A DNA stretch of 49,132 nt from positions 1 through 49,132 of the forward strand of contig JAKAAT010000005.1 in the NCBI GenBank assembly GCA_021802205.1. Direction: 5' to 3'. The first letter of the stretch is position 1; each line of letters starts with the position of its first letter. Below are positions 1 through 49,132 of the stretch, piece by piece. The stretch comes from Thermoplasmata archaeon. Its GTDB lineage: Archaea; Thermoplasmatota; Thermoplasmata; Thermoplasmatales; Thermoplasmataceae. Under the pieces are notes generated by a model. It saw nothing but the letters and a program-made list of their open reading frames with translations, ran no database searches and was not told where the DNA came from. The position numbers and the translations under genes were made by a program.

Positions 1-20
1 CCATTGTTCCATGTCATCAT
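1..20 (-). CDS. possible 5' end of a gene running off the left edge
   Basis: Two in-frame ATG codons on the minus strand (at 20 and 17) open a frame beginning Met-Met-Thr-Trp-Asn-Asn that leaves the window. An AT-rich TATA-like stretch lies upstream on the minus strand at about 28-42, roughly where leaderless genes in this window carry theirs. The gene would be divergent from the APC permease. Only six codons are visible, so no product can be named and the call is tentative. Confidence 0.25.
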
Positions 21-170
21 AAGAAATTTTTATTTTGAATACTATAGATTGATATAAAAATTTGAAATTATCTCTCATTTTTCAATACAAATATTTAAAT
101 TAGTCTTATTAATATACATTGTTATACCTGCTAATATACAAAATAATGTTGAAATTCACATTTTTGAGGA

Positions 171-182
171 TAAATATTATAT
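171..182 (+). promoter_or_regulatory. TATA-like promoter of the APC permease
   Basis: The stretch taaatattatat is centred about 26-27 nt upstream of the ATG at 204. This is the archaeal TATA spacing expected for a leaderless or near-leaderless transcript. No Shine-Dalgarno sequence is visible before the ATG. Confidence 0.5.
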
Positions 183-203
183 ATGCTTCCCTAATCATAA
201 TTT

Positions 204-1898
204 ATGCAAGATGTAGATAATAAAGTTTTGGGAAAGATGACCAAAACTGGAATGAGAAGAGGAATGACAACGCATGAAGCAATAATGTTCGGAGTCGGTG
301 GAGCAGTAGGATCAGGTATACTGTTCGCAGCAGCCGGAGGCACATCATATGCCGGGCCAGCTGTAATTATATCATGGATTCTTGCTGCCATATTTATTGT
401 ACTGGTTACGCTCCCATTCGCGGAATACTCTGCAATGTTTCCGAGATCAGGAATCAGTGCAAGGGTTGCATACTATTCATACGGTTCATACGGTGGTTTC
501 ATGTCTGGTTGGGGGTTGCTCATATGGGCTGCCACAATACCTGCCATCGAGGCAGTTGCAGTATCAACATATGCATCACTGTATTTTCCGTTCCTTTATA
601 ATTCGGCAACCGGCGTTCTTACTATCGATGGTATAATGCTGGCTATTGTTCTTTTACTGGGATTCTTTGCACTTAACATGGTTGGAATTGCTAGGTTTGG
701 AAAATTCAACAAATTTTTAACATGGGTAAAAATAGCTGTAGTGGTTGGATTTATAGTCATACTACCCATGTTTATATGGCACTGGGGCAATTTCACGTCT
801 GGCCTTGCTGGAGCAAGCAGTGCTGGAGGATTTTCAGGATTTCTTCCATCAGTTGGTGGACTTTTCATAGCAATACCTGCATCCGGAATACTGTTTTCCT
901 TCGGGGGATACAGGCAGGTTGCCGATATGGCTGGAGAGGTTAAAAACCCTGGTAAAACCATGCCAAAGATCATAGGTACAGTTTTGCTTGTTCAATCATT
1001 GATGTACATAGGGATGGCTGTTGTTATAGTTGGCACAGTTAGCTGGGCAGGATTCGGAATACAAACAGGTGACTGGAACTTTGTCGGAGCTCTTGGATCT
1101 CCGCTATCTTCCATAATCCGTGCAAACATAGTCCCAGGTATGACAATATTAGAGGCAGACATCCTCGCCGGAATGGTAATAATATTTTTCTTATTCGCTA
1201 TATTTTCCCCTGGGGGAACGCTAGGAGTTTATTTAACAGGAGCCAGCAGAATTATATTCGGATATTCCGAGGAGGACGCCCTTCCTGGCGCATTCAAAAA
1301 AACCACTAAACACGGAGCACCTTATCTAGCATTAATACTCGCACTTGTACTTGCAATTCTATTTTTGCTACCTTTGCCATCATGGTACGCGCTGGTTGAT
1401 TTTGTTGTGGTTGCAGCTGTGGCAAATTTTGCCGTTGCTTCCATATCCCTTCCGGTACTTAGAAGGCTGTATCCAAATGTAGAAAGACCATTCAAAATCC
1501 CATACCCGATGTTATGGAGCTTTGTGGCATTCGAGGTAGCAACATACCTCATTTACTGGTCTACATACCCAACAACATTATATGCACTGGGTGCAGTACT
1601 TGCAGGTTCTGTAATTTTTATTTACCAGGCCAGCAGGAAGCACTTCATGGGACTGAACCTGAAAAATTCTATATGGATACCTGTTTACATTGCCGGAATG
1701 ATACTCCTATCATACCTTGGTGGGACACCTACCGGCGGAATAAACCTATTAGCCTATCCATTAGATTATGTTGTTCTTGGAATATACGCGGCAATGTTCT
1801 TCTTTATCGGTTTAAACAGCGCACCTAAAGAGCCATTAACATCTGCAGAGGCACTGCTTGATCCCACTAAGGAAATAGATGTAGAAGGCGAGTATTAA
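204..1898 (+). CDS. APC-superfamily amino acid permease
   Basis: This is an integral-membrane amino acid/polyamine/organocation permease, probably a proton-coupled amino acid importer. After a short basic N-terminus it opens with the APC helix 1 signature GGAVGSGIL (about residues 31-40), whose broken Gly-rich helix binds the substrate backbone. Roughly 12-14 hydrophobic segments follow, and the hydrophilic tail is acidic. At 564 aa it is slightly longer than the 430-520 aa usual for the superfamily, which fits extra C-terminal helices. The ATG at 204 is supported by a TATA-like box about 26 nt upstream. It appears monocistronic: a T-rich run follows the stop, then a long intergenic region. 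Substrate cannot be assigned from sequence. Confidence 0.88.
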   Translation: MQDVDNKVLGKMTKTGMRRGMTTHEAIMFGVGGAVGSGILFAAAGGTSYAGPAVIISWILAAIFIVLVTLPFAEYSAMFPRSGISARVAYYSYGSYGGFMSGWGLLIWAATIPAIEAVAVSTYASLYFPFLYNSATGVLTIDGIMLAIVLLLGFFALNMVGIARFGKFNKFLTWVKIAVVVGFIVILPMFIWHWGNFTSGLAGASSAGGFSGFLPSVGGLFIAIPASGILFSFGGYRQVADMAGEVKNPGKTMPKIIGTVLLVQSLMYIGMAVVIVGTVSWAGFGIQTGDWNFVGALGSPLSSIIRANIVPGMTILEADILAGMVIIFFLFAIFSPGGTLGVYLTGASRIIFGYSEEDALPGAFKKTTKHGAPYLALILALVLAILFLLPLPSWYALVDFVVVAAVANFAVASISLPVLRRLYPNVERPFKIPYPMLWSFVAFEVATYLIYWSTYPTTLYALGAVLAGSVIFIYQASRKHFMGLNLKNSIWIPVYIAGMILLSYLGGTPTGGINLLAYPLDYVVLGIYAAMFFFIGLNSAPKEPLTSAEALLDPTKEIDVEGEY

Positions 1899-1907
1899 AA
1901 TAACAAT

Positions 1908-1920
1908 CTTTTTATTTTTA
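1908..1920 (+). terminator. oligo-T terminator after the permease
   Basis: The T-rich run tctttttattttt begins within 12 nt of the permease stop codon. Archaeal RNA polymerase terminates on such runs without needing a hairpin. The assignment rests only on position and composition. Confidence 0.4.
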
Positions 1921-2120
1921 TAATAAAGTTTATTAGAAAATTTTCAGTTAATATTTTTATCCATAATATAGAGAATTATAATTTATAATGGTACAAATGA
2001 TGTGTAATTGCTTATAATAATCCTGTATAATTCCGGATATATTTCAGAACTTTGGGATACAAAAAGAAGAGTAAATTCATTGTAGTTATCTATAAATTCG
2101 GGATATATGCATTTGACCTT

Positions 2121-2158
2121 GCAGGTTAAAGGCTCCATGTGTTATGTGAGGATGTCAC
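2121..2158 (+). repeat. IS605/TnpB right-end scar, plus orientation
   Basis: The block runs from gcagg through ggctccatgtgttatg to gaggatgtcac. It aligns with the copy at 36821-36865, which has the same terminal gaggatgtcac, and with the reverse complement of the copy at 2228-2272, which shares gctccatg. No transposase frame is attached. It is read as a decayed right end of a TnpB-type element whose body lay to the left. Confidence 0.55.
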
Positions 2159-2227
2159 TGGTTAATATAGTAGATAATTTTACTTTGATATGATGAATCT
2201 CATAACTATGAGGATAAATTATGGGTA

Positions 2228-2272
2228 GTGACTTCCTCCCCAAGCTAATGCATGGAGCTTCCCGCTTTCATG
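2228..2272 (-). repeat. IS605/TnpB right-end scar, minus orientation
   Basis: On the minus strand this reads gaaagcgggaagctccatgc, then attagcttggggaggaagtcac. In frame it gives Lys-Ala-Gly-Ser-Ser-Met-His-stop, a shortened version of the Glu-Ala-Gly-Ser-Pro TnpB ending found at 48996-49130. It is well preserved compared with its partner at 2121-2158, which it faces across about 70 nt. Confidence 0.65.
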
Positions 2273-2397
2273 TTAAAAAATAGATTTTCTTTAAATATGG
2301 ACATATCAATAAACGGTAACCTCTCAATGAGTGTACGGTAAACTTTGTGTATTATATTCAACAAATATTATTATATCTATTTTCAATATATACATAT

Positions 2398-3054
2398 ATG
2401 GAGAAATCCGAGAAAGAATTAAAGGTAATAAAAAGAGGTGATATTAAGAACGATGTAATTAATATTTTGAATGAAAACAATACTTTTAAATGGATGATAA
2501 ATACAGGGGTTGTTAATTATAATTCTTTATCGCGGATAATTCAGGATGAAATAAAAAAGAAATATAAGTATAATCCGAAAATTAATACAATATCAACAAT
2601 TTTAAGGAAAAATTATAACATGACAAAATTGAAAAGTGAAAACAATCCATTTTCTGATATGAAAATTAATATTATTACCGGGCTTTCACTGCTTTCCTGC
2701 GATTATAATGTTCAAACAATGATGGCGTATTTTCCATATTCCCGGGCAATTCGTATAATACCAGGTAACAAGACTATGTGGGTTATGATCTCCAGTGAAA
2801 CACCAGAAAATACCATAAAATCATATCCGGGAAAATTATATGGGGATTTTCTGGAAATTAATATTACCATTGATAGAAATAAAATAAATGAAGATTCAAT
2901 ACAGACATTTCTGGAGACATTATCATTTAATTACATTAATGTTTCACAGCTTATGATATCAAGGGATGGTTTTGAATTATTTATCAGTGCGAACTATCTT
3001 GCCAAGGTATTGAAACTTATAGAAAAAATTAGGTCGGATAGGTATTTTTACTGA
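2398..3054 (+). CDS. putative winged-helix/ACT-like transcription regulator
   Basis: The protein is about 218 aa from the ATG at 2398; an in-frame ATG at 2347 would add 17 mostly hydrophobic residues and seems less likely. The N-terminal 80 residues are helical and basic (motifs such as KWMINTGVVNYNSLSRII and NTISTILRKN), which suits a winged helix-turn-helix. The C-terminal half alternates beta/alpha, ending in a stretch around NVSQLMISRDGFELFI followed by a helix, which resembles an ACT-type ligand-binding repeat. This domain reading is inference from sequence pattern. The gene lies directly upstream of, and in the same direction as, the TauE/MFS pair, whose promoter carries two palindromes. 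A local regulator of those transporters is therefore a reasonable guess. Confidence 0.45.
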   Translation: MEKSEKELKVIKRGDIKNDVINILNENNTFKWMINTGVVNYNSLSRIIQDEIKKKYKYNPKINTISTILRKNYNMTKLKSENNPFSDMKINIITGLSLLSCDYNVQTMMAYFPYSRAIRIIPGNKTMWVMISSETPENTIKSYPGKLYGDFLEINITIDRNKINEDSIQTFLETLSFNYINVSQLMISRDGFELFISANYLAKVLKLIEKIRSDRYFY

Positions 3055-3100
3055 TATATTTTAACAATTTATATGTTATAAATAATTCTTTTAGTTTGAT

Positions 3101-3158
3101 AATAATCTTGTTTAAGATTTGCTATAATAGATAGTCTTAGATAAGATTATTTAAATAT
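3101..3158 (+). promoter_or_regulatory. double-palindrome operator and TATA box of the tauE-MFS operon
   Basis: Two related inverted repeats lie in tandem. The first is AATCTT-gttt-AAGATT at 3104-3119 and the second is TCTTA-ga-TAAGA at 3135-3146, with centres about 29 bp apart (near three helical turns). An outer pair AATAATCTT/AAGATTATT (3101-3109 and 3143-3151) joins them. The second palindrome abuts the TATA-like tttaaata at 3150-3157, about 24 nt from the ATG at 3178. A dimer bound here would block TBP/TFB or polymerase loading. Confidence 0.55.
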
Positions 3159-3177
3159 CATAATTGCATGTATAATT

Positions 3178-3939
3178 ATGTATTTATTTTTCCTGGAATT
3201 TGTTGTATTGGGAATAATAGTTGGGGCACTAACAGGCGTCCTCGGTTCAAGCGGTGTTGTTGCAGTTGTTCCTGCCCTAATAATTATAAACTCTGAATTA
3301 CCACAGGATGCCATAGGCACAAGCCTATTGATAGATGTTATTACCTCGCTCATTGTTGCCTACGTATATTTCAGGAGGGGCAGGGTAAACATCAAAAAAG
3401 GAATACCTATGATTATAGGTGCAATAATCGGTTCACAGATTGGTGTCAGGGTAGCTTTCCTCATTCCGCCTGTATATATAAAAATAGGATTTGCCGTTTT
3501 TATAATTGCCATGGGCATTTATTCGTTAATCAGGAAGAAAAATCTGTCTCAAAATGAAAGCGGGAAAAATATAAAAAATCTAAACATCAATGCATATGGA
3601 GTAGTTTTAATTTCAATACCTATAGGGCTAGCAACCGGAATACTTGGAGCCAGTGGAGGAATAATGTTTCTTATCATAGCAATTTTAATACTTAAACTGG
3701 ATATAAAAACTGCAGTCGGAACGGCAACGTTTGCAATGATAATCTCAGCTTTCTCGGGCACTATAGGATACCTTATTATCGGGCATATAGTAATTCTGGC
3801 CGCTATTATTATAGGCATAGTATCCATAATATCAGGATTTATCTTTTCCCGGATAGGAAATAATTTAAATCCCCTAACCACATATAAAATTCTGGGGATA
3901 GTTTTTATAATAATAGGGATAGTTCAAATAATTTTGTGA
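3178..3939 (+). CDS. TauE/SafE-family membrane permease
   Basis: This is a 253-aa polytopic membrane protein of the TauE/SafE (formerly DUF81) family. The family exports sulfite, sulfoacetate or related organic anions across the cytoplasmic membrane. The two homologous halves are visible: each starts with a Gly-rich helix (GALTGVLGSSGVVAVVP near residue 17; GLATGILGASGGIMFLI near 145) followed by three further hydrophobic segments, about eight in total. Length matches the family norm. The start is supported by a TATA-like box about 24 nt upstream. It is followed after 9 nt by an MFS gene, so the two are probably one transcript. Substrate is not determinable here. Confidence 0.85.
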   Translation: MYLFFLEFVVLGIIVGALTGVLGSSGVVAVVPALIIINSELPQDAIGTSLLIDVITSLIVAYVYFRRGRVNIKKGIPMIIGAIIGSQIGVRVAFLIPPVYIKIGFAVFIIAMGIYSLIRKKNLSQNESGKNIKNLNINAYGVVLISIPIGLATGILGASGGIMFLIIAILILKLDIKTAVGTATFAMIISAFSGTIGYLIIGHIVILAAIIIGIVSIISGFIFSRIGNNLNPLTTYKILGIVFIIIGIVQIIL

Positions 3940-3948
3940 GGATGGGTC

Positions 3949-5172
3949 ATGATTGTAAAAGATTATAAATGGATTGCTCTTATTATAATGAGTATTTCGG
4001 AATTAATGGTGATGAGCTTATGGTTCAGTGCATCTGCCGTAGCACCTGAACTTGCTACTATCTGGGGTATTTCCGGAATAGGTACGCTTATTGTAACCCT
4101 GATGGTACAGTTTGGTTTTGTGGCAGGTGCTCTGATAAGTGCTTCCCTTGGACTTGCAGATAAAATGAATCCGAGAAAATTGTTTGCATTTTCAGCCCTC
4201 ATGAGCGCGTTATTCACGGTAATGTTTGTATTTCTATATCATTATTTTTTTATTGAAATGATTTTGATGTTGTTAACCGGTATTATGATGGCAGGTATTT
4301 ATCCTGTTGCTGTTTTGATTGTATCAAGCTGGTTTCCATCAAGACGGGGTTTAGCTCTTGGTATTGTTATTGCAGGGCTTACACTGGGATCTGCATTGCC
4401 ACACATAATACTGGATTTGCCATTTATCCGAGAATGGGAAGCGCTTCTGGAATTTTCCTCAATGTTATCGCTTTTAGGCGGGGCTATGGTTTTCTTGATC
4501 TTGCGTGATAATAAAAAATATATGAATGCGCCTAAATTTAAATGGGATACAATTAAACTGATAATCAGAAATAAACCTGTAATGCTTGCAAATTATGGCT
4601 ATTTCGGGCATATGTGGGAACTTTATGCCATGTGGACATGGATTCCCGTGTTTATATTTTCCAGCTTTGCCTTTTATTATACAGGGAGTAAGTTATTATT
4701 TATGGTTGGTATTGTTTCATTTTCAATCATTGGGCTCTCCGGAGTTGTCGGGTCTATACTGGGCGGCCTAATATCAGATAGAATCGGAAGGACATTATCA
4801 ACATCAATCTATCTGGGCATAAGTGGAACTTCTGCAGTATTAATAGGTTTAACCTACAGGTCTGCACCATTTATTACAATAATTGTGGGAATTATATGGG
4901 GAATAACCGTAATAGCAGATTCAGCACAATTTTCAACAGCAGTTACAGAATTAAGCAGTAATAAAATAAGAGGAAGCGCATTAACATTTCAGATGGCACT
5001 GGGCTTTTTAATAACCGTTGGGTCAATTTATGCTATAGATATATTGAGAAATACTGTAGGTTGGCACTGGGCTTTTTCGTTTCTATCAATTGGACCATTA
5101 CTGGGAATAATTTCAATGATAAGGCTTAGATATAGAAATGAATCTTCATTGATGTGCAATGGTAAAAAATAA
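3949..5172 (+). CDS. major facilitator superfamily transporter
   Basis: This 407-aa protein has twelve predicted hydrophobic segments typical of the major facilitator superfamily, with a hydrophilic central loop around residues 185-205. The loop after helix 2 contains GLADKMNPRKLFAF and the equivalent loop in the second half contains GGLISDRIGR, both forms of the MFS GxxxDRxGRR motif. The start lies 9 nt after the TauE-like gene. The tauE stop overlaps a weak purine-rich gaggatgg that could act as ribosome binding site for this internal cistron. Pairing with a sulfite/organic-anion exporter suggests handling of related small anions, but that is conjecture. Confidence 0.85.
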   Translation: MIVKDYKWIALIIMSISELMVMSLWFSASAVAPELATIWGISGIGTLIVTLMVQFGFVAGALISASLGLADKMNPRKLFAFSALMSALFTVMFVFLYHYFFIEMILMLLTGIMMAGIYPVAVLIVSSWFPSRRGLALGIVIAGLTLGSALPHIILDLPFIREWEALLEFSSMLSLLGGAMVFLILRDNKKYMNAPKFKWDTIKLIIRNKPVMLANYGYFGHMWELYAMWTWIPVFIFSSFAFYYTGSKLLFMVGIVSFSIIGLSGVVGSILGGLISDRIGRTLSTSIYLGISGTSAVLIGLTYRSAPFITIIVGIIWGITVIADSAQFSTAVTELSSNKIRGSALTFQMALGFLITVGSIYAIDILRNTVGWHWAFSFLSIGPLLGIISMIRLRYRNESSLMCNGKK

Positions 5173-5213
5173 TTCATAGGTGATTATCAGTGTTATGATA
5201 GATTTGTAACGAC

Positions 5214-5239
5214 AGGTTGCTTGATCAAATATGCAACCT
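5214..5239. repeat. short inverted repeat downstream of the MFS gene
   Basis: AGGTTGC at 5214-5220 pairs with GCAACCT at 5233-5239 across a 12-nt loop. No T-run follows immediately, so it is not a clear terminator. The rest of 5173-5374 holds nothing I recognise. Confidence 0.35.
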
Positions 5240-5374
5240 TGAATGGGCAGAATAGAGCCGCATGCATTTATATTCATTAGATATGCTGTATGATTGAGTA
5301 GAACCGACCTTAAAAAGAACAGACATAGCAATGATGACTGAGTTTGAACTTATTTGTTCCTGCCTATTAAAACA

Positions 5375-6439
5375 TCAATATGTATTTTTTATAATTTCAA
5401 CTGAAATAATGATCTTACCACCGATATAATTATTCATGTTTTCAACACATTTCTTTTTAATTTCCTCTATGAATTTATCGCCATACCCAATGATTCCCAT
5501 TACTTCAAGTACTGTATTTGAATTTCTGATTTTATCCACAGTACTACTATCATAGCCGCAAGAGGATGCCACTGAAGCAAGAAAATTGAAATTTACGCTA
5601 CTCTTGGATGAATGGAGCTCCATATTGTTGTTCGCCAGTTTTGACATCTTTCCAGGCATACCGGCAACAATAACCTTTTTTATTCCCGCATCCACGGCAC
5701 GTTTTAACGAGAAGCCCAGGAAATCACCGATCTCAATAAACTGCTCATCATGCAGATCGGGGAATAATTTTTTAACTGCAGAATCACTCCTTCCACCTGT
5801 GCTGAATATTAGTACGTCCATGCCCATTCTAGATGCGACTCGTATCCCCAGAACTATTGAGGCCTTCCATGAGGAATCAGAAAATGGTATCACTATTCCC
5901 CTGGTTCCAAGTATCGATATACCACCTATTATGCCAAGCTTCGGATTGCAGGTATTTTTTGCAACCTCACGTCCTCCCGGGGCAGATACAGTAACCTTTA
6001 CCCCTCCAGGGATGCCATAAGCTTCGATAATTTCTCCCACAGCACTGCGGATCATCTTTAATGGAACGGGATTTATTGCAGGATTCCCGGGCTGTACTGG
6101 CAAACCCTGTTTTGTAACAGTGCCGATCCCCTCTCCTCCAGCTACTATTATGCCAGGTTCTTTTTTAAGTTCTACTCTTGAATATATATCAAGTCCGGTT
6201 GTAACATCTGGGTCATCACCCCCGTCCTTTTTAACAGATGCAATGCAGAAGTCTTTCTCTATCCTCTGATTTTCTATTATAAAACTTGCTGTTTTTTTTA
6301 CAGGGAGATTGATTTCCACATTCTTTACTATTTTTCCTGTTACAAGCATTAAAAGGGCTGCTTTGGTTGCCGCTGTAGCACATGCACCGGTTGTATATCC
6401 GTATCTTAAATTTGTTCTGTCCGGATTTTCAATATACAT
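5375..6439 (-). CDS. cbiD: cobalt-precorrin-5B C1-methyltransferase CbiD
   Basis: CbiD transfers a methyl group from SAM to C1 of cobalt-precorrin-5B in the anaerobic (early cobalt) route to cobalamin. The diagnostic N-terminal signature RYGYTTGACATAATKAAL is present. Further conserved blocks are VKKDGGDDPDVT, EGIGTVTKQGL and NPAINPVP. Length (354 aa) is normal. I chose the ATG at 6439 because it sits just before the conserved region and overlaps the 3' end of cbiC by 11 nt. The longer frame from 6490 would lie deep inside cbiC. It is the last gene of the cluster zinc ribbon-cbiJ-cbiC-cbiD. Confidence 0.95.
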   Translation of the reverse strand: MYIENPDRTNLRYGYTTGACATAATKAALLMLVTGKIVKNVEINLPVKKTASFIIENQRIEKDFCIASVKKDGGDDPDVTTGLDIYSRVELKKEPGIIVAGGEGIGTVTKQGLPVQPGNPAINPVPLKMIRSAVGEIIEAYGIPGGVKVTVSAPGGREVAKNTCNPKLGIIGGISILGTRGIVIPFSDSSWKASIVLGIRVASRMGMDVLIFSTGGRSDSAVKKLFPDLHDEQFIEIGDFLGFSLKRAVDAGIKKVIVAGMPGKMSKLANNNMELHSSKSSVNFNFLASVASSCGYDSSTVDKIRNSNTVLEVMGIIGYGDKFIEEIKKKCVENMNNYIGGKIIISVEIIKNTY

Positions 6440-7028
6440 GTATATACGCTTCCATGGCATTGAATATGGCAGCAGCAACTGCGGATCCACCCTTTCTGCT
6501 CAGATTTGTTATAAAATTCCCCTTGAACGCAAGGAGTTTAGATTTAGACTCCAGTGCAGATACAAAACCAACGGGAACCCCTATGATCAATTCTGGATAG
6601 CATGATTCCCTATCCACAGATTCTAGTAAAGATAGAAGGGCCGTGGGTGCGTCCCCTATTATATATACGGCATCAGGATATTCCCTGCATGCCTTTTTTA
6701 TTGAGATATATGACCTTGAGAGTCCACTATTTTTTGCCTCTTCTATTACATCCAGATCATTAATGAAACATTTTCTCTTTGAATGTCCTGGAATTCCGGC
6801 ATATACCATGTTGATATCCGTTATTACCATCTTACCATCTCTAATGTACTGGAGAGAATCCTCAAAATGCCGTGAAAAAACAAGTGATTTTCCAATATCA
6901 AAATCCGCAGTTGCATGCACAGTCCTTACTATAATATCAGATTTTAATGATCTGTCCAGCCCCATTTCACTCCTGATATACGCAAAACTTCTGGAATAAA
7001 TCTCTGAAGGATTCATGGTGCCATCCAT
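6429..7028 (-). CDS. cbiC: cobalt-precorrin-8 methylmutase CbiC
   Basis: CbiC moves the methyl group from C11 to C12 of cobalt-precorrin-8, giving cobyrinate. The active-site His is recognisable in VRTVHATADFD near residue 40. Other family blocks are ITDINMVYAGI and the C-terminal GVPVGFVSALESK and NLSRKGGSAVAAA. Length of 199 aa is normal for the family. It begins 2 nt after cbiJ ends and overlaps cbiD, so translation of the three is probably coupled. Confidence 0.95.
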   Translation of the reverse strand: MDGTMNPSEIYSRSFAYIRSEMGLDRSLKSDIIVRTVHATADFDIGKSLVFSRHFEDSLQYIRDGKMVITDINMVYAGIPGHSKRKCFINDLDVIEEAKNSGLSRSYISIKKACREYPDAVYIIGDAPTALLSLLESVDRESCYPELIIGVPVGFVSALESKSKLLAFKGNFITNLSRKGGSAVAAAIFNAMEAYIHVY

Positions 7029-7030
7029 AA

Positions 7031-7780
7031 TTATTTTATCCCCATATCATTTAAAATCTTTTTTATTTCCATGGGGTTCCCTGCCTTTAATTTCCAAGGG
7101 AAATTTTTCCTGGATATTATTATGACATTGATGTCCAGTGAGAGGGCCGCTTTGACCTTTGGCTCTGCATTGAAGCCACTATCCTTGGTAATCAGTGTAT
7201 CTATCCTGTAGTATTCCATTAATGCCCTGTTAAGATTCTCATCAAAATTCCCCTCCATTGCAATTATATGATCCTTTTTAATTCCCATTTTTATTAGAAA
7301 TTCAATATTTTCAGGATCGGGGATTATGCGCACATATACATTACGTTCATCAATAATGTTTTTTAAACACCATATATACTTTATTCCTGTGGTAATAAAT
7401 ATATTATGTCCACGCATTGCCATTTCCCCTGCTTCATGATAGTTATTCGCGTAGAATATTCTTATATTATTTATTTTAATGTTATCCCTTTCATATCTGA
7501 TAAGCGGAATCCCGATGTCTTCGGCCACCCTTATACATGTTTCATGGAGTGAATTAGCATATGGGTGTGACCCATCTATCAATACTTTAATAGAATTTTT
7601 CCTGCATAATGTTATAATTGAATCGTATTCAAGTTTTCCCATTATGCTCCTTATACCTTCAGACCTCAATTTTGAAACTCCATCATCTGTTGTAGCAGTT
7701 GCAAGAATGTCAAAACCGTAACCTGAAAGGTCACTTGCAAGTTTTCTTGAGTCTGATGTCCCGTCAAACAGTAAGATCAT
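7031..7780 (-). CDS. cbiJ: cobalt-precorrin-6A reductase CbiJ
   Basis: CbiJ (CobK family) reduces the corrin macrocycle of (cobalt-)precorrin-6A with NAD(P)H. The N-terminus ILLFDGTSDSRKLA is the CobK/CbiJ nucleotide-binding start. The conserved VLIDGSHPYA (about 65-75) and a C-terminal LITKDSGFNAEPKVKAAL block also fit. Length is 249 aa, as expected. It starts 9 nt after the zinc-ribbon gene and ends 2 nt before cbiC. The other corrin-ring enzymes (CbiE, T, F, G, H, L) are not in this window. Confidence 0.92.
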   Translation of the reverse strand: MILLFDGTSDSRKLASDLSGYGFDILATATTDDGVSKLRSEGIRSIMGKLEYDSIITLCRKNSIKVLIDGSHPYANSLHETCIRVAEDIGIPLIRYERDNIKINNIRIFYANNYHEAGEMAMRGHNIFITTGIKYIWCLKNIIDERNVYVRIIPDPENIEFLIKMGIKKDHIIAMEGNFDENLNRALMEYYRIDTLITKDSGFNAEPKVKAALSLDINVIIISRKNFPWKLKAGNPMEIKKILNDMGIK

Positions 7781-7789
7781 GTTTCAGAC

Positions 7790-7978
7790 CTAATTTTTCC
7801 CTGCTCGCAATTCTTTCTGGAATTTTTCAATATCCTTTAATCTTACTTCTAGAACAAAGGCACCCACATAGTTGCAATCGTCACATTTATAGACAGGTCC
7901 TGCAATTCCACCGGCGACCCAGTTGAGCTTCAGCGAACCACAATGAGGACATATCCTTACATTCTTGTACTCATCCAT
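7790..7978 (-). CDS. small zinc-ribbon protein at the head of the cbi operon
   Basis: This 62-aa protein has two CxxC knuckles, Cys10/Cys13 and Cys32/Cys35 from the ATG at 7978, which should hold one zinc ion. A charged helix follows. The ATG at 7978 is preferred over 7990 because a TATA-like element (minus strand, about 8000-8009) is then 26 nt upstream. It is first in the operon, 9 nt before cbiJ. Small archaeal zinc ribbons of this kind have no fixed function, and a role in cobalamin synthesis is not implied by sequence alone. Confidence 0.75.
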   Translation of the reverse strand: MDEYKNVRICPHCGSLKLNWVAGGIAGPVYKCDDCNYVGAFVLEVRLKDIEKFQKELRAGKN

Positions 7979-8070
7979 ATGTAAACACATATTGAAACCA
8001 TATTTAACTATTTTCAGGATAGCTCTTGTTATGCAATGTTAAGTAAAGATTAAACAGATGGAATAGTAAG

Positions 8071-8078
8071 TATTTAAT
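8071..8078 (+). promoter_or_regulatory. TATA-like box for the enoyl-CoA hydratase gene
   Basis: The element tatttaat starts 28 nt before the ATG at 8099. It decides the start: the in-frame upstream codon at 8078 would leave no room for a promoter. Confidence 0.45.
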
Positions 8079-8098
8079 TGGATTATGAATATATATAC

Positions 8099-8851
8099 AT
8101 GGAATATACAGATATAAATCTTGTAGAGGATGGTAATACACGTATTATATATTTTAACAGGGAAGGGCACCTGAATACAGTAACAGAACACATGGTTGAT
8201 GAGATCATTCACGCAATGAAAAGTGTTGTTGATAGCAGCAGATCAATCATAATTGGTGGAAGAAATAATTTTTCCGCAGGTGCAGACATTGCGCAATTCC
8301 AATATATTGATGCACGTAATGCATATGATTTCCATCTAAAGCTCAATGAACTTGCCCTATTTTTCAGAAATTATCCAAGACCGGTAATATCGTTTCTCAA
8401 CGGATACGTGCTTGGAGGCGGTCTTGAGCTTTCACTTTCAACGGATATCAGAATATGTTCCAGAAAAGCAATCCTGGGCCAGCCAGAAATAAACCTGGGT
8501 ATCAATGCGGGTGCGGGCGGCAATGTCATACTTCCCTCTGTTATAGGACGTAATAGAGCTCTGTATATGATACTTACCGGGGAAAAGATTACTGCATTAC
8601 AGGCATACGATTTCGGGCTTGTAGATCTCCTTTCTGATGACCCTGAGGCAGAGGCTAGAAGAATAGCAGAAATAATAAATAACATGCCGGAACATGCCGT
8701 ATCCATAACAAAGCATGCGGTAAATACCAGTACAGACAGTAACATTGAACTGAAACTTGATTACGAGGCTGCACTTTTCGGTATCCTGCAATCCGAAAAA
8801 GATACAAAAGAGAGAATAGATAAATTTATGCAGAAAAAAAGAAGCAAATAA
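8099..8851 (+). CDS. enoyl-CoA hydratase/isomerase (crotonase family)
   Basis: This 250-aa crotonase-fold protein probably hydrates enoyl-CoA in fatty- or amino-acid degradation. The first oxyanion-hole block NNFSAGADI (about 61-69) and the second GYVLGGGLEL carry the expected backbone donors. Both catalytic glutamates of true hydratases appear present: one in GGGLEL and one in GQPEINLG. The GAGG loop follows. The family is broad, so isomerase or other CoA-ester activity remains possible. It converges on the Rieske gene with a 3-nt gap. The thiolase at 10027 could act in the same pathway but is a separate transcript. Confidence 0.88.
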   Translation: MEYTDINLVEDGNTRIIYFNREGHLNTVTEHMVDEIIHAMKSVVDSSRSIIIGGRNNFSAGADIAQFQYIDARNAYDFHLKLNELALFFRNYPRPVISFLNGYVLGGGLELSLSTDIRICSRKAILGQPEINLGINAGAGGNVILPSVIGRNRALYMILTGEKITALQAYDFGLVDLLSDDPEAEARRIAEIINNMPEHAVSITKHAVNTSTDSNIELKLDYEAALFGILQSEKDTKERIDKFMQKKRSK

Positions 8852-8854
8852 ATT

Positions 8855-9190
8855 TTATTCTTCTATTTCTATGAATCCTGCAGCTTCCCTGAGGTTATAG
8901 GTCTTAAGAGCATATTTTTCCATGGGTAGTTCCGGTGATATGAAAGGTGGTTTTACCATTTTTCCGGTATCAAGTTCAAAGCTTGCGTTATGGCATGGGC
9001 AGACAACATGCTTTCCATCTTCTGCAACGTTTCCCAGTATGCATTTTAGATGTGAACATATCCCGTTTATTCCATAGAGTTTCCCGTTTTGCTTTGTTAT
9101 AAAAACAACTTCACCGTTTCCAAGGTTTATGGATACATGGTTACCGGAATTTTCCAGTGCTTTCATGCCTAATATTTTTCTCCATGACAT
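8855..9190 (-). CDS. soluble Rieske [2Fe-2S] protein
   Basis: This is a 111-aa Rieske-fold electron carrier. The cluster ligands are Cys45-x-His47 and Cys64-x-x-His67. Two further cysteines, Cys50 and Cys66, sit where the disulfide pair of high-potential cytochrome bc1-type Rieske proteins lies (CSHLKC and CPCHNAS). There is no signal peptide and no transmembrane anchor, so it should be cytoplasmic. Dioxygenase-type Rieske ferredoxins normally lack that disulfide, so this soluble form with it is more like the sulredoxin-type archaeal proteins (family knowledge, not tested). Partner is unknown. Confidence 0.9.
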   Translation of the reverse strand: MSWRKILGMKALENSGNHVSINLGNGEVVFITKQNGKLYGINGICSHLKCILGNVAEDGKHVVCPCHNASFELDTGKMVKPPFISPELPMEKYALKTYNLREAAGFIEIEE

Positions 9191-9294
9191 AATACTGTAT
9201 TTTCAGGTTAAATTTATATTTTCCCTACAAATGCAATATGTGGATAAAATCCATCCTATAATAAATAATTTATAGCTTATTTATATTATTATAT

Positions 9295-9672
9295 ATGTTT
9301 ATTAAAACTAAAAGTAGATATGGATTCCAGGAAACCGTTAAAATTATCAAGGACTTTTTGAAGGAAAAAGACGTTGATGTTTTTGCAGAAATAGACCATA
9401 GACGGAACGCCATAAAAGTGGGGATGGATATGCAGAATGAAACTGTGCTTATATTCGGTTCTCCTTCAGGTGGCACTCTTCTCATGGAAGAGAATCCTGA
9501 AATTGGCATTGAATTGCCTGCTAAATTACTGGTATACTCAACAAATGACGATGTTTACCTGCTTTATAAAAATCCTGAGGAGCTTATAGATACGTACAAA
9601 ATAAGAGATTATAAGGAAGTATTAAAAAAGTTAAAAGTGCTCTTTGATAACATCACCAATGCAGTTTCATAA
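9295..9672 (+). CDS. DUF302 family protein
   Basis: This 125-aa protein matches DUF302. It shows the family pattern: an N-terminal amphipathic region, VFAEIDHRRNAIKVG, then VLIFGSPSGGTLLMEENPEIGIELPAKLLVY and a C-terminal helix. DUF302 proteins are small alpha/beta domains of unknown biochemical role, found alone or fused to redox and membrane proteins. It starts at an ATG after an AT-rich promoter region and stands alone. Confidence 0.8.
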   Translation: MFIKTKSRYGFQETVKIIKDFLKEKDVDVFAEIDHRRNAIKVGMDMQNETVLIFGSPSGGTLLMEENPEIGIELPAKLLVYSTNDDVYLLYKNPEELIDTYKIRDYKEVLKKLKVLFDNITNAVS

Positions 9673-10026
9673 TATTTCAACCAAATTATACTGACTTAAT
9701 TTCAACCTGCTTGGAGTTTGGCACTTTAATATTAGACTTAATAAAACAATTTATATTCAACTTTTCCCCGGTTTAACGGATATTAATCACGTTTCATAAT
9801 TTCCTGACCCACGGGGAGTTCTCAGCCCAGCCCCTGATCAGATGGTCATTGCAATGTGACTCGCAATATGCTGTATCTGAAGCCCATTGAAGGCCAGGTA
9901 GCTTTTAGTCTTACGTCGTCATATATATTCATGAATCGTATATACTATTAATAAGACATATGATAATTGATACATTGCTTTTAAATCTTTCATTAGTACT
10001 GGAAAAGAGAAATTAATAATGAAAAT
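9673..10026. other. intergenic region, possibly a degraded TnpB 3' end
   Basis: No gene is seen. The stretch 9807-9925 is visibly more GC-rich than its surroundings. In plus orientation it shares short blocks in the same order as the TnpB C-terminal region at 48979-49132: acccacgg, a gggaattc-like segment, gaagc, then cttttag and a gtca end. Similarity is weak and there is no open frame, so this may be an old, heavily mutated copy or chance. Confidence 0.3.
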
Positions 10027-11190
10027 TTATACAAGTTCCAGTGTAAGGGTATGACCACCACCCCCACCGTGGCAGATTGTAGCAAGTCCGGTTTTCATAT
10101 TCCTGCTCTGAAGTGCATTGATCAATGTTACTATTATTCTTGATCCGCTATTGCCAAGTGGATGGCCTATAGCTATTGCACCACCGTTTACATTAAACCT
10201 ATCCTTTTCAACTCCTAGCTGATCTCTAACTATCAGAGAAGCAACGGAAAATGCCTCATTATGCTCTATCAGGTCATAATAATCTATCTTTTTATGCTGC
10301 TTTTCCAGTAGTTTCCTTGTTGCCGGTATGGGTGCCTCAACAAAATCCCTTGTATCAAGAGAGGCTGAGCTGAATCCTGTAATCTTTGCTATTGGCTTTA
10401 ACCCGTATTCCTTTAATCCCTTCTCAGAGGAAAGAAGAAGGGCAGAAGCCCCATCGGATAGCTGTGATGAATTGCCCGCTGTCAATATGCCATTCCGGTC
10501 AAATGCGGAATTAAGTTTTGCCAGGTCCTCCATGGATGTTCTTCTCATACCTTCATCCTTTTCCAGGTTGTCAAGTTTCACAATTTCCTTTGCGAATTCA
10601 CCGGATTCTGTTGCCCTTATGGCCCTGTTCTGGCTTTCCACAGAAAACTCATCAGCCTGTTCCCTGGTCAGTCCATATTTTCTGGCAGAATGCTCGGCTG
10701 ACACGCCCATGTGTTCTCCGTAGAGTGCATCTACCAGGCCATCGTTGAGCATAGAATCTTCAATCTTAAGATTCTTATATAGAAGCTGTTTTGGCCCCCA
10801 TCTGAATTCTGCAGGCAATATTAGTGGTGAATTGCTCATATTTTCAAAACCACCGGAAACAATTATATCATGCTCTCCAAGCATAATCTCCCTTGCAGCA
10901 TTCTCTGTTGCAAGCATTCCCGATGCGCATACAACATTTACCGTGTTTTTTGTTACTTCTGGCTTAAGTCCGGCATAAAAAGCAGCCTGACCGGCCGGAT
11001 TCTGACCAACATTGGCCTGAATTACATTTCCCATTATGATCTCTTCAATGAGGTCTTTATCTATTCCGGAATTCTTTATAACGGCTTTAATGGCAGCTGC
11101 ACCCAGATCAGTGGCCTTGATTCTTGAAAGTGATTTTCCGAATTTTCCTATAGGTGTACGTTTGGCGGAGACAATATATACATCTTCCAT
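10027..11190 (-). CDS. thiolase (acetyl-CoA C-acetyltransferase)
   Basis: This 387-aa protein is a type of thiolase related to bacterial AtoB/FadA. It condenses two acetyl-CoA to acetoacetyl-CoA or cleaves 3-ketoacyl-CoA. The nucleophilic Cys88 is in NVVCASGM. The second active site is complete: His in EHNEAF, GHPLGNSG, and the C-terminal Cys in ICHGGGGGHTL. I set the start at the ATG at 11190, directly before the conserved DVYIVSAKRTPIGKFG and about 26 nt from a TATA-like stretch. The longer frame from 11244 adds a non-conserved lead. It could feed the mevalonate pathway (HMG-CoA reductase is at 46176) or beta-oxidation. Confidence 0.93.
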   Translation of the reverse strand: MEDVYIVSAKRTPIGKFGKSLSRIKATDLGAAAIKAVIKNSGIDKDLIEEIIMGNVIQANVGQNPAGQAAFYAGLKPEVTKNTVNVVCASGMLATENAAREIMLGEHDIIVSGGFENMSNSPLILPAEFRWGPKQLLYKNLKIEDSMLNDGLVDALYGEHMGVSAEHSARKYGLTREQADEFSVESQNRAIRATESGEFAKEIVKLDNLEKDEGMRRTSMEDLAKLNSAFDRNGILTAGNSSQLSDGASALLLSSEKGLKEYGLKPIAKITGFSSASLDTRDFVEAPIPATRKLLEKQHKKIDYYDLIEHNEAFSVASLIVRDQLGVEKDRFNVNGGAIAIGHPLGNSGSRIIVTLINALQSRNMKTGLATICHGGGGGHTLTLELV

Positions 11191-11372
11191 GCATTCAGTA
11201 TAACCTATATCTTTATGTATTTTTTTATCGACTATTAGCGTCAAATCAGATCAAGAATATATACTTCAAATAATTAAACCTATATTGGTAGATCTTTACC
11301 CTTTATTTTTAAAACGCAATGAATGCCATACATAATAGGAAAATTTAATAATGACCGAATTATCTTTACCGG

Positions 11373-11888
11373 ATGGTAGATCAAAATAATGAAGATTCTG
11401 GAAATGCAACAGATTCAGAAACAGAAAAAAGTATGGAACAGAAATCTGAAACCGGTGAACAGGAGACAACATCCAGCAAAAATGAAATTAAAGAAAAATC
11501 CAACATCAGGCTTTATATTGAAATAGGTGTAATAGTTGTCGGGATTATTCTCATAGCCGTTGCTTCTATCCAGGTTAAAGGAATAATAAACACAAAATTT
11601 AATGTCTATTCGGAAATAGCATTGACGTTAAGCATCATTTTTATAGCTTCACCAGCGGTTTTATATTTTAAGAAATTAAGAGAGATGAAACCAGCAATAG
11701 TTGTTATCGCTATAATGCTTGTTGGTATTCTGATATTATATATACTCCTTGTGCCTTATAAATTAGTCACGGTACACTTTGGGCTTCTTGGAGATGTGAT
11801 GGTTGAGTACATAATAGGTGTATTTTTGTTAATTTTTATGGTATCACATATGACAAAGGTGCATTTACTGAAAAACAGTAAATCATGA
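11373..11888 (+). CDS. membrane protein with acidic N-terminal tail
   Basis: This 171-aa protein starts with about 45 hydrophilic residues rich in Glu, Ser, Thr and Asn. Four hydrophobic segments follow, at about 50-68, 80-98, 107-127 and 140-160. No domain is recognised. The start is supported by a TATA-like tttaataatg about 26 nt upstream. Its 3' end overlaps the convergent LOG-family gene by 6 nt. Function unknown. Confidence 0.7.
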   Translation: MVDQNNEDSGNATDSETEKSMEQKSETGEQETTSSKNEIKEKSNIRLYIEIGVIVVGIILIAVASIQVKGIINTKFNVYSEIALTLSIIFIASPAVLYFKKLREMKPAIVVIAIMLVGILILYILLVPYKLVTVHFGLLGDVMVEYIIGVFLLIFMVSHMTKVHLLKNSKS

Positions 11889-12374
11889 AATAGACACTAA
11901 AAATTTTTCTGCCTCTTTTATAGCTATTTCCCCAGCCCTTTCTGGGTCCTTCTCAAATATTATTTTTCCATCGCTTTCCTTTCTTCTTATATGTAGTTCA
12001 TCCACTGATATTACTGATTTTCCTTCGGTTAGTGCGAATGCCGCCTCAGAGGTAGTTCCGGAATATCCATCTATTGCTATCAACGCATCAGATGCCCTGA
12101 CTATAAAAAAATTTCTCAAATATCCGACACCAGTGGGAATAGCAAGTGATAAATATTTATTACCGTTCAATCTGTTACCATCTGGAAGTATTCCTATTAC
12201 CATTCCGCCTGCATCATGTACCCCTCTAGAAACACACTCCATAATACCGGCACCTCCACCACAGAAAACTGCACAATTTCTGGAAGCTAAATACTTTCCC
12301 AGGGTATAGGCAATGTCACAATGTATTTTATCTGTTATACTACCACCGATTACACCGATGTTATAATCATACAT
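11883..12374 (-). CDS. LOG-like/TIGR00725 Rossmann-fold protein
   Basis: This 163-aa protein belongs to the superfamily of 'lysine decarboxylase-like' nucleotide-binding proteins that includes plant LOG cytokinin phosphoribohydrolases. Visible motifs are GVIGGS at the N-terminus, FCGGGAGIMECVSRG (about 38-52) and GYSGTTSEAAFAL (about 103-115). The last replaces the PGGxGTxxE catalytic motif of LOG: the Gly-Thr and Glu are kept but the Pro-Gly-Gly is not. That variant is usual in the TIGR00725 branch. Enzymatic activity is unproven for this branch. Confidence 0.8.
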   Translation of the reverse strand: MYDYNIGVIGGSITDKIHCDIAYTLGKYLASRNCAVFCGGGAGIMECVSRGVHDAGGMVIGILPDGNRLNGNKYLSLAIPTGVGYLRNFFIVRASDALIAIDGYSGTTSEAAFALTEGKSVISVDELHIRRKESDGKIIFEKDPERAGEIAIKEAEKFLVSIS

Positions 12375-12402
12375 TATTATAACAGTTATTTCTTATATTT
12401 AA

Positions 12403-12708
12403 TCATTTAATTTTTGAAATGTATAATGTAAGGTCCCTGATTGATTTCACATAAGCTATTTCTCCTTTGGCAAATGTTTCCTGTGGGTCATCGGGCACAG
12501 CTTTCCATAACTGAGAGTCAATGGCGATTTCATATGAATTGTTTTTAAGAATATTTTTTATTTCGCCGGTTTTTCCTATTATTGAATCTTTACCGGTTGC
12601 AGGTTTCCTTCTGAAAGGGTGCCTGAGCCAGAACCTGGCAAACCACGCTCCGATAAAAAAAGACACAAACGTATCAAGCACATATCCTATTATTATTATC
12701 TGGCTCAT
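12403..12708 (-). CDS. short NfeD-like protein (one TM helix plus OB fold)
   Basis: This 101-aa protein has one N-terminal hydrophobic helix (about 3-25), a basic linker, and a C-terminal beta-rich region from GKTGEIKNIL to the end. That region resembles the OB-fold domain of NfeD proteins (pattern G..G.a..L...., then W.A......f..Ge...V). Full NfeD proteins have several helices or a ClpP-like protease; neither is present and no stomatin partner is nearby. It is therefore a minimal NfeD-C-like protein, with moderate certainty. Confidence 0.6.
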   Translation of the reverse strand: MSQIIIIGYVLDTFVSFFIGAWFARFWLRHPFRRKPATGKDSIIGKTGEIKNILKNNSYEIAIDSQLWKAVPDDPQETFAKGEIAYVKSIRDLTLYISKIK

Positions 12709-12827
12709 AAAAATTCAATGCAATCTTGATATATTAAATTTCATATCAAATTTTTATTGCCATATTCTATGGCCTCACTTCAGCCATTGTAGAAAAATAT
12801 TTTATATTTCAATTATATTTTATTCTC

Positions 12828-13277
12828 ATGAATAAATACCCGTTGAATAAATATTATGGTGTTGATAATATATTTTTTCCGGGTGAGAGAATATTAGCTC
12901 AATACACATTAGTTTATTTAACCGACAGAAGAATAATTTTTTCAAGGTTATTCCATAAATATTATGAATCACTCAATTATAGTGATATTGGAATTATTCA
13001 GGAAGGCATTTCACGAATTGTATACATTGAATTTTTATCGGGAATAGCATACATATCTCTCTCCATATTTTTTATGTTTTACATGAACAATTTCTATTCC
13101 ATTAATTTGATATTGTTTTTGGCATTGGGCATTTATTTTATTGCATTTGCAATTATTATCAAATCGCAAAAGCTAATTATTATAAAATATGGAAATAGAA
13201 TTCTTAGACTAAAAGTAGCAGATAGAAATAATGCAATTCAAATGCTTAACCGCCTGAGAAACCATGTTAGTAATTGA
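12828..13277 (+). CDS. membrane protein with PH-like N-terminus
   Basis: This 149-aa protein begins with a beta-rich region containing GERILAQYTLVYLTDRRIIF, the pattern of bacterial PH-like (bPH/YdbT-type) domains. Two hydrophobic helices follow (about 65-86 and 92-112). Then comes a further beta segment, KLIIIKYGNRILRLKV, and a closing helix. The start is supported by a TATA-like ttttatattt about 26 nt upstream. Function is unknown. Confidence 0.6.
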   Translation: MNKYPLNKYYGVDNIFFPGERILAQYTLVYLTDRRIIFSRLFHKYYESLNYSDIGIIQEGISRIVYIEFLSGIAYISLSIFFMFYMNNFYSINLILFLALGIYFIAFAIIIKSQKLIIIKYGNRILRLKVADRNNAIQMLNRLRNHVSN

Positions 13278-13344
13278 TTGGTATACTTTTAATTGTTCTG
13301 TATTTTAATGGAAATCTATTTTAAAGTGTGCCACATTTGATATT

Positions 13345-14052
13345 ATGTCTGGAAAGAATATCCTTTTAGCAGGTACAGGGGAGCTCGGCAAGGCACTCAC
13401 CTATGACCTCCTCATTAATGGAAATCATGTTATAATTAACTCCCGTAACAGGGAAAAACTGGAAAAAATTGTATCGGAATATTCGATGTACGGAAAAGTC
13501 AATTATATCTCAGAGGAATTAAAGGATGAACAGAGTTGCAAGAATTTAATTACAAAATCGCTTGAAACATTCAAATCCATAGATTCTCTAGTAGTAATGG
13601 TTGGTGGATTCGTGGAGGATACAATAGAAAATCTCGATGGCTTGGATTCCATGATTTTGAATCATTTAAAAATTCCCATGTATATGGCAAAACATGCAAC
13701 AAATCATATGGGTTATGGCTCTTCCATTATCTTTGTGAGCAATTCTTCCAGTTCAGTTAAGAATAAACCAAATCTGCTATCATATTCAATATCCAAATAC
13801 GCTCTGGAAAAGGCGGCAAAAATAATGGCACTGGAACTGCAGAGTAAGGGGATCAGGGTAAATGTTGTTGCCCCAGAATATATAATTCAGAATTTTCAGA
13901 TTGGTAGGGATTATATGAAAATGAGAAAATACGGCGATCTGGAGACCCCACCTGAGGATATTTCCAGTGTTATTAATTTCCTGATAGATGGTAAATCCTC
14001 ATGGATTAACGGTGCCGTAATACCTGTGGACGGAGGTCATAGCCTGAAATGA
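13345..14052 (+). CDS. short-chain dehydrogenase/reductase
   Basis: This 235-aa protein has a classical SDR architecture. The cofactor-binding motif AGTGELGKAL is at about residues 9-18, a variant of TGxxxGxG. The catalytic Ser lies in VSNSSSSV, and YSISK (about 148-152) supplies the active Tyr and Lys. Reductase-type C-terminal NVVAPE and PVDGGHS follow. Substrate cannot be deduced. Its stop codon overlaps the ATG of the uracil-DNA glycosylase gene (ATGA), so the two are co-translated although functionally unrelated as far as can be seen. Confidence 0.88.
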   Translation: MSGKNILLAGTGELGKALTYDLLINGNHVIINSRNREKLEKIVSEYSMYGKVNYISEELKDEQSCKNLITKSLETFKSIDSLVVMVGGFVEDTIENLDGLDSMILNHLKIPMYMAKHATNHMGYGSSIIFVSNSSSSVKNKPNLLSYSISKYALEKAAKIMALELQSKGIRVNVVAPEYIIQNFQIGRDYMKMRKYGDLETPPEDISSVINFLIDGKSSWINGAVIPVDGGHSLK

Positions 14053-14714
14053 GTATAGATGAATTGAATAAATGCATAATAGATTGCAGAAAATGTGAAA
14101 GGCTTGTTAATTACAGAAATACAAGAGAGATTCCGTCAAGGTATTCCGGAGAAGCATACTGGGATAAACCTATAACAGGTTATGGAGATATAAACGGTAA
14201 AATACTGGTAATAGGGCTGGCACCCGCATTCAATGGAGGAAACAGGACAGGAAGGATTTTCACCGGAGACCGGAGTTCTGATTTTCTTATATCTTCGCTT
14301 TACGAAACTGGATTGACAAATATTCCCACTTCTGGTAACAGGAATGATGGTTTGAAATACAATAATATGTATATTACTTTAGCATTGAAATGTGCACCAC
14401 CTGATAACAAACCATTAAATGAAGAACTCATAAACTGCAGTGATTTCATGTATCGGGAAATAGATCAGATGAAAAATGTAAAAGCCATTGTATGCCTCGG
14501 AAAAATTGCTTTCGACTCCATTATAAACTATTTTAAAGCTAAAGGAGTTAATACAAAAAACATGAAATTTGGTCATGGAAAATACTATGATATTTCAGGA
14601 ATCCGTTTATATGGTTCCTATCACCCTAGCCCACGTAATGTTAACACCGGATTGCTAACAAAAAATGATTTTATTTCTCTGTTCCGATCCGTAAAGCAAT
14701 ATGCAGAAGCGTAA
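14049..14714 (+). CDS. family 5 (UDGb-type) uracil-DNA glycosylase
   Basis: The enzyme removes uracil, and in this family often hypoxanthine, from deaminated DNA. Motif 1 reads GLAPAFNGGNRTGRIFTGD, closely matching the UDGb consensus, which lacks the catalytic Asp/Asn of other families. Motif 3 is HPSPRNVNTG. Four candidate 4Fe-4S cysteines are present: Cys13 and Cys16 near the N-terminus, and one each in LKCAPP and INCSDF. Length 221 aa is typical. It overlaps the SDR gene by 4 nt. Deamination repair fits a warm, acid environment. Confidence 0.92.
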   Translation: MSIDELNKCIIDCRKCERLVNYRNTREIPSRYSGEAYWDKPITGYGDINGKILVIGLAPAFNGGNRTGRIFTGDRSSDFLISSLYETGLTNIPTSGNRNDGLKYNNMYITLALKCAPPDNKPLNEELINCSDFMYREIDQMKNVKAIVCLGKIAFDSIINYFKAKGVNTKNMKFGHGKYYDISGIRLYGSYHPSPRNVNTGLLTKNDFISLFRSVKQYAEA

Positions 14715-14750
14715 AATCAAATTATTAAGGAATAGATAACTTATCTTATT

Positions 14751-15092
14751 TCATTCTTTTTTATGGTAAATCCATCTATCATCTTCCAGATGCAGGTAGC
14801 CACCATTCCTGAGATATACTCTGATTACTTTCCTTGTTCCTGTATTTATTTCCTCATAATTATGCCTGCAAATTCTACTTCTTTTTATTATCTTTCTGAC
14901 GCATTCCATTCTAGCTCCACATTTGTTCAATCCTTTTTTTAAATTGGTGATATTATCTTTCTCGTTTTTTAATTTCTGTTTTTCCTTTGTAATATATCCG
15001 GGTTCAAACCTTTCCCTTGATGAATGTTTTCTCCTGCGGACAAAGGTGGCTCTTTTTGGTATATACATTCCTTTTCTTGGCGACACTGCCAT
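14751..15092 (-). CDS. small basic protein of unknown function
   Basis: This 113-aa protein is strongly basic, with an Arg/Lys-rich N-terminus (KRATFVRRRKHSSRERF) and a coiled central part. Three cysteines (C58, C64, C75) and a beta-like C-terminus ending DDRWIYHKKE complete it. A TATA-like element on the minus strand at about 15107-15120 supports the start. The charge suggests nucleic-acid or ribosome contact, but no family is recognised. Confidence 0.6.
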   Translation of the reverse strand: MAVSPRKGMYIPKRATFVRRRKHSSRERFEPGYITKEKQKLKNEKDNITNLKKGLNKCGARMECVRKIIKRSRICRHNYEEINTGTRKVIRVYLRNGGYLHLEDDRWIYHKKE

Positions 15093-15154
15093 GTTTTTAT
15101 CAATTGAAAAATAATATTAAAACCTATGTTTAATAAACAATTTTAATAAAAAAA

Positions 15155-16075
15155 TCAGTAATTATAGTATTTTATTAGCTTGTCAATGCCCTCATCAAGA
15201 GATATCTTAGCCTTGAAGCCAATACCGGTCTCTGTTTTCCTTATATCTGCCTTTGTATAGTAAACGTATGTGTCCTTCATTGGATTCTCAATATATGCAG
15301 GCTTTATATCCTTCTTTAAATGCTTGTTCAGTATCTTTACCAGCTCATTCAGGGTATAGTTCTTACCTGTCCCAACATTGTAGACATTGAACTTTTTATT
15401 GTTCTCTGCAGCAAGGATTAATGCATTAACTAAATCCTCTATGAATACAAAATCCCTCTTCTGCTCACCATCACCGTATAGAACAGGCTGAATATTATAG
15501 TGCATTGCCCAGAGGAACTGTGATACCAGGTTTGCATATATCTTCTTTGACCTCTCATTGTAACCATATACTGAAAAGAACCTCATTCCTGACACGCTCA
15601 TACCGTACAGGTTGCAGTATAAATTAGCTATCCTCTCCATTGCTATTCTGGCTTCTGTGTAGTAATCTGATACCTTTGGTATAACATCCTCCTTCTGTTC
15701 CTCTATCCCATTGTATATTGATGATGTTGATGCATACACTATTGGTGTTTTCCTGGGCTTTGCATACTCCAATACTGTAATTAAATCATCTATGGCATTT
15801 GCCATGAGATGTGGATTGTTCTTGTACATTGGCGATGATGAGTATATTCCTATATGGAAGATGTAATCCGGATTTATCTCATAGTCGTTGATATTTTTTA
15901 CCCTGTCCTTTATGAATTCTACTTTGCCTATTGAATTATCTAAATTATGAACTGAGCCTGTCTGAAGATCATCAAGAGCATATACATGGTTCTCCTTTGC
16001 TAAAGTGTTTACTAAATTGGAGCCAATGAATCCTGCACCGCCTGTGACTAAAATTTCCTTATTCTTAATTGACAT
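15155..16075 (-). CDS. NAD-dependent sugar epimerase/dehydratase with YxxxR active site
   Basis: This 306-aa extended SDR resembles UDP-glucose 4-epimerase/GalE relatives. The dinucleotide motif is TGGAGFIGSN (11-20) and the VYASTSSIY block carries the catalytic Ser. The expected Tyr-x-x-x-Lys reads Tyr139-Thr-Glu-Ala-Arg143, so Lys is replaced by Arg. The C-terminal blocks DFVFIEDLVNAL and NVGTGKNYTLNEL are normal. The ATG at 16075 has a TATA-like tttatac about 25 nt upstream; the longer frame from 16174 lacks family similarity. It probably makes nucleotide sugars for surface glycans. No glycosyltransferase adjoins it. Confidence 0.88.
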   Translation of the reverse strand: MSIKNKEILVTGGAGFIGSNLVNTLAKENHVYALDDLQTGSVHNLDNSIGKVEFIKDRVKNINDYEINPDYIFHIGIYSSSPMYKNNPHLMANAIDDLITVLEYAKPRKTPIVYASTSSIYNGIEEQKEDVIPKVSDYYTEARIAMERIANLYCNLYGMSVSGMRFFSVYGYNERSKKIYANLVSQFLWAMHYNIQPVLYGDGEQKRDFVFIEDLVNALILAAENNKKFNVYNVGTGKNYTLNELVKILNKHLKKDIKPAYIENPMKDTYVYYTKADIRKTETGIGFKAKISLDEGIDKLIKYYNY

Positions 16076-16355
16076 GTTGGGTAATCTGATGTTTGTATAA
16101 ATAAGTTTATCATGATTTTTTTGAAATTCCCCATGGGCAATGAATTCTTTGAGTATTACAGAGGATAATTTCACGAAATGAAAATAGGTACATGTATTTT
16201 TAATAATATTAATTTTGTTATTATTTCAATTTAACATGAAAATATCATGATCAAGGACATGAGTTATTTGTCCTTTAATCTGGAAACTATAAGCCTTAAT
16301 ATTGGATAAGATCCTTGTATAGTTAAGGTTTAAGTGTAATTTGTAATCACATTGC

Positions 16356-17165
16356 ATGGATGTTAGAACAATAGAAGATTCATCTGAAATTCAAGATTTT
16401 ATGGATGTCATCAAGTCAGCATGGAGGTCAGAGAGTGCAGTTTCAGGATTCAAGGATACAATACATTCCATGGCATTTCACGGAGGAATAGTTCTGGGTG
16501 CTTATGATAACGGCAAATTGATAGGTATGAGTTTTTCCTATCCTGGATACCGGGACGGTTACGTATATTTATATTCACATATGACTGGTGTACTTGATAA
16601 TAAAAAATATTCTGGAGCTGGCTACATGATGAAAATGAAGCAAAAAGAATTAGCTATAAAATATGGATATAAGATGATAGCATGGACATTCGATCCTGTA
16701 ATGAGCCTTAACGGGTATTTCAACATCGGAAAGCTGGGGGCAGTATCAAGAAACTATCTGGACAATTTTTACGGTATTATGCACGACGGAATAAATGCAG
16801 GGTTACCCACTGACAGACTCGTAGCTGAATGGTATATAAGTGAAAACTACGACCGGTCTTTTGGTGAAGTTCAGTTTATCAATGATGTAAATGGTTTTAA
16901 AATGGAATTTTTCAATGAGCCAGAGGAAAGTATAATCGGTTTAAAAATGATATCAGATTTCTTTGCCTTTAAATCCTCAAACATTCAGGAAGCTGTTAAA
17001 CTCAAGTTATTGTTGCGAAATAAATTTCATGAATTATTTTCAAGGGGCTATTCCATAATCAATTTTGACAGAAAAAATAATGCGTATATTTTTAGGAAAA
17101 ACTTCAAAATTAAGGAAAAAAATATATTTGATGATTACGGTAAATCCCAATCAGGGTCTGTTTGA
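16356..17165 (+). CDS. GNAT-superfamily acetyltransferase (COG3375-like)
   Basis: This 269-aa protein resembles the archaeal/bacterial GNAT group COG3375. Typical blocks are GIVLGAYDNGKLIGMSFSYPG, YLYSHMTGVLDNKKYSGAGY (acyl-CoA site region, with Gly-x-Gly reduced to Gly-Ala-Gly) and IAWTFDPVMSLNGYFN followed by GLPTDRLVAEW. The substrate of this group is not established. Its last 31 nt overlap the 3' end of the convergent ppsA gene, so the two transcripts are antisense to each other at their ends. Confidence 0.82.
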   Translation: MDVRTIEDSSEIQDFMDVIKSAWRSESAVSGFKDTIHSMAFHGGIVLGAYDNGKLIGMSFSYPGYRDGYVYLYSHMTGVLDNKKYSGAGYMMKMKQKELAIKYGYKMIAWTFDPVMSLNGYFNIGKLGAVSRNYLDNFYGIMHDGINAGLPTDRLVAEWYISENYDRSFGEVQFINDVNGFKMEFFNEPEESIIGLKMISDFFAFKSSNIQEAVKLKLLLRNKFHELFSRGYSIINFDRKNNAYIFRKNFKIKEKNIFDDYGKSQSGSV

Positions 17166-19498
17166 ACCTTTCCAAGTGCGGCCTCCAGCTGTATCCTTTT
17201 TTCTACAGAAGCTACCATCTTTCTCACATGCACCACTGCATCCGGGTTCACTGAAATATCATCTATACCGGATCTTACAAGGAAATCCACAATCTCATCA
17301 TACTGCGAGGGTGCCTGACCGCATATGGAAACTATCTTTCCATCTCTATGTGCTATTTTTATGAGATACCTTATTGCTCTTTTTACTGCAAGGTCACGTT
17401 CATCGAACATAGAGCTCATTTTTCCATTGTTCCTGTCTGATCCAAGAAGCAACATTGTGAGATCATTGGACCCTATGGAATACCCGTCAACATACTGATT
17501 GAATTTATCTGCAAGCACAATATTGCTCGGTATTTCTGACATGAGAAACAGCTTGAAATCCTTAGTTCTTTCCAATCCATTATCCTCCATTATCTTAACA
17601 ACCTTCTTTAATTCCTCAACAGTTCTTGTAAATGGTATCATTACCCATAAATTCTTCAGAAGGTATTCATCCCTGGCTTTTTTAATGGCCTTGAGCTCAA
17701 GTTTAAAAGCTTCCTTGTATCTGTCATCGTAGTACCTGGATGCTCCCCTCCATCCAAGAAGCGGATTGTCCTCCTCAGGCTCGAATTCGGAACCTCCTTT
17801 AAGACTCTTGTATTCATCTGATTTAAAATCCGAGAAACGGAGCACTACAGGTCTGGGGGCAAAATCTCTGCAAACTCTTGCAAGTTCTGAGGATAATTTG
17901 TCAACAAAGTAATCTCCACGGCCGCTCTTGATCAGAGATAGTGGGTGCTCCCCTATTTCAGCCCATATAAATTCTTCTCTCATGAGGCCTATACCGTCTG
18001 ATGGTAGCTTAGATACTCGAGCCGATAACTGGGGTTCACCCATATTTACCAGAACCTTTGTTCCTGTTATTATATCGCTGCCAGATGATACTGGGACATC
18101 AGGCTCTGGAGTGGTCGATATTTCAGTAATACCGCCCAGATATACAAGTCCATTTTTTGCGTCTACTGTTATTGTTTCTCCATCCTTCAGTGTTTCAGTG
18201 GCCTTCTGACCGAATGATGATGTACCTACTATACATGGAACTCCAAGTTCTCTGGATATAATTGCTGCATGGCATGTCAATCCCCCCTCGTCTGTAATAA
18301 TTGCTCTGGCCTTTCCCATTATGGGTACCCAGTCAGGGGCTGTCATCTTAGTTACAAGTATATCGCCATCATTGAATTTTTCCATTTCATCAACAGATAG
18401 CAATACTCTGGCAATACCGGATATTTTCCCCGGAGAAGCTGGCAATCCCTTTAATATTACATCATTTTCATCTGCTTCCTTTTCCTGTTGCATTTCTTTC
18501 TCACCGTTGTTATTCTTCCAGACAGTTTCAAATCTCGCCTGCAAAACATATATTTTATGATCAAACGAATCTCTTGCCCATTCTATATCCATGCTGTTTC
18601 CATAATGCTTTTCAAGCTGTAACCCGTAATTAGCCAGCTGTATTATTTCCTTATCTGATATGGATTGTTTCTGGGCCATTACAGTGTCTACTACTAATTC
18701 TTCAGTGCCACCTGTTTCCAGGCATTTCAGCATTTTCGTCTTATTTGTTATTATTTTGTTTGTAATTTTTAAACTATTTTTATCCACATAGAAAGTATCA
18801 GGAGTGACAACTCCTCCTACTATATATTCGCCGAGACCATAACTGGATTCGACTATTATTTTTGAGTTATCCCCTGTTGAAACATCTACGGTAAACATCA
18901 CACCGGATACTTCTGAAAATAATTGCTTCTGAACCGCAACTGCAAGGGCAACACTGAAATGGTTAAAGTGTTTTTTTTCTCTGTAATAAATGGCTCTGGG
19001 CGTAAAAAGGCTGGCGAAGCATTCTTTTATATTCTGAACAACATCATCCTCTCCGTGTATATTCAAATAGGTGTCCTGTTCGCCGGCAAAGCTTGCATCC
19101 GGAAGGTCTTCAGATGTAGCAGAGGACCTTACAGCCACATATATATTCTTTTCTTTTTCAATGAGTTTTCTATAATATTCCCTAATTTCCTGACCTAGGG
19201 TGTGGTTAAAATGGGAGCTGAGAAATAACTCCCTAATTTTTTCACTTGCATTTTTTAATTTTCTGGAATTATCTATATCTGTGCTTTTTATTATCTGCAA
19301 AATCTTATCGTCCAGGTCATTCTCTCTGATGAATTCCCTGTAAGCAAGACTCGTTGTAGAAAATCCATTGGGTACTGGAACCGATTTTAATTTTACCATT
19401 TCTCCAAGATTCGCGGATTTCCCACCCACTATTGGCACATCTTCTTTAGAAATTTCACTAAACCACAATATTCTAGCGCTGGATTTATCTGTCATCAT
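17135..19498 (-). CDS. ppsA: phosphoenolpyruvate synthase
   Basis: The enzyme makes PEP from pyruvate, ATP and water (pyruvate, water dikinase), the entry to gluconeogenesis. Domains are in order: ATP-grasp region (VGGKSANLGEM at about 26, VRSSATSEDLPDASFAGEQ near 123), the swivelling phosphohistidine domain with GGLTCHAAIISRELGVPCIVG, and the C-terminal PEP/pyruvate TIM barrel with LMREEF, GSNDLTML and the catalytic Cys in ICGQAPSQ. Length 787 aa is standard. It begins with two ATGs, and a TATA-like ttaaatatc lies about 26 nt upstream. Its 3' end overlaps the GNAT gene by 31 nt. Confidence 0.97.
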   Translation of the reverse strand: MMTDKSSARILWFSEISKEDVPIVGGKSANLGEMVKLKSVPVPNGFSTTSLAYREFIRENDLDDKILQIIKSTDIDNSRKLKNASEKIRELFLSSHFNHTLGQEIREYYRKLIEKEKNIYVAVRSSATSEDLPDASFAGEQDTYLNIHGEDDVVQNIKECFASLFTPRAIYYREKKHFNHFSVALAVAVQKQLFSEVSGVMFTVDVSTGDNSKIIVESSYGLGEYIVGGVVTPDTFYVDKNSLKITNKIITNKTKMLKCLETGGTEELVVDTVMAQKQSISDKEIIQLANYGLQLEKHYGNSMDIEWARDSFDHKIYVLQARFETVWKNNNGEKEMQQEKEADENDVILKGLPASPGKISGIARVLLSVDEMEKFNDGDILVTKMTAPDWVPIMGKARAIITDEGGLTCHAAIISRELGVPCIVGTSSFGQKATETLKDGETITVDAKNGLVYLGGITEISTTPEPDVPVSSGSDIITGTKVLVNMGEPQLSARVSKLPSDGIGLMREEFIWAEIGEHPLSLIKSGRGDYFVDKLSSELARVCRDFAPRPVVLRFSDFKSDEYKSLKGGSEFEPEEDNPLLGWRGASRYYDDRYKEAFKLELKAIKKARDEYLLKNLWVMIPFTRTVEELKKVVKIMEDNGLERTKDFKLFLMSEIPSNIVLADKFNQYVDGYSIGSNDLTMLLLGSDRNNGKMSSMFDERDLAVKRAIRYLIKIAHRDGKIVSICGQAPSQYDEIVDFLVRSGIDDISVNPDAVVHVRKMVASVEKRIQLEAALGKVQTDPDWDLP

Positions 19499-19788
19499 GT
19501 AAATATTTACTCTTGATATTTAACTACTACTCAAAATGATAACGATTTTTCGACAATTCACGTGTATAATATATAGTAAAAGTTTAGGGACCATGAATTA
19601 TGAACATGCAAAATAAACATAAATTGATTAAGAACACTGTAGTTTCAACTATTTTCAGTATATTCTGTATAAATTTATTATATGAAACGTTATAACAATA
19701 AATTTAAATATAATAAATATATAACAGATATTTACTTCAAGTGTTTTGATGTGCACAAGTTTTAATTAACATAGAGACATGATCAATT

Positions 19789-20379
19789 ATGTTAGAAGAC
19801 AAATATATTACAATACAGGATTCAAAAATACATTATATAGAACAGGGAACCGGAATACCCGTGATATTCTGTCATGGGGCAAGATTCAATGCAAGAACAT
19901 ATGAAGAATCAGGAACAATTCAAATCACCGCTGATAGTGGTTACCGCGCTATTTCTATTGACTTTCCTGGCTATGGGAAATCCGAGAATTTATCAGCAGA
20001 TCTTTTTTCATTTATTGCAGAATTTATGGATGCCATGAAATTAGAACCGTCCGTAGTGCTTGGAGCTTCCATGGGTGGAGAAGCTGTAGTCGGCTTTGCA
20101 ACAAAATTTCCAGAAAAGGTAAAAGCTCTGATACTGGTGGGAGCAGTAGGTGTTACCGAAATGGAATCAGAATTAAGTAAAATTTCTAAAATACCAACAT
20201 TACTTATCTGGGGGAAAAACGATGCGATTTCCGCGTCTTCTAATTATGAAATTATAATGCGCTATAACCAATCTGCCGAATTTTCTAACATAGGCCGCCA
20301 GCATGCATGTTATCTGGATGATGCAAAAGGATTCAATGATCGCATTAAAGAATTTTTAGAAGAAATAAAATCCAAATAA
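19789..20379 (+). CDS. minimal alpha/beta hydrolase without cap domain
   Basis: At 196 aa this is a short alpha/beta hydrolase. The oxyanion block is FCHGARF, the nucleophile elbow GASMGG (about 94-99), the acid probably Asp in WGKNDAI, and the base His in GRQHACYL. The cap region between strands 6 and 7, present in the paralogue at 44726, is absent, as in ABHD14-type proteins. The start has a TATA-like ttttaattaa about 26 nt upstream. It converges on the flavoprotein gene with an 8-nt gap. Substrate unknown. Confidence 0.82.
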   Translation: MLEDKYITIQDSKIHYIEQGTGIPVIFCHGARFNARTYEESGTIQITADSGYRAISIDFPGYGKSENLSADLFSFIAEFMDAMKLEPSVVLGASMGGEAVVGFATKFPEKVKALILVGAVGVTEMESELSKISKIPTLLIWGKNDAISASSNYEIIMRYNQSAEFSNIGRQHACYLDDAKGFNDRIKEFLEEIKSK

Positions 20380-20387
20380 CTTTTTTA

Positions 20388-21341
20388 TTAAATAAAATGT
20401 TTTAAGAAAGGAAGTATATCAAGTTTTATCCCAAAATCATTCACTGTTCGCTTTACATACTTTATAGCATAAATATTGGTGGGATTTATAATTTTTCCAG
20501 ACCGAATATTAAAGATCAATCTAGATAATTTATAGTAATATCCGAATTCTTTTGATATAGCTTTCGTATAAGCATTTAGCAATTCTTCCTTATCATATTT
20601 CTTTATACATTGAAATAACAGCTCCGCACTTCTCAACGAAGGAATTATTCCCTCTCCTGTGATGGGAGAAACGGTGCCTATTGCCTCACCTATTCCGATT
20701 ATATTCTCTCTTGACATGGAATCAAACAGTGGGACCATCCTTATATTTCTAGATGTAATTTTTAAGGGAATAGATTTCCTGACAGTATTTAGATCGGCAA
20801 TGGAGAGAGACCCTGCACCCACATGATATTTATTACCTAGTGGAAAACTCCAGAAATATCCACGACCTCCTTTAAAAAAGTAAAAATAAAAATCCCTATG
20901 ATCAGATTGATCCGTTAAATATTCAAGAGTATAATACTGTCTGTCATTCTTAGATTTTCCCAAGTAGGCCCTTGTTATCCCTGTAGCATCAACAATCATG
21001 TCCTTATTTTGTTTATCAATAGGCAAAATTTTTAAATTATTGCTCTCATCCTTTTCCAGTTGATTTTTATCAAATGTACAAAGTCCAGAAGATTCAAGAT
21101 GTTTTTCCTGGAAATTATTCCCTGAGAATGTTATGTTTTTTGCTCTGGAAAGTACATATTTTTGAAAATCTACACCGATTACATCCATATATCCCTTCAT
21201 AATATTTTCATTAGTTGCGTACCCGCATGGTATATAGAAATCATCCTTCTTTATATCGTAGCCAGAGACGTCAAAGCCATCATTTTTCAGTCTCCAGTAT
21301 AAATATAATCCTGAAATTCCAAGTCCGGCTATTCTTATCAT
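20388..21341 (-). CDS. geranylgeranyl-reductase-like FAD oxidoreductase
   Basis: This 317-aa flavoprotein has an N-terminal FAD-binding GLGISGLYLYWRL motif and the C-terminal GEAIGTVSPITGEGIIPSLRSAELL block. Both are typical of the geranylgeranyl reductase family, whose archaeal members saturate isoprenoid chains of membrane lipids or quinones. It is shorter than the usual 390-450 aa, mostly by a reduced substrate domain. A specific substrate (lipid, quinone or other polyprenyl) cannot be told. It is divergent from the DtxR gene at 21449, with about 107 nt between them. Confidence 0.78.
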   Translation of the reverse strand: MIRIAGLGISGLYLYWRLKNDGFDVSGYDIKKDDFYIPCGYATNENIMKGYMDVIGVDFQKYVLSRAKNITFSGNNFQEKHLESSGLCTFDKNQLEKDESNNLKILPIDKQNKDMIVDATGITRAYLGKSKNDRQYYTLEYLTDQSDHRDFYFYFFKGGRGYFWSFPLGNKYHVGAGSLSIADLNTVRKSIPLKITSRNIRMVPLFDSMSRENIIGIGEAIGTVSPITGEGIIPSLRSAELLFQCIKKYDKEELLNAYTKAISKEFGYYYKLSRLIFNIRSGKIINPTNIYAIKYVKRTVNDFGIKLDILPFLKHFI

Positions 21342-21448
21342 TTATTTCAAAACCCTATGATTATATATTATTATACTTTTTATGTTCCTATTCAAATCTT
21401 CACATAGGCAAATAAAAAGATTTAATTATACATACCTAATTGTGAGTT

Positions 21449-22072
21449 ATGAATTTCAAAAATAATGAGGAAGATTACGTAAAAACAATTTTTTCATTAT
21501 CTGAAGCCTTTGAGCTGGTGAATGAACATCAGATAAGTAAAGACCTAAACGTTTCAATGGCCACAGTATCAGAATATCTCGGTAAACTGGAAAAAAAGAA
21601 ACTAATAAAAAAAGATGGGAGAAACATCGCGCTAACAAAAAATGGCTATGCCATGGCAATACCTGTAATCAAGAAACACAGAATCTCTGAAGTATTCGCC
21701 GTAAAGATGCTAGAAGTTCCTTGGGAGTATTCACATTCAGCAGTTATGGATATCGAACATACCATAGAAGATCGATATTTTGACAATTTTATTAAAAATC
21801 TTGGGAATCCAATGAAATGTCCTCATGGAAATATGATTCATAACATAGCCAAAATAGATGATATCAGTCCATTACAGGCACCCCCCGGTAGGTATAGAAT
21901 CAGTAGGATTGTTTATGAAGATACACCTGTGTTGAAGAAAATGGCGGATCTGGATATGTATCCTGATACAGAAGTAGAGGTAATAAATGCAGATATAATA
22001 ATATTATCCAACAGCAATGGTGAGCTTAAATTACCGTATTCTATGTTAAAAACTATAAGATTAGTGGGATAA
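21449..22072 (+). CDS. DtxR/MntR-family metal-dependent repressor
   Basis: This 207-aa protein has three parts. The N-terminal winged helix-turn-helix contains DLNVSMATVSEYLGKLEKKK. The helical dimerisation/metal-binding domain contains HRISEVFAV, DIEHTIEDR and MKCPHG, with His, Glu and Cys residues suited to Fe or Mn. The C-terminal SH3-like FeoA fold begins near PPGRYRISRIV. This is the full three-domain IdeR arrangement. It would repress iron or manganese uptake genes when metal is plentiful. No uptake system adjoins it here. Confidence 0.9.
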   Translation: MNFKNNEEDYVKTIFSLSEAFELVNEHQISKDLNVSMATVSEYLGKLEKKKLIKKDGRNIALTKNGYAMAIPVIKKHRISEVFAVKMLEVPWEYSHSAVMDIEHTIEDRYFDNFIKNLGNPMKCPHGNMIHNIAKIDDISPLQAPPGRYRISRIVYEDTPVLKKMADLDMYPDTEVEVINADIIILSNSNGELKLPYSMLKTIRLVG

Positions 22073-22125
22073 TTTAAATTTATGTCTATTTATAAGAGGT
22101 CAATTATTTAAGCACTGAGTTAAAT

Positions 22126-22869
22126 CTATTTTTTAGCTGGTTTTACCGGTTTTTTTGTAGAAATTGTTCTTTTTTTCACAGTCATATTATTTTCCACAAG
22201 GAATCTGTACTTTTCCAGTAAGCCTTTAAAATTGTCATTTGCAGAGTTAAGGAGTTCTACAGTGTCCTCAAGTGATCTTTCCCTCATTTCATGCATCTGG
22301 ATTTTCTGCTCAAGATCATAATTCTTCATTTTAATTTCTGCAATAATATCATTTTTTTCTTCTAAATTATGTTCAAGTGTGCTGATTCTTGATTCCAGCT
22401 TTTTGGTAATAAGGGTAAAATCAGAATTACTCTTTTCCATTTCCCTAAGCTTTATTTGCGTCTCTGTTATAGATTTGTTTTTTTCCTCCAGTTCCTCTTT
22501 AAGTTTAGTTATGGTGTCCTGAGATGAAGCGGTAGCATTCTCAAGATCATCCCGGAGCTGGCCATTTTCTTCTAAAAGCTTACTATTTCTCTCTATTTCA
22601 GCATTTTTCGCTTCCAGCTCCTGTCTCAGATTCTGGACCTGCTGTTCTGAAGCCTCTAGAGCCTCATTTGTATTAAGTAAGGACTGCTTGACCGATTCAT
22701 TTTCCTCCTGAAGTTCTTTTTGAACCTTATTGTCATAAGCTATTTTATTTTCCAGCTCTTCCGAATGAGATTTCAACTGTTCATTTTCTGCTGCCATAGT
22801 TTTCATATTATCATGCATTCTTTCTATCTGGGCTTGAAACTCTTCGAGCTGTTTTTTAGCGTTCGCCAT
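22126..22869 (-). CDS. long coiled-coil protein with basic tail
   Basis: This 247-aa protein is almost entirely heptad-repeat coiled coil (about residues 1-225), rich in Glu, Leu, Lys and Asn. It ends in a basic Lys/Pro/Thr tail (KKRTISTKKPVKPAKK). It lacks the Walker motifs of SMC/Rad50 and has no membrane segment. The tail could bind DNA or membrane phosphates. The start is supported by a TATA-like atatataat about 26 nt upstream. Function unknown. Confidence 0.72.
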   Translation of the reverse strand: MANAKKQLEEFQAQIERMHDNMKTMAAENEQLKSHSEELENKIAYDNKVQKELQEENESVKQSLLNTNEALEASEQQVQNLRQELEAKNAEIERNSKLLEENGQLRDDLENATASSQDTITKLKEELEEKNKSITETQIKLREMEKSNSDFTLITKKLESRISTLEHNLEEKNDIIAEIKMKNYDLEQKIQMHEMRERSLEDTVELLNSANDNFKGLLEKYRFLVENNMTVKKRTISTKKPVKPAKK

Positions 22870-23085
22870 AATAGAATATATGTTAAGGCATATATAATTC
22901 TTTGTATAAAAGAGTGAAATATCACTTAAATTGATGGTATCCTAAGCTACAAAATATTAATAAATACTTTAAATTATAATCAAATAAATATTTCTAGACT
23001 TATTGATTTAATTATATCCTAGGCATATAAACAATTACAAATCAGTTAAATTAATATAAGATATAATTATTTATTATGGATAACA

Positions 23086-23673
23086 ATGTTACAGATAGGA
23101 GATGCAGCACCGGATTTTGAAACAGATACATATTTTCCAGCGAAGAAGGAAATAAAGAAGATTAAATTATCAGACTATAAGGGTAAATGGGTCATTCTTA
23201 CATTCTACCCAGGAGATTTTACCTTTGTGTGTGCAACAGATATTGAAGCACTTATGGGATCTTACGACCAGTTCTTAAAGGAGGGCGCCCAGGTTTTCGG
23301 TATAAGCGAGGATTCGGTATTTTCCCATAAAGCATGGTGTGATACGTCCCCCAGGGTAAGTAAGAGTAAAATACCACTTATAGATGATTACACAAAAGAG
23401 ATCGCAAAAAATTATGGATTTCTGGATTCTAAGGGATATCAGGCTCAGAGGGGGATAGTAATCATTGACCCAGATGGAAACATACAGTACGAGGCAATGT
23501 TTAACAATGGACTGGGAAAGGATGTAAGGCATATATATGGTGCATTTATGGGTTTAAAAACATTGCGGGATACTCCTGAGGAAGCCGGTCACATGTGTGC
23601 AATACCTGCCGACTGGACCCCTGGAGAATCTCCATTGGATATAAACATAGTAAGAGATATAGGAAAACTTTAA
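23086..23673 (+). CDS. typical 2-Cys peroxiredoxin (AhpC/TSA)
   Basis: It reduces hydrogen peroxide and organic hydroperoxides. The peroxidatic Cys49 lies in FTFVCATDIEAL and the resolving Cys at about residue 171 lies in GHMCAIPADWTPGE, so it is a 2-Cys enzyme of AhpC type. Length 195 aa is normal. A TATA-like atataattat is about 24 nt upstream of the chosen ATG; an ATG at 23075 is out of frame. No AhpF or thioredoxin reductase adjoins it. The CoA-disulfide reductase at 25657 is a possible, unproven source of reducing power. Confidence 0.93.
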   Translation: MLQIGDAAPDFETDTYFPAKKEIKKIKLSDYKGKWVILTFYPGDFTFVCATDIEALMGSYDQFLKEGAQVFGISEDSVFSHKAWCDTSPRVSKSKIPLIDDYTKEIAKNYGFLDSKGYQAQRGIVIIDPDGNIQYEAMFNNGLGKDVRHIYGAFMGLKTLRDTPEEAGHMCAIPADWTPGESPLDINIVRDIGKL

Positions 23674-23724
23674 TTTTTTATTATCAAATATAAATATTTA
23701 TTTATATCTTTGAAATAAACCTAT

Positions 23725-24750
23725 ATGACTGGTGAAGAATTATTCGAGAAATTATCAAAGTTTGGATTATCACCCTATGAAATAAAGGTTTATAAGACCT
23801 TATTATTAAATGGACCGCAAACTTCAACTTCCATTGTATCTACAGCAGGGGTACCGCAACCCAGAGTATACGACCTGTTCAATAATTTGCTTACAAAAGG
23901 TTTAATCGAAATTAGTCCAGGCAAGAAAAAAATTTACAGGGCAGTTCCAGTTGATGTCGCGCTTACGAGGATTATTGGAGAAATGACATCATACAAGGAT
24001 GAACTTTCTGATTATATAAAAAGCTCAGAACCGGAGACAACAAAATACAATCCCTACCTCTGGTATATGGATAATATCAATCTTATCAGGGAGCAGATGA
24101 AAAACATGCTCTTGAATGCACAGACTGAAATTATAGTTTCATTAAGATTGCCTTTGCTTAAATATCTGGATAAATACCTTCTAGAAGCCGCTGAACGCGG
24201 CATATCTGTAATTATAACCATATTTCCAGATTCAGATCGCTACGATATCTCCGAACTCATATCCCGAGCCGTGATCAAGCGGCGTCCCGGTATATCTCCA
24301 GAGGTTATAATAAAGGATCGTGATGAAGCCATAGTATATGTTGATAACATAAGCACTAAAACCAAATATGCAATAGACTTCCAGGAGGAGGAGATGATTC
24401 ATATTATAAACTATTATTATTATAACATTGTATGGAAACCATCCATTTACATATCCAAATTCCAGATCAGGGATGCATGGGATTTTAAAACATCATGGAT
24501 ATCCTGTGAGGCCATAAACGTTTTCATGAACAACGGTTACCGGCTTACGGGACACGTTATAGGAGATACCCAGAATGGCACAGTTGATATTGAAGGGCAC
24601 ATTAAAGGTACCGACGTTATTCCGGGATACAAAAATTCTTATCTTATCGAAACGGACGAACGTGTTTTTACAGTAGGAGGTAGATTAACACGTATTGAAG
24701 ATATCAGAATGGACATACTTGAACTAAAAGCAGAAAAAATAGTTCAATAG
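23725..24750 (+). CDS. TrmB-family transcription regulator
   Basis: This 341-aa protein has an N-terminal TrmB winged helix (FGLSPYEIKVYKTLLLNGPQ, then STAGVPQPRVYDLFNNLLTKG). A phospholipase-D-like middle domain (about 100-225) and a C-terminal beta-rich TrmB sensor domain (about 240-341) follow. Euryarchaeal TrmB proteins sense sugars and control sugar transport or glycolysis and gluconeogenesis genes. Its own TATA-like element lies about 26 nt upstream, so it is transcribed apart from ahpC, 51 nt before it. Target genes are unknown. Confidence 0.9.
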   Translation: MTGEELFEKLSKFGLSPYEIKVYKTLLLNGPQTSTSIVSTAGVPQPRVYDLFNNLLTKGLIEISPGKKKIYRAVPVDVALTRIIGEMTSYKDELSDYIKSSEPETTKYNPYLWYMDNINLIREQMKNMLLNAQTEIIVSLRLPLLKYLDKYLLEAAERGISVIITIFPDSDRYDISELISRAVIKRRPGISPEVIIKDRDEAIVYVDNISTKTKYAIDFQEEEMIHIINYYYYNIVWKPSIYISKFQIRDAWDFKTSWISCEAINVFMNNGYRLTGHVIGDTQNGTVDIEGHIKGTDVIPGYKNSYLIETDERVFTVGGRLTRIEDIRMDILELKAEKIVQ

Positions 24751-24896
24751 GAGAAAATGTTAGCATAACTTTCAGTTAATGATCTGGATGTCTTTATATA
24801 GGAATATTATAACTTTGTCTTCACAAAAATTCTATATCTTTGAATTTAAGCATTAATATATGTGTTCTTAATGGCAATATAAAAAATTCAAACATT

Positions 24897-24911
24897 TTAA
24901 ATTAAATAAAA
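24897..24911 (+). promoter_or_regulatory. TATA-like box of the dolichyl-phosphate sugar synthase gene
   Basis: The element ttaaattaaataaaa is centred about 25 nt before the ATG at 24928. It argues for that ATG over the in-frame GTG at 24919, which would leave too short a distance. Confidence 0.45.
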
Positions 24912-24927
24912 TTATACAGTGACGTTT

Positions 24928-25683
24928 ATGACATTAAATGCTTCAGTTGTTGTACCTGCCCTCAATGAGAGAGAAAACCTGAAAAGACTTATACAGGAAT
25001 TAAAGGGTGAAAATGTAAATTCAATATATGTTATAGATGATATGTCCGAAGACGGAACCGAAATGCTAAAAAAAGAATATCCTGATGTACATTTCCTTAT
25101 AAGGCACGGAAGATTGGGCTTAATCAGTGCAGAGATAGACGGCATGAGACTTACCGATTCTGATTACGTTGTTGTTATGGATGCTGATCTTTCCCACAAA
25201 CCCGAAGATGTTCCTAAAATGATAGAAAAAGCCATAAACACTTCATCAGATCTCGTTATAGGATCCAGATATATGGAGAGTGGAATCACCAACGATGAGT
25301 TTATCAGACAGATAATAAGTAAAATAGCCAACACACTCTTCAGAATATCATTTGATATTCATTTACATGACTGTACTTCAGGGTTTAGGGTGTACAGCAG
25401 AAAGGCATGCAATTTCATAGGAAAACAAATAGATATTGAGAATGGGTATGTTGGTCAGGTAGATATAGTGAATAGATTAAATCAGGCTGGATTTAAGATT
25501 ACCGAATATCCGGTAGTTTTTGTGAAGAGAACAGAGGGAAAGTCAAAACTGAAAATGCGTGAAATTGTAAATTTCTTTCTCTTTGTAATATATAATAAAA
25601 AAATGTTCAGATTTCTACTTGGTTTTATCGTGTTTTTAATCGGAATGGTTATCCTTTCATACATAATTATCCATTTTGTCTAG
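24928..25683 (+). CDS. GT2 glycosyltransferase, dolichyl-phosphate mannose synthase type
   Basis: The family transfers mannose or glucose from a nucleotide sugar to dolichyl phosphate for protein glycosylation. The GT-A start SVVVPALNERENL, the metal-binding Asp85-x-Asp87 in VMDADLSHKPED, and the DCTSGFRVYSRKA block are typical of DPM1. A single hydrophobic segment near the C-terminus (about 225-250) would anchor it in the membrane. Its last 27 nt overlap the convergent CoA-disulfide reductase gene. Sugar specificity is not determinable. Confidence 0.9.
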   Translation: MTLNASVVVPALNERENLKRLIQELKGENVNSIYVIDDMSEDGTEMLKKEYPDVHFLIRHGRLGLISAEIDGMRLTDSDYVVVMDADLSHKPEDVPKMIEKAINTSSDLVIGSRYMESGITNDEFIRQIISKIANTLFRISFDIHLHDCTSGFRVYSRKACNFIGKQIDIENGYVGQVDIVNRLNQAGFKITEYPVVFVKRTEGKSKLKMREIVNFFLFVIYNKKMFRFLLGFIVFLIGMVILSYIIIHFV

Positions 25684-26973
25684 GCCAAGGCTTGCGGCTA
25701 TAATAATAGGATCCCACACCGGCCCGTATTCAGGCTCATAACCCATATCATTGTATAGGATATCGTAGAGGGTCATGTTACTATACAATATTGTGGCCAT
25801 AACGTTCAGCCTCCATGCTGAATTTTCCTTCCCTATAATCTGGGAACCAAGAAGCCTTCCAGATTTCTTTTCGAAAATTATTTTTATGTACACATCTGAT
25901 CCATGCAGGTAATTGGATTTATCTTTAGCTTTTATAAAGACACTATCAAAATTTATTCCCAGTTTCTGGGCTAGAGAAGTATTGATTCCTGTGTATCCGA
26001 CCTGATATCCGAAGATGTTGATTATCGTGGTCCCCAGTGCACCTGGGAATATCCTTTTATTACCAAAAACATTAATTCCGATTGTTCTGCCCATCTTATT
26101 GGCAACCTGTGCAAGTGGATAATAGCCATAATAGTTAGTAACATGGTTCTTTGTTGCTACATTATCTCCGCCGGCATATATATCAGGGTCTGAGGTCTGT
26201 AAATAGTCATTAGTTTTTATTAGATTATCAGGTGTTAATTCAATGCCAGCCTTTTCAGCAAGTTCCACAGATGGTTTTATACCCGTTGCAAAAATTACAT
26301 AATCACTAAAATAGGATCCTAGGGTTGTAGTAATTTTATATTTTTCCTGAATTTTTGAAATTGATACAGGAACCGAATTATATTCAATATCTGGATTATT
26401 TTCCTGTACAAGATTATTAAGTACGTTTCCCATATCAGGATCCAAATGCGGAAGTAGATATTCATGTTTTGATATCAATTTAACATGGTATTTTTTTGAT
26501 AGTAATGAAAATAATTCCGTCCCTAGAACGCCAGCACCTACTACTGTTACCTGGCTCACTCCGGATAATTCGCTGTTCATGGAAATTGCACTTTCCATAT
26601 TCCTCAGCGACACCCCGTATTCCTTAAATTCATCTGGTATATTAGGTGTTGCGCCGGTGGCAAGTACAAGTTTATCATATTTATAGCTTTTACCGTTTGT
26701 ATCAATATATTTTTTCCCGGCATTAATGGAGGTTACAGTAGAATTCGTAATTACATTTATTCCCCTATGTTCAGTGAATTCACTCACAGGATAATGTAGC
26801 AAATCTTTAAAATCCTGGAAATAACCTGCCAGATAATAGGGCATACCGCATTCAGCATAAGATACATATCCCGTCTTTTCTATTACCGTTATTCTGGCGC
26901 TGGAATCCATACGTCTGGCCTTGGAAGCCGCAGACATACCGGCTGCACCACCACCAACAATTAGTATATCCAT
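25657..26973 (-). CDS. CoA-disulfide reductase/NADH oxidase-type flavoprotein
   Basis: This 438-aa FAD/NAD(P)H oxidoreductase has VGGGAAGMSAASKAR for FAD binding and a single redox-active Cys42 in YAECGMPYY, the hallmark of CoA-disulfide reductases. The NAD(P) motif VVGAGVLGTELF is at about 150, and the second FAD block YAGGDNVA is near 272. The C-terminal dimerisation domain is complete. It could keep coenzyme A reduced or act as an NADH oxidase; a persulfide reductase role is also known in the family. No rhodanese domain is fused. Confidence 0.9.
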   Translation of the reverse strand: MDILIVGGGAAGMSAASKARRMDSSARITVIEKTGYVSYAECGMPYYLAGYFQDFKDLLHYPVSEFTEHRGINVITNSTVTSINAGKKYIDTNGKSYKYDKLVLATGATPNIPDEFKEYGVSLRNMESAISMNSELSGVSQVTVVGAGVLGTELFSLLSKKYHVKLISKHEYLLPHLDPDMGNVLNNLVQENNPDIEYNSVPVSISKIQEKYKITTTLGSYFSDYVIFATGIKPSVELAEKAGIELTPDNLIKTNDYLQTSDPDIYAGGDNVATKNHVTNYYGYYPLAQVANKMGRTIGINVFGNKRIFPGALGTTIINIFGYQVGYTGINTSLAQKLGINFDSVFIKAKDKSNYLHGSDVYIKIIFEKKSGRLLGSQIIGKENSAWRLNVMATILYSNMTLYDILYNDMGYEPEYGPVWDPIIIAASLGLDKMDNYV

Positions 26974-27222
26974 GCATGTAAATTCTAATTCTATATTTAA
27001 GTTTGTTAAGATAGAACATTCATTTTATGGGATGGAACGTAATTACAGTGTTTAAGCTGCGAATTTGGAATATTTCTAGAATTTTTTAAAAAGCTGTTAC
27101 CTATCAAAATATATATTAATATTATTCTGTTAATAGTATCGTGTTCAAATCCTGAGACATTAAGCTGATCACGGACAAACATAAGAAAAGTACTTTAAAT
27201 AATACTAATCAAGAAAATAGTA

Positions 27223-27393
27223 GTGCATTTAATTTTACGCAGATTATTTGATATCTCAAGGTATGGCCAAAAAATAAAGGTGCTTGATGTAACCGGAAAT
27301 GGGAGATTTACTGTATATAGTGCGGCCCAGTATGGTTATGAAACAGGATATCTACACAATTCCTGTTTGATAATCAATTTTAAAACTTTATAA
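27223..27393 (+). pseudogene. short GTG frame resembling a truncated SAM methyltransferase
   Basis: The frame begins with GTG and runs 56 codons. It contains KVLDVTGNGRFTVYSAAQYG, which resembles motif I (VLDvGcGnGrf) of class I methyltransferases, and then stops. A TATA-like tttaaata at 27194-27201 is centred 26 nt upstream, so it could still be transcribed as a leaderless mRNA. I read it as the 5' fragment of a lost methyltransferase gene. A real 56-aa small protein cannot be excluded. Confidence 0.3.
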
Positions 27394-27422
27394 TTTATAA
27401 GAAATGGGAAAACGTTGTTCCT

Positions 27423-27659
27423 GTGATGAAAATAGAATCTGGATATACGATCCAGGAATGCCATGTATATCATAAACAAAAAACAGACCAAGAAAAAACG
27501 ATTTTATATGCTTAAATTGTGTTTATTCAAATGAAGCAGGATATGTCGTTTCATTGAAAAGAGGATAAAAAGCCAATATGCCCTTAGTGGTGAATATTCT
27601 TTATAACTAATTGATCTTCAGAACTACAGGTTCCAATGCTTTAACATCCGGCACTTGAC
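27423..27659 (+). pseudogene. tnpB: tnpB remnant (zinc-ribbon end of an IS605-type TnpB)
   Basis: The frame from 27423 reads ESGYTIQECHVYHKQKTDQE, matching the TnpB block YTSQTCSxCGHxxKxxR with the second Cys changed to Tyr. After a frameshift near 27497 the sequence continues NDFICLNCVYSNEAGYVVS to a stop at 27566. This matches the second half of the zinc ribbon (FxCxxCGYxxNADxxAA). A scar of the element's terminal repeat follows at 27627-27659. Order and spacing fit a decayed tnpB 3' half. The RuvC-like catalytic part is missing. Confidence 0.65.
27627..27659 (+). repeat. degenerate TnpB right-end scar
   Basis: The block caggttccaatgctttaaca, then tccggcacttgac, aligns loosely with the right-end blocks at 2121-2158 and 32921-32967 (caggaagccacatgcgttagg, ending atgtcac). 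Its position about 60 nt after the TnpB zinc-ribbon remnant is where the element end should be. Confidence 0.4.
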
Positions 27660-27714
27660 TTAATACCCCATAATATGAAAATTATGAGTTATTCACTTGA
27701 ACGATACAGACAAA

Positions 27715-27789
27715 TCATTCATCATCGTCATCGTCGTCTTCTTCATCATTGTCGTCATCATCGTCATAATGAATTGTGAAACTGACCAT
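27715..27789 (-). CDS. 24-residue acidic micro-ORF with strong Shine-Dalgarno
   Basis: On the minus strand an ATG at 27789 opens 24 codons and ends in TGA. The peptide starts MVSFTIHY and continues as an almost pure run of 15 Asp/Glu with one Asn. A full AAGGAGGTG (27795-27803) sits about 6 nt before the ATG, the strongest ribosome binding site I see in the window. Upstream TATA-like sequences occur at about 27825 and 27860. It is divergent from the esterase gene. No family is known to me. The acidic tail could bind metal ions or basic proteins, or the GAT/GAC run could be a simple-sequence accident. Confidence 0.5.
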   Translation of the reverse strand: MVSFTIHYDDDDDNDEEDDDDDDE

Positions 27790-27794
27790 TGATG

Positions 27795-27803
27795 CACCTC
27801 CTT
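27795..27803 (-). promoter_or_regulatory. perfect Shine-Dalgarno of the acidic micro-ORF
   Basis: The minus-strand sequence AAGGAGGTG is fully complementary to the 3' end of archaeal 16S rRNA and is ideally spaced from the ATG at 27789. Most genes in this window have no such site and look leaderless, which makes this one stand out. Confidence 0.6.
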
Positions 27804-27910
27804 ATTCTGTAATAAATATTGCCATTAATAAACTTTGTTATATTATTTCTGTTATTTTTATAGACTTCCAAAGGCGGTGAAATCTTTATATTGAAATAAC
27901 ATTGACTATC

Positions 27911-28852
27911 ATGTATAAGATTAAACAGGAGGAATTATTAATACCGTCCTTGGAAAAAAACCCACTGGGTGATCCGGCTATAAGGAAAATAATAATAATA
28001 GAAAATAAGGTCAATAATAAAACTCCGGTTCTTATAGGACTTCCAGGATTTTTCGGGTCAGGCAACAGCTTTTTGAACAAAAATTACACCAGCTTCGATT
28101 TCATAGACTTAATTATAAGGCTTCAGGATAATTTTAGTTTTATAATTGTTTTACCGGATACTATGACACAGTTTGGTGGCAATCAATTTGTAGATTCTAC
28201 TGCTATAGGAAATTATAAGACCTATATTACTAAAGATCTGATGAAATATATAAAAATGAAATACGGCGAGAGAGATATATATCTTTTTGGAAAATCTTCT
28301 GGCGGGTTCGGTTCAATTTCCCTCGTAATGGATCATCCAGAAATTTACAGTGGATTTATAGACGTTTCCGGCGATTCTTATTTTCCTTACTGTTATATGC
28401 CTGATTTTGCCACAACCTTTATGGAAATCAGGGAATCGGGTTTGAAGAACTTTATTGAAGAATACAGAAAAAGCTTTACACATACACAGAATCAATTGAC
28501 GGCATATAACGTTATAGCCATGGCAGCGTCTTATTCCCCTCAGGGTACAGAAATAGACCTTCCATTTTCCATGGAAACTGGGGAGCTAATTCTTGATGTA
28601 TGGAATAGATGGATGAAATTCGACCCTGTTAATCGACTTGTAAATGAAATTGATCAGTTAAAGGGGAAAAAAATAATCCTGCAGACTGGAAATCGTGATG
28701 AGTTCAGAATAAATATAGGAATGGGGATAATTCATAACATGCTTGAAAAAGGTGGTATAATACACACATTTAAGGAATATCCTGCCGGACATTTTAATAC
28801 AAATTATTTTTATATAGATTCATTCCCGGAAATACTGGAAAAATATCAATAA
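27911..28852 (+). CDS. esterase/alpha-beta hydrolase
   Basis: This 313-aa protein resembles the putative esterase (EstA/esterase D) group of alpha/beta hydrolases. Nucleophile elbow is GKSSGGFGS (about 120), with the acid likely in GNRDEF and the base His in AGHFNTNY. The oxyanion region is LIGLPGFFGSGNSF. It has no signal peptide. I prefer the ATG at 27911 because a TATA-like ctttatatt lies about 24 nt upstream; an in-frame TTG at 27902 is less likely. Substrate unknown. Confidence 0.8.
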   Translation: MYKIKQEELLIPSLEKNPLGDPAIRKIIIIENKVNNKTPVLIGLPGFFGSGNSFLNKNYTSFDFIDLIIRLQDNFSFIIVLPDTMTQFGGNQFVDSTAIGNYKTYITKDLMKYIKMKYGERDIYLFGKSSGGFGSISLVMDHPEIYSGFIDVSGDSYFPYCYMPDFATTFMEIRESGLKNFIEEYRKSFTHTQNQLTAYNVIAMAASYSPQGTEIDLPFSMETGELILDVWNRWMKFDPVNRLVNEIDQLKGKKIILQTGNRDEFRINIGMGIIHNMLEKGGIIHTFKEYPAGHFNTNYFYIDSFPEILEKYQ

Positions 28853-28908
28853 AAGAAAAAAATCTATTAAATAAATAAAAAATATATAAATAATATCAGG
28901 TTAATAAT

Positions 28909-29214
28909 TTATCCTTTCCATATACCTAGACCTAATCCCACAAGGAATAAGACTGTGACTATTGTGATGGCACCTACATGACCAAGACTAACCAACCCTG
29001 GGGCCTTACTGATATTATCAAAAATAAATTTTGTAGCGTACGAGTAAATTTTACTCAATGAAATCTTGGGTATGAATGCGAGCCCTGCATAACCGGCTAA
29101 TACAAACGCTATTATCAATAATATGGCAGATACTATACCTTTCTTAATCGCCAATCCAAACAGCAATCCATCAATTAAAGCTATTGCTAATAATACGTAA
29201 CCTGAAATATCCAT
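28909..29214 (-). CDS. small membrane protein, three helices
   Basis: This 101-aa protein has hydrophobic segments at about 5-25, 28-50 and 78-98, separated by a short amphipathic stretch. No domain is recognised. The start is supported by a TATA-like ttatttata about 24 nt upstream. It could be a subunit of a membrane complex, but nothing in the sequence names one. Confidence 0.65.
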   Translation of the reverse strand: MDISGYVLLAIALIDGLLFGLAIKKGIVSAILLIIAFVLAGYAGLAFIPKISLSKIYSYATKFIFDNISKAPGLVSLGHVGAITIVTVLFLVGLGLGIWKG

Positions 29215-29350
29215 AGTAGTGTAAACAAAATTTTATTTATAAATGTTTGCATATTTTTATTGTATTTATTTTTAGCATAAATGAAAATTTAGATTTTTAT
29301 TATTTTCATATTAAGAAAAATATTTTATTAATGCAAATATAGGGTTGTAA

Positions 29351-30163
29351 ATGAATAAATGGTTAAAGATCACAAGGCCAGTAAATGGCTTTATGGGTTT
29401 CTTTTCAATATACATAGTAGGTTTTATAGCTGTGAATGTACACATTTTAAAATTTTTAATCCCAGTTTCCCTCGGTGCTATAAGTGTATTTCTTGTTACA
29501 GCTGGTGGGAATATTATTAACGATATAAGTGATCTTGAAACGGATAAATACAACCATCCAGAGAGACCATTGCCCTCTGGTACAATATCAAAAAAGTTGG
29601 CTTATTATATGGCTTTTTCTTTTTTTATTGGGGGTTTTCTAGTATCCCTATTTGTATCTTTGCTTATAAGCTCTGTGGTGATATTAGCTGAATTACTCCT
29701 AGTTAGTTACGAATTTAAAACCAAAAAAATGGGACTACCAGGAAACATAACAATAAGCCTTCTGATTGGGATGATATTTCTCTATGGGGGTTTTATTACC
29801 AATACACTGTCAAAGATGGTACTTTTATTTTTACTGGCTTTCTTCTCCAATATGTCAAGGGAAATCATGAAGGATATCGAGGATGTTAGAGGTGATGTAG
29901 ATAGGAATACACTTCCAAAAAGAATAGGGATTCAGAACGCCAAAATAATCTCATCCATATTTGTGATTATCACCATTCTTATTTCCTTCCTCCCCTATTA
30001 TTTTCACGTATTATCAGTGTACTATCTTTATGCCGTTTTCATAGACGATTTTCTGTTTGCACTTACTATTATTTATATTTATACAAATATATCAAAGGGC
30101 GAGAAAGTATCAAAGGTGGCAATGATCTGGGGTATGGCATGCTTTCTGCTTGGTGGGTTCTAA
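29351..30163 (+). CDS. UbiA-type prenyltransferase, probably DGGGP synthase
   Basis: The probable reaction is attachment of the second geranylgeranyl group to make digeranylgeranylglyceryl phosphate, the core of archaeal ether lipids. Both Asp-rich prenyl-diphosphate motifs are present: NDISDLETDKYNHPERPLP (about 57-75) and DIEDVRGDVDRNTLP (about 177-191). About eight to nine membrane helices and 270 aa fit the family. Distinction from other UbiA members (menaquinone type) rests on the archaeal context and the motif form. It stands alone on its strand. Confidence 0.85.
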   Translation: MNKWLKITRPVNGFMGFFSIYIVGFIAVNVHILKFLIPVSLGAISVFLVTAGGNIINDISDLETDKYNHPERPLPSGTISKKLAYYMAFSFFIGGFLVSLFVSLLISSVVILAELLLVSYEFKTKKMGLPGNITISLLIGMIFLYGGFITNTLSKMVLLFLLAFFSNMSREIMKDIEDVRGDVDRNTLPKRIGIQNAKIISSIFVIITILISFLPYYFHVLSVYYLYAVFIDDFLFALTIIYIYTNISKGEKVSKVAMIWGMACFLLGGF

Positions 30164-30215
30164 CCATATAAAGTCTTAAAATTTGTTTTGATCCTATTAC
30201 TTAAAAGATTTAAGC

Positions 30216-30297
30216 GCGGGGAATGGGATTTGAACCCATGCTCTCATTTCGAGAAACAGCTTAGCAGGCTGCCGCCGTACCACTGGGCCATCCCCGC
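30216..30297 (-). tRNA. tRNA-Ser (anticodon GCU)
   Basis: On the minus strand the 7-bp acceptor stem GCGGGGA pairs with TCCCCGC. The anticodon loop CTGCTAA gives GCT, reading serine AGC/AGU. A long variable arm (CTC-GAAAT-GAG) marks a class II tRNA. The T arm ATGGG-TTCAAAT-CCCAT is intact. CCA is not encoded. The gene starts only 3 nt after the stop codon of the small ORF at 30301, and no TATA box is visible at the right distance, so it is probably transcribed through from upstream. Confidence 0.95.
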
Positions 30298-30300
30298 ATT

Positions 30301-30483
30301 TTATGCAGGATATCTATCCTGCAGGTCGTTTGCTATTTCTTCAAGTATTTCTTCAAAGTTTTCATTTTCCATGCTGACCACTTCACCTGTGGGTAAAGTC
30401 ATGCGTACATAGTAAATTTCACCGTCCTTAGATATTTCAATATCAGCCAGGCTATCTCCCATATACCTATAATTATTAGCCAT
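30301..30483 (-). CDS. small acidic protein directly upstream of tRNA-Ser
   Basis: This 60-aa acidic protein has a beta-type first half (ISKDGEIYYVRMTLPTGEVV) and a helical, Glu-rich second half. I know no named family. The TAA stop is 3 nt from the tRNA 5' end. Its last codons form a perfect 9-bp inverted repeat (30304-30323). The frame looks genuine from its protein-like composition and because it fills the space exactly, but function is unknown. Confidence 0.6.
   Translation of the reverse strand: MANNYRYMGDSLADIEISKDGEIYYVRMTLPTGEVVSMENENFEEILEEIANDLQDRYPA
30304..30323. repeat. near-perfect palindrome at the ORF/tRNA junction
   Basis: TGCAGGATA-tc-TATCCTGCA has 18 of 20 positions symmetric. 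It overlaps the last codons of the small ORF and lies 6 nt before the tRNA 5' end. In RNA it could form a stem with a loop of 4-8 nt. Confidence 0.6.
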
Positions 30484-30591
30484 ATATTATGTTTTTCAAT
30501 ACCACGGGCTTCTACACAATTATTTTCTCTGTAGTTTAAAATCAATACAAATCCACTGTATACAAATAAATTCCCTGAATTATTCTAATTA

Positions 30592-31179
30592 TCAGAGTAG
30601 ATGTCCCATTTTATCTTTCTTTGTCTCCAGATAAAATTTATCAAATTCTGTGGGTTCAATGATGACAGGAATTCTTTTCACTATTTTTATTCCGTTGTCT
30701 TCCAGGAATTTAATTTTTTCAGGATTATTAGTCATTATCTGAACAGACTTTATTTTAAAATATTTTATAACGTCTGTAGCAAAATTGTACTTTCTGTTGT
30801 CTGCAGGAAGCCCCTGCTCCACATTTGCCTCTACCGTATCCAGTCCCGCATCTTCAAGATGATAGGCCCTGATTTTATTCAGAAGTCCTATTCCCCTGCC
30901 TTCCTGCCTTAAATAAATGAGCATGCCATAATCCTGTTTGCCTATATATCTCATTGATGTCAATAATTGATCCCTGCAATCGCATCTCATCGAACCAAAA
31001 ACGTCTCCAGTCAGGCACTCAGAGTGAATCCTTACAGGCACATTTTCTTTTCCTTCCACGTTGCCATGTACAAGAACAGCGTGGTCTTTATTTTCATCAT
31101 TTTTAAAAACGTATATTTCGAATGAACCGAATCTGGTAGGTAATTTGGCCTTAGAATAAAATTCTAACATATTTGTCAC
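30592..31179 (-). CDS. ribA: GTP cyclohydrolase II (RibA)
   Basis: RibA opens GTP to start riboflavin synthesis, releasing formate and diphosphate. The zinc ligands fall in [17 protein letters not shown] (Cys55, Cys66, Cys68 by this start) and the active-site loop is [10 protein letters not shown]. Length 195 aa is that of the single-domain enzyme, with no fused RibB. The start is either the GTG at 31179 or the ATG at 31170; a TATA-like ctttttata at 31196-31206 fits the GTG slightly better. Many archaea use the unrelated ArfA (GTP cyclohydrolase III) for this step, so the bacterial-type enzyme is notable. Confidence 0.95.
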
Positions 31180-31265
31180 AAGAAATTGCTAAATTCTATA
31201 AAAAGATATTTGAAAATTATTTTTATAGCAGGTTCATCGATTTTAAAAATAAGATGATCCATACC

Positions 31266-32426
31266 TTATTCTAATTTCTCAGCGAGTATATAACCCTTCT
31301 CAGATTTGAACACATATATATTCTTGCTTCCTGTCAGATTTTTTTCCAGTGCGTTTTTGTGTATATACATTTCATCAGGATTCATATTGAATCTAAAAAA
31401 TACTTTCCCTCCATCACACTTTGCAAGTTTATGTTCAATATTCAAATCATCAGAAAAATCTATAATAGAATACTGTGTACCCGGAAATGTCTTTAATTCA
31501 GAATTCCCAGCAAATACGTACCGTTTCTGATCTAAGTATATCATTTTCCAGGCAGGGTCTATAATATCATTCAAAAGTTTGGCATATACTACGGAAATAT
31601 CAGGCATAAAAAGATATTCAAAGTTCTTGTATTCCGGAGATAATGATTTTTTGAATTCATCCGGCTTGCCCGAATATATTATATTTTCAGGGAGAATAAC
31701 AGCAGTTGATTCTTCTGTTGAGAGCGAGGGTGAATAGACCGTTAATCGATTCAGGTTTCCGTTTATGGATATATACTCTTTTTCTCCCTTTAAGAGTATA
31801 TTTTCCCATTTAATATGAGGTGGAAGGTCTATTGCATATCCGAAAATGTTATCTGAAATAGAAATAGAATCAAGGGGATTCGGAGATAGCTGTGAAAAAT
31901 ATTTTTCCTTTGAATTTGATGGGCGCAAAGGATCACTGAATATTACCGAGTCTCTGAAATCACCAGAATAATTGAAAAAGTCCTCGTTTATAAAATTAGC
32001 AGTGGATTGGTATGGAATTCGGTTCAAAAGAGCCATGAGATATCTTGATTTGTTCATTTCAATACCTATTACATCAGAATACTTGGCAAATACAATATCC
32101 TGCATACCTGCACCGCTTCCCGCATCGATAATATGATGTCCCTTCAATCTCTGAGCCCTGTATTTTCCTATTATTTCCGGTGTTGAATACATAGAGGAAT
32201 AATAATCAAGAAATAGGTGGTCTGCGTATGTAAATTTTCTGGAGACCCTTATTCTAGATTTTGCAAATTCAAATAAATATTTAAAATCGGGGTTTCTTTT
32301 CCTATTAATCTGTTCTGAAGAGTAACCCTTACGGATCATGTCAACTATATCATTTATTTCCTGATCTACAGCTTCATAGTAAATCTCTGAATTATAGATT
32401 TTACTCAATATATTATCAATATTCAT
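31266..32426 (-). CDS. class I SAM methyltransferase with THUMP-like C-terminus
   Basis: This 386-aa protein has a Rossmann methyltransferase core (HHIIDAGSGAGMQDIVFAK, motif I, about 94-112; acidic IGIEMNKSRY; SDPLRPS in the motif IV position). The extended C-terminal region resembles the ferredoxin-like/THUMP-like domains of PG_1098-type proteins. The N-terminal 80 residues are helical. An RNA substrate is likely from the THUMP-like fold but unproven. Its ATG overlaps the stop of the AhpD-like gene upstream (ATGA), so the two are coupled. Confidence 0.75.
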   Translation of the reverse strand: MNIDNILSKIYNSEIYYEAVDQEINDIVDMIRKGYSSEQINRKRNPDFKYLFEFAKSRIRVSRKFTYADHLFLDYYSSMYSTPEIIGKYRAQRLKGHHIIDAGSGAGMQDIVFAKYSDVIGIEMNKSRYLMALLNRIPYQSTANFINEDFFNYSGDFRDSVIFSDPLRPSNSKEKYFSQLSPNPLDSISISDNIFGYAIDLPPHIKWENILLKGEKEYISINGNLNRLTVYSPSLSTEESTAVILPENIIYSGKPDEFKKSLSPEYKNFEYLFMPDISVVYAKLLNDIIDPAWKMIYLDQKRYVFAGNSELKTFPGTQYSIIDFSDDLNIEHKLAKCDGGKVFFRFNMNPDEMYIHKNALEKNLTGSKNIYVFKSEKGYILAEKLE

Positions 32427-32761
32427 TGTTTTTCAAACTGGTTTATTGCATCAATTAAGTTATTCATTTCCATAAGTGCCTGTGAGCCATACATTAATAC
32501 TGTTACATAGCCCACTTCCATAAGCTCTTTTTTAGTTGCACCCGCTTTAAATGCTTCATTAACATGATATGAAATGCACCATTCACACCTGGCGGCAATT
32601 CCCAGAGCCAGGGCTAATAATTCTTTTGTTTTTGTATCAAGGGCTCCTGAATTCATGGTTGTGCCCATGAAATTCATAAATGAGCTTGCAAATGCTTTAT
32701 TATCTTTATTAGATTCCACTATTATCCTGTTAACTTCTTGTAATTTTTTATTGGAGTCCAT
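32423..32761 (-). CDS. carboxymuconolactone decarboxylase/AhpD-like protein
   Basis: This 112-aa all-helical protein carries the CMD/AhpD redox motif CEWCISYHV (Cys-x-x-Cys-x-x-x-His), followed by KAGATKKELMEV. AhpD-like proteins pass electrons to peroxiredoxins, although many CMD members are uncharacterised. Two peroxiredoxins (23086, 42462) are in the window but not adjacent. The ATG at 32761 has a TATA-like element centred about 26 nt upstream, better than the ATG at 32770. Its stop overlaps the methyltransferase start by 4 nt. Confidence 0.85.
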   Translation of the reverse strand: MDSNKKLQEVNRIIVESNKDNKAFASSFMNFMGTTMNSGALDTKTKELLALALGIAARCEWCISYHVNEAFKAGATKKELMEVGYVTVLMYGSQALMEMNNLIDAINQFEKQ

Positions 32762-32770
32762 ATATATCAA

Positions 32771-33135
32771 CTGCTCATACTTATTATATATATTAGGGTA
32801 ATGCTGTTATAGTTATTTTGTGGAATTTCACTGTTAATCTTATATTGAACAGGAAAAAATAGGATTACTAATTCTACATGAATTTTGAATGAAATATTAT
32901 TGATATATATATGAGTATATGTGACATTCTCCCATCCTAACGCATGTGGCTTCCTGCTTTCAGGCTAAATATTTTACAACAATAAGTTTCAGAAATGGAG
33001 CCATATAAATTAAGTGGCTTATTTTCCGATAGATTGATTTATGACAACGGATTCAGGATAAAGTATATAGATGCATGAATATATAGTATGTAAAATCTAA
33101 GAAAATGCATTTTAAGATAAGGGAAGGTGCCGAAC
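32771..33135. other. intergenic region with a TnpB right-end scar
   Basis: There is no gene. It contains the promoter of the minus-strand AhpD-like gene (left end), the transposon-end scar at 32921-32967, and the folD promoter tttaagata at about 33108-33117. The rest is AT-rich and unassigned. Confidence 0.6.
32921..32967 (-). repeat. IS605/TnpB right-end scar, minus orientation
   Basis: On the minus strand it reads tagcctgaaagcaggaagcc, then acatgcgttaggatgggagaatgtcac. In frame this gives Leu-Lys-Ala-Gly-Ser-His-Met-Arg-stop, a TnpB-like C-terminal ending. No TnpB frame is found to the right, where the element body should lie. Confidence 0.65.
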
Positions 33136-33978
33136 ATGTTGTTGGACGGAAAAATAGTTGCAAATGAAAAAATGTTAAAGATCAGGTCAGAAATTGAAGC
33201 CATAAAAGATAAATATAAGATCACACCGAAACTTCAGTTGATTCAGATCGGAAATGATCCTGCCAGTACTATCTACGCCAATTCAAAAATTAAACGTGGA
33301 GATAAGCTTGGAGTAGAGGTTGAATTAAAAAATTTCGCTTCAATAGATCAGAAAAGTCTTATAGACTATGTCAAATCATGCAACGGAAGAGATGATATAT
33401 ACGGAATAATGATAGAATCACCCTTACCCCCCGGGCTGAATTTTTATAATACAGTTAATAATATAAGCTTTTACAAGGATTCAGATGGGATGACCCCGTA
33501 TAATCAGGGAAATCTAGCCATGAAAAATGAAATGATTGCTCCGGCAACAGCCAGGGCAGTAATAGATATAATTGAATATTATAAAGTCCCGGGTAACACT
33601 GTTTGTATAATTAACAGGTCTCCGGTAGTCGGGCGTCCACTTTCAATGCTGCTTCTCAACAGGGATTATACAGTAACACTATGTCATAGCAAAACTCCGG
33701 ATATCAGAAAAATTTCAAGAGAAAGCGATATAGTAGTTGTTGCCGTGGGGGTTTCCGGATTTCTTGATAATGATTATGTTAAACCTGATTCTACTGTAAT
33801 AGATGTTGGAATTAACTACTCCGGGAAAAAAATTACTGGTGATGCTAATTTTTCTGTACTGGAAAAATATATAGAGAATATCACTCCCGTTCCAGGCGGT
33901 ATTGGCATAGTTACAGCAACAGATATATTTGAAAATTTTCTCAACGGATTGAAATACCAGCTTGAAAATAAAAAATGA
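33136..33978 (+). CDS. folD: bifunctional methylene-THF dehydrogenase/cyclohydrolase FolD
   Basis: FolD interconverts methylene-, methenyl- and formyl-tetrahydrofolate. The catalytic Tyr47-x-x-x-Lys51 (YANSK) is present, as is Asp in KDSDGMTPYN and the NADP block INRSPVVGRPLSMLLL. The usual VQLPLP reads IESPLP, so the Gln tied to cyclohydrolase activity is Glu94. PVPGGVGPMT reads PVPGGIGIVT. Length is 280 aa. The ATG at 33136 suits the TATA-like tttaagata about 24-26 nt upstream; an in-frame GTG at 33127 is the alternative. Confidence 0.92.
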   Translation: MLLDGKIVANEKMLKIRSEIEAIKDKYKITPKLQLIQIGNDPASTIYANSKIKRGDKLGVEVELKNFASIDQKSLIDYVKSCNGRDDIYGIMIESPLPPGLNFYNTVNNISFYKDSDGMTPYNQGNLAMKNEMIAPATARAVIDIIEYYKVPGNTVCIINRSPVVGRPLSMLLLNRDYTVTLCHSKTPDIRKISRESDIVVVAVGVSGFLDNDYVKPDSTVIDVGINYSGKKITGDANFSVLEKYIENITPVPGGIGIVTATDIFENFLNGLKYQLENKK

Positions 33979-34022
33979 TTCATTAAACAAACGTTTATAT
34001 CTGAGTCTTTATTTCTTTTTTT

Positions 34023-34292
34023 ATGTATGATATTGAACACGCCCTTGATCATTTTATTTACTCTAAATTTATAAATACAGTTAACAGTATATACATTTTA
34101 AAGGGATTTTATGACATATATATTAACGATTCAGTATATTCTGGCATAAATATGTTAACAGTCAATAATGGAACCCTTAAAATATATAGTATAGATTCGG
34201 TGGTATTTTCAATAAATTATACAGATGTGTGCTGTATCACTGTTTACAAAGATTACCAAAAACTGAATTTTAGAATTAAACCAAGACAGTAG
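34023..34292 (+). CDS. small protein of unknown function
   Basis: This 89-aa protein is rich in Tyr, Ile, Asn and Asp, with alternating hydrophobic residues suggesting a mostly beta fold after an N-terminal helix. No motif is recognised. A TATA-like gtttatatc about 28 nt upstream supports expression. It converges on the HEPN-like gene with only 4 nt between stops. Confidence 0.5.
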   Translation: MYDIEHALDHFIYSKFINTVNSIYILKGFYDIYINDSVYSGINMLTVNNGTLKIYSIDSVVFSINYTDVCCITVYKDYQKLNFRIKPRQ

Positions 34293-34296
34293 ATTA

Positions 34297-35088
34297 TCAG
34301 TAATTCCTTCTGCTTGTGGAGCCATGGTATTTTTTCTGAGCACGTATTTTATCAGAACTATGTGTAACCTCGTTTCTTGGAATTTTCCCGGGCTCTATTT
34401 CCGATAATAGTTTGGCTGCAGCTGATGCTGCTATTTCAACACTTTTAGAAACAGGATAAAGATCCCATTCATTTTCTCCATGTGCAAGCAGATTTCGTAT
34501 GTTCAGTGATAGCCGGAACATGAGACCTGTTGGTCGATCCACGAATTTAGTTGCCCAGCGTAATAATGAATTTTCTGAACCTGGAAACGGTTCGCCATTG
34601 ACATATATATCAGTTCTTCCCAGGCCTTTCAGTCTTATATATAGTTTGAGCCTTCTATAATCATAATTCTCCAGAATTATGTCATCATTTCCATATTTTG
34701 ATATCTTAATTCTATTTCCAAGCCATCTGGAATATGCACAGCGCATTCCCATTTCTAGCAAAAGGTATAGGTCAAGTGTTGCCAATTCATTGAATCTTCC
34801 AAGATTTATAAGATCTATAGTATCTTTACGTAGCTTTTCCAGTTTAGGTGGAAGTCTGCCTTCGTATTCCATAGAATCAACTATCATTTCTGGAATATTC
34901 GCAAGAAAAAATCCCAGACAATTGTCTTTTGTACATTTTAATTCTGGTTCAACCTTTTTATTATTATAAATTATATTATTATCTGTGCAGGTAATCCTTT
35001 GAAGTGAAGCGTTGATCATAGTTCTGTCATAACTCTCCGGATACTGAAAGAAATCAAAGACCTCTTCCATAATATATTCTGAATACAT
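34297..35088 (-). CDS. HEPN-like domain protein, possible RNase
   Basis: This 263-aa protein is mostly helical. The C-terminal region contains IRNLLAHGE, in which Arg198 and His203 form the Rx4-6H motif of HEPN ribonucleases. The preceding helix pair (LDLYLLLEMGMRCAYSRWL at about 105-123) is also HEPN-like, with a beta-rich insert between (about 125-170). N-terminal Cys pairs are few. HEPN proteins act as toxins, RNA-maturation enzymes or defence effectors. No MNT nucleotidyltransferase partner adjoins it. The start has a TATA-like element about 26 nt upstream. The assignment is by motif only. Confidence 0.5.
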   Translation of the reverse strand: MYSEYIMEEVFDFFQYPESYDRTMINASLQRITCTDNNIIYNNKKVEPELKCTKDNCLGFFLANIPEMIVDSMEYEGRLPPKLEKLRKDTIDLINLGRFNELATLDLYLLLEMGMRCAYSRWLGNRIKISKYGNDDIILENYDYRRLKLYIRLKGLGRTDIYVNGEPFPGSENSLLRWATKFVDRPTGLMFRLSLNIRNLLAHGENEWDLYPVSKSVEIAASAAAKLLSEIEPGKIPRNEVTHSSDKIRAQKKYHGSTSRRNY

Positions 35089-35180
35089 AATTGTTCTATA
35101 CTTTTCTCCTATTTTATTCTAACCACTAAAGCTGAATTGTACTTTAAATTCGCATTTATTAAATACAAATTAACATCCAA

Positions 35181-35218
35181 GGTGGTAAGTTACATGCATT
35201 AGCGTGGGAAGGTAGTCA
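35181..35218 (+). repeat. IS605/TnpB right-end scar next to hddA
   Basis: The block ggtggtaagttacatgcatt, then agcgtgggaaggtagtca, aligns with the copies at 32921-32967 (reverse) and 36821-36865. In frame it gives Val-Val-Ser-Tyr-Met-His-stop, a decayed Ala-Gly-Ser ending. It ends 4 nt before the stop codon of hddA and is in the same orientation as the copy upstream of gmhA. Confidence 0.55.
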
Positions 35219-35222
35219 AAGT

Positions 35223-36191
35223 TCATTCAGAGAAATAAATTATCCTGGAACCCTCGAAATCAAAATCAAAATCTATACTGCGGAGACCAAGGTCATTGAG
35301 TTTCCTTTTTTTCCAGCTATCTGTAATGAATACCAGGAATCCTCCACCCCCGGCACCTATAAGATTACCACCGTAGGCTCCCAGTTCCAGTGCCCTGGAA
35401 TAATAATCATCGATGGTTGGTGTGGATATTTTCTCATACAGTGATTTCTTGCAGAACCAGTTCTGGTTCAGTGTTTTTCCAAGTTTTTCAATATCCATAT
35501 CAAATAAATAATGGTAAAAATCCTGCGAATAACCCTTCATCTTTTCATATTCATCCAGATGCGATGATATTTCCTTTCTTATATTCTGGTGGAGCTCACC
35601 TGAGTTATGGTCTATTCCTGTATAGAGCAAGACCATATTCTCCTTTAACTTTTCCAGCTTGTCATGATCAAGGGTAACCGGATTTACATACACGGAATCG
35701 TTCTCATTGAATTTCAGCATGTTGATGCCACCGAAGGAAGCCATGTACTGGTCCTGCATTCCCCCAGGTTCTCTCAGTATATTTCTTTCTATTTCAATTG
35801 CTTCTTCAGCGAGTTTTTCCCTGCTTGCAAATTCAGATTTATATGCATGTAAGGCATTGAGCAATCCAACAAGGAATGTGGAGCTTGAACCAAGTCCGGT
35901 TCCCGTTGAGGGTATATCTGAAACGCTTAGTATCTCAATTCCGCCATCAATATCCAGCAATTTCATGGCCTCCCTAACACTGGGATGCTTAATTTCATCC
36001 ACTGTATCAACTATCTCTGTCTTTGAATATGATACCCTGATTTTATGGTCGAATTTCTTATTTACAATTATATATATGTACTTGTTTATGGCAGCGGAAA
36101 CAAGCAGGCCACCGTATTTCCTGTAATATTCCGGTATATCTGTGCTGCCCCCAACCAGACCTATGCGCAATGGGGTCTTTGTTATGATCAT
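35223..36191 (-). CDS. hddA: GHMP kinase, D-glycero-D-manno-heptose 7-phosphate kinase type
   Basis: This 322-aa GHMP-family sugar kinase opens with TKTPLRIGLVGGSTDIPEYY, the N-terminal form shared by HddA-like kinases. The ATP-binding loop is STGTGLGSSSTFLVGLLNAL (about 95-114). EPGGMQDQYMASFGG and the C-terminal GAGGGGFLVF are also present. It would phosphorylate heptose 7-phosphate at C1. The upstream neighbour gmhA makes that heptose phosphate, which supports the call. A TATA-like ttataaatattt at about 36205-36216 suggests its own promoter as well. GmhB and a nucleotidyltransferase are not seen here. Confidence 0.85.
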   Translation of the reverse strand: MIITKTPLRIGLVGGSTDIPEYYRKYGGLLVSAAINKYIYIIVNKKFDHKIRVSYSKTEIVDTVDEIKHPSVREAMKLLDIDGGIEILSVSDIPSTGTGLGSSSTFLVGLLNALHAYKSEFASREKLAEEAIEIERNILREPGGMQDQYMASFGGINMLKFNENDSVYVNPVTLDHDKLEKLKENMVLLYTGIDHNSGELHQNIRKEISSHLDEYEKMKGYSQDFYHYLFDMDIEKLGKTLNQNWFCKKSLYEKISTPTIDDYYSRALELGAYGGNLIGAGGGGFLVFITDSWKKRKLNDLGLRSIDFDFDFEGSRIIYFSE

Positions 36192-36230
36192 AGCAGGATA
36201 ATGGAAATATTTATAAAAAATTATCCTTAG

Positions 36231-36779
36231 TCAGTACTTTTCATCGATCAATGCACATATCATATGTATTGCAGTTATGTGCACTTCCTGTATTACGGAT
36301 GTGGTATCTGTATCTGCATGGAAAACCTCTCTGCATATTCCATTAAGTTTTCCTCCTGTTTTACCGGTGAAACCCAGTGTGTAGGCACCTATTTTATTTG
36401 CATCCTCAAGAGCAAGGATAACATTCTCTGAATTTCCTGATGTGCTTATCCCAACGACGTAGTCATTGCTGTTGCACAGTGCCCTTACCTGCCTTGAAAA
36501 TATTTCCCTGTATGAATAATCATTCCCTATTGCTGTTAATGCCGATGTATTTGTTGTCAGTGCCAGTGCTGGCAGTGGTTTCCGTTCCTTGGTAAAATGG
36601 CCAGTGAGTTCAGCAACGAAATGCTGCGAATCGGCGGCAGAACCTCCATTGCCGAATACTATCAGTTTTCCATTTCTATTAAAAGAATTTACAATTCCAT
36701 CTGCTATTCTCCGTATCTGATTATCATCTATATTTTTCCTGGCAGTAATTCCTTCCTGTTTGTAGGCTTCAAGATCCAT
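36231..36779 (-). CDS. gmhA: sedoheptulose 7-phosphate isomerase (GmhA)
   Basis: GmhA converts sedoheptulose 7-phosphate to D-glycero-D-manno-heptose 7-phosphate. The SIS-fold block VFGNGGSAADSQHFVAELTGHF is diagnostic, followed by TSALTAIGNDYSYREIFSRQV and GISTSGNSENV. The C-terminal VIQEVHITAIHMIC carries the metal/active-site Glu and His residues. Length 182 aa fits. The ATG at 36779 is chosen: a TATA-like catatattta (36801-36812, minus strand) lies upstream, while the longer frame from 36875 is just the complement of a transposon-end scar. hddA follows after 39 nt. Confidence 0.92.
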   Translation of the reverse strand: MDLEAYKQEGITARKNIDDNQIRRIADGIVNSFNRNGKLIVFGNGGSAADSQHFVAELTGHFTKERKPLPALALTTNTSALTAIGNDYSYREIFSRQVRALCNSNDYVVGISTSGNSENVILALEDANKIGAYTLGFTGKTGGKLNGICREVFHADTDTTSVIQEVHITAIHMICALIDEKY

Positions 36780-36800
36780 TATCAGTAAATAATAAAATAT

Positions 36801-36812
36801 TCTTAAATATAT
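36801..36812 (-). promoter_or_regulatory. TATA-like box of gmhA
   Basis: On the minus strand catatatttaag lies about 26 nt before the ATG at 36779. The transposon-end scar begins 9 nt further upstream (36821), so the insertion abuts the core promoter. Confidence 0.45.
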
Positions 36813-36820
36813 GTTTTTAA

Positions 36821-36865
36821 CCTGAAAGTGGGAAGCCCCGTGCGTTAGCTTGGAGAGGATGTCAC
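36821..36865 (+). repeat. IS605/TnpB right-end scar upstream of gmhA
   Basis: This well-kept copy reads cctgaaagtgggaagccccg, then tgcgttagcttggagaggatgtcac. In frame it is Leu-Lys-Val-Gly-Ser-Pro-Val-Arg-stop, a TnpB C-terminal ending. It has the same orientation as the copy at 35181-35218, about 1.6 kb away on the other side of gmhA-hddA. Confidence 0.7.
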
Positions 36866-36999
36866 TTGATTTCAAAACATTAAAAATTAATTATTGAATT
36901 ATTAATACATTTTCTAAAATATTAATATTAGCTCACACAGGTAGTCTGACAACTTATAAATTTAGAAAAAATTTAATTATATGATGCCATAACCTACTA

Positions 37000-37563
37000 A
37001 TGTCTTACATATTATTTCCGAAACATATAGAGTTAAAGGATAATAAGAGTATATATATAGACAAAGAAACAGTAAAAGATGAAGAATCCTTTTCCTTATT
37101 AATTCCGGAAAGTAAGTCAGATATGATACTTCAATTTTTGAAAACCCACAGGGGTTTTGCAAACGCAACCCCCAGCTTCGATCACGGTGAAGATTATGGG
37201 ATTTCTAGAATATTGAAGGCTCCATGGGAATTACACATCAGGATATATAATGAATCCTATTTTTCAGGTTATTCACGAATACAGGCACATATAGAAATAG
37301 CAAGAAAGTATCTTCAGCATTTAAACTTCGCCTATGTTCAGCCTGTTATTTATGAGCCATTCAGATTTTATAAATCTATATTTGATGAATTTATACTTGC
37401 ATATAGAACAAGATATATGGTTGAGAATATACAGGATAATTACTGGTTCAGACTTATGAATCCTGAACTGCTTATTCCATGGTCACCTGTTGCACTATTG
37501 AAGACTACTGCTGGAATGGTATCTGATAAATTGAAGGAATATTTTACAAAAGAAAGAATGTAA
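37000..37563 (+). CDS. conserved-looking protein of unknown function
   Basis: This 187-aa soluble protein is rich in aromatic residues (YILF, WELHIRIYNESYFSGYSRIQAHIEIARKYL region). The first 60 residues look beta-rich and the rest mixed. No catalytic motif is recognised. The start has a TATA-like atttaattat about 26 nt upstream. It is transcribed on its own, between gmhA (divergent) and the CLC channel gene. Confidence 0.6.
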   Translation: MSYILFPKHIELKDNKSIYIDKETVKDEESFSLLIPESKSDMILQFLKTHRGFANATPSFDHGEDYGISRILKAPWELHIRIYNESYFSGYSRIQAHIEIARKYLQHLNFAYVQPVIYEPFRFYKSIFDEFILAYRTRYMVENIQDNYWFRLMNPELLIPWSPVALLKTTAGMVSDKLKEYFTKERM

Positions 37564-37731
37564 TACGTCTTACTGTTTGAGGATTAACCCAATGTTTATA
37601 TAAATGGTTTCTATCTCAAACCGATATGTGGAAATTCATGCCATTCAACAGCAGCGGTATGCGTATTGTTTTCATAATATTAAATTATAAAAATCATAAA
37701 ATTTTATCTTGCATGAAGGTGCATCTGTAAG

Positions 37732-39495
37732 ATGAATCTTAAACTCTCATCATTACCATATTTCCAGAGGTGGTTTATAGTTGGGGCTATAATAGGTATC
37801 GTTGCAGGTGCCGGAGCCCTGGCATTCTATTATGCAATAAGGCTCTTTGAAATCATATTTTTCACCCATGTTGTGGGCATGCCAATACCCAGACCGCTGG
37901 GAGAGGGAGGGTCTACTGTATATCATTTTTTTGCACTGCGTTATTATCTTATCCCCGTAGTTGTTGCTGCCGGCGGCCTTCTGAGCGGTATAATAGTTTA
38001 TACATTTGATCCCTCATCAGAGGGTCACGGTACCGATGCTGCAATAAGGGCCTTTCATAATAATCACGGGAAGATAAAAAGGAGAACGCCGCTTGTAAAG
38101 ACAATAGCATCCGCAATTACTATAGGTTCAGGTGGAAGTGCAGGGAGAGAGGGTCCCACTGCCCTGATTGCCGCAGGTATAGGATCATTTCTTGCCGATG
38201 TACTGGGACTCAGTCCCAAAGACCGGAGAATAGCCGTGGCAGTCGGAATCGGTGCAGGAATCGGAACAATATTCAAGGCACCAATAGGTGGAGCAGTTCT
38301 CGGCGCAGAAATACTGTATAGACGTGATTTTGAATCAGAGGTAATATTTCCATCACTGGTTGCATCATCCATAGGTTATTCCATATTTGCCTCTGTGGTC
38401 GGATTTGAACCCATATTCGGTGACTATATTGAGACATTTAGTGTATTTAGATTGCCATTTTATGCTGTTCTGGGGCTTGTTGCCGGTGTAATGGCTATAC
38501 TTTACATTAAAACATTTTATGGCATCAGGAATGTATTCAAGAAATGGCATGTGCCGAATCATATAAAACCTATGATAGGAGGTGCTGTTGTGGGTATTAT
38601 CGCCCTTCTATTTCCGGAAATACTGGGAACCGGATATGGCTGGGTCGAAATCCTTGAGCTTGGAAAATTCAATGAACTTGTGACATTTGGACTACCTATA
38701 CTTCTTATACTGATCCTGTTGCCATTTGTCAAAATTATAGCAACATCATTTACTGTATCATCCGGTGGGAGTGGAGGCGTTTTTGCCCCGGGAATATTCA
38801 TCGGTGCATCCATTGGTGCCCTTTTTGGTGTTTTCTTTCACTTTCTAGTGCCGGGTATTGTACCGGAGGTGGCACCATTTGTCATAATAGGCATGTTATC
38901 TTTCTTCGGTGCAGCAGGAAAGGTTCCTCTGGCGGTGATACTCATGGTCGTCGAAATGACAGGAAGTCTCCAGCTTCTTCCAGGTGCAATGCTGGCAGTT
39001 TCAATTGCATACATTGCTTCAGGAACAAAGTATACTATATATGAATCACAGGTAGAGCAGAGACGGGATTCCCCTGCAAATATGGGAGAATACCATACTC
39101 CGCTTCTTCTGGAAATGAAGGTTTCCAGTTTAAAGATAAGAAACGACATATACGCAGACCTCTATTACACCATATACAGGGCTGACAATATAATGAAGGA
39201 CAATGATCTTCTTTCACTTCCGGTAGTTTATCATGACAAGCTTATGGGTGCTGTATATTTGTACGATATTGATAATAAATCATACGGTTATGTAAAGGAT
39301 TACTATAAGCCTGGAATTTCCTATATAAAACTAGACAATAGCGCAGAGAACGCATGGGAGCTAATGATGAAAAACAGAACAAAATGGTGTGCGGTCGTTG
39401 ATGATGGTAAATTTATTGGTATTATTACACTTGAATCAATACTTGACAAGTATGAGGAAAATGTAAAGGTTATACGAATCGGAGACAGCGAATAA
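37732..39495 (+). CDS. CLC-family chloride channel/antiporter with CBS pair
   Basis: This 587-aa CLC protein moves chloride through the cytoplasmic membrane, as a channel or as a 2Cl-/H+ antiporter. The gating motif GSAGREGP is present with the external gate Glu140. The second half contains SSGGSGGVFAPGIFIGASIG, the GxFxP filter motif. The first GSGIP motif is replaced by SEGHGTDAA, as in several prokaryotic CLCs. A C-terminal cytoplasmic region (about 455-580) looks like a pair of CBS domains that bind adenine nucleotides. In an acidophile it could help balance charge or resist acid, which is inference. Confidence 0.92.
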   Translation: MNLKLSSLPYFQRWFIVGAIIGIVAGAGALAFYYAIRLFEIIFFTHVVGMPIPRPLGEGGSTVYHFFALRYYLIPVVVAAGGLLSGIIVYTFDPSSEGHGTDAAIRAFHNNHGKIKRRTPLVKTIASAITIGSGGSAGREGPTALIAAGIGSFLADVLGLSPKDRRIAVAVGIGAGIGTIFKAPIGGAVLGAEILYRRDFESEVIFPSLVASSIGYSIFASVVGFEPIFGDYIETFSVFRLPFYAVLGLVAGVMAILYIKTFYGIRNVFKKWHVPNHIKPMIGGAVVGIIALLFPEILGTGYGWVEILELGKFNELVTFGLPILLILILLPFVKIIATSFTVSSGGSGGVFAPGIFIGASIGALFGVFFHFLVPGIVPEVAPFVIIGMLSFFGAAGKVPLAVILMVVEMTGSLQLLPGAMLAVSIAYIASGTKYTIYESQVEQRRDSPANMGEYHTPLLLEMKVSSLKIRNDIYADLYYTIYRADNIMKDNDLLSLPVVYHDKLMGAVYLYDIDNKSYGYVKDYYKPGISYIKLDNSAENAWELMMKNRTKWCAVVDDGKFIGIITLESILDKYEENVKVIRIGDSE

Positions 39496-39537
39496 TGTAT
39501 AAATTTTTGACCAAAATATAAATAATATGATTGAAAT

Positions 39538-40215
39538 ATGGAATACATGAAGATAAAGATGCCAGAGCTGAAACATTTGTTCCTGTTATCTTTTATAATA
39601 GAGCTTGCAGGATTTGCCATAATATCCTCACTGCCTATTCACGATCCTGCTCTTTATCAGAGCTTTAAATCTGAGGATAATGCAATTGTATCCCAATCAT
39701 TTTTCCCCATGTGGCTGAGCATATTCCCCCATAATCTTTTAATAGCATCCATAGAGTTCATACCAATTATCGGAATCCTTATGTTTCTATTCTCTATAGG
39801 TTCTACAGCATCCGTTATAGCTGTGGAGGGTACTGCAGATCATATAAATGGTTTTGCAATATTTGCAACACTCATGCTTTTACCACATTCATGGCTGGAA
39901 CTCCCAGCATATGCGGTAGCCGTGAGCTCCGGGACCTATCTTCTGTACTATCTTATAAAGGGAAAATTGAGAGATAATTATAAAAAAATTATTTATATGT
40001 ACATTTTCATAGTTGTAGAGCTCGCATTTGCCGGAGCCATAGAAACATCAGAAATCCTGCTGGAGGAATCTGCACATCCCCTGAATGCATTTTATATGTG
40101 GATACCGGCAGTATTTATAATTGCATTCCTCATATGGCTATACAGGCATATAAACACTGGAGAATACGGGCATAAGCAAAAGGAATATGATGAATATGAT
40201 TTTAACCAATTTTAA
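39538..40215 (+). CDS. SpoIIM-like (stage II sporulation protein M) membrane protein
   Basis: This 225-aa membrane protein matches the SpoIIM/DUF95 pattern. It has a first helix, then FPHNLLIASIEFIPIIGILMF (HN motif), then ATLMLLPHSWLELPAYAVAVSSG (the Pro-His-x-x-x-Glu-x-Pro region). About five to six hydrophobic segments and an acidic C-terminus with Lys/Glu/Asp follow. Its role outside sporulating bacteria is unknown. It follows the CLC gene by 42 nt but has its own TATA-like aatataaataat about 26 nt upstream. Confidence 0.75.
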   Translation: MEYMKIKMPELKHLFLLSFIIELAGFAIISSLPIHDPALYQSFKSEDNAIVSQSFFPMWLSIFPHNLLIASIEFIPIIGILMFLFSIGSTASVIAVEGTADHINGFAIFATLMLLPHSWLELPAYAVAVSSGTYLLYYLIKGKLRDNYKKIIYMYIFIVVELAFAGAIETSEILLEESAHPLNAFYMWIPAVFIIAFLIWLYRHINTGEYGHKQKEYDEYDFNQF

Positions 40216-40229
40216 ATATATATAAAATA
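40213..40229 (+). promoter_or_regulatory. TATA-like box of the prephenate dehydratase gene
   Basis: The AT-rich stretch aaatatatataaaatat starts about 27 nt before the TTG at 40240 and overlaps the 3' end of the SpoIIM-like gene region. It supports a leaderless mRNA beginning at a TTG codon. Confidence 0.4.
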
Positions 40230-40239
40230 TACCCGTGTA

Positions 40240-41046
40240 TTGAAAGTAGGATATTTTGGCGAACCTGGAGCATACAGCAATATAGCTGCTATGCAAATGA
40301 TACAGGGCGATTACGTTCCCCTAGAATCAGTGCGTGCCGTTTTTGATGCCCTGAGCAATAAGGAAATAGATGCCGGTGTGGTTCCCATAGAAAATTCCAT
40401 TGAGGGTTCCGTAAATCAAACATATGACTTTCTTTTTAAAAGCAATTTTTCAATAGTTAAGGAACATTATTTAAGAGTAGAACACTGCCTTATAGCCAAA
40501 CAGGGAGTGCAGCTAGGCGATATAAAATACGTACTTTCCCACCCTCAGGCCCTATCCCAGTGCTCGGAGTTTATTTACAAACATGGTATAAAGCCGGTAA
40601 GTGAATATGACACTGCAGGAAGTGTTAAAATTGTAAAGAATTACAATAAAAATACATATGCTGCTATAGCCAGTGAACTTGCGGCCAGAATAAATAATAT
40701 GGAAATAATTGTTAAAAACATAGAAAATACACATAATAACTATACACGATTTTTTCTTATATCAGAGAATCCTGTTCTGCCCGCGGGACATTCCAAGATT
40801 TCACTGGCATTTTCAATTGTTAACAGGATAGGTGGCCTTTATAATATACTGAAAGTGTTCAATGATGATAATATAAATATGACCAAAATAGAATCACGGC
40901 CAATTCAGTACAATCCTTTCAATTATCTATTTTTCATAGATATAGAAAAGAATGATCGATCTGATCATGCAATTTCACTGATCCGTAAAATGACTACCCA
41001 GTTCAGGGTACTGGGCACATACGAATCAGCACCGGTTCCAGAATAA
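40240..41046 (+). CDS. pheA: prephenate dehydratase with ACT domain
   Basis: The enzyme makes phenylpyruvate for phenylalanine synthesis. The N-terminal type II periplasmic-binding-like fold starts KVGYFGEPGAYSNIAAM, with VPIENSIEGSVNQTYDFL and the catalytic Thr-Arg-Phe in NNYTRFFLI. The C-terminal ACT domain includes IGGLYNILKVF and KIESRPIQYNPFNYLFFID, the ESRP motif that binds phenylalanine for feedback inhibition. No chorismate mutase is fused. Length 268 aa fits. The start appears to be TTG, since no ATG or GTG lies at the conserved N-terminus. Confidence 0.95.
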   Translation: MKVGYFGEPGAYSNIAAMQMIQGDYVPLESVRAVFDALSNKEIDAGVVPIENSIEGSVNQTYDFLFKSNFSIVKEHYLRVEHCLIAKQGVQLGDIKYVLSHPQALSQCSEFIYKHGIKPVSEYDTAGSVKIVKNYNKNTYAAIASELAARINNMEIIVKNIENTHNNYTRFFLISENPVLPAGHSKISLAFSIVNRIGGLYNILKVFNDDNINMTKIESRPIQYNPFNYLFFIDIEKNDRSDHAISLIRKMTTQFRVLGTYESAPVPE

Positions 41047-41166
41047 TTGAATCACTTAATGGTGTAGTGTTTCAATTTTATAGAATTAACTATCCAAATG
41101 CCACTAAAAACACCTCAATTTTTATTTCTATATAAACATTTATTTACAATGTATTAATCTAAATTT

Positions 41167-41619
41167 ATGTTAACCTTTGAAGATTCCTTTGAGGTAAAGA
41201 CCACGCCGGAAAAATCATATAATCAGGTAGCTGACCTGGAAGAGCTGGTAAAACTGGTGCCCGATCTTATAAGCCACGAAAAAATAAGCGACACTGAAAT
41301 GAAACTGACAGCTAAGGCAGGAGTATCATTTATAAAAGGTAAATTTGATTTAGTTCTTGATGTAACCGAAAGTGAGGCTAACAAAATGATTACGTTAAAG
41401 GGCAGAGGCAACGGTTCAGGCGCGTCTGTAGATTTTACCCTTAATTTCCAGTTTACGGGGGAAAATGATCAGACAAAAGTTCAGTGGAAGGCTGAAATGA
41501 ACATTGTGGGAACTGCTGCCAGCATGGGTGCAAGGATGATGAAAAGTGCAGCGCAAAAATATATTACCAAGCTTGTTGCTAGCTATAAGAAAGCACTTGA
41601 AGAAGAACAGGTGGAATAA
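41167..41619 (+). CDS. CoxG-like SRPBCC-fold protein
   Basis: This 150-aa protein resembles the CoxG/SRPBCC superfamily. It has an N-terminal FEVKTTPEKSYNQVADLEELVKLVPDL, the central GKFDLVLDVTESEANKMITLKGRG pattern, a strand-rich middle, and a long C-terminal helix. CoxG recruits aerobic CO dehydrogenase to the membrane in bacteria, but homologues are widespread and no CO-dehydrogenase genes adjoin it here. Lipid or small-ligand binding is possible. The next gene starts 1 nt after its stop, so they are one operon. Confidence 0.82.
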   Translation: MLTFEDSFEVKTTPEKSYNQVADLEELVKLVPDLISHEKISDTEMKLTAKAGVSFIKGKFDLVLDVTESEANKMITLKGRGNGSGASVDFTLNFQFTGENDQTKVQWKAEMNIVGTAASMGARMMKSAAQKYITKLVASYKKALEEEQVE

Positions 41620-41620
41620 T

Positions 41621-41899
41621 ATGCCTGTAGATTCAAAAACTTTCAATTCATCTGAAAATGTAGATATTAAAAAGTATATTTTAGAATTTCTGGAAAAAAA
41701 CAGGGAGAACGCATATACATTGAAGGAACTGAAGGAACATCTCGGGAATCAACATGAAGAATGGATGATCCATATGGAACTTACCTCATTAATCTGGGCA
41801 GGTAAGGTACAGTACAGGGATATTTATGATGATAAAGGGAGACTTATCCGTTATTTCAAATTCAATGACGATCAGGCAGGTAAAGATTCCGGTTCATAG
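41621..41899 (+). CDS. small winged-helix-like protein
   Basis: This 92-aa protein has a region KKYILEFLEKNRENAYTLKELKEHLG followed by a helix and the wing-like KVQYRDIYDDKGRLIRYFKF, which suggests a winged helix domain. The ATG at 41621 is 1 nt after the CoxG-like stop; the longer frame from 41546 would lie inside that gene. Co-transcription with CoxG-like and possibly the gamma-carbonic-anhydrase gene is likely. DNA binding is inferred only. Confidence 0.65.
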   Translation: MPVDSKTFNSSENVDIKKYILEFLEKNRENAYTLKELKEHLGNQHEEWMIHMELTSLIWAGKVQYRDIYDDKGRLIRYFKFNDDQAGKDSGS

Positions 41900-41932
41900 A
41901 CATATTTATATGAGTGTAATAATTCGACATCT

Positions 41933-42460
41933 ATGATATATGAATTTGAGGGGAAATCCCCTGTAATAGGTAAAAATGCCTATATTTTTGAAAACGCCAC
42001 TATTATCGGCAATGTCCATATCGGAGATAATGTATGGATTGGTCCAGGGGCGGTTCTACGTGGTGATTACGGAACCATAAATGTTGGTTCATATTCAGCA
42101 ATTGAAGATAATTGCGTGATTCATGCTAGGCCTGGAGAAGAAACAGTAATAGGTGAGCATGTTACCATCGGACATTTATCCGTGATACATACCGGAAAAA
42201 TAGGTGACTTTGCCGTAATTGGAATGAATTCAACGGTTTCGGATTTTGCAACTATCGGTGAATGGGCTGCTATAGGCGAGGGAGCGGTTGTTAAAAATAA
42301 TAGTATAATTCCAGAAAAATCCATTGCTGTGGGTGTGCCTGCCAGGGTTGTCGGTACAGTATCAGATGACTATATGGCGCTGTGGAAAAAATATAAGGAA
42401 AATTATAACAGTTTCTGTACAAGATATGCAAAAAATCTTAATAAATATAATTTAGGTTAA
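41933..42460 (+). CDS. gamma-carbonic-anhydrase-like hexapeptide protein
   Basis: This 175-aa left-handed beta-helix protein shows many hexapeptide repeats (for example TIIGNVHIGDNVWIGPGAVLRGDYG). Zinc-ligand histidines are at the expected places: CVIHARPG, and IGHLSVIHTG, where canonical gamma-CA has GHGAILHG. It belongs to the PaaY/CaiE/YrdA group, whose members include carbonic anhydrases and acyltransferase-like proteins. A TATA-like catatttatat about 27 nt upstream suggests an own promoter. It converges on the peroxiredoxin gene with a 1-nt gap. Confidence 0.88.
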   Translation: MIYEFEGKSPVIGKNAYIFENATIIGNVHIGDNVWIGPGAVLRGDYGTINVGSYSAIEDNCVIHARPGEETVIGEHVTIGHLSVIHTGKIGDFAVIGMNSTVSDFATIGEWAAIGEGAVVKNNSIIPEKSIAVGVPARVVGTVSDDYMALWKKYKENYNSFCTRYAKNLNKYNLG

Positions 42461-42461
42461 T

Positions 42462-42932
42462 TTAGTTAGATTTAGATATTATTTCTTCTATCTTTTTATA
42501 ATCGGGTTCCTTGCCTGCATCCTCGCTGACCCATTTATATATAATTTTTCCATTCTTGTCAAGAATAAATACCGATCTCTTTGAAGCTGTTAATTTGTTT
42601 ATGTTGAGGAAGTTTTTGTATAAAACACCATATTTCTCTGATATTTCCCTGTTGCCATCGCTTAACAGATCGAATTGCAGGTTATTTTTCGTTGCAAATT
42701 CCTTGAGCGAGAAGGGTGCATCAACACTTATTCCAATTACTTTTGCCTTCAGTTTGTTAAAGTTTGCCATGGAATCCCTGAAAGTACACATCTCCTTTGT
42801 ACAAACTGATGTAAATGCTCCAGGAAAGAATGCAAGTACTGTAACATTACCCCTATAATCGGATAATTTTCTGCTTTTCAATCCTGTATCCAATGCCTCA
42901 AAATCCGGCGCTATTTCTCCTTCGTTTACCAT
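42462..42932 (-). CDS. BCP/AhpE-type thiol peroxiredoxin
   Basis: This 156-aa peroxiredoxin carries the peroxidatic Cys44 in FFPGAFTSVCTKEMCTF and a second Cys49 five residues later. That spacing is the C-x4-C of atypical 2-Cys BCP-type enzymes. The rest of the thioredoxin fold is intact (VIGISVDAPFSLKEFA). It reduces peroxides using thioredoxin-like donors. Start is ATG 42932 or 42941; the first gives the usual MVNEGEIAPDF. It is separate in type from the AhpC-like enzyme at 23086. Confidence 0.92.
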   Translation of the reverse strand: MVNEGEIAPDFEALDTGLKSRKLSDYRGNVTVLAFFPGAFTSVCTKEMCTFRDSMANFNKLKAKVIGISVDAPFSLKEFATKNNLQFDLLSDGNREISEKYGVLYKNFLNINKLTASKRSVFILDKNGKIIYKWVSEDAGKEPDYKKIEEIISKSN

Positions 42933-43109
42933 ATTTATCATTAATGCATACCATCAGTATATAAAAATATGATGTGGCAGTATTTGCAAACAAGCTCTTT
43001 ATAAAATTAATAATATTATTGCTGATATGCAAAACTCGATAATGCAAAAGTTAAGCTGGATGAGGGCTATTGAATGCCAATAAATAATCAAATATTATAT
43101 TATCAGAAT

Positions 43110-43787
43110 TTATTTATTAAAAAATGTTCTGCTGCTTTCAGGGATTTTATTCCAGTCTTCCATATACCTTGTTATATCATCTACTGTATTAATATGGCTT
43201 CCCAGTGTTTTTATTAAATTATAGGGTACAGAAATAGCTCCAACGCCCATTATACCTGCCCTTACTATGTGTTCCGGATTGGAAATATTTGTAATGAGAA
43301 CCTTTGAATCAAATTTATTATTTTTCAAAGTTTCATTTACGCTGTATGCTAACTCCATGCCATCCTTACCATTTTCGTCTATGATCCCTGTCCTTATGGA
43401 AACGTATTCAGCATAGTTCTGTGCTGCCATAATAGCTTGAACAGAATTATAAACCGAAGAGGCTGAGCATTTTATTTTCTTATCGTTCAATTTTAATATG
43501 GCTTTTAATCCCACAAGGGTTGCCGGTATTTTTACTATTACATTCATTCCAAGAGAATGGATTTTCAGAGCCTGCGACATTATAGTATCAAAATCCTGTG
43601 TAACTACCTGAATGTGTACTTCTCCATTAACAAGTTTAATAATACTGGTTATTACCTGTTCTGTCGTGTTGCCCTTGGCTACTTCATGAGCAATTGAGGT
43701 TGGATCGGTTGTGACGCCGTCTATAAATCCATAATCTGAAATTTCCTTTATTTCATCAACATTGCAGCTATCAAGAAAGAATTTCAT
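43110..43787 (-). CDS. divergent TalC/FSA-family transaldolase
   Basis: This 225-aa protein has the short transaldolase (TalC/fructose-6-phosphate aldolase) length. The start MKFFLDSCN has Asp6, and the Schiff-base Lys86 is in VIVKIPAT. However, the usually invariant Asn28 is Asp (GVTTDPT), and the later block VSPFxGRxDDxGxDG reads VSIRTGIIDENGKDG. The Lys and Asp6 suggest aldol chemistry is possible, but specificity or efficiency may differ from classical transaldolase. It is monocistronic. Confidence 0.82.
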   Translation of the reverse strand: MKFFLDSCNVDEIKEISDYGFIDGVTTDPTSIAHEVAKGNTTEQVITSIIKLVNGEVHIQVVTQDFDTIMSQALKIHSLGMNVIVKIPATLVGLKAILKLNDKKIKCSASSVYNSVQAIMAAQNYAEYVSIRTGIIDENGKDGMELAYSVNETLKNNKFDSKVLITNISNPEHIVRAGIMGVGAISVPYNLIKTLGSHINTVDDITRYMEDWNKIPESSRTFFNK

Positions 43788-43931
43788 TTTAATCCGGTTA
43801 TAATTATTTTTTTCTATATATAACTATTTGTTTGTACTAGAGATTTTAGAAGCTTTCATATGTATGTAGTCAAATAACAGCTGGAAAGAATCATTAAGAA
43901 ATAATTAATAATAGAATGATAATAACCTTTT

Positions 43932-44165
43932 ATGGATATCGAAAGTATGAAAGATGTCAAAACCATAACAGAGAAAAATATTAAGGATATGTATTCTGAT
44001 GCAGTTGAAAATTTTACAGTAAATAGCATAGTAAACAATAGCGATAGATACGATGTATCCACTGAGTTTGATTTTGCGGGATTTCATTATACCGTTTACC
44101 TCAGCATAGATACAGAGGGAAAAATTACCAAATTCAGCCAGATAGCCAAGGCAAAAATAGAGTGA
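43932..44165 (+). CDS. small acidic protein of unknown function
   Basis: This 77-aa protein has an N-terminal helical half (TITEKNIKDMYSDAVENF) and a beta-type second half (VSTEFDFAGFHYTVYLSIDTEG). The frame is followed after 48 nt by another gene in the same direction. A TATA-like aattaataata about 26 nt upstream supports the start. No family is recognised. Confidence 0.55.
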   Translation: MDIESMKDVKTITEKNIKDMYSDAVENFTVNSIVNNSDRYDVSTEFDFAGFHYTVYLSIDTEGKITKFSQIAKAKIE

Positions 44166-44213
44166 TATAATCATTCCGGAAATATTTTAATAATAACTAA
44201 TGCATATGCTTAT

Positions 44214-44723
44214 ATGAAAAGCATAGAAAATGCATGGAAGGTTCCGCTATCAACCGGTGGCATATTCAGAATAGTTATCAATGAGGATAATATTGAACTT
44301 TACAGGATTTTTTCAGGGAAATATATAGCAGAGGAACTAAGGTTGAAGAAGGATATGGAATATACTGATTCCTTGATAGTTCCAGGTGCCACTGATCCTG
44401 TTGAGCCCGCAGATCTATTTAACAGAATAAAAAATATGGTAAAAAAAATAACTGCAGAATATTATAAGAGTGAATCGAGCAAAATTGAAGAGATATCAAA
44501 AAATAAGACGGTACAGAATTACGAAATGATAGGTCTGGGGGACATCAAAAATATAGAAATATCAAATTTTAATGATGAGAAATTCCCGGAGCTTACAATC
44601 AACAATGAAAAATTCCTGCTGCCATTTGGAAATTTTACCGATCCATCAAAAGATGATATAGGGAGATATAATGAATATAAGGAAATTATATCAGGTCTAA
44701 AAGATAAGCTTCATCTGGAATAA
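44214..44723 (+). CDS. protein of unknown function
   Basis: This 169-aa soluble protein has a beta-rich N-terminus (GGIFRIVINEDNIELYRIF), a helical middle and a short beta/helix C-terminus. It has no Cys or His clusters and no catalytic motif I can recognise. A TATA-like atattttaataat is about 26 nt upstream. It converges on the alpha/beta hydrolase gene, 2 nt apart. Confidence 0.55.
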   Translation: MKSIENAWKVPLSTGGIFRIVINEDNIELYRIFSGKYIAEELRLKKDMEYTDSLIVPGATDPVEPADLFNRIKNMVKKITAEYYKSESSKIEEISKNKTVQNYEMIGLGDIKNIEISNFNDEKFPELTINNEKFLLPFGNFTDPSKDDIGRYNEYKEIISGLKDKLHLE

Positions 44724-44725
44724 TT

Positions 44726-45439
44726 TCAATCTTTATTCTGTAATTTTTTGTTGATAATCTCTGAAAATTCCTCTGGTTTATCTATATGCGGGGTATGCCC
44801 GGAACCATCTATTATAATAAGTTCGCTGCCTTTTATCCCGGCCTTTAAAGCCTCGCCGTAACTAAGTGGTATTACATGATCCTCCGTTCCCCATATAATA
44901 GTCGTAGGACAGCTTATTGCTGCAAGATCTTCCTGTGTAATTTTTTCCTCCCTTTTTCCATTATTATTCATAATGCGCCTCAGCGCATCCCTGTTTTTAT
45001 AATTCCTTGCTTTGAGGATGGAATCAATAAGACTTTCCACAGCCTGCGGTCCCTGCTCTGCCGGCGTAGGAGATATACCTGCACTGTCCACCGGGAAAAG
45101 CATATCCGGCTGTGCTATTGACGATGCAAATTTCAATCCTATCCAACCTCCATATGAGTTTCCGACAATAGAGAAATTTTTCAGTCCCATGGCGTCTATA
45201 ATAGATTTTATTGCCTCTGCCTGCTGTATTATGGTATAATCTATCTCCGGCTTATCGGAATGACCGTGACCAAGAAGATCCACAAAAATGGGTCTGAGTC
45301 TGGAATCAAGAAAAGGCTCACTTTTCAGCCAGGTATTACCTGTTCCGCCCAATCCATGTAGAAAAATCACTGGGTATCCCGTACCCCTGTCAAGAAGAGA
45401 TATTCTTCCATATTGAGTCTGGTAGTACTTTCGTTCCAT
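44726..45439 (-). CDS. alpha/beta hydrolase
   Basis: This 237-aa alpha/beta hydrolase has the oxyanion region FLHGLGGTGNTW, the nucleophile elbow GNSYGGW (about 90), acid in WGTEDHVIP and base in SGHTPHIDKPEEF. A helical cap lies between (about 120-180). The ATG at 45439 is 1 nt past the TPR gene's stop, so it is the third gene of the HMGR-TPR-hydrolase operon. The longer frame from 45463 would overlap the TPR gene. Substrate is unknown. Confidence 0.88.
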   Translation of the reverse strand: MERKYYQTQYGRISLLDRGTGYPVIFLHGLGGTGNTWLKSEPFLDSRLRPIFVDLLGHGHSDKPEIDYTIIQQAEAIKSIIDAMGLKNFSIVGNSYGGWIGLKFASSIAQPDMLFPVDSAGISPTPAEQGPQAVESLIDSILKARNYKNRDALRRIMNNNGKREEKITQEDLAAISCPTTIIWGTEDHVIPLSYGEALKAGIKGSELIIIDGSGHTPHIDKPEEFSEIINKKLQNKD

Positions 45440-45440
45440 T

Positions 45441-46169
45441 TTACTCACGTGATCTTGAGGCAATTTTCATGGCTTCATCTATATTTTCCAGTTCCATGGC
45501 TATATCAGAAACAGAATCATACAGATAACCCATGCTTGTTTTAAATTCTTTTTTATCCTTTTTGGTTTTAATTGTATCCATTATGGCATCTATCCTATCC
45601 AAAGCATTTTTCCCTAGATCGAAGGCCTGGTTAATATCAGTATCCCTCATTATATTGATCTTACCGTACAGGGCTTCGAAATAGTTATCCCAGTCCTCGG
45701 ATTTTTCTGATAATTCCATTACTTTATCGTAGATTTCCAGTGCGATTTTCTGTTTAGACTTTATAGTGGACAGTGCTTCTGCCTTTGAATTATTGGCAAG
45801 TGCAAAAAGTTGCGGGTCTTCCATGGCATCTGCAACAGTTATTGCCTGATCGAAGTAAGTTATAGCATCATCCTTTTTCCCGCTGTCAAGATATATATAG
45901 CCAATGTTTAGCAAATCCATGACCTGCAATTCCCTATCATCCAGTTTTTTATGGAGTTCCAGTGATTCATTTGCATATTTAAGCGGGTTTTCCGTACTTT
46001 TATGATCCAGCGAGAAATAACACTGGGAAAGCTTATAGCATATTTCAGCCTTTGCATCATCCTCTTTTATAACATCATATGCCTTGGTATATTCCCGAAT
46101 TGCATCCATATACTTTTCTTTCTTCACGAAATTGTCCCCATTTTTTATGTTTTCTTCATATTCTTCCAT
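45441..46169 (-). CDS. TPR-repeat protein
   Basis: This 242-aa protein is an array of helical hairpins with TPR character. Repeats appear at about 1-35 (KKEKYMDAIREYTKAY), 40-75, 82-116 (MDLLNIGYIYLDSGKKDDAITYFDQAI) and 122-155, followed by less regular helices. TPRs mediate protein-protein contacts. It sits 6 nt after HMG-CoA reductase and 1 nt before the hydrolase, so it is co-transcribed. A scaffold or regulatory role for either neighbour is speculation. Confidence 0.82.
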   Translation of the reverse strand: MEEYEENIKNGDNFVKKEKYMDAIREYTKAYDVIKEDDAKAEICYKLSQCYFSLDHKSTENPLKYANESLELHKKLDDRELQVMDLLNIGYIYLDSGKKDDAITYFDQAITVADAMEDPQLFALANNSKAEALSTIKSKQKIALEIYDKVMELSEKSEDWDNYFEALYGKINIMRDTDINQAFDLGKNALDRIDAIMDTIKTKKDKKEFKTSMGYLYDSVSDIAMELENIDEAMKIASRSRE

Positions 46170-46175
46170 ATAAAT

Positions 46176-47408
46176 TCACTTCTTCTCATTTTCAATAATT
46201 TCCCTGGCAGCTGTATAGCTTATAGTTTTTTTCATTATCATCTCATTTGCGACTACGTCAACCATTTTCCCGGATGCACCGGCAGCAATTGCTATATTCC
46301 GTGCATGGAGTTTCATGTGCCCTTTCTGTATTCCCTCATCCGCTAATGCCCTGAGAGCAGCAAAATTCTGGGCTAACCCCACTGAGGCCAGTAAGGTTGA
46401 AAATTCTCTGGAACCAGAAATTCCCATTATTTTCATTGCCAGCATAGCTTTTCTTGATGTTCTGGTTGCACCTCCAACAGTACCCACGGCAACTGGAATT
46501 TTGATTGAACCAATTAAATTCCCATTAGAATCCTTTCTGTAATCTGTCAGGGGCCCATAACCGTTCAGAGACGCATAGGCATGTGCATTAGCTTCCTGTG
46601 CTCTGAAATCATTCATTGTGGCAATTAATACAGCATCAATTCCGTTCATTATCCCCTTATTATGTGTTGTCGCCCTGTAAATATCATTTTTTGCAAATTC
46701 ATTTGCCATTATAATCCTATCCACTGTATCAGCGCCGAGTTTTTTGCCATCAAATTTGGCATAAGCATAGGTAATTCTTTCTGTGGTAAGGTTGCTCATA
46801 ATCCTTAAATTGGATTTTGCACCTGTAATCTCCTCAATATAACCGGAAACATACTCCAGCATTGTATTTATTATATTTGCTCCCATTGCATCTGCAACAT
46901 CTATAATGAGATTAACAATTAGCTCATTATTAATATAGTGTAATTCAATAGATTTTGCGCCTGCATTCATACCTGACAGGGTCCTTGATCTTGTGTTGGC
47001 CATTTCCAGTATTTTTTCCTTGTTCTGTAATATTTGAATAATGGCATAATCAGGGTCAGGAACATTGTATAATTCAATCTCGCCCCTCATGAAAGATTCT
47101 GTTGAATAGGCAGTGAATCCATCAGGTAGAGCATATCTGGCTCCATTTGAGCAGGCAGCCACAACCGAAGGTTCCTCTAGGCTCATTGGAATTAAATAAT
47201 CCTTACCATTGATTTTAAAGTTGGTGGCAATGCCCACAGGATAATCCATAACTGTGTACACATTCTCAATCATGTTTGCGGCATCTTCCAGGGGCATTCT
47301 ATAATCCATAGTTTTCATATCATCTTCAGTTAATCCCGAGAATTCCTTGATAAGCTTTCTGCGATCCTGAATATTCATGTTATGAAAGCCGTGTATAACC
47401 GAATCCAT
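46176..47408 (-). CDS. class II HMG-CoA reductase
   Basis: The enzyme forms mevalonate, the precursor of archaeal isoprenoid lipids. Class II (bacterial, Pseudomonas mevalonii-type) features are seen: the start is compact without membrane domain, and YPVGIATNFKINGKDYLIPMSLEEPSVVAA carries the catalytic Glu. HNKGIMNGIDAV has the catalytic Lys, NDFRAQEANAHAYA the Asp, and GHMKLHARNIAIAAGA the C-terminal His. Length 410 aa fits. A TATA-like element lies about 26 nt upstream. Most archaea use class I; class II is reported in Thermoplasmatales and a few others, suggesting ancient transfer from bacteria. Confidence 0.93.
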   Translation of the reverse strand: MDSVIHGFHNMNIQDRRKLIKEFSGLTEDDMKTMDYRMPLEDAANMIENVYTVMDYPVGIATNFKINGKDYLIPMSLEEPSVVAACSNGARYALPDGFTAYSTESFMRGEIELYNVPDPDYAIIQILQNKEKILEMANTRSRTLSGMNAGAKSIELHYINNELIVNLIIDVADAMGANIINTMLEYVSGYIEEITGAKSNLRIMSNLTTERITYAYAKFDGKKLGADTVDRIIMANEFAKNDIYRATTHNKGIMNGIDAVLIATMNDFRAQEANAHAYASLNGYGPLTDYRKDSNGNLIGSIKIPVAVGTVGGATRTSRKAMLAMKIMGISGSREFSTLLASVGLAQNFAALRALADEGIQKGHMKLHARNIAIAAGASGKMVDVVANEMIMKKTISYTAAREIIENEKK

Positions 47409-47699
47409 ACCGAGTAATCATTTATGTATTATTAAGTTTTATCAGAATTTTGTGCTGTAAAGGATAAATTCGCTTACTGAACTATACTCATTATAGAAGG
47501 CCAGTACCTGAATCCATTATCATGCATGGAAAGTTGGCGTGATGGTATTAAAGAATAACATGAACACAATAAATATTTAAGGGAAATAAAAAAGACCGGT
47601 CAGCAACAATGATTCCCTGAATCTACCATATGGTAATTCAAATAGAACCCACCCCCAGTACATGAAAAGCATTTAAGAGATTAAGGCATAACTGTATCT
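47409..47699. other. intergenic region between divergent genes
   Basis: This 291-nt stretch between HMG-CoA reductase and the unknown gene at 47700 holds the HMGR promoter (minus strand, around 47430-47440) and a TATA-like catttaagag about 26-30 nt before 47700. I see no reading frame or repeat of note in the middle. Confidence 0.5.
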
Positions 47700-48506
47700 A
47701 TGTCCAGAAATTCCTATGCAAATTACAGGAGATATATACACAATTTCGATAATAATTCAATTCTGGACTATCTGGGGAGCAATACAATTATAAAGAATAA
47801 TTATGAAAGGCAAGCTACCACTTTGATGGATTTAATAGAAAATGACATAGAAAAAAATTTCGGCTCAAGAATAGCACAGAGCGCGGTATCGGCCATGAAA
47901 AATGCATATGTCTCTGTAATCAATGGATTGGTAAGTGCCGCCTTTGAAAATAATAGATTTTTTCTGGAAAGAACTGCTCTTCTTAAAGTAATATATGAAA
48001 TGCAGACCGAGAACAATCCATATGAAATGGCCCTGGAGTATATGGAATGGCACAGGCTTGTGGATAAAAAATTTATAATATATGGAATCCAGCAGTTCAC
48101 CGGCAGGATATGGCATTACACCGGTAAAGACTATGTTCCCAGAGGAATATCAATATTTCTAAGCGGAGTTCCGCTCTGTGGCAATCATTCTAAGGCATAT
48201 ACTAAATATTCGCGAACAGTGGATGAAATTGAAAATGCAACAGGTATTGTTATAAACGAAAGCTGTAGCAGATGCGGAAAAGACGCAACAAGATTTACAA
48301 TCGCATTGCCAAAGGCAGGTGCTATCCTGGCCATGCTTGGATTTTATACAGGGCATGAAACCACCGATTTAGGAAAATTCTATGCCGATTATTCCCGTGT
48401 ATTACATCCATATGGTTTTTATAGTTATCCGGAAAAATATCTAATTAATCTATGGAGCCTTGACTTCATAAGGCTTGTACTTGCACTGCATAAAATCATA
48501 TTTTAG
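47700..48506 (+). CDS. unknown protein with possible zinc site
   Basis: This 268-aa protein is helical in its first 150 residues. It then shows Cys160-Gly-Asn-His163 and Cys189-Ser-Arg-Cys192, a possible CxxH/CxxC zinc site. A helical C-terminus follows. I do not recognise the family. The TATA-like sequence fits a leaderless start at 47700. Its last 4 nt overlap the convergent SnoaL-like gene. It could be a nucleic-acid or metal-binding protein, but only the Cys/His pattern supports this. Confidence 0.6.
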   Translation: MSRNSYANYRRYIHNFDNNSILDYLGSNTIIKNNYERQATTLMDLIENDIEKNFGSRIAQSAVSAMKNAYVSVINGLVSAAFENNRFFLERTALLKVIYEMQTENNPYEMALEYMEWHRLVDKKFIIYGIQQFTGRIWHYTGKDYVPRGISIFLSGVPLCGNHSKAYTKYSRTVDEIENATGIVINESCSRCGKDATRFTIALPKAGAILAMLGFYTGHETTDLGKFYADYSRVLHPYGFYSYPEKYLINLWSLDFIRLVLALHKIIF

Positions 48507-48856
48507 ACGTTCTGGCCGTCAAAGTATGTGTGCCTTTTGACAGCTTTATTTCCAGAAAATGTGTATACATCAACAAATTTTGTGTAAGATCTAGTTCCAT
48601 CCTTAAGAATTCCTTTGAATTCTCCCTCTACAATTACATACGGCTCATGTACTATTATATTGGACAGAGTATGATGTCCTTCCCTGATGATCCGGTTTGA
48701 CCTGTAGAAATCCATGAAATCTTTCATACCTATTATTGGGTCATATCCCGGCCTCTCGTATACTATATTATCTGAAAATACAGAGAACAGTGTTTCCAGA
48801 TCATTGTTGTCAACAGCATTATAATATTTTCTGACAATCTTTTCAAGTTCTTCCAT
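48503..48856 (-). CDS. SnoaL/NTF2-like fold protein
   Basis: This 117-aa protein has the SnoaL-like pattern: N-terminal helix with KYYNAVDNNDLETLFSVFSDNIVYERPGYDPIIGMKDFMDFY, then a curved sheet (SNIIVHEPYVIVEGEFKGILKDG, then VDVYTFSGNKAVKRHTYF). Members include cyclases, isomerases and binding proteins, so no function is given. The ATG at 48856 has a TATA-like element about 20-26 nt upstream; 48868 is an alternative. It overlaps the convergent gene at 47700 by 4 nt. Confidence 0.82.
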   Translation of the reverse strand: MEELEKIVRKYYNAVDNNDLETLFSVFSDNIVYERPGYDPIIGMKDFMDFYRSNRIIREGHHTLSNIIVHEPYVIVEGEFKGILKDGTRSYTKFVDVYTFSGNKAVKRHTYFDGQNV

Positions 48857-48978
48857 AATTATCACCAAATTTTTTATTATTTTGAAATTCCTCCAGTTAA
48901 TGCAAGTTTAACCTGCATCATACCAATAGATTTCAGAATTGGCAATTTAATTATGCATAATATCATTATAACTCTTTT

Positions 48979-49132
48979 GTGACATCCTCTCCTATCTAAA
49001 GTTCGGGACTTCCCGCTTCTACGGGACTGGCTTGCCTTAAGGTATTGGCCAGTTCCTCCACGGGCATGAATTCCCCACAGTCCGTGGGTACTCTTCTCTT
49101 ATGTTTGCTCTTTTTCTGCTTTATTATAATAA
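48979..49132 (-). mobile_element. right end of an IS605/TnpB-family element entering the window
   Basis: The minus strand contains the TnpB C-terminal coding end (48996-49130) followed by a terminal block ending gaggatgtcac at 48979. GC content is clearly higher than the flanks, as expected for the structured omega-RNA region that overlaps the tnpB 3' end. The element body lies beyond the right edge. The other right-end scars in this window are versions of this end. Confidence 0.75.
48996..49130 (-). CDS. tnpB: C-terminal fragment of TnpB (partial, runs off right edge)
   Basis: A frame entering from the right edge reads through KHKRRVPTDCGEFMPVEELA and ends SPVEAGSPEL-stop. The C-terminal VPxDCGExxPVE...EAGSP block is characteristic of archaeal IS605 OrfB/TnpB proteins, the RNA-guided nucleases ancestral to Cas12. 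Only the tail after the zinc ribbon is visible (44 codons plus stop), so completeness and catalytic residues cannot be judged here. Confidence 0.8.
   Translation of the reverse strand: MIIKQKKSKHKRRVPTDCGEFMPVEELANTLRQASPVEAGSPEL

Follow-up and report, generated by a model that had tools for sequence, protein, structure and literature searches.

A predicted aspartate-rich microprotein gene conserved in two families of the Thermoplasmatales

Prothymosin alpha is a polyanionic disordered chaperone, and the C-terminal acidic tail of SSB is of the DDDIPF type. Acidic runs have also been implicated in translation. Asp/Glu runs near the N-terminus are reported to destabilise the translating ribosome in bacteria and eukaryotes, more so at low Mg2+ (intrinsic ribosome destabilisation, IRD). 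One such report describes abortive translation at N-terminal D/E runs in yeast and in a human-factor system, alleviated by Mg2+, a strong effect when 10D was placed after either 5 or 30 residues, and an avoidance of N-terminal D/E enrichment in proteomes (PMC9718836). A regulatory precedent is mgtQ, an acidic 8-aa ORF controlling mgtB in Salmonella (PMC8092293).

The window, i.e., the whole stretch of 49,132 nucleotides analysed from a Thermoplasmata archaeon, harbors a micro-ORF on the minus strand, with its ATG at 27789 and its stop ending at 27715. The head MVSFTIHY is followed by 16 residues, of which 15 are Asp or Glu. The features of the locus are as follows.

27715..27789, minus strand: microprotein ORF MVSFTIHYDDDDDNDEEDDDDDDE, 24 codons, ATG to TGA; homologous frame in relatives, with third-position-biased substitutions.
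27795..27803, minus strand: Shine–Dalgarno (SD) sequence AAGGAGGTG, 5 nt before the ATG; kept in relatives.
27825..27836, minus strand: TATA-like promoter element AAAGTTTATTAA, 36–47 nt upstream of the ATG, predicted from the family motif.
25657..26973, minus strand: pyridine nucleotide-disulphide oxidoreductase (CoA-disulfide-reductase/NADH-oxidase-like), downstream, context only; Pfam Pyr_redox_2, E 2.8e-51.
27902..28852, plus strand: putative esterase, divergent neighbour, context only; Pfam PF00756, E 8.1e-10.

The initial annotation had singled out this 24-residue frame and called its SD the best in the window, which was borne out by the coordinates, the translation and SD scoring. SD sequences pair with the 3' end of 16S rRNA. 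AAGGAGGTG is present as a single copy in the window, both strands counted, and its 9-base match compares with at most 6 bases in 48 non-overlapping ORFs of at least 120 aa under the same scoring. The initial annotation had the impression that most starts of the genome look leaderless; within the window, no SD-like match was found in 17 of these 48 ORFs, and another 17 showed only 4 bases. The core is not unique, as GGAGGTG-N3-8-ATG was found genome-wide at 22 sites vs 10 for the reversed control pattern. The anti-SD pattern GGNTCACCTCC yielded one site, not assignable to 16S. A T5 run is absent just after the micro-ORF stop in the window. The micro-ORF is separated from the oxidoreductase by 741 bp (26974–27714) vs 35–402 bp in other members of the genus, and no listed ORF of at least 60 aa lies wholly within this gap. 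The esterase recurs as divergent neighbour in only part of genus g1. A tRNA gene at 30215–30297 (minus strand) was the sole Rfam match in the window at the gathering threshold.

A homologous frame was detected by profile, patterns and the ACG cases described below in 84 of the 117 genomes of the order, many of the genomes counted being incomplete. These comprise 69 of the 77 genomes of f1, the family of the window, and all 15 of f3, two families which we take to be Ferroplasma/Thermoplasma/Cuniculiplasma-type archaea; all 19 genera of f1 and all 4 of f3 (23 genera) are represented. The micro-ORF was found in none of the 25 genomes of families f2, f4, f5 and f6. Among the 84, 74 were matched by a profile built from 29 members (alignment A1), several of these matches not being individually read; 6 more were recovered by pattern (G010, G014, G021, G104, G109, and G115, with G109 counted from the pattern match and not from a full ORF), and 4 carry ACG (G083, G084, G088, and G089, all of genus g12; loci L302, L303, L306, and L307). 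A strict pattern consisting of GGTG, a start codon, five consecutive Asp codons and a sixth codon [G/A]AY was present in 29 of the 117 genomes and its reversed control in none of them; a looser pattern, which admitted look-alikes, matched 50 of the 117, with 3 for the reversed control. DNA search of 61 genomes revealed genus homologs with 75–88% identity, several spanning the promoter region, the SD and the ORF, and the same design was seen at the loci read in the rest of f1. Weak DNA-search matches in other families consisted mostly of the Asp run alone and were left out of the count.

At the class level (300 genomes), the profile matched only 5 genomes outside the order (G160, G283, G304, G311, and G348), all in open frames of 111–869 codons, and these were not counted. 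The gene is normally single-copy, two profile matches being found in only G032, G033, and G074, and the second match of G032 was weak (10 residues). The f1 genomes with no match (G012, G029, G031, G082, G085, G091, G097, and G113) have a completeness of 62–93%; reading the sequence ahead of Lhr in G012 revealed no such ORF. In a scan of named genomes, 18 of the best 80 of 119 stretches were in frame by the stricter reading, 7 of these 18 being ORFs of at most 40 aa, and of these 7, among the matches listed, 4 are archaeal members (L174, L206, L207, and L232). Rejected candidates included acidic parts of larger proteins (L012 and L016), Hsp20-like N-termini (L096, L102, L103, L109, and L053, with L054 representing the same place in G047 as L103), and pattern matches that were unrelated or out of frame (L050, L051, and L052). 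L055 was left out of the member set without being read.

The 67 distinct ORFs assembled encode 19–26 aa, arranged as a short variable head and an Asp-dominated tail. The head is hydrophobic or aromatic, often with KRR or RRDY, and weakly conserved, as exemplified by MVSFTIHY, MFVPFWYG, MLFNYRPR and MVDYVYGK. The acidic run begins at residue 8–14 in all 67 members, reaching up to 14 consecutive Asp codons, and the last residue is Phe in 38 and E, D, N, L, S or V in 29. The family contains 752 Asp and 106 Glu residues as compared to 6373 and 7610, respectively, in the large ORFs of the fetched loci, i.e., a D/(D+E) of 0.88 vs 0.46, and none of those large ORFs showed 7 acidic residues within a stretch of 10. 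GAC accounts for 331 of the 752 Asp codons of the family vs 37% in background ORFs. It had been asked whether the Asp run varies as a simple repeat; it mixes GAT and GAC and is broken by Y, F, E, N, S, or G residues, which does not support such a repeat.

In 56 close pairs, of equal length and with an identity of at least 75%, 60, 80, and 376 differences were counted at codon positions 1, 2, and 3, respectively, where pairs share ancestry and the differences are not independent events. Split by region, the counts were 34/59/122 in codons 2–8 and 26/21/254 in the tail. This distribution points to coding selection on the microprotein frame in relatives. The initial annotation had named loss of the ATG/SD and frame-breaking indels in the GAT/GAC run as observations that would speak against the ORF. 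The start position and SD were kept in relatives, with a 6–7-base SD match in 59 of the 67 members, a 4-base match in 4 and none in 4 by our scoring, and no such indels were seen in the 67 members, the changes being of whole codons or exchanges among GAT, GAC and GAA. Start codons, picked by best SD and uncertain for L141, L143, and L144, were ATG in 47, TTG in 13 and GTG in 7. Unsupervised search upstream identified a 12-base A/T-rich TATA-like motif of 8.8 bits at about −45, its first base lying 40–51 nt ahead of the start codon in 56 of 66 members, whereas ten shuffled controls gave 5.3–5.9 bits at scattered positions. As a TATA box usually lies some 25 nt from the transcript start, the position of the motif predicts a short leader containing the SD. 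The micro-ORF is predicted to possess its own promoter and translation start signals. Beyond the stop, a T5 run within 60 nt was present in 33 of the 54 non-f3 members as compared to a mean of 18.4 and a maximum of 28 in 500 shuffles.

The four g12 genomes mentioned above have ACG where relatives have ATG, GTG or TTG, and no ATG, GTG or TTG occurs in frame from the upstream stop up to the Asp run. The ACG stands a few bases past GGTG, the frame and SD are kept, and 42 of the 52 pairwise differences among these genomes fall at third positions; ATC precedes the ACG in G083 only. Initiation at ACG would be the simplest reading of these sequences, loss of translation being the alternative. The four genomes offer a direct test case for a non-canonical start codon in archaea.

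The nearest gene downstream of 46 distinct peptides was Lhr in 23, CoADR-like in 14, GNAT in 5, another same-strand gene in 3 and an opposite-strand gene in 1, so that it lies on the same strand in 45 of the 46 contexts. Pfam names for the common neighbours are Lhr-type helicase (DEAD, WH_Lhr), Pyr_redox_2 oxidoreductase, Toprim, RNase-Z-like lactamase, GNAT, cytidylyltransferase-like and TRM5/TYW2. Three contexts occur in three species of genus g15: a gene read from its sequence as MoaC-like, one likewise read as exonuclease-III-like, and a DUF2079 gene in convergent orientation. In the last of these (G096, locus L143), the ORF, with a weak or absent SD, is placed between a gene reading away from it and the convergent DUF2079 gene, with no same-strand gene downstream. 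Within genus g1, the distance to the same oxidoreductase was 35, 36, 103, 105, 151, 245, 402 or 741 bp; the spacing is 28–741 bp among relatives with the oxidoreductase neighbour and about −20 to 741 bp over all contexts. Members of f3 have the ORF abutting GNAT or running into it, by 17–20 nt in most of them if the earliest possible ATG is taken as the GNAT start, and Lhr follows the ORF at 3–13 bp in g12. Owing to this proximity and to the same-strand arrangement in 45 of 46 contexts, co-transcription and cis effects are likely there. No single regulated gene or operon was found to follow the ORF consistently, as Lhr, CoADR-like, GNAT and other genes, and in L143 a convergent gene, occupy the downstream place. 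The varying downstream genes and the one genome without a same-strand downstream gene indicate an autonomous gene and not a gene-specific leader. The reading we favour from these arrangements is an autonomous gene that may be co-transcribed with its neighbour in some lineages.

It is almost certain, as judged from the comparison of relatives, that the micro-ORF is a functional coding gene. This comparison supports a conserved frame, SD and promoter position, the taxonomic range and the changing neighbours, and we read the microprotein gene as autonomous, normally present in one copy, and probably already there in the ancestor of f1 and f3. The earlier suspicions that such a frame was unlikely to be idle and would be missed by gene finders are borne out at the level of sequence, the former through the conserved start position, SD and frame. 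A TATA-box promoter of its own would drive transcription of an mRNA with a short leader, and translation would begin at a strong SD site, releasing a free 19–26-residue peptide, presumably disordered, with a short hydrophobic/basic head and an Asp-dominated tail. Most likely, though with no more than an even chance in our view, this peptide would serve as competitor, chaperone or tether, a soluble trans-acting polyanion bound to a positively charged surface that handles nucleic acids. The initial annotation had put forward a nucleic-acid mimic and a metal buffer, which are further possible roles. Lhr helicase is a candidate partner only because it is the commonest neighbour. HTa, of the HU-type DNA-binding family PF00216, is a plausible basic partner and was found in 114 of the 117 genomes of the order, among them genomes from families lacking the microprotein; since the two ranges differ, the microprotein is not explained as an obligate HTa partner. 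Many genomes of f4 and f5 carry two or three PF00216 copies. The weakly conserved head is unexpected if the peptide has one specific protein partner and counts against action in trans. Going further, the peptide could be a lineage-specific, normally single-copy, free polyanionic regulator of an RNA/DNA helicase or the ribosome, kept despite the hazardous position of its Asp run, with ribosome destabilisation possibly part of its function (self-limiting synthesis) and with ACG at the start position in four g12 genomes; we offer this fuller proposal tentatively, as possible rather than probable.

The main rival to a polyanion acting in trans is an IRD leader or sensor, in which aborted translation of the Asp run would serve as a readout of Mg2+ or of the state of the ribosome, with control exerted in cis on the downstream gene or the mRNA. 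The acidic run starts in every member in the region where IRD is reported to be strong, it is strictly conserved while the head is only loosely so, the nearest downstream gene is nearly always on the same strand, and mgtQ provides a precedent. The conservation of the run at residues 8–14, where IRD is expected, implies that it is either tolerated at a cost or used. Yet there is no fixed target gene or spacing, one context has only a convergent neighbour, and T-runs occur past the stop; IRD acts with Glu as well as Asp, yet Asp makes up 88% of the acidic residues of the family, and the available parts of the cited literature contained no demonstration of IRD in archaea. The suggestion of a translated leader in the initial annotation is not supported, on the same grounds, as the downstream genes and spacing vary while the ORF persists, one genome has only a convergent downstream gene, and T-runs are enriched past the stop. 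Control in cis through IRD is, on balance, doubtful, with an appreciable minority chance.

Less probable, and in our view unlikely, is a cation buffer, with the Asp tail as ligand for metal ions such as Mg2+ or Ca2+. Cultured members of the order are acidophiles with a mildly acidic cytoplasm, in which Asp would be preferred over Glu since it is ionised, and the Asp preference of the family over background fits this. However, a buffer would need neither the narrow length range nor a kept head, it demands very high abundance, and the members of f2, f4, f5 and f6 do without the microprotein. An attenuator leader sensing charged tRNA-Asp, comparable to the leader peptides of amino-acid operons, in which the regulating codon occurs in runs, would agree with the consecutive Asp codons, the short ORF and the strong SD; it is very improbable, as the downstream genes share no common aspartate link, Glu, Tyr, Phe, Gly, and Asn break the run, and one case lacks a same-strand downstream gene. 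A chance or simple-repeat ORF without function, to which the low-complexity tail and three unrelated bacterial micro-ORFs of at most 40 aa with Asp runs among the matches listed (best 80 of 119) might point, has a negligible chance given the third-position bias, the empty reversed control, the lack of broken frames among the 67 members, and a start position, SD, promoter spacing and frame that are kept order-wide.

Pfam and NCBIfam returned no family at E ≤ 1 for 27 of the 29 members scanned, the other 2 being too short, and no earlier report of the microprotein was found in the open-licence PubMed Central literature. The family appears to be undescribed, and public protein databases may hold members as unnamed hypothetical proteins. 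A 19–26-residue gene common to 23 genera and too short for the usual gene finders is a test case for core genes missed by archaeal annotation. As its Asp run sits where bacterial and eukaryotic ribosomes reportedly fail, the archaea that retain it also allow one to ask, as a natural experiment, if such sequences are tolerated or exploited by archaeal ribosomes.

Several known systems share parts of this design. The mgtQ ORF and other IRD substrates resemble the microprotein in combining a very short ORF with acidic residues early in the chain. However, mgtQ differs in having 8 aa, the acidic ones being at positions 2 and 5, and in belonging to one operon with RNA stem-loops (PMC8092293), whereas the microprotein is 19–26 aa long, mostly acidic, and followed by a changing gene or none. 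The u-proteins of Haloferax are likewise short, conserved and often-missed archaeal genes; they reportedly extend up to 70 aa and many carry C(P)XCG zinc fingers, whereas the microprotein is a charge-block peptide without Cys. A similar layout is seen in Hsp20-like N-termini of the same order such as MVYRRRREDEEDDDDFF and MVWKKKRRDEDEDDDW, observed in genomes of g3 and f5 (L096 from about 5045 on the plus strand, L109, L102, and L103), in which MV, a basic cluster and an acidic run stand behind GGTG; these are the first residues of a 184–189-aa protein, Hsp20 by sequence reading, and not a free peptide. A resemblance to the SSB tail would lie in an acidic run that often ends in Phe (38 of 67 members) and in a helicase as the commonest neighbour of the microprotein; the SSB tail differs as the microprotein is a free peptide and not a protein tail, and its terminal Phe is replaced in 29 of 67 members. 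Prothymosin alpha is comparable as an acidic, presumably disordered chain that could bind basic nucleic-acid proteins, but the microprotein is far shorter and archaeal, and the comparison is one of character and not of sequence.
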